From the IMG/VR virus record IMGVR_UViG_3300037153_001168, positions 1-20,176 of that record: a DNA stretch of 20,176 nt. One strand, 5' to 3'. Under the pieces are notes generated by a model. It made no database searches, was not told the origin of the DNA, and saw only the letters and a program-made list of their open reading frames with translations. How positions within the stretch are numbered: position 1 is the stretch's first letter; every line of letters begins with the position of its first letter. Source of the DNA: a virus. The translations under genes and the position numbers were made by a program. Positions 1 to 20,176 of this stretch are shown in pieces.

Positions 1-222
1 GGTGATGGGCGTGCTGCTGCCGCCCGTGCGGCGCACGGTGGCTTCGGCGTAGCGCTGGTCGAACCCAAACGAGCACGTGGCCGCGAAGGCCGCCGGGTCG
101 AGGACGGCGGTGGGCGTGGGGTCGTCCTCGGTCGGCGGCGGCGTGATCCAGACTTCCAGGTGCGTCGTGCGGACGACGGTGGGGGCGGCCGTGCGGGGCG
201 TGGGGGCGAACCGGACCCTCAC
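1..222 (-). CDS. Tail protein, N-terminal part only (runs off window)
   Basis: The frame stays open from a GTG at 222 to the window edge (74 codons), so only the N-terminus is present. The GTG overlaps the TGA of the preceding distal-tail gene by 4 nt (GTGA), a coupling style used throughout this operon. An in-frame ATG at 237 is a second possible start. The visible product begins MRVRFAPTPRT and carries a Pro/Thr/Asp-rich stretch followed by a Phe/Tyr-containing segment. No domain is recognisable. Its place after tape measure and distal tail genes suggests a tail-tip or baseplate protein, which is inference from position. The start choice is moderately sure; the function is not. Confidence 0.6.
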   Translation of the reverse strand, partial: MRVRFAPTPRTAAPTVVRTTHLEVWITPPPTEDDPTPTAVLDPAAFAATCSFGFDQRYAEATVRRTGGSSTPIT

Positions 223-575
223 GACGTGTACACCCATTCGCTGCGACAGAGCTGCGGCCCGCTCCCCCGCCGCCACGTCCGCGAGAGGCTGAGCAAGACC
301 ACCTGCCGGGGGCCGCCCCACACGCCGTCTTCCGCGTCGCTGGTCAGTGTGCCGGCGGCGCCGCTGGTGCCGGGCAGCGCGGCGAGGGTGTGGTAGTCGG
401 CCTCGCTGTCCAGCTTGAGCTGCACCACCCGCCGCGCCAGCAGGGGGCCGCCCAGGTCCACATACGCGCTCCCGCCGCCAGGCAGCTCCCGCACCGTGGT
501 CATCCCCTCGTGCCGGTCCTCGAGGCCGGACAGGAGGAGGTCGAAGGTCACGCCGCCAAACGTCGCGCGCGGCAT
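219..575 (-). CDS. Probable distal tail / minor tail protein
   Basis: 118 residues, starting at an ATG (573-575) that overlaps the TAA of the tape-measure gene by one base (TAATG). The N-terminus MPRATFGGVTFDLLLSGLED reads like the opening of siphoviral minor tail proteins. Its middle (GGPLLARRVVQLKLDSEADY) and late segment (GVWGGPRQVVLLSLSRTWRR) look like beta-strands. The position directly after the tape measure is where siphoviruses keep distal tail (Dit-like) or minor tail proteins. This frame is open much further upstream, but that part is only a shadow of the tape-measure gene. The product is short compared with a classical Dit (about 200-250 residues), so a tail-adaptor role is equally possible. 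Confidence 0.68.
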   Translation of the reverse strand: MPRATFGGVTFDLLLSGLEDRHEGMTTVRELPGGGSAYVDLGGPLLARRVVQLKLDSEADYHTLAALPGTSGAAGTLTSDAEDGVWGGPRQVVLLSLSRTWRRGSGPQLCRSEWVYTS

Positions 576-2878
576 TAGCGTCCGGCTCCTTGCACCAGGC
601 GGTTGGGGCCGGGGTCGGTGCCGGCGGCGGCGAGGGCGAGCTGCTCGGCCAGCTCCTGGGCCTTCTGCTGGGCGATGCGCTGCACCTCCTCGGGCGTGAG
701 GCCGCCGGACACGTCGCCGACGTCGACGTTGACGGTGAAGGCGGAGCCACCGCCGCCGGAGCCACCGGGCGGCACCGTGACGCGGGGCAGCACGGGCAGC
801 CCGCCGGCCCCCAGGGCCGCCCCACCGACGACGCCGGCCGCCGTGCCCAGCGGCCCGTTGGCGCTGCCCACCTGGCCGCCCTGCCCAGCGCCTTCGATGG
901 CGCCCCGGAGCCAGGGGGGAAGCGTGGCGAGCACCGCCGGCCCCACCGCTTTGCCAATCGCCTCGCCCAGCGCGTCGCCGACATCCGTGCCGAACTGCTG
1001 GAGGTGCGGTTTGCCGGTGGACTCGTACCAGTCGGCGAGCGTCTTGGTGAGGGCCCCCCAGGCCGTGCCGCCGCCGGCATCCAGCCAGGTCTGCAGCGCC
1101 GTGTTGAAGTCGTCCGCGAGCTGCCGGGCGCGCGCCTTGGCGTCCGCCCCCGCGGCGGTAAAGGCGCCTTCGTCCGCGGTCGGTGGCCCGAACGCCCCGG
1201 CGCCGCCCTTGGCCGTGTCGATCGCGAGCTGGATGGTCGCCCGCAGCACGTTCCACCGGTCGGCCACGAGGGACAGGGTGTCCCGCTCGTCGGCCAGCGC
1301 CGCCAGCCGGTCCTTGAAGGGCTGCAGCGCCGCGTCGCGCTGCTGCTCGAGCGCCTGCTGCCGTTGGGCCAGGTCGTCCAGGATGGGGCGCTGCTGCTGC
1401 TGGAGATCGAGGATGCGCAGGCGGGTGTCGCGCTCCTGCAGGGCCAGCGCAATCGCCCGCTGGCGGGGGCTCAGGTCGGGCGCGGTGGGGTCGGTGGCCC
1501 CCTGGGCGGCCTGGAGCAGCGCGGCGCGCTCCAGCACCAGGCGGTCGCGCTCCTGCTGGGCCTGGGTGGACGCCAGGCGCGACTGGAGCCCCTGCAGCTC
1601 GGCGTTGTGCTCGAGCAGCGCCTGCTGGCGCTGGAGGGGGAGCAGCTGCGCGTCGTAGGCCGCCTGCACCCGGCTGGCCTGCTGCTGCACCTCGGCCGCG
1701 GCCAGTCCCACCTCGGCGAGGCTGCGCGCGTTCTGCTTGAGGGGCAGGTCGGTCTGGGCCAGCAGGGTGTTCAGCGCCTGCGCGTTGTCCCGCGCCGCCG
1801 CGAACGCCTCTTGCGCCTCGGCGAGCGAGAGCGCCTGCGTGTACTGCTGCACCGCCGCCGTCGTCTGCTGCACCGCGTCGTGCAGTTGGGTGGCCGCCTG
1901 GACCGGCTCGGCGAACACCTGGCGCAGGAGGTCGCCGGCACCGGGCGCGATGGTGTTGAGCAGCCCCAGCAGCGGGGCGGCCACCACCTGGGCCAGCCGC
2001 TCGGCGACCAGGCCCAGGAACGCGCCGACCGTGCTGGCCCATTCCTCGACCTGGGCGCCATAGCGGCCGATGAGGTCGTTCAGGTGCTCGAGGGCGACCT
2101 TGGCCTCGTCGAACAGCCCGCTGCCCAGGCGCTGGCGCAGCTGGTCGGCAAACGAGGTGACGTTGGACAACAGGCCGGGGAAGGTCTGGGCGAGGGCGTC
2201 GACCAGCCGGCTGTCGATCCCCACCTGGCGCAAGCCCTGCCCCACCGCCTGGAGGGCCGGCACCCCGCGCCGTTCGAGCTGCTCGATCGCGCTGGTGTCC
2301 ACCTCGAAGCGCTCGCGCAGGCTTTGCAGGTTGCCGCCCAGCGCTTCCCGCACCGCCTGGGCCGCGCCTTCGAGCCCCTGCTCCGGCTTGAAGGCGGCCA
2401 GCGCTTCGACGGTGTGCAGGAGGTCCAGCAGCGCCGCCTGGTCGCCGTGCACCACGCCGATGAGCGCGGCGCCCGAGCGGACCATCTCGTCGGTGTCGAA
2501 GGGGGTGATGTCGGCCTCGTGCTGGAGGGCCTGCACGATGGCCTGGGCCTGGACCGCCGAGCCGGTGAACACGCGAAACGTGGCGGTGGCCTGCTCCAGC
2601 CGGCTGTTGAGGCCGAAGATGCTGTCCTGGACGAGCCCGAACGTGCCCTGGATCGCGCCGAAGACGGCGTCCAGCGCCCGCATCCCACTGGCCACGTTGA
2701 CGCCCTGGAGGAGGCCGCCCAACAGGCCGCCGCCGCCGCCGGCCCGGCTGCCGGCCTGGCCGACCTGCTCGACCTGCTGCTGGAGGCGCTGCACCTGCTG
2801 GCCGACCTGCTGGAGCTGCTGGCTCGCCCGATCCTGGGCTTCGATCACGACCACGAGGTCGCTCTGGGAGATGGGCAC
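575..2878 (-). CDS. Tail tape measure protein
   Basis: 767 residues. It scaffolds tail-tube assembly and sets tail length; at about 1.5 angstrom per residue this predicts a tail of roughly 115 nm (family rule, not measured). The N-terminus is Gln-rich heptad sequence typical of tape measures (QQLQQVGQQVQRLQQQVEQ, about residues 20-38). A helical segment, SGMRALDAVFGAIQGTFGLV, follows near residues 64-83. A long Gln/Ala/Leu coiled-coil region spans roughly residues 340-530. The C-terminus has Gly-rich segments and ends in another helix. The start is a GTG at 2878 with GGAAGGG just upstream, 3 nt after the stop of the frameshifted chaperone gene. Residues encoded at 1257-1301 (ALADERDTLSLVADR) lie in a 45-bp sequence repeated at 16219-16263. 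Confidence 0.93.
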   Translation of the reverse strand: MPISQSDLVVVIEAQDRASQQLQQVGQQVQRLQQQVEQVGQAGSRAGGGGGLLGGLLQGVNVASGMRALDAVFGAIQGTFGLVQDSIFGLNSRLEQATATFRVFTGSAVQAQAIVQALQHEADITPFDTDEMVRSGAALIGVVHGDQAALLDLLHTVEALAAFKPEQGLEGAAQAVREALGGNLQSLRERFEVDTSAIEQLERRGVPALQAVGQGLRQVGIDSRLVDALAQTFPGLLSNVTSFADQLRQRLGSGLFDEAKVALEHLNDLIGRYGAQVEEWASTVGAFLGLVAERLAQVVAAPLLGLLNTIAPGAGDLLRQVFAEPVQAATQLHDAVQQTTAAVQQYTQALSLAEAQEAFAAARDNAQALNTLLAQTDLPLKQNARSLAEVGLAAAEVQQQASRVQAAYDAQLLPLQRQQALLEHNAELQGLQSRLASTQAQQERDRLVLERAALLQAAQGATDPTAPDLSPRQRAIALALQERDTRLRILDLQQQQRPILDDLAQRQQALEQQRDAALQPFKDRLAALADERDTLSLVADRWNVLRATIQLAIDTAKGGAGAFGPPTADEGAFTAAGADAKARARQLADDFNTALQTWLDAGGGTAWGALTKTLADWYESTGKPHLQQFGTDVGDALGEAIGKAVGPAVLATLPPWLRGAIEGAGQGGQVGSANGPLGTAAGVVGGAALGAGGLPVLPRVTVPPGGSGGGGSAFTVNVDVGDVSGGLTPEEVQRIAQQKAQELAEQLALAAAGTDPGPNRLVQGAGR
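1257..1301. repeat. 45-bp repeat, copy 1 (inside tape-measure gene)
   Basis: Identical over 45 bp to 16219-16263, same orientation, with differing bases at both ends. It contains an imperfect hairpin at 1262-1295: arms GGCC-ACGA-GGGACA and TGTCCC-gc-TCGT-c-GGCC around a GGG loop (14 pairs, two small bulges). Here it is read in frame as part of the tape measure, so this copy may be the donor. Confidence 0.93.
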
Positions 2879-2881
2879 GGG

Positions 2882-3450
2882 CTAGCCCTTCCGGCTCGCC
2901 TGCGCGGCCTGCTGCGCAACGGGTTGCTCGTTCAGGAGCGCCACGGCGGCGGCCACCACGTCGGCCGGGGTGTTCATGAGGGCGTCCCAGCTCCAGCCGA
3001 AGCGGAGGCAGACGACGAGGTCGCTGCGGGTTTGGGCGACCCATCCGGCGGCGCTTTTTTTTCCTGCTGGGCCGCGATGTGGGCGTCCAGCGCCGCCGTG
3101 ATCTCGGCCGCCGTGTCGGGGTGCAGCGCTTCGATGGCCTCGCGCGACACGTAGACCGGCGCGCCGTCGTCGTCCCGGAAGCTCCAGTCCATCAGCCAGG
3201 TGGCCAGCTTCTCGAGCTCGAACGCGGCCCAGTCCACCGTCAGGCGCTCGCCCACCCCCTCCGCCGCCAGGGCCGCCGGCACGCCCGACAGGCCGGCGTT
3301 GGCCAGGCGCCGCTGCTGGCCGTAGGAAAGCTCGGCGTGGACCAGCACCCAGTCGCCGTCCGAGAGGGGCAGGCGCACGGCGGCGCCGCTGGCAAAGCGG
3401 GAGCGCGGGTTCGTGGTTCGTCGATCGTCGATCGTGCCGTTGCTCGTCAT
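2882..3450 (-). CDS. Tail assembly chaperone, long form made by -1 frameshift (gpGT-like)
   Basis: In long-tailed phages two chaperones come from one start: a short form and a longer form made by a programmed -1 ribosomal frameshift. Here the short frame reaches GAA AAA AAA at 3063-3055. A -1 slip then enters a frame reading SAAGWVAQTRSDLVVCLRFG and onward to a TAG at 2882. The product would be 132 + 57 = 189 residues. The extension has coherent protein character (FGWSWDALMNTPADVVAAAV) and no convincing start codon of its own near the junction. It ends 3 nt before the tape-measure start, exactly where the lambda gpT-type extension lies. The heptamer and position are seen; use of the site is inferred from the family. 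Confidence 0.82.
2974..3450 (-). CDS. Tail assembly chaperone, short form (gpG-like)
   Basis: 158 residues from the ATG at 3448-3450; AGGAC lies about 8 nt upstream. A TTG two codons earlier could also serve. The folded part (ASGAAVRLPLSDGDWVLVHA, LSYGQQRRLANAGLSG, ELEKLATWLMDW) resembles Chloroflexota and actinobacterial phage tail chaperones with a beta-rich N-terminus followed by helices. After the A8 slippery run the zero frame gives a Ser/Ala/Pro tail (KPAATSSSASASAGAGTPS) and stops at 2974. Gene order (tail tube, chaperone, tape measure) supports the role. It is separated from the tail-tube gene by the plus-strand cargo gene at 3507-4430, so it probably depends on read-through past that gene or on its own promoter, which I could not identify. 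Confidence 0.82.
   Translation of the reverse strand: MTSNGTIDDRRTTNPRSRFASGAAVRLPLSDGDWVLVHAELSYGQQRRLANAGLSGVPAALAAEGVGERLTVDWAAFELEKLATWLMDWSFRDDDGAPVYVSREAIEALHPDTAAEITAALDAHIAAQQEKKAPPDGSPKPAATSSSASASAGAGTPS
3055..3062 (-). promoter_or_regulatory. Slippery A8 run for -1 ribosomal frameshift
   Basis: Eight consecutive A residues on the coding strand, read in the zero frame as GAA AAA AAA GCG. This contains the canonical X XXY YYZ heptamer A AAA AAA. Such a run stands out strongly in this G+C-rich window. It sits at the end of the short chaperone frame, and the -1 frame continues in a coherent 57-codon extension. The downstream sequence is G+C-rich and could fold as a stimulator, but I did not identify a definite pseudoknot. 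Confidence 0.83.
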
Positions 3451-3506
3451 GTCCAAAAGTCCTGGTCGTGATCCATGCGTGTGCGGGCGGGCGTAGGCAG
3501 GCGGTG

Positions 3507-4430
3507 ATGAGAAGACCCCTGCTTCGACGCGCGGCCCTGACGGCCGCCACGGCCCTCCCCCTCGCGCTCACGCTCGCCCTGGGCTCCCCAGCGAGCGGCG
3601 CCCTCGCCCAGACCGCCCCACCGACGTCCCCACGACCAGCCCCGATCGGGCCGCCGGCCACGGCGCCACGCCTTGGGGTGCCACCGTGTCGCTACCAGGC
3701 TGGGTTCGCCACGCTGGCCAAGCTGGTCGGCCCCCAGATCGCCGACTGCCTGGAGAATGAGCACGGCAGCCCCGATGGCAATGTGGTGCAACGCACCCAA
3801 AGTGGCCTGCTGGTCTGGCGGCAGGCCGACAACTGGACCGCCTTCACGGACGGCTATCGGACCTGGATCAACGGGCCGCAGGGCCTGGCCGTGCGCCTGA
3901 ATACGGAGCGCTTCGCCTGGGAGCCCGACGCCGGGGCGCCAGGCACCACCCTGGTCGTGCCGCCGCCGCCACCGCCGGCGCCCGCGCCTTGGGCGGCTTC
4001 GCCGCCGCCACCGGTCCCAACGGAGCCCCTGGTGCCGGGCACCGGCCTCGGCCTGCCCGTGTCCGGTCCCTCGCTCCAAATGACGCCGTTGGCCGCCACG
4101 CGCGTGCCCAACCCGTACGGCAGCGGCCGGCTGGTCAAAGTCACGGTCAAGGTGGAGGGCGGCAGCAACGGGCAGCACGTGGGCAAGTACGACTATTGGG
4201 ACTTCCGGCTGCGCACGCCCGCGGGCGTCGAGTACCGGCCGTCCGCGTTGACGCCCTCCACGCCCGGCGGCCTGGGCAACGGCACGCTGGCGGCCGGCCA
4301 GTTCGTCGTCGGCGACGTGTACTTCGAGGCCCCCGACGACGGCACCGGCTACGGGCTGCACTACTACCCCCAGGGCTACAGCACGCCCCAAGTCGCCATC
4401 TCCAGCTGGATCGGCGCGGTCACGTCCTAG
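3507..4430 (+). CDS. Secreted protein with Chloroflexota-type segment and DUF4352-like C-terminus
   Basis: The only convincing plus-strand gene; 307 residues from the ATG at 3507 (AGGCGGTG upstream). The N-terminus MRRPLLRR followed by a hydrophobic Ala/Leu stretch and SGALAQ is a Sec signal peptide with a likely cleavage site near residue 35. Residues about 60-140 contain IADCLENEHGSPDGN, GLLVWRQADNWTAFTDGYRT and RLNTERFAWE, a segment I recognise from extracytoplasmic Chloroflexota proteins. A Pro-rich linker follows. The C-terminal 105 residues (LVKVTVKVEG, YDYWDFRLRTPAGVEY, FVVGDVYFEAP) look like an immunoglobulin-like DUF4352 fold. It converges with the tail-tube gene (13-bp gap) and diverges from the chaperone gene, so it is transcribed separately. 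It looks like a host-derived cargo (moron) gene. The molecular function is unknown. Confidence 0.85.
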   Translation: MRRPLLRRAALTAATALPLALTLALGSPASGALAQTAPPTSPRPAPIGPPATAPRLGVPPCRYQAGFATLAKLVGPQIADCLENEHGSPDGNVVQRTQSGLLVWRQADNWTAFTDGYRTWINGPQGLAVRLNTERFAWEPDAGAPGTTLVVPPPPPPAPAPWAASPPPPVPTEPLVPGTGLGLPVSGPSLQMTPLAATRVPNPYGSGRLVKVTVKVEGGSNGQHVGKYDYWDFRLRTPAGVEYRPSALTPSTPGGLGNGTLAAGQFVVGDVYFEAPDDGTGYGLHYYPQGYSTPQVAISSWIGAVTS

Positions 4431-4443
4431 CACGCCGCGCTCC

Positions 4444-4845
4444 CTACAGGGTGATGATCGACCCACTGCCGAACGCGCTATAGGTGCCCCGCACCCGCGT
4501 CACGCCGTCCACCCGCGTCTCCAGGCTGGCGTCCAGCCAGGCGGTGCAGCCGATGTACTTGCTGGGCGCCCGCTTGGTGGGATAGAGGTACATGTAGATG
4601 CCGGTGCCACTCTGGGAGGCGGCGAACAGCTTGGTCTCGTCTGAGTTCCAGAAGCCTTCAAACGTGCCTTTTAAGGCGGGCCATCCTTGCATCTCTTCTT
4701 GATTAACACTATCGAAGTTGGTGATATCTACCCTCGAAGTTGAGCGATCCGCCGTCCAGGAAGTCATCGTTAAGAGTGGTGCCGCTGTTCCTGGAATGCC
4801 TACCGATATGTACAGCGCTCCGTCTCTGCCGTGATACACAGGCAT
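4444..4845 (-). CDS. Major tail tube protein
   Basis: 133 residues from an ATG with a strong Shine-Dalgarno (AAGGAG, about 8 nt upstream), consistent with high expression. The sequence begins MPVYHGRDGALYISVG and continues with TSWTADRSTSRVDITNFDS, WPALKGTFEGFWNSDETKLF and YIGCTAWLDASLETRVDGVT. These are typical features of small siphoviral tail-tube proteins of the TP901-1/lambda gpV-like beta-sandwich family. It precedes the chaperone and tape-measure genes as expected. Codon use is odd: roughly the first 70 codons (4845 to about 4640) use many A/T-ending or rare codons (AGA, ATA, TTA, AAA), while the rest returns to the G/C-ending pattern of the neighbours. That suggests a recombination joint inside the gene or selection on the 5' end. 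Confidence 0.88.
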   Translation of the reverse strand: MPVYHGRDGALYISVGIPGTAAPLLTMTSWTADRSTSRVDITNFDSVNQEEMQGWPALKGTFEGFWNSDETKLFAASQSGTGIYMYLYPTKRAPSKYIGCTAWLDASLETRVDGVTRVRGTYSAFGSGSIITL

Positions 4846-4861
4846 GAAGGTAACTCCTTAG

Positions 4862-5923
4862 TTAACGGTGTGTGCTCTGCCACTCGTCCAGCCGCCCCAC
4901 GAGCGACGCCGCCCGGTGGGGATAGGTGTCCTCGGCGACCAGCGGCGGCAGGGCCGCCCCGGCGCCATTCGGATGCGCGAGCGTCTCCCGGACCAGCGCG
5001 CCCAGCTCGTCCGCGGTGGTGCACGTCGGCACCAGCGCGCCGAACTTCTCGGCCACCTCGGCGCGGGGCTGCGAGAGGGTGCAGACCCCATCCGCCGCCA
5101 GCTCGTAGGCGCGCGGGTTGAGGCTTTGGGCCGCGATCGGGATCCCGTCACAGGTGCCGGGGTCGCGGTACAGGTTCAGCCCGATCCTGGCCGCCCGGTA
5201 GAGCGCGCCGGCGCGAGCGTTGTCCACCAGGCCGCCCCGCACAAAGGGCGCCAGGGGGTGGCCGGCGTCCACGTCCCAGTGGCCGTACAGCCCCAGGTCG
5301 ATCCCGGTCCAGTCCACCGCGGCGAGCAGCGCCAGGCGCGACTCGAAGGCGGTGCCGACGAAGACCACGTGGTGCGCGGGGACCGGTTCCCCGACGTACG
5401 GCGTGGATTCTGGCCCGTGCTGGCTGGGGTCGTAGCCCACGGGCAGGTAGTGGGTCTGGGGGTTCGCGGCGCGCAGCACGCCCACGCTGGCCCGCTCGTT
5501 GGTGCAACACACGTCGAACAGCGGCGCGATGGTGGCCTGCTCGCGGTCGTCGTAGGGGCTTTCGGTGAACACGGCGGCGAGGCGCAGGCCGGCCCGCCGA
5601 GCCAGGAGCAGCACGTCGGGGTGCAGGTAGGCGGCGCAGATCACCAGCACCCAGTCCACCTCGTGGCGCAGGGCGCGCTCCAGCAGCCCGACGGCGGCGT
5701 CGTACTGGATGTCGCCCGCGACCGGGCGGGTCTCGGCCAGCGGGCCACCGTGGCGGACCTGGCGCCGCCACTGCCAGTTGAGCCAGATCGACGAGGCGGC
5801 CAGCCGGCCATCGAGCGCGTACTCGTGCACCTCGTGCCCGTTGGCCCGCAGCCCGGCCACCAGCCCGGTGTGCACGTCCGCCGTGGCCCACGAAGCGCCA
5901 GGGTGTGTGACCAGGAACTTCAC
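4862..5923 (-). CDS. Glycosyltransferase, GT-B type, CgeB-like
   Basis: 353 residues from a GTG at 5923 that overlaps the stop of the methyltransferase gene by 4 nt (GTGA). The N-terminal half begins MKFLVTHPGASWATADVHTG and has a Rossmann-like pattern (VDWVLVICAAYLHPDVLLLA, LRLAAVFTESPYDD, FDVCCTNERASV). The second half has VFVGTAFESRLALLAAV, a segment LYRAARIGLNLYRDP, and the C-terminal donor-site-like motif NPRAYELAADGVCTLSQP. The overall plan matches GT-B enzymes of the CgeB/Glyco_trans_1_2 kind. The acceptor and sugar donor cannot be read from sequence. It is the third gene of a tightly coupled cassette between tail terminator and tail tube, which points to glycosylation linked to virion assembly or to the host surface (inference). 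Confidence 0.85.
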   Translation of the reverse strand: MKFLVTHPGASWATADVHTGLVAGLRANGHEVHEYALDGRLAASSIWLNWQWRRQVRHGGPLAETRPVAGDIQYDAAVGLLERALRHEVDWVLVICAAYLHPDVLLLARRAGLRLAAVFTESPYDDREQATIAPLFDVCCTNERASVGVLRAANPQTHYLPVGYDPSQHGPESTPYVGEPVPAHHVVFVGTAFESRLALLAAVDWTGIDLGLYGHWDVDAGHPLAPFVRGGLVDNARAGALYRAARIGLNLYRDPGTCDGIPIAAQSLNPRAYELAADGVCTLSQPRAEVAEKFGALVPTCTTADELGALVRETLAHPNGAGAALPPLVAEDTYPHRAASLVGRLDEWQSTHR

Positions 5924-6477
5924 GCCGCCCCCTCCCCCACCGGCTTCCTCGAGTCCAGCCCCAGGTTGTAAAAGGCCCCCACGCTGATCCGGGGATCGTC
6001 GTAGGGGTGGATCTCGCCCGTCACCACGAAGCCGGCCCGCTCGAGCGCCCGGCGCAAGCTGGCCGCGTCGTAGCTCCACTGGTGCCGGCTGCGCTGGATC
6101 GTCGAGTACAGGAACACGGCGCACACGCTGTCCAGGTCGTCCAGGTTCCAGTGCTGCCCCTGGGGCACCTCCACCCAGGCATGCCCGCGGTCGAGGTACC
6201 GGCGCAGGACCTCGCGCGTGTCGGGCACCACCACGCCCAGCCGGCCGCCGGGGACCAGCACCCGGTAGCACTCGGCCAGCAGCGCGGCGGCGCCCGTTGG
6301 GTCGAAGTGCTCCAGCAGATGACCGCAGTAGATTTCGTCCACCTCGCCATCCTGGAGGTTGATCGGCGGCACATGGACCTGCCAGTCGGCGTGGACCGCC
6401 GGGTCTTCGTCGACGTCGATCCACCCCTCGTCTCGCAGGCCAGCGTGGTAGCCGCCGCTCCCCAGATTGAGCCTCAT
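5920..6477 (-). CDS. SAM-dependent methyltransferase, class I
   Basis: 185 residues. The ATG (6475-6477) shares one base with the TGA of the preceding glycosyltransferase gene (TGATG). The N-terminus MRLNLGSGGYHAGLRDEGWI is SAM-binding motif I (LNLGSGG), followed by an acidic ribose-binding segment (WIDVDEDPAVHADW). VDEIYCGHLLEHFDP and CYRVLVPGGRLGVVVPD are the post-motif I to III strands typical of Methyltransf_11-type enzymes that modify small molecules, sugars or lipids. The C-terminal half (SYDAASLRRALERAGFVV) completes the fold. Coupling to glycosyltransferases on both sides suggests that it methylates a sugar or glycan intermediate; this is inferred from context. The fold assignment is quite sure, the substrate unknown. 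Confidence 0.88.
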   Translation of the reverse strand: MRLNLGSGGYHAGLRDEGWIDVDEDPAVHADWQVHVPPINLQDGEVDEIYCGHLLEHFDPTGAAALLAECYRVLVPGGRLGVVVPDTREVLRRYLDRGHAWVEVPQGQHWNLDDLDSVCAVFLYSTIQRSRHQWSYDAASLRRALERAGFVVTGEIHPYDDPRISVGAFYNLGLDSRKPVGEGAA

Positions 6478-7283
6478 CACCGCGGGACTCCCACCTCGGC
6501 GACTCCTGCTGGCTCGCGCCGCACCGGCACCAGCACGCTCTTCGCCCGCACGTCCACCTCCCGGCCCGCCGCCAGCGCCGGCGCGGCCCCAGTGGTCCGC
6601 GTCCAGTCTTCCGCCTCGCTGGGCTGGGCCTGGGCGATCACCTCGGGCCGCCAGCCCACGCGCTCGAGGCCGCCCCACAAGTCGATGGTCTCGCGGATGA
6701 AGTCAAAATCCCCCTGGTAGCGGTTCGTCCACCTTCCCAGGCGCGCGGGCACGTTGGGGCACACGATGCACTCGGCGTCGACGTGCCCCGGCTCGTCGCC
6801 GAGAAACCCGGCGGTGTGCCAGAGGACCTGCTTCCACGGCGCGATCCAGCGGAACAGGAACACCCGCGGCCGGGGCGCCTCCAGGATGGAGCCCGCTTTC
6901 CGGCGCACGATCGCGCGGGCGATGGCGGCGAAGGCGCCGGGCAGGTACACGTCGTCGTCGCCCAGCCAGGCCAGGTAGCGTCCCTTCGCCACGGTGGCCC
7001 CGTAGTTCCGTTGCGGGTGGCCCCAGGCGTGCTGGCCGCCGTCGTGTTCGACGTAGCGCAGGTGGGGGTCGTCCTCGGCGAGGCGCGCGGCGAGGGGGAG
7101 CTGCGCGGCCCAGGTGGGGGGTCCCCCAGGGGTGCCGGCGTGGGTATCGCCCACGAGGATGCCTTCCCAGGAGAGGGCGCTGGCTTGCTGCGCCAGCGAG
7201 CGCACCGTGCGCGCGAGCGTGGCGCGGCCCACCGTGGGGATGATCACGGACAGCAGGGGAACGGACAGCAGGGGAGTGGTCAT
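6477..7283 (-). CDS. Glycosyltransferase family 2 (GT-A)
   Basis: 268 residues; the ATG at 7281-7283 is preceded by AAGGGGG with short spacing and overlaps the stop of a 12-codon micro-ORF (ATGA). LLSVIIPTVGRATLARTVRS is the classic GT2 N-terminus. NYGATVAKGRYLAWLGDDDV contains the metal-binding DDD/DxD motif near residue 110. The FIRETIDLWGG region near residue 205 resembles the acceptor-side segment of GT2 enzymes. The C-terminal approximately 40 residues are low-complexity. The start region repeats a coding motif (PLLSV occurs twice, and once more in the upstream micro-ORF), as though small duplications occurred there. It is the first gene of the GT2, methyltransferase, GT-B cassette. Substrate unknown. 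Confidence 0.88.
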   Translation of the reverse strand: MTTPLLSVPLLSVIIPTVGRATLARTVRSLAQQASALSWEGILVGDTHAGTPGGPPTWAAQLPLAARLAEDDPHLRYVEHDGGQHAWGHPQRNYGATVAKGRYLAWLGDDDVYLPGAFAAIARAIVRRKAGSILEAPRPRVFLFRWIAPWKQVLWHTAGFLGDEPGHVDAECIVCPNVPARLGRWTNRYQGDFDFIRETIDLWGGLERVGWRPEVIAQAQPSEAEDWTRTTGAAPALAAGREVDVRAKSVLVPVRREPAGVAEVGVPR

Positions 7284-7318
7284 CGCGCCCCCTTGATCAC
7301 ACTCAACAACGGGTTCAT
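7280..7318 (-). other. 12-codon micro-ORF overlapping the glycosyltransferase start
   Basis: ATG to TGA, product MNPLLSVIKGAR. Its stop overlaps the glycosyltransferase start (ATGA). The peptide resembles the true start of the next gene (PLLSVI), so it may be a decayed duplicate of that start or a coupling leader. It could also be chance. Confidence 0.35.
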
Positions 7319-7332
7319 CGGCGGCTCACATT

Positions 7333-7411
7333 GCCCTCCCTGACTGGCCCGGCGACGGTGCCGTCATGTCGCCCTCCCTGACTGGCCCGGCGACGGTGCC
7401 GTCATGTCGCC
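7333..7411. repeat. Two tandem 38-bp direct repeats carrying micro-ORFs
   Basis: Two identical 38-bp units lie at 7333-7370 and 7371-7408, followed by the first three bases of a third. The right-hand copy contains the stop codon of the tail terminator gene. On the minus strand each unit supplies GGGAGGGCGAC-ATG, a ribosome-binding site plus start, and a 13-codon ORF (MTAPSPGQSGRA plus one residue). The first micro-ORF (7364-7405) overlaps the terminator stop and the second (7326-7367) overlaps the first, all by ATGA. The repeat is seen directly; any role in coupled translation of the downstream glycosyltransferase is inference. Confidence 0.9.
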
Positions 7412-7812
7412 AGCACCTCGACCTCCAGCGCGCAGCCGAGCAGTTGCCCACCAGCACTGTCCACCACCGCGGGGGGACGGGTGCCGCCCAGGACGCGGGT
7501 GGTGTCGGCGACACCCCCAAGCGTCGGGTCGCCAAGGATGGCGGCGGGAAGACTCCGCTGGCCACTGGGGGCCAGATAGCTGTGCAGCGTCTGCTCGGCC
7601 CGGCCCAGGTCCGCCGGGTTCACAAACAGCCACAGCTCAAACACGGGGCGCCAGTACCCCTCAAACGTCTCGTCGTAGGTCCACCGGATCGGCCCGTGCA
7701 CGCACAGCGCCGGCGGCTCCGGCTTGGGGGCCATCACGGCATAGCAGCGCAGCCCGGCGATCGTCTCGCCACGTGCGGCCAGCCCCTGGGCGAGCTGCTG
7801 GACGGTACTCAC
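7402..7812 (-). CDS. Tail terminator / tail completion protein
   Basis: 136 residues from a GTG at 7812 that overlaps the stop of the gp10-like gene by 4 nt (GTGA). The N-terminus MSTVQQLAQGLAARGETIAG is an amphipathic helix. It is followed by strands (LRCYAVMAPKPEPPALCVHG), a central TYDETFEGYWRPVFELWLFV, a long helix, and a C-terminal strand (GGQLLGCALEVEVLAT). This pattern and length match siphoviral tail terminator proteins, which cap the tube and join it to the head. The slot between the gp10-like and tail-tube genes is the usual one, although here a sugar-modification cassette intervenes. The family call rests mostly on position and secondary-structure pattern. Confidence 0.75.
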   Translation of the reverse strand: MSTVQQLAQGLAARGETIAGLRCYAVMAPKPEPPALCVHGPIRWTYDETFEGYWRPVFELWLFVNPADLGRAEQTLHSYLAPSGQRSLPAAILGDPTLGGVADTTRVLGGTRPPAVVDSAGGQLLGCALEVEVLAT

Positions 7813-8342
7813 GCGGGGCCTCCCACGCTGGGGCCAGGCCCCGCCTGGGTCACGGTGGGGGCGCCCGTTTGGCGGGCGATCGTGCCCATGACGGCCTCGA
7901 GCCCGGCGGCGAACAGCCGGCCGATCCGCGCGGCGTGGTCGCGCAGCGCCGGCCCCAGGAACGGCCGCGCCCGCGTCCCCCGTCGGGCAATCGCCCGCTG
8001 CACCGCGCACACCGGGATGCCGTGGCGTCGCGCCCAGCCTTCCAGTGGCGCCCGGGGCGGCCAGTGGGGCCGGGTGCCCTGCTCGACGTACCGCCCGTAG
8101 CGCGCCGAGGGGGCCACGGCGCCAAGGAGCACCTGCCCCGCTCCCGCGGTCATCACCCGTTGCGCGCTGGTGAGCGAGTTCATCAGCTGGCGGGTGTCGT
8201 GGGCCACGCGGCGCCGGGCGTCGGCCTCGACCAGCAGCAGGGCGCGGGTCATGGCCTGCTGCTCGGCGGCCCGCACGAGCGCCGGCGACGCGCGCAGCGC
8301 GGCCGCGAGCGCCGGTCCCCCGTCCAGCCGCAGCGTGATCAC
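7809..8342 (-). CDS. HK97 gp10-like head-tail joining protein
   Basis: 177 residues from a GTG at 8342, with AAGGGGGG shortly upstream; the frame is open further upstream but that portion only shadows the connector gene. The N-terminal sequence MITLRLDGGPALAAALRASP and the helix VRAAEQQAMTRALLLVEADA match the gp10 family. So do the motif HDTRQLMNSLTSAQRV and the segment APSARYGRYVEQGTRPHWPP; SARYGRYVEQGT is the family's most conserved stretch. ARPFLGPALRDHAARI near the C-terminus is the usual closing motif. These proteins act at the head-tail interface. The stop overlaps the next start, so translation is coupled with the tail terminator. Confidence 0.9.
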   Translation of the reverse strand: MITLRLDGGPALAAALRASPALVRAAEQQAMTRALLLVEADARRRVAHDTRQLMNSLTSAQRVMTAGAGQVLLGAVAPSARYGRYVEQGTRPHWPPRAPLEGWARRHGIPVCAVQRAIARRGTRARPFLGPALRDHAARIGRLFAAGLEAVMGTIARQTGAPTVTQAGPGPSVGGPA

Positions 8343-8376
8343 CAGCTCACCCCCCTTCTCACACGCACCCCCGGCC

Positions 8377-9069
8377 TCAGACCAGCACCCACGTCGCGGC
8401 GCCGGACGGACTGAGCCCCCGCTCGGCCGCCGCGGCCGCCCCGGGCGAGCCGGGGAGCGACAACGGGATGAGCAGGCTGACCACGTCGGCATCCTGGGCC
8501 GGGACCGTCTGGAAGGCGTCCAGGGCGGCACTTTGCAGCACGGAAAAGGGCGCCTCCCTTCTGGCAAACCAGCGCGCGCCCAGCAACAGCGCGGCCTGAT
8601 TGACCGGCGCCGGCAGCCGGCCGCGGGCGTCCACGCGGCCCCACACGCCGGTCACGCGGACCAGCTCGCCCGGCGTGAACACGTAGGGCTCCAGCCCCCC
8701 CGCGGGCACCGGCCAGGCCAGGAGCTGGTCGAACGGCGGCCCCGACAGCGGCGAGAGCGCGTACTGCGCCGGATCGAGCGTGGTGGCAAAGCTGCGGTCG
8801 CCCCCCGTGTCCACCTCGACGGTGGGCGTGGTCGAGTGGAGGTCGATCAGGGGCACCACCGTCTCGGTGGCGGCCGCCGCCGTGCGCGCCGTCCCGGCGG
8901 GGGTCAGCCCGAAGGTGCGCCCGGTGAAGTAGTCGATCCACGTCCGGGCGGCGTCGAGCGCCCGCTGGAGGTCGACGTCGTTGGCCGTGTCTTCGCTGGG
9001 AATATCGAGCGCTTGCCGCAGCTCCTCGACGAGCGCGTACGGTGGGGCCAGGGAGACGGTCTGGGTCAT
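8377..9069 (-). CDS. Head-tail connector (gp6-like)
   Basis: 230 residues. The ATG at 9069 overlaps the stop of the small upstream gene by 4 nt (ATGA). The N-terminus contains LVEELRQALDIPSEDTANDV and LQRALDAARTWIDYFTGRTF, the DNA-packaging/connector pattern of a helix followed by an aromatic W-I-x-x-x-T segment. The middle is beta-rich (TETVVPLIDLHSTTPTVEVD, EPYVFTPGELVRVTGVWGRV). The late helix PVNQAALLLGARWFARREAP is also typical of the gp6-like family. These proteins form a ring below the portal that closes the filled head. It is longer than the shortest members (about 100 residues) because of the inserted beta-domain, which is common in actinobacterial and Chloroflexota phages. Confidence 0.84.
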   Translation of the reverse strand: MTQTVSLAPPYALVEELRQALDIPSEDTANDVDLQRALDAARTWIDYFTGRTFGLTPAGTARTAAAATETVVPLIDLHSTTPTVEVDTGGDRSFATTLDPAQYALSPLSGPPFDQLLAWPVPAGGLEPYVFTPGELVRVTGVWGRVDARGRLPAPVNQAALLLGARWFARREAPFSVLQSAALDAFQTVPAQDADVVSLLIPLSLPGSPGAAAAAERGLSPSGAATWVLV

Positions 9070-9173
9070 GGCGTCGTGTCCGTGCGCGGCGGCGGCGCCG
9101 TTTCCGGCGGGGCGGGTGCCTCTCCTGGGAGCGGCCCATACCGGCGCTCGTATTCGGCCAGGCGCTCACGCAT
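9066..9173 (-). CDS. Small linker protein between capsid and connector genes
   Basis: 35 residues from the ATG at 9173 (MRERLAEYERRYGPLPGEAP, then a Pro/Thr-rich tail). A GTG seven codons upstream (9194) is an alternative start and would reduce the gap to the capsid gene to 1 nt. The N-terminal half is a charged helix and the rest is disordered. Short proteins of this kind are often found directly after the major capsid gene in high-G+C siphoviruses. The stop overlaps the connector start by ATGA, which supports real translation. Function unknown. Confidence 0.6.
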   Translation of the reverse strand: MRERLAEYERRYGPLPGEAPAPPETAPPPRTDTTP

Positions 9174-9195
9174 GGTCAGTCGCCGCTGGCGCACG

Positions 9196-10524
9196 TCAAG
9201 GCGCCCCTGTAATTCGGCAGTAGACCTGGGGACGGAAGGTACAAAACGCCAGTCGAAGCTCTGCCAATATTGTCGTGATGTTGCGAACAAACTGCTGATC
9301 AATCCAGCCCACCCGGATGGCGCCTTGCTCCCGATCGAAGATCTCCGAGCCCATATCGAAGTCGCCCACCAGGATGGTCCCGGCCGGCTCGTAGAGACTC
9401 TCCACCACGGGCAGGCCCCACACGGTCGTCGGCCCCACCTGTGAGGGTGGCCCCATCAGGTAGTTGCCCAGGGTCGCGCTGGCCGTGTTCTCGCGGGCCA
9501 GGCGGATCTGGCTGAAGTTGGTCGGATTGATCACCACCGCCGTCGGGTTGGCCAGCCCGTTGGTGCGGATCAGGGTGCGCGCCGTCCACATGGCCCCCAG
9601 CACGTCGCTGCCGGCGCCGGTCACCTGCACGTTGGGCGTGTTCAAAATGCCCAGCAGGTTCTCGCCGGTCCCGTCGCCGTTGAGAATCTGGTTCTCCACC
9701 GCCTGGTCCAGCCCGCCGAGTAAGCGGGTGTTGATGTAGCCGCGGATGGCGGGCGCGTCGGCCAGCATGCGGTTGGTCACCGGCAGCCAGTGGGCGATGG
9801 TCCGCACCGGCGCGGTCTGGGGGACAAAGCTCAGCACGCTTTCGGGCTTGAGCCCGCTGGTCCCGGTGGTGGCCGTGGCCTCGGCGACGGGCGCCGCGTT
9901 GTTGGTCCAGACGGCTTCCTGGATGTACTCAATCGTGTCGCTCTCCGTGGACACGTGGGGGAGCAGGTCGCCGACCACTAACGGTCGCTGCAACAGGCCC
10001 ACCGGCGTGGGCTGGAGGTCATTGGCCACCAGGGCGCCGCCCACGGCGCTGCCGGAGTAGACCAGCGCCTTGGTCTGGCCCTCGCGCGCCGCCTTGGCGT
10101 AGAACGCCAGGGCGCCCCCGTTGGGCAGCGCCACGGTGAACTCGATCCGGGCGGAGGGCGAGTAGTAGACGCCGCGCTCCTTGTGCTGCTGGTAGGGGTC
10201 GCTCTGCACGAAGGCGTCCCCCGGCAGCACCAGCCGCCGCGCGGCTGCCTCGCGTTCGCGGCCTTGCTGGCCCAGGTCGGGCCGGAAGGGCCTGCTGTAC
10301 AGGTCTTTGCCCTGGGTGATGCGCAGCTTGCGGCGGTCGGACTCGTCGAGGGCTTCCAGCTTCTCTTCGAGCCCGTCGATCTCGGTCAACAGGCGCTTGA
10401 CCTCGCGGCAGTCGTCGGCGTTGGCGGCCTCGGTCAGGCCGTCCGGGTACTTGCGTTCGATCTCGTCGGCCTTGGTGTAGAGCTGCTTCAGCTCGGCACG
10501 GGCCTCGATGGCGGTCATGGACAC
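9196..10524 (-). CDS. Major capsid protein, HK97 fold
   Basis: 442 residues from a GTG at 10524 with AAAAGGAG about 7 nt upstream; an ATG two codons later is an alternative. Residues about 1-75 form a charged coiled coil (ELKQLYTKADEIERKY, EVKRLLTEIDGLEEKLEAL). This is the delta or scaffolding region that the neighbouring protease normally removes. The rest matches the Phage_capsid family: LVANDLQPTPVGLLQRPLVV, EAVWTNNAAPVAEA, the WLPVTNRMLADAPAIRGYIN helix, NGDGTGENLLGILNTPNV, VVINPTNFSQIRLARE, and a P-domain WGLPVVESLYEPAGTILVGD. The last approximately 35 codons (9305-9196) are visibly richer in A/T-ending codons than the rest, for unknown reasons. Confidence 0.96.
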   Translation of the reverse strand: MSMTAIEARAELKQLYTKADEIERKYPDGLTEAANADDCREVKRLLTEIDGLEEKLEALDESDRRKLRITQGKDLYSRPFRPDLGQQGREREAAARRLVLPGDAFVQSDPYQQHKERGVYYSPSARIEFTVALPNGGALAFYAKAAREGQTKALVYSGSAVGGALVANDLQPTPVGLLQRPLVVGDLLPHVSTESDTIEYIQEAVWTNNAAPVAEATATTGTSGLKPESVLSFVPQTAPVRTIAHWLPVTNRMLADAPAIRGYINTRLLGGLDQAVENQILNGDGTGENLLGILNTPNVQVTGAGSDVLGAMWTARTLIRTNGLANPTAVVINPTNFSQIRLARENTASATLGNYLMGPPSQVGPTTVWGLPVVESLYEPAGTILVGDFDMGSEIFDREQGAIRVGWIDQQFVRNITTILAELRLAFCTFRPQVYCRITGAP

Positions 10525-10561
10525 GGGATCACTCCTTTTCGGAGACCCGGAGGGGTCATGC

Positions 10562-11440
10562 TCACTGGGCGGTTCTTTCCAACACGCCCGCGCGGGTCAA
10601 TCGCCGGCGGGCGAGCTCGAGGCGCAGGCGCAGGCCGTCCAACTCCGGCGCTTTCGCGTCGGGCGGCGGCGCGCCCTCTTCCGAGGGGGCGTGCGTCAAC
10701 GACCGCAGCTCGGCGAGCGTCGCTTCCGCGGCGGCGAGCGTGCGGGACAACTCGGTGCGGTGGCGCTCCGTCAGGGTGCGCCCATCGCGACTGCGCCGGT
10801 CGTCGAGGGCTTTCGCCGCGTCGATCCCGGCCGCAAGGGCCACAAACGCGTCGCGCAGCTGCTGCCAGAGCGCGTCGAACGGGAGGCCAGCGGCGCCACC
10901 GGGGCCGGCTTTGATCGCCGTGACCAGCGCCCGCGGGTTCATGGGCAGGGCCACGACACTGGTCTCGAGCAGGGTGAGCTGCTTGAGCAGCCGGGTGCCG
11001 TCGGCGGCGACCTCGGCCTCGTCGGCGAGGTAGCCAATCGAGAAGCTGTCCAGCGCGCCGTCTTTGAGGAGCTGGTAGGTCTCCTCGCCCAGGGGCGTCC
11101 GGCTGATCTTGAAGCGCCCGTGCAGCCCATGCGCCTCGCTGGTGAGGCTGAGCGTCTTGCCCAGCACGTGGGCGTGGTTGTGCTGGCGCAGGAAGCTGAC
11201 CCGTGGGGCCCCCTGGTGGCCGTCCCCCATCGCGGCCAGGCTGGCGTCAAAGGCGCCGCGGAGGACGACGTCCCCACCCAGGTCCTTCGTGTCGTAGGTA
11301 CTGACGAAGCCTTCGACGAGGTAGGCCGGGCCGCTGCCCCCCAGGCCATCGGAGTCGCCGTCGCCCAGGGCCTTGACCTCCCCGATCGGCAGGGGCAGGC
11401 TGTATTCCTGGTCCAGGAAGGGCGAGTAGGCGGTCGTCAA
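10562..11440 (-). CDS. Prohead maturation protease, HK97 / U35 family
   Basis: 292 residues if translation begins at the TTG at 11440, which has GGGGG about 9 nt upstream; GTG codons at 11470 and 11497 are alternatives in the same frame. Family features are YLVEGFVSTYDTKDLGGDVV followed by GAFDASL, then SFLRQHNHAHVLGK with the catalytic-type His near residue 88. LDSFSIGYLA carries the catalytic-type Ser near residue 132, and LLETSVVALPMNPRALV completes the core. The C-terminal approximately 110 residues are a Leu/Arg-rich helical tail, perhaps a scaffold or binding extension. The enzyme cleaves the capsid delta domain and is then normally degraded. It is followed by the capsid gene after 37 bp. 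Its upstream gap holds a candidate promoter and a palindrome. Confidence 0.93.
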   Translation of the reverse strand: MTTAYSPFLDQEYSLPLPIGEVKALGDGDSDGLGGSGPAYLVEGFVSTYDTKDLGGDVVLRGAFDASLAAMGDGHQGAPRVSFLRQHNHAHVLGKTLSLTSEAHGLHGRFKISRTPLGEETYQLLKDGALDSFSIGYLADEAEVAADGTRLLKQLTLLETSVVALPMNPRALVTAIKAGPGGAAGLPFDALWQQLRDAFVALAAGIDAAKALDDRRSRDGRTLTERHRTELSRTLAAAEATLAELRSLTHAPSEEGAPPPDAKAPELDGLRLRLELARRRLTRAGVLERTAQ

Positions 11441-11496
11441 CGCAGATGCCCCCGTGCGGAGTACGGCCACACAGGGGCACCGAGCGAGTCTGGGCA

Positions 11497-11522
11497 CCCC
11501 AGCCAGGACGTCCTGGCTGGGG
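11497..11522. repeat. Perfect 26-bp palindrome in the leader of the protease-capsid genes
   Basis: The arms CCCCAGCCAGGAC and GTCCTGGCTGGGG are exact inverses meeting at a central CG; three further G:C pairs are possible beyond two mismatches. It lies in a 261-bp stretch without a convincing gene (11441-11701), between the candidate promoter and the protease start. No T-run follows in either direction, so it is not an ordinary intrinsic terminator. It could be an operator, a leader hairpin, or an mRNA-processing site. Confidence 0.8.
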
Positions 11523-11569
11523 ACCCCGACGCTGCCGGCCAGGCGCGGGCGAGCACCTGGTCGGGGTCT

Positions 11570-11599
11570 ACTCTACGGCGCCCGGGGCGGCGGCGTCAA
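11570..11599 (-). promoter_or_regulatory. Candidate sigma70-type promoter for the protease-capsid genes
   Basis: On the minus strand TTGACG (11599-11594) is followed after 18 bp by TAGAGT (11575-11570), a 5/6 and a 4/6 match to the -35 and -10 consensus. It lies in the largest gene-free gap of the operon, about 130 bp upstream of the protease start. An inverted pair ACCCCGAC/GTCGGGGT is centred near 11545, just downstream. The match was made by eye only; the sigma factor consensus of this host is unknown. Confidence 0.45.
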
Positions 11600-11701
11600 T
11601 CAGCCCGGCCGTCTCTCGTGGCGCACCCGGCGCCGCTCGGCCGCATCGGCGGCGTCGGCCTCCCAGCCCGCCCGCCCCCGTCTGCCCGAGCCCGGCGGCG
11701 C

Positions 11702-11923
11702 TCAGGCCACCGGCGCGCTCTTGACTTCGGTCTTGCATTCGCGGCACCAGAACGCGAACGGGGGCGCCGCGTAGACCGCGAACCGCTGCCCGCACCCGCT
11801 ACAGCGCAGCCCCTTTTCGACCACGCGCCCCTCGACCATCCCCGTGCCCGCGCTGGCCCGCGCCTGGCGCAGCACGTCCCAGTCCGCCCGCCAGCGGTTC
11901 GCTGGTCTGCGCGCCACTCCCAC
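11702..11923 (-). CDS. Small zinc-ribbon protein
   Basis: 73 residues from a GTG at 11923; an ATG at 11839 would give a 45-residue version. The core is LRCSGCGQRFAVYAAPPFAF followed by WCRECK: two C-x2-C pairs about 18 residues apart, which is the layout of a rubredoxin-like or FYDLN-type zinc ribbon. The upstream residues (ANRWRADWDVLRQARA) keep the G/C-rich third codon positions of true genes, so the longer form is preferred. Such small ribbons often bind nucleic acid or protein; the role here is unknown. It follows the coiled-coil gene after a 42-bp gap containing short direct repeats of CCCCTACG-like sequence. Confidence 0.7.
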   Translation of the reverse strand: MGVARRPANRWRADWDVLRQARASAGTGMVEGRVVEKGLRCSGCGQRFAVYAAPPFAFWCRECKTEVKSAPVA

Positions 11924-11965
11924 CGTCCCTACGCCCCTACGGTCCCCTACGCCCCCGCCATTCCC

Positions 11966-12391
11966 CTACCGCGGCCACGGAAGGGCACGCCGCGGCGTCG
12001 CCGTTTCCGGCGGCCCCACTTCCTGCACCGTGGCGCGCGTGGCCGGACTGGCGCTGGTCGTCTCGACGAACACGACTCGCCCGCGCACGAGCGGTGGCGG
12101 ACCACCCCGCCCGAACACGTGTTCGGGCGGGGACCCCGGCGGATGCTGGGGCTCCCGGTTGGCGGCGGCCGCTGCGTACCGGGCCAGGGCCGCCCGTGCG
12201 TCGGCCAGGAAGGCGCGGGCTTCGGCTTCCACCGCCTGAGCGGCGGCCAGTTGCTTGACCAGGGCGCGCCGGCGCGCGGCCAGCTCCCGCAGCTTCTTCT
12301 CCGCCTCCTCGACGTAGATCGCCTGGAGCTGCGCGTCGGGCAGGTCGTTTTCGTACAGCCAGCGGGGGATCTCGACGAACCGGGCAGCCAT
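11966..12391 (-). CDS. Coiled-coil protein of unknown function
   Basis: 141 residues from the ATG at 12391; GAGGAG lies about 12 nt upstream. The N-terminal part, MAARFVEIPRWLYENDLPDA, is folded-looking. Residues about 23-76 then form one long charged helix (VEEAEKKLRELAARRRALVK, AAAQAVEAEARAFLADARAA). The C-terminal third is Pro/Gly/Val-rich (RGRVVFVETTSASPATRATV) and is less clearly coding, although it remains open to 11966. A 28-bp perfect palindrome lies within the gene. It sits between a glycosyltransferase and a zinc-ribbon gene, interrupting the usual head gene order. No family recognised. Confidence 0.65.
   Translation of the reverse strand: MAARFVEIPRWLYENDLPDAQLQAIYVEEAEKKLRELAARRRALVKQLAAAQAVEAEARAFLADARAALARYAAAAANREPQHPPGSPPEHVFGRGGPPPLVRGRVVFVETTSASPATRATVQEVGPPETATPRRALPWPR
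12105..12132. repeat. Perfect 28-bp palindrome inside a coding region
   Basis: Left arm CCCCGCCCGAACAC and right arm GTGTTCGGGCGGGG are exact inverse complements with no loop. It lies inside the coiled-coil gene near the junction between the helical part and the disordered tail. The same architecture (C-rich outer arm, central ACGT) appears in the palindrome at 11497-11522, though the two differ in sequence. As RNA it would form a very stable hairpin. Confidence 0.85.
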
Positions 12392-12418
12392 CCTTCGCGT
12401 CGCTCCTCTGGCGACAGT

Positions 12419-13594
12419 CTACGCGACGGCCATCCTGGTGTGAACCCCTGGCCTCGCGTTGGGCGGCCAGGGCGCCCCTTCGGGAGCGGCCGCGGCGAGT
12501 CGCGTCCACGCCGCGGGCCAGCGCCAGGCGTTGCCCTCGAGTCCGTGCGCGGTCGCCACGCGCCGGCGCAGGTTCCTCGCCACGCGGCGCCGCTCGCTGG
12601 CGTCCTCGACCAGCCGGGTCAGCGCCGCCAGCCACTCCTCGCCGCTCGTGGCCAGATACCCGTCTTCGCCGTGGGTGAGCACCTGCCGGTACACCGTGGG
12701 CGAGGCCACCACGGCGGCGCCCCGGCCATCCGCCCCGGCCGCGGCCGCCTCAAAGCACTTGACGGGCGATTTACTCCGGTTGAAGGGGGCATCGGCCAGG
12801 GGGCAGCAGGCGACGTCGACGTTGCGCAGCCCCACCAGGTAGGCGTGCAGGGGCAGCCAGCCAATCGCCACGAGGCGCTCCCGCGGGACGCCAGCGTCCT
12901 CGAAGGCGTCGTAGATCGCGCGGGGCTGGTGGCCCTGGACGACGAAGGTTACCTCGGGGTGCGTCTGGGCGAGCTGGCCCCAGGCCCAGGCCATCGGGGC
13001 CACGTCGTCGTCGGGCCGCGCGCCACCGGCCCAGCCCACGGTCAGCCCCGCCACCTGCCGCGGCGTCCCCTCGCGCAGCACCGCCTTGGCCCAGCGCCAG
13101 TCGATCGCGTTGGGCACCACCTCGATCGGCGCGCTGGTGTACTGGCGGACCACGGTGGCCAGGCGCTGGCTGGTCACGGTCACGCCGTCGCAGAGCTGGA
13201 GGGCCGCGATCCGGTCCAGGCGGGCCTGCTCCTTGGCGGCGGCGGTCTCCTCGGGGCGGATGCCGGCGCGCACGGCCTGGGGCACGATCCAGGGGCTGAA
13301 CAGGTCGTCGTCCACCTCGTACCAGACCCACTTGCCCGCCCGGTGGAGCGCGTCGACCCAGCGCCGGCCCGCCTCCCGCTCCCCCGGACCCCACGAGAGT
13401 CGGGCGAGCAGCACGGCGTCGAAGCGTTCGGCCAGTAGGGCGAGGCGGGGATCGTCTTTCCAGCCCCACTCAGCGGCCCCCACCGGGGCGCCTTGTCGCT
13501 GGAGTTCCGCGAACGGGGCGACGACCCGGAACATGGTGCAGCCATTCCAGTCGCCCACCAACGCGAGCACGCGCGGCGCGGTCCACGCGGCCAT
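12419..13594 (-). CDS. Glycosyltransferase, GT-B type (GT4-like)
   Basis: 391 residues. The ATG at 13592-13594 shares one base with the TGA of the head morphogenesis gene (TGATG). The N-terminal domain starts with RVLALVGDWNGCTMFRVVAP and has the segment AGKWVWYEVDDDLFSPWIVP, common in this GT group. The linker IEVVPNAIDWRWA precedes the second Rossmann domain (LTVGWAGGARPDDDV, VTFVVQGHQPRAIYDA). The donor-site region contains PFNRSKSPVKCFEAAAAGAD followed by AVVASPTVYRQVL, equivalent to the conserved K-x-x-E-A-x-A-x-G-x-P-V-V-A-S motif. The C-terminus is a long helix. Coupling to a head gene suggests that it acts during virion assembly or infection. Target not known. Confidence 0.88.
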   Translation of the reverse strand: MAAWTAPRVLALVGDWNGCTMFRVVAPFAELQRQGAPVGAAEWGWKDDPRLALLAERFDAVLLARLSWGPGEREAGRRWVDALHRAGKWVWYEVDDDLFSPWIVPQAVRAGIRPEETAAAKEQARLDRIAALQLCDGVTVTSQRLATVVRQYTSAPIEVVPNAIDWRWAKAVLREGTPRQVAGLTVGWAGGARPDDDVAPMAWAWGQLAQTHPEVTFVVQGHQPRAIYDAFEDAGVPRERLVAIGWLPLHAYLVGLRNVDVACCPLADAPFNRSKSPVKCFEAAAAGADGRGAAVVASPTVYRQVLTHGEDGYLATSGEEWLAALTRLVEDASERRRVARNLRRRVATAHGLEGNAWRWPAAWTRLAAAAPEGAPWPPNARPGVHTRMAVA

Positions 13595-14175
13595 CAGGTC
13601 GGTTCGACGATGGGCACGAGCCCCAGCCGGCAGTTCACGTGGAGTCGCGCCGGCGGCGGGGACAGCGGCACCACCTGCCCGTTGCGCGCGGCGCACGGTT
13701 CGTCCGTGTCCTCGTTTTCGACCAGCCGCACCCGTTCGACCATCCCGGTCGCCGCGTAGCGGTTCACGGCCGACTGGTGCTGCGCTTCGGCCAGCTCGTT
13801 ACGCGCGACGGTCTCGCTCCTGCCCTTCCAGGTCACGTGGAAGAGCCCGTCGATCCCGCCAAAGGCCGGCTGGCCCTCGCGCGCGGGCACGCCATGGGCC
13901 AGCTCGAAGGCCGAGTAGCCCCGCGCCTGGCCCTCCTGGAGGGTGGCCGCAATCGCCCGGCGGGTGGCGTCGTCGATCAGGACCACGTGCGCCGCCGCCT
14001 CGTCGAGCAGCGCCCGCACCGCCTCGTCGTCCAGCCGGTAGTCCTGGAGTTCGGGGAAGGCGCTCGCCACCAGCTCGTGGACCGCGACCAGCATGCGCGT
14101 GTAGCGGGGGTCGACGATCGCGGCCAGGCGCTCCTGCTCGGCGGCCGCGTCGTAGACGTCTTCCAGCCGGACCAT
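13594..14175 (-). CDS. Head morphogenesis protein, SPP1 gp7 / Mu F-like
   Basis: 193 residues from the ATG at 14175, 3 nt after the stop of the small basic protein gene. The N-terminal two thirds are helical (MVRLEDVYDAAAEQERLAAI, TRRAIAATLQEGQARGYSAF). The C-terminal domain carries the diagnostic pattern: RSETVARNELAEAQHQSAVN, a central RVRLVENEDTDEPCAARNGQ, then PPARLHVNCRLGLVPIV. In the family the last motif is usually H-P-N-C-R-C; here it reads H-V-N-C-R-L, so the final Cys is missing. These minor head proteins bind portal or scaffold and are packaged in the virion. Length is near the short end of the family, which often carries an N-terminal extension. Confidence 0.87.
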   Translation of the reverse strand: MVRLEDVYDAAAEQERLAAIVDPRYTRMLVAVHELVASAFPELQDYRLDDEAVRALLDEAAAHVVLIDDATRRAIAATLQEGQARGYSAFELAHGVPAREGQPAFGGIDGLFHVTWKGRSETVARNELAEAQHQSAVNRYAATGMVERVRLVENEDTDEPCAARNGQVVPLSPPPARLHVNCRLGLVPIVEPT

Positions 14176-14178
14176 CCC

Positions 14179-14358
14179 CTACCGGCCACGCCGCGCACGC
14201 GTCCGGGCCGCCTTCCGACTCATCGCGCTGCGCTGCTTGGCCGTCTTGCCCGCGTTCGCCACCTTCGCCGCGCGCGCCTTGGGCATCCCCTGGCGCTTGA
14301 GCGCCTCGTACACGGCGCGGCGTCCCGGCGTGATGCTCGCCAGCCGTTTCCCTGGCAT
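14179..14358 (-). CDS. Small basic protein with ARAAKVANAGK motif
   Basis: 59 residues from the ATG at 14358, 2 nt after the portal stop. The GGGAGGGC at the portal 3' end serves as ribosome-binding site. The sequence reads MPGKRLASITPGRRAVYEAL, then KRQGMPKARAAKVANAGKTA, then a Ser/Arg/Lys-rich tail. The Y-E-x-L-K-x-x-G-x-x-K-x-x-A-A-x-x-x-N-A pattern resembles small basic proteins found widely in actinobacteria (DUF7218-like). It is rich in Lys/Arg and may bind DNA. No head role is established for this family; its position between portal and gp7-like genes is constant enough in this operon to suggest one. Confidence 0.75.
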   Translation of the reverse strand: MPGKRLASITPGRRAVYEALKRQGMPKARAAKVANAGKTAKQRSAMSRKAARTRARRGR

Positions 14359-14360
14359 GG

Positions 14361-15938
14361 TTAGCCCTCCCGAATCAGCGCCTGGATCACGCGCTGGTGC
14401 TGGGCGGTCCAGTACGCCTCCAGGTCGCGCTCCAGCCCCGGCCGGGCCAGCTCGCGCATCGCGTCCATCAGCGCGGGGAACAGCGGGAGCCCGATGGCCT
14501 TGTCTTCGCCCACCAGGTTGGCCTGCCCAGCGAACGCGGCCGCCTCGCTGGTCGTGCGCCGCGGCGGCGGGAGCGCCGGGACGCCTCCCGGAGGTGCCGG
14601 CTGGCTGCTGGTGGGCACGCCGTGGGCCAGGTCGTCGCCGCCGTCGACCGGGGGCAGCCCGACTTCCTTGCGCGCCTCGTTGACGCTGATCCACTTGCCC
14701 TGCACCCCCACGTTCACCCGCGTGTAGGTCTCGTTCAGGTCCGGGGCCAGCGCCCGCACTTCCGTCAAGTCAAACTTCGTGAACGTGTCCGGGTCCGAGT
14801 CGAAGTCGGGCAGGAGCTGGAGGTCGATCGTGCCGGCGTCGAACACCCAGAGCGGGCAGAGCTTCTGCTCGGTGAACATCTCTCGACTTTCTCTGGCGTT
14901 GGCGTAGGTATTTCGGTCCAACCCGGCCCCGAGCCCGGCCACAATCGCGGGCACACCCATCACGGCGGCGATCCGTTCCTCCGGCACCCGGTGGAGCGTC
15001 TTCATGTCCAGTTGCTCGGGGGAAAAGCCGAACTGTTGGATCGTGGCCCCGTTGTTGAGCACGCCCACCCGCCCCCGATTGTCGCCCGAAAACCGCTCGG
15101 TAATGCTGGCCTTGATCCGCTCGGCGTCCGCTTCGCTCATCGTGCGGTCCTGCGTCGTCACCACCAGCCCCAGCACGCCCAAGTTCCCCAGCAGGTTGAG
15201 CATGAACCGGGTCACCTCGTCGTCCGAGGCCACCTCACGCAGCAGGCGCTTCAAGGGCGAGCAGCCCAGGCGGTGGTCGGCGTCCTCGAGCCCCAGCCGG
15301 AAGTGCACGATGTTCTGGGGCGGGATCTCCTCGTACTGGCCCAGCGCCGTCTCGTAGCGGTAGTAGCTGATAAAGACCCCCGCGCGACGATCGGCCGCGG
15401 TCGTCACCGGCTCGACGCGGGCCGGCGAGAGGGGCCAGACTTCCACCACGTTGCCGGTCACGGGGTGGCCGGCCCGCACCTTGCGCCAGTAGGCATTGCC
15501 GTCGGCGTGTTTGGCCCACTGCGTCCAGTACCACAGCTCCGCCGCGCTGTGCGCCGGGTTGGGGCGGTCCAGCAGCGGCTGCAGGGGATGGTCGGGCAGG
15601 GCCTCGGGCTCGCCGTCGCGCTGCCGGCGGTAGGTGCGCAGCGGCGGTTCGGGGAAGGCGGTGGCAATCACGTTCAGGCAGGCGAACACCGCCGAGTTGG
15701 CCACGTTGCACGAGTTCCCCCAGCCGGAGCCGGCCGCGGGCACCCACGTGGGCGGGGAGTTGGGCAGGAAGCGCTGATACTGTCCGGGACCCGGTTGCGG
15801 TGGGACGCCGGGCCAGAAGGCGATGCCGCCGGGAACGTCGGGATACTGCTTCGCTTCGAGTGGCCCCGGAGGCGCGACGCGGGCCTTGAGGTCGTTGCCG
15901 CGCAGGAAGTCCCACGTCGCGGTGAGTGGATTAGCCAT
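14361..15938 (-). CDS. Portal protein, HK97 type
   Basis: 525 residues. The ATG (15936-15938) has GGGGAGG about 7 nt upstream; the frame is open farther upstream but that portion lies over the preceding small gene. Portal features are NSAVFACLNVIATAFPEPPL, DHPLQPLLDRPNPAHSAAEL, YWTQWAKHADGNAYWRKVRA, EIPPQNIVHFRLGLEDADHR, GCSPLKRLLREVASDDEVTR, VGVLNNGATIQQFGFSPEQL and PEERIAAVMGVPAIVAGLGA. The C-terminal part (VNEARKEVGLPPVDGGDDLA) is the usual clip-to-tail end, followed by a disordered Pro-rich stretch and a final helix. It forms the dodecameric DNA channel and docks the terminase. About 100 N-terminal residues before the first conserved strand are Pro-rich and somewhat longer than typical. 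Confidence 0.95.
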   Translation of the reverse strand: MANPLTATWDFLRGNDLKARVAPPGPLEAKQYPDVPGGIAFWPGVPPQPGPGQYQRFLPNSPPTWVPAAGSGWGNSCNVANSAVFACLNVIATAFPEPPLRTYRRQRDGEPEALPDHPLQPLLDRPNPAHSAAELWYWTQWAKHADGNAYWRKVRAGHPVTGNVVEVWPLSPARVEPVTTAADRRAGVFISYYRYETALGQYEEIPPQNIVHFRLGLEDADHRLGCSPLKRLLREVASDDEVTRFMLNLLGNLGVLGLVVTTQDRTMSEADAERIKASITERFSGDNRGRVGVLNNGATIQQFGFSPEQLDMKTLHRVPEERIAAVMGVPAIVAGLGAGLDRNTYANARESREMFTEQKLCPLWVFDAGTIDLQLLPDFDSDPDTFTKFDLTEVRALAPDLNETYTRVNVGVQGKWISVNEARKEVGLPPVDGGDDLAHGVPTSSQPAPPGGVPALPPPRRTTSEAAAFAGQANLVGEDKAIGLPLFPALMDAMRELARPGLERDLEAYWTAQHQRVIQALIREG

Positions 15939-16367
15939 CCCGGGCCTCCCCCACGTCGTCGCCGGCGCGCTCCAGGCGAGGCCCGGCTTGCGGAAGGCCC
16001 TCGCGCAGGCTTGGCCGCTGAAGGCGCCGCAGGATCGCCTGGTGGCCGGCCGCGGCCTCGTCCCACGTGGCGTAGTGGCCCACGTCGCAAGGATTCCTGA
16101 GCTGGGGCTCGCCATCCGGGGCGTCGAACAGCATCGTCTCAAACAGGAGCGGCCCCGCCAGCCGTACCCCGTTGAGGAACACCGTGCTCAGCTCCCCGCC
16201 GTCCGGCAGCACGTCCAGCGGTCGGCCACGAGGGACAGGGTGTCCCGCTCGTCGGCCAGCGCCACCCGCCGGCCCTCGATCCCGGCCGAAGCCAACCAGG
16301 CCGCCCACGTCGGGCCATCGACCTCCCGCACCTGGTGTCCGTCCAGGATGACGTACAGGGACTTCAT
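15931..16367 (-). pseudogene. Small phage gene interrupted by a 41-bp insertion
   Basis: The ATG at 16367 (9 nt after the TerL stop) begins MKSLYVILDGHQVREVDGPT, then WAAWLASAGIEGRRVA. That frame then enters a 45-bp repeat and stops at 16188 after 59 codons. The adjacent frame from about 16220 to the TAA at 15931 encodes DVLPDGGELSTVFLNGVRLA, then LLFETMLFDAPDGEPQLRNP and YATWDEAAAGHQAILRRL. Removing 41 bp (16221-16261) joins the halves in frame (VALDVLPDGGEL) and gives a continuous protein of about 131 residues, similar to a family found beside TerL in other high-G+C phages. CCAGCG flanks the insert on both sides. The gene therefore appears inactivated in this copy, unless it is rescued by frameshifting. 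Confidence 0.75.
16219..16263. repeat. 45-bp repeat, copy 2 (disrupting a small gene)
   Basis: Identical to 1257-1301. The hairpin occupies 16224-16257. The 6-bp word CCAGCG occurs at 16215-16220 and again at 16256-16261, as expected for an insertion that duplicated its target or for slippage-mediated templated insertion. Excising one unit (41 bp) restores the reading frame of the host gene. Confidence 0.93.
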
Positions 16368-16376
16368 GCCACCGTC

Positions 16377-18404
16377 TCAGAAGAACCTCGTCGTGCCGCC
16401 CGCAAACAATTCGGTGAGCGCCCAGACCAGCGCATCGAGCCGGTCCGGCGAGGGGCCACTGCCCGGCACCCAGCCACAATTGTGCACGAGGATGCCGTTG
16501 GCGAAGTACTCCGGCGGTCCGGCCACGGTCAGATTGTAGACCGGCTCAGCGATACCAGTCGGGATGATGCCGATGATAGTGCCGGTCACGACAGGGACGG
16601 CCACAGAAGGTGGCGCGGGTGCCGGTCGAAGCAAAGACCACCCCGCACTCGACGCAGGTGACCGAGTGCGTCGGCTTGCGCTGCCAGTAGGCCCGGTGTT
16701 GTGCGGCGCGGCTCGCACGGCCCTCGGGCGAGAGGACCCGGTCTCCGACGTGCGCACGCACGTGAGTCGTGCGTGGGAGCGCCACCAGGTTCTCGGGGGC
16801 GTTGTTGCCCCGATCCCCGTCCCGGTGATGGACCTGCCAGCCAGGGGGGATCGGGCCATGGCCCGCCGCGTAGACGTCGCGGTGCAGGAGTCGACGGCCA
16901 CGGCTCCGGCTGGTGCGGTAATAGCCCGTGTTGTCGAGGAAGTACCGCTCGCCACCAAAGGCCACAAATGGGCGCACGATCGGAACGGGCACCCAATAAT
17001 TGTATCCTGTGTATGGGCTTCAATGGCGGGGACGAAGCCGCGGCCGAGCACGAAGAGGGGATGGTGCGGCGTGGCGCACAGCGTGCCGAGCGTGGTCGTG
17101 ATGCGGATGGTGCGGCGCACCCCGGTCGGCCCGGCACGCAGCACGGGTCGCCACCCCGCACGCGTCAGGACCAGGTCGCCCACGCCTACCGACTCCACCG
17201 GGATGCGGCCGCGCCAGGTGCTGATCCTGGTCCCTGCCGCCAGGCAGAGCTGGTCCTCGAGCGCCGCGAAGGTGCCCACGTGGTGCGCCTCGCCCCGCTC
17301 ATAGCGGCTGCTGATCGGCTCGGCCCGCGCCTGCTTGCCGTGCGAGGCGCGGACCCCCCGGTAGGGCACGCGCTCGTCCACACTGCGGATGGTGGCCTCC
17401 ACCATCTCGCCGCCCTGGTTCGTTTCGGCCACCAGCAGGTTGGCGTGGTGGCGATGATAGGCCGCGACGGCCTCGGACGCCCAGCGCTGGGGGCTGCCCC
17501 GCAGCGAGGCGTCGTCCAGCACGTAGCCATGGCCGTCCACGCCCAGCGCGGCGACCACGATCCCCGTCTCGGCGCTGCCCTCGGTACTGGTCGCTTCTGG
17601 ATCCACGCCCACCACGATGCGGACCAGCTCCGGATGCCGGACCACCCGGTGCCGGTCCAGCGCCGCCCGCTGCCAGAGGGCGCCGGGCTGGTCCTCGAGC
17701 AGCTCGGCCAGCAGCTCCTGGCGCCCCAGCCGGGTGCCTTCGTAGCGCCGGATGATCTGCTCGTAGAAGGCGCTGGCCAGGTTGGCCCGGTTCTCGTAGG
17801 TGCTGCCCCGCGTCACCACCGTGTGCGGATCGGCCAGCAGCGTGCGCAGGAGCGCGATGGGCCGCGGCGTGGTGGTGGCCACCACCTGCGGGTTCGTGCC
17901 CAGGCGCAGGCCGAGCATGGCTTGTGCCCAGGCGTCCTCGCTATACCGCCAGGCGGCGGGCTCGTCGCACCACAGCTTCTGGTGCTGCTTGCCCCGCAGC
18001 CGGTCGGGCTCGTCGGCGGTGAAGATCAGCGACTGCGCCCCGTTGGGCCAGTCCAGGCGCCGCTCGGCCTTCTTGTAGGTCGGGCGCTCGTCGGGAGGGC
18101 AGAGGGCGAGAATCCCGCTCTCGCCGAGCACCATCACGTCGCGGGCGTCGTCGGCCGTGGCCCCGATCAGGTTGACCAGCGTGTCGCCGGCGCGCACCCA
18201 TCGGCGGACCAATTCGCCGCCGGCGCGCGTCTTTCCCCAGCCCCGGCCCGCGAGGACCAGCCACACCCGCCAGTCGCCCGGCGGCGGGTGCTGGCTGGGG
18301 CGGCCCCAGAAGCGCCAGTCGTGCTCAAGCTGCGCCGCGGCCGCCCGCGTCGGGGTCAGCCTGGCCAGCTCCGAGTCGCGCTCGGCTGCCGGGAGCAAGC
18401 TCAC
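16377..18404 (-). CDS. terL: Terminase large subunit with intein
   Basis: The packaging motor ATPase and nuclease. 675 codons from a GTG at 18404; the upstream open frame shadows TerS, and a GTG at 18461 is an alternative start. ATPase features are RVWLVLAGRGWGKTRAGGEL (Walker A near residues 53-59), KLWCDEPAAWRY (Walker B DE near 147-148) and VVATTTPRPIALL (coupling motif). The nuclease carries acidic residues in IVVGVDPEATS (near 268), LLVAETNQGGEM (near 327) and SPDRLDALVWALTELF at the C-terminus. An intein of 256 residues (387-642) splits the conserved site LEDQL|CGWVPGSG. After removal the product is 419 residues, the normal length for this family. The start overlaps the TerS stop by 80 nt, and no strong Shine-Dalgarno is seen. 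Confidence 0.93.
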   Translation of the reverse strand: MSLLPAAERDSELARLTPTRAAAAQLEHDWRFWGRPSQHPPPGDWRVWLVLAGRGWGKTRAGGELVRRWVRAGDTLVNLIGATADDARDVMVLGESGILALCPPDERPTYKKAERRLDWPNGAQSLIFTADEPDRLRGKQHQKLWCDEPAAWRYSEDAWAQAMLGLRLGTNPQVVATTTPRPIALLRTLLADPHTVVTRGSTYENRANLASAFYEQIIRRYEGTRLGRQELLAELLEDQPGALWQRAALDRHRVVRHPELVRIVVGVDPEATSTEGSAETGIVVAALGVDGHGYVLDDASLRGSPQRWASEAVAAYHRHHANLLVAETNQGGEMVEATIRSVDERVPYRGVRASHGKQARAEPISSRYERGEAHHVGTFAALEDQLCLAAGTRISTWRGRIPVESVGVGDLVLTRAGWRPVLRAGPTGVRRTIRITTTLGTLCATPHHPLFVLGRGFVPAIEAHTQDTIIGCPFRSCAHLWPLVASGTSSTTRAITAPAGAVAVDSCTATSTRRAMARSPLAGRSITGTGIGATTPPRTWWRSHARLTCVRTSETGSSRPRAVRAAPHNTGPTGSASRRTRSPASSAGWSLLRPAPAPPSVAVPVVTGTIIGIIPTGIAEPVYNLTVAGPPEYFANGILVHNCGWVPGSGPSPDRLDALVWALTELFAGGTTRFF
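16479..17246 (-). other. Intein within TerL
   Basis: The first residue is Cys of CLAAGTRISTWRGRIPVESV (block A), continuing with GVGDLVLTRAGWRPVL. GTLCATPHHPLFV is block B with the T-x-x-H motif (TPHH). Block F/G reads EPVYNLTVAGPPEYFANGIL followed by VHN, and the +1 extein residue is Cys. All splice-junction residues (Cys1, penultimate His, terminal Asn, Cys+1) are present, so splicing looks chemically possible. Between intein residues about 86 and 233 the TerL frame is a low-quality Ser/Thr/Arg/Pro sequence that looks like a shadow frame; the same DNA in another frame encodes an HNH endonuclease. The frame is nevertheless open through the whole intein. Confidence 0.93.
16546..16992 (-). CDS. 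HNH homing endonuclease nested out of frame in the intein
   Basis: 148 residues from a GTG at 16992 to a TGA at 16546. The sequence has the look of a phage HNH enzyme: FVAFGGERYFLDNTGYYRTS, GRRLLHRDVYAAGHGPIPPG, then WQVHHRDGDRGNNAPENLVA, which holds the HNH core (HH plus NN-x-x-x-NL). A C-terminal zinc site follows (CVECG, then FCGRPC). HNH enzymes of this kind cleave an intein-free target and promote homing. The frame differs from TerL; a TGA lies 13 codons upstream of the GTG, so it is not a fusion in its own frame. Only a weak AGGA lies 14 nt upstream of the GTG. It may be translated independently, by frameshifting from the intein, or be a remnant out of frame. Confidence 0.87.
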   Translation of the reverse strand: MPVPIVRPFVAFGGERYFLDNTGYYRTSRSRGRRLLHRDVYAAGHGPIPPGWQVHHRDGDRGNNAPENLVALPRTTHVRAHVGDRVLSPEGRASRAAQHRAYWQRKPTHSVTCVECGVVFASTGTRATFCGRPCRDRHYHRHHPDWYR

Positions 18405-18852
18405 TAATTCGGCCAGTGAGGCGTTCCCGAAGCTCGGTAACGCTAAGCTCGACAGGACCACCGTCCGGACCAGTATGCGCCAGTTGCCCGCGCAGGTCGA
18501 CTCGCTCGCGGTAGGTCTCCGGCTTGCGGGCCTTGAGCAGCAGCACCAGCAGGGTGTCCGAGTACTCGCGGATGGTCTCGCGGCCGACCCGCTTGCCCCG
18601 CGAAAAGATGGGCCGCTCGCGTTCGACGCCATCGACGGCGCGGCGCCAGGCTTCCGCTTCCAGCCGTTCGGTCGCTTCGCCCTCGGCGGCGGCCATGGCG
18701 GCGGCGAAGCGCGAGTCGCCCTGCTGCCACTTGTAGACCGTGGCCCGGTCGATCCCCACGGCTTCGGCAGCGGTGGTCACGTTGCCCCGCTGGCGGTAGT
18801 GGGCCAGGAAGCGCGCCTTGTGCTCGCGCGTGAGGGACCGTGGCGTTTGCAC
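18325..18852 (-). CDS. terS: Terminase small subunit
   Basis: 175 residues from a GTG at 18852. The N-terminal domain (RSLTREHKARFLAHYRQRGN followed by VTTAAEAVGIDRATVYKWQQ) is a helix-turn-helix DNA-binding unit of the phage terminase small subunit / phBC6A51 type. The next segment (EGEATERLEAEAWRRAVDGV) is an oligomerisation helix. Then comes ETIREYSDTLLVLLLKARKP followed by ETYRERVDLR, the typical end of the core. The C-terminal approximately 45 residues (ELSVTELRERLTGRISELAP) are a tail that overlaps the start of TerL in another frame. It recognises the packaging site and feeds DNA to TerL. The start lacks a clear Shine-Dalgarno. Confidence 0.9.
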   Translation of the reverse strand: MQTPRSLTREHKARFLAHYRQRGNVTTAAEAVGIDRATVYKWQQGDSRFAAAMAAAEGEATERLEAEAWRRAVDGVERERPIFSRGKRVGRETIREYSDTLLVLLLKARKPETYRERVDLRGQLAHTGPDGGPVELSVTELRERLTGRISELAPGSRARLGAGQADPDAGGRGAA

Positions 18853-18883
18853 CTGGTAGTGGCGGCAGTCTACCGTGCGCGCG

Positions 18884-19181
18884 CTACTCGGCCGGCGGCG
18901 GGGTGGGCGCTGGCTCCGTCAGGCGGCTGCGCGCCGGTGCCTCACCACCGAGCACCCACTGTTCCCACGCCGCGGCCACGCGCACCACGTCGGCGGCTTT
19001 CGCCTCGGGCCGGGCGGCGAGGTAGCCGGCCGCCCGGACGGCGCTTGGTGGCCCGACGCGGCGGCTGCAGGCGTTCCCGCAGCAACAGTTCGGCCTGGTC
19101 GCCCACGGAACGCCGCTCGTCGAGCGCGCGCTGCAGCAACCGCCGAAACGTGTCGCGATCGAGTTCCACAGAGATCTCCAT
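18884..19181 (-). pseudogene. RHH-like small protein, apparent frameshift
   Basis: The ATG at 19181 (AGGAG 8-12 nt upstream) starts MEISVELDRDTFRRLLQRAL, then DERRSVGDQAELLLRERL, a ribbon-helix-helix-like pattern of a beta strand followed by two helices. From about 19040 the original frame becomes Arg/Gly/Pro junk and stops at 18942. The +1 frame over the same DNA reads VRAAGYLAARPEAKAADVVR, then VAAAWEQWVLGGEAPARSRL, with strongly G/C-rich third positions, to a TAG at 18884. The second half has no start codon of its own. A single extra base near 19040-19065 (or a sequencing error or programmed +1 shift) would explain this. The joined product would be close to 100 residues. Function may be transcriptional repression or antitoxin-like, from the fold only. 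Confidence 0.65.
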
Positions 19182-19264
19182 GCGACGCTCCTGGCGCCCT
19201 CCTCTCCCGAGTAGAGCAGGAAGCAAGACCGGTGCGCAGGCGGGAAACAGGCGGATAAGTGCCC

Positions 19265-19645
19265 CTAGCTGGGCCCCAGCGCCGCCGCGACGACGGCCGA
19301 CCAGTTGGGGTAGCCGGCCGCCGCCTTGACGAGCGCGAGGCGGCGAATCTGCTGGTCCCGGCTGTCGATCGCTGGCCGTTGGAGCGAGCCGATCTGGCCC
19401 CGCACCCGCTCCTGCTCGGTGAGTGGAGCGCCCCCCAGGTTGGCCTGCTCGGGCAGCGCGCCTTGTGCCGCCAGCACCGCGCGGATAAACCCGTCCTTGA
19501 CTTCCAGCCGCACGCGCTCGCCCCGCGCGGGGAGCGCCACCGGCTTGAACCTCGAGCGGTTGTACCAGACCCCGCCGAGCTGCACGCCGGTCTCGTTGGC
19601 GGCGTCCACCACGCCTTCGACGAGCTGCGTGGGTTCAGCGGCCAT
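19265..19645 (-). CDS. Small protein with OB-like N-terminus
   Basis: 126 residues from the ATG at 19645, overlapping the stop of the preceding gene by 11 nt; the longer open frame upstream is a shadow. The N-terminal half reads PTQLVEGVVDAANETGVQLG, then GVWYNRSRFKPVALPARGER and VRLEVKDGFIRAVLA. This is a five-strand pattern common in phage proteins tentatively called OB-fold or ssDNA-binding-like. The C-terminal half is helical (RDQQIRRLALVKAAAGYPNW). Its place among small genes upstream of terS suggests a DNA-metabolism role, but no active-site residue is visible. A gap of 83 bp separates it from the RHH-like gene. Confidence 0.72.
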   Translation of the reverse strand: MAAEPTQLVEGVVDAANETGVQLGGVWYNRSRFKPVALPARGERVRLEVKDGFIRAVLAAQGALPEQANLGGAPLTEQERVRGQIGSLQRPAIDSRDQQIRRLALVKAAAGYPNWSAVVAAALGPS

Positions 19646-19937
19646 CACGCGCCTCGTCTGCGAGCCAGGGCAGGTCGCCGTCAATCGCGTGCTGCAGCCC
19701 GTGGCGGCCGAGCTGGAGGATCGTCTGCGCCAGGTCGCCATCCAAGGGCAACCGGCAGGCGCGGTCGGGATCGATCGCCAACGCCAGGTCGCAGGCCCGG
19801 CAGCGCAGGAGCCATTCGCCCGTGCCGTCGCCGAGCACGTTGACCAGCAGGAAGCCGGCGTAGTCCGCCAGCCACCGCGGCTGGTCGCCACGCGCGACGA
19901 ACGCGCCGATCTCGGACGGGTCGATGTCGCCGTTCAT
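19635..19937 (-). CDS. Hypothetical protein, 100 residues
   Basis: The ATG at 19935-19937 overlaps the TGA of the SWIM-domain gene by ATGA, and GAGGTGG lies a few bases upstream, so this start is preferred over one 16 codons earlier. The product begins MNGDIDPSEIGAFVARGDQP. It contains WLADYAGFLLVNVLGDGTGE and WLLRCRACDLALAIDP, where one C-x2-C pair could take part in metal binding. It ends in GRHGLQHAIDGDLPWLADEA. No family recognised. Coupled translation with both neighbours suggests a shared function or regulation. Confidence 0.72.
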   Translation of the reverse strand: MNGDIDPSEIGAFVARGDQPRWLADYAGFLLVNVLGDGTGEWLLRCRACDLALAIDPDRACRLPLDGDLAQTILQLGRHGLQHAIDGDLPWLADEARDGR

Positions 19938-20176
19938 TGTCCACCTCGTTCCAGCAGGCACCGCACCGCCTCCTGATGCTTGCACTGCCCACGATACCGC
20001 CCGCTCGGGCAGCTACACGCCCACCGGCCCCCCTCGCGCCGCACCGTGTACGCGGCGCCGGCCAGGCTGACACTCGGGACCAGCCATTCCGTCTCGCCAA
20101 TCCGCCGCGCGGCCAGGTCGAGCCCGGCATCGAGGGCGCGAAGGCGCGAGCGGGCATCCACCACGGACATCGCCAT
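19934..20176 (-). CDS. SWIM zinc-finger protein (start at window edge)
   Basis: 80 residues are visible, beginning MAMSVVDARSRLRALDAGLD with an ATG exactly at the window end; the gene could extend further. The C-terminal half (TVRREGGRWACSCPSGRYRG followed by QCKHQEAVRCLLE) is a SWIM zinc finger with pattern C-x-C-x8-C-x-H (Cys54, Cys56, Cys65, His67). SWIM domains bind DNA or proteins and occur in small accessory proteins of phages and mobile elements. The stop overlaps the next start by ATGA, giving a coupled three-gene run. The specific role here is unknown. Confidence 0.82.
   Translation of the reverse strand: MAMSVVDARSRLRALDAGLDLAARRIGETEWLVPSVSLAGAAYTVRREGGRWACSCPSGRYRGQCKHQEAVRCLLERGGQ

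Follow-up and report, generated by a model that had tools for sequence, protein, structure and literature searches.

In textbook inteins the endonuclease is a domain of the excised protein. The large terminase gene (terL) in the viral DNA analysed here, a stretch of 20,176 nucleotides that we call the window, carries an intein in which an HNH endonuclease is readable only in a different frame. The locus raises the question of whether two functional products share the same DNA, or whether the second frame is a relic, an assembly artefact or part of a different mode of expression. We conclude from sequence and predicted structure that the locus very probably combines a TerL intein that is contiguous and competent for splicing with an HNH homing-endonuclease gene that is nested in its +2 frame and translated independently.

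The TerL intein and the nested HNH gene

The intein occupies 256 codons inside terL (17246-16479, minus strand), and no stop codon interrupts the TerL frame. Its boundaries are exact: C1 lies at 17246, N256 ends at 16479 and C+1 comes next, with the junctions ALEDQL/CLAAGTRI and ANGILVHN/CGWVPG. The TerL frame of the intein matches the Pfam families Hint_2 (5.6e-7) and Intein_splicing (1e-4), and its C-terminus matches TIGR01443 (1.2e-5). These matches and the exact coordinates bear out the initial annotation, which had described complete splice motifs within 256 open codons. The element has the features of a class 1 (Cys) intein, namely a Hint fold, C1, a block B TxxH motif, a penultimate His, a terminal Asn and Cys at +1. 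Across the intein family, C1, G13, T28, G31 and H62 are invariant in the N-terminal part, as are E246-G251 and L253-N256 in the C-terminal part. From the complete motifs we infer that the intein is competent for splicing.

The window TerL is at most 49% identical to TerL in public phage records. We guess that GTG 18461 is its start codon. The length of spliced TerL hangs on this choice and would be 438 aa from that GTG, not the 419 residues first proposed. An ORF with a helix-turn-helix-like start (18325-18852, minus strand) overlaps the 5' end of terL and is probably the small terminase subunit. By eye, three ORFs among the structural genes (5920-6678, 6477-7283 and 12419-13696 (-)) have the look of a methyltransferase and of glycosyltransferases.

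Relative to TerL, the HNH gene is in frame +2 (= -1); it runs from GTG 16992 to TGA 16548-16546. Pfam HNH_3 matches this frame (1e-14) and not the TerL frame, which upholds the earlier claim that the HNH can be read only outside the TerL frame, with its own GTG and TGA. An in-frame TGA (17022-17020) lies just upstream of the GTG, so the HNH ORF is not readable through from further up. The nested protein has the core His and Asn and the zinc-site Cys residues of HNH_3, and H37, H55, H56, N64, H77, C113, C116 and C134 are invariant in 45 HNH homologues. The element does not have the form of a full-length intein with an in-frame endonuclease, as the HNH is found in +2 alone and frame 0 is predicted to be disordered.

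Features of the terL locus in the window, listed in the direction of transcription
Feature	Position	Strand	Evidence
TerL N-extein (ATPase domain, larger part of the nuclease domain)	17247..18461	-	Terminase_6N 2.6e-25, Terminase_6C 1.2e-9
N-terminal splicing part, intein residues 1-92 (C1, block B T59..H62)	16971..17246	-	Hint_2, pLDDT
TGA stop closing the HNH frame upstream	17020..17022	-	frame read
-10-like hexamer TACAAT, ends 6 nt before GTG	16999..17004	-	unchanged in near relative L001; suggestive only
Nested HNH homing-endonuclease-like gene, 148 aa, GTG start, TGA stop	16546..16992	-	HNH_3, AlphaFold2, dN/dS
In-frame linker, intein residues 93-217 (HNH gene read in the TerL frame)	16596..16970	-	pLDDT, dN/dS, no stop
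C-terminal splicing part, intein residues 218-256 (YFANGILVHN, N256)	16479..16595	-	TIGR01443, pLDDT
TerL C-extein: C+1 GWVPGSGPSPDRLDALVWALTELFAGGTTRFF then stop	16377..16478	-	read of TerL frame

AlphaFold2 predicts the HNH protein with a mean pLDDT of 92.2. The intron homing enzyme I-HmuI (PDB 1u3e) is the sole strong match in a fold search (Foldseek 1.6e-3), superimposes with Z 8.1 and an rmsd of 2.9 over 75 residues, and is also the closest solved HNH by profile (6.6e-5). For the TerL frame, pLDDT is about 87-98 over intein residues 1-90 and 220-256, reaching 96-98 over most of the N-splicing part and ~96 for the C-splicing part. The middle of the intein is predicted to be disordered: pLDDT in the linker is mostly 31-56, and under 50 for residues 97-156 and 160-203. 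The splicing parts match the folds of the gp41-1, DnaB and RecA inteins. The best solved relative of the intein-family profile is gp41-1 (1e-17), and NrdJ-1 also matches.

Ribosomes in the terL frame would translate the nested stretch into a linker of about 125 unstructured residues, which the Hint domain, given its complete motifs, could excise along with the intein. Initiated at GTG 16992, the same DNA would yield a 148-aa HNH/zinc-finger endonuclease, as selection and predicted structure indicate. This enzyme may cut intein-free terL at the LEDQL/CGW junction, and repair would then copy the element in. In a subset of loci that includes the window, a -10 element belonging to the nested gene may give rise to a leaderless mRNA; at other loci the gene would start at an ATG with a Shine-Dalgarno sequence or with no evident signal.

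Conservation, probable mobility and a second clade

Viral contigs were retrieved by the C-terminal splice motif EYFANGxxVHNC alone to avoid selection by frame. The first set comprises 113 non-redundant loci, including the window and TJE1; 106 have an HNH, all in +2, and the remaining seven are mini-inteins of 124-155 residues. A further motif scan gave an HNH in +2 in 28 of 32 loci, a set that includes five +2 loci brought in from separate scans, and four mini-inteins. In bacterial genomes, among them Beijerinckia mobilis and Bacteroides mediterraneensis, 11 of 13 loci have the HNH in +2 and two are mini-inteins. Counting motif-fetched loci only, the HNH is in +2 in 138 of 138 (104 + 23 + 11) and never in frame 0 or +1, by a profile that was seeded from out-of-frame cases yet run alike on all three frames; 13 further loci are mini-inteins. 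The profile is blind to other nuclease families, and the HNH-free loci are too short for one. The loci are not all independent: the first-set HNH proteins form 81, 43 and 22 clusters at 70, 50 and 40% identity.

Over the 81 clusters, the TerL frame contains no stop codon where synonymous-codon shuffles of the HNH predict 213, and the third frame of the same clusters has 1436. The HNH start usually falls between about +218 and +285, counted from the start of the intein. Its stop most often lies 55 nt before the intein end, within the VYD/VYN codons of block F. The same layout occurs at different TerL sites and apparently also in other host genes. The nested layout is conserved and widespread, in well over 100 loci, and does not reflect an artefact or a stage of decay. 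The initial annotation had offered two readings. A separately translated nested gene, as a new arrangement, is strongly supported by selection, predicted structure and the family-wide frame. The other reading, a pair of compensating frameshifts that mark an unusual stage in the homing cycle, does not agree with a layout that is uniform in all 22 HNH clusters defined at 40% identity.

Among the TerL relatives scored, an intein at the window's TerL site was found only in L001 (IMG/VR contig 3300037153_000686), the single near relative located; the motif left the rest unscored. Related inteins are inserted elsewhere; that of L002, for one, precedes the DELAAW motif of TerL. In the cultured phages TJE1 (Tetrasphaera phage, HQ225832) and Highwayman, the nested HNH lies within an annotated terminase, and only 'terminase' is annotated. 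The enzyme family, the empty sites and the multi-site distribution suggest that the nested HNH mediates homing. The HNH could alternatively serve DNA packaging, like phage HNH proteins that adjoin TerL, since it is located in terL, and BP10, EauM-23, CL2 and Shemara have free-standing relatives next to their terminase genes. We consider this role very improbable. The HNH is absent at the window's site from most TerL relatives (49 of 80 run through the insertion site without an insert). It occurs in inteins at more than one TerL site and apparently in host genes other than terL. Mini-inteins without an HNH are interspersed with relatives that have one, and the fold match is an intron homing enzyme.

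In Acinetobacter phage BP10 (L376), TerL spans 469 codons without an intein, and a free-standing relative of the HNH lies upstream of terS. Compared with Highwayman (L375), where the HNH is nested, BP10 points to a possible exchange between free and nested states. Split TerL inteins also occur, in two cultured phages. In Vibrio phage 1.245.O (L378, NC_055736, 1401-3120) terL is fractured: a complete HNH, in the same +2 register, lies between an N-intein ORF and a separate C-intein ORF, which is annotated as a hedgehog/hint domain protein. In Brochothrix phage BL3 (L379, NC_015254, 1900-2600) a split intein divides TerL into gp2 and gp3, and just zinc-finger remnants of the HNH are left in +2 between them. 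These two cases fit a path from nested intein through fractured gene to split intein, without proving its direction. Locus L195, where the HNH is fused in frame with the C-intein half and the N-intein half is in another frame, is possibly a different kind of fractured gene.

A second clade of inteins, with the motif [ND]YFANG, has a nested ORF of at least 170 codons in +1 (53 loci, 41 clusters). Many of these inteins occupy a helicase-like VDEC site. The nested proteins have a Vsr/EDxHD look by motif in 28 of the 41 clusters, and the one that was searched matches DUF559 (1.8e-12). At L129-L230 (e.g. L135, L149, L196, L234) the +1 gene has zinc fingers together with a Vsr/EDxHD nuclease. The intein frame of the clade has no stop codons where 445 are expected. 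Substitutions at intein positions 1/2/3 are.34/.15/.12, with the peak at position 1, which is the third position of the nested gene. An earlier idea, that nesting is always in +2 since only +2 avoids stops, was dropped once this clade appeared. When the splicing domains are placed in a tree, a supported branch (100/94) separates inteins with the nested +2 HNH from those with the nested +1 gene; mini-inteins are scattered on both sides, and many forks are poorly resolved. This suggests at least two origins of nesting and repeated losses.

Start signals and selection on the two frames

The -10-like hexamer of the window ends 6 nt before the GTG, so that transcription would begin at about the start codon, and we suggest that the HNH mRNA is leaderless. 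This reading stays a suggestion because a full sigma70 consensus was not found before the window HNH, where a good -35 is lacking. The codons at the hexamer (CAT ACA CAG GAT ACA ATT ATT) include ones that are rare in the N-extein of the window TerL: ACA encodes 0/22 Thr, GAT 2/22 Asp and ATT 1/10 Ile. Against synonymous shuffles, the -10 element of L001 gives p=0.007. Elsewhere in the family, a TATAAT-like hexamer lies exactly 6 nt before the start in ~1/3 of later-starting HNH loci, often with TTGAC upstream. The promoter score of the discovery set (mean 4.55 vs 1.13 +- 0.27) is above all 300 sets of shuffles that preserve the intein protein. The geometry had been picked on these loci, so the score was frozen and then applied to 17 new, independent loci, where the mean of -0.03 (vs -1.73 +- 0.55) is above all 500 shuffle sets. 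A strong site is present in just 3 of the 17, and the class starting near +218 is without it. A leaderless promoter as a universal rule was rejected on these grounds; leaderless expression may be a feature of a subset.

The window has a Shine-Dalgarno-like AGGA 12 nt from the GTG. As a general start signal Shine-Dalgarno was rejected, with at least four matching bases in 17 of 81 loci vs 17.4 at control positions. It is slightly above synonymous shuffles in some start classes, weak overall, and clear in some loci (L114, TAAGGAGG; L038, AAGGAG). At L011, L013, L098 and other AT-rich loci, the HNH starts near +218 at an ATG that shares bases with a conserved Trp codon of the intein (..A TGG). 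Starts of this type follow an A-rich stretch without Shine-Dalgarno.

If ribosomes instead left the TerL frame by programmed -1 frameshifting, the product would be an N-extein/N-intein/HNH fusion, and the HNH is indeed -1 relative to TerL, the usual direction, in every HNH locus of the family. Slippery X XXY YYZ heptamers, however, occur near the HNH start in 13 of 81 loci against 12 expected, and none is seen by eye in the window. Many HNH frames have a stop shortly before the conserved ATG, and the second clade nests in +1. Frameshifting is accordingly a very improbable account, a shade more so than a role in packaging.

An open second frame alone is weak evidence in a GC-rich genome, and the chance of no stop under synonymous shuffling is p=0.26 in L001. 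The HNH match, the frame-switching substitution pattern and the conservation across the family are together far beyond chance. L001 is 11% diverged in DNA and its HNH is 86-88% identical to that of the window. Both frames are open as in the window, and the one 6-nt indel breaks neither. Between the two, substitutions at intein codon positions 1/2/3 number 9/3/14 in the N-splicing domain, the pattern of a normal gene, and 3/32/10 in the HNH stretch. The latter is expected under selection on the HNH frame because HNH position 3 is intein position 2. Pooled pairs give.30/.25/.50 for the N-splicing domain vs.29/.48/.33 for the HNH stretch.

Computed on the same DNA for window vs L001 (Nei-Gojobori), dN/dS is 0.17 in the HNH frame and 1.53 in the linker frame; the N-splicing domain has 0.48. 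In seven further pairs it is 0.16-0.23 for the HNH where defined (two are saturated), 0.80-1.60 for the linker and 0.09-0.33 for the splicing domain. A degraded HNH frame with a conserved linker, named at the outset as evidence against nesting, is the opposite of what is seen. The proposal that the linker is ~148 non-selected residues holds for its amino acid sequence (dN/dS about 0.8-1.6) and fails for its openness, as it is held free of stop codons.

On another reading, two compensating indels, real or assembly-made, shifted the intein frame, and the intein or the HNH is a decaying relic. Such indel pairs can arise in assemblies, but we reject this reading as having next to no probability, since the diverged L001 contig keeps the same two frames despite its in-frame indel, selection acts on both, and the layout recurs in TJE1, Highwayman and bacterial genomes. 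A hidden intron RNA was likewise rejected: with E values as high as 1 admitted, Rfam still matches no intron family in 16200-17600, and the host frame is open.

Significance and comparison with known systems

A search of open-access full texts turned up no intein whose endonuclease gene lies out of frame. The locus represents what appears to be a new intein variant with an endonuclease gene nested in another frame, although priority is not certain. Nesting would uncouple the endonuclease from host-gene expression and splicing while the two share DNA, which alters how intein mobility could be regulated. It would also explain why annotators overlook such enzymes, as in TJE1 and Highwayman. The family provides many natural examples of long overlaps with dual coding, where one frame appears selected for sequence and the other mainly for openness. 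It also suggests, in concrete terms, how contiguous inteins could turn into fractured genes and into natural split inteins such as gp41-1. We lean towards the broader view that dual-coded phage inteins are widespread (HNH in +2, Vsr/EDxHD in +1), in part with a leaderless promoter, and that breakage of the linker gives rise to fractured genes and natural split inteins.

I-HmuI is the closest solved relative of the window HNH by both profile and fold. It is carried by an RNA intron, whereas no intron RNA family is present at the window locus. Fractured genes, in which split inteins flank a free-standing endonuclease gene, were reportedly described by Dassa et al. in 2009. They resemble the window in having an endonuclease gene between intein halves, and gp41-1 is the best solved match of the window's intein family. 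Their halves are separate ORFs, however, while host gene and intein form a single open frame in the window and in L001. Phage MIJ3 also has a split intein that flanks an HNH gene (PMC6892783).

The methylases of phage ShiLan share with the window a zinc-finger HNH that is readable only in another ('third') frame of an open host gene, with a GTG start and no Shine-Dalgarno seen. The ShiLan authors proposed leaderless initiation for this out-of-frame HNH. ShiLan has no splicing domain, so its insert is thought to remain in the protein; the window, in contrast, has a complete intein with its splicing domain. The dCTP deaminase intein of cyanophage CL131, whose self-excision was shown in E. coli, likewise combines a Hint domain and an HNH_3 in one phage intein (PMC6293099). 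By that paper's account its HNH is in frame, as a domain of the intein protein, whereas that of the window is encoded in another frame of the same DNA.
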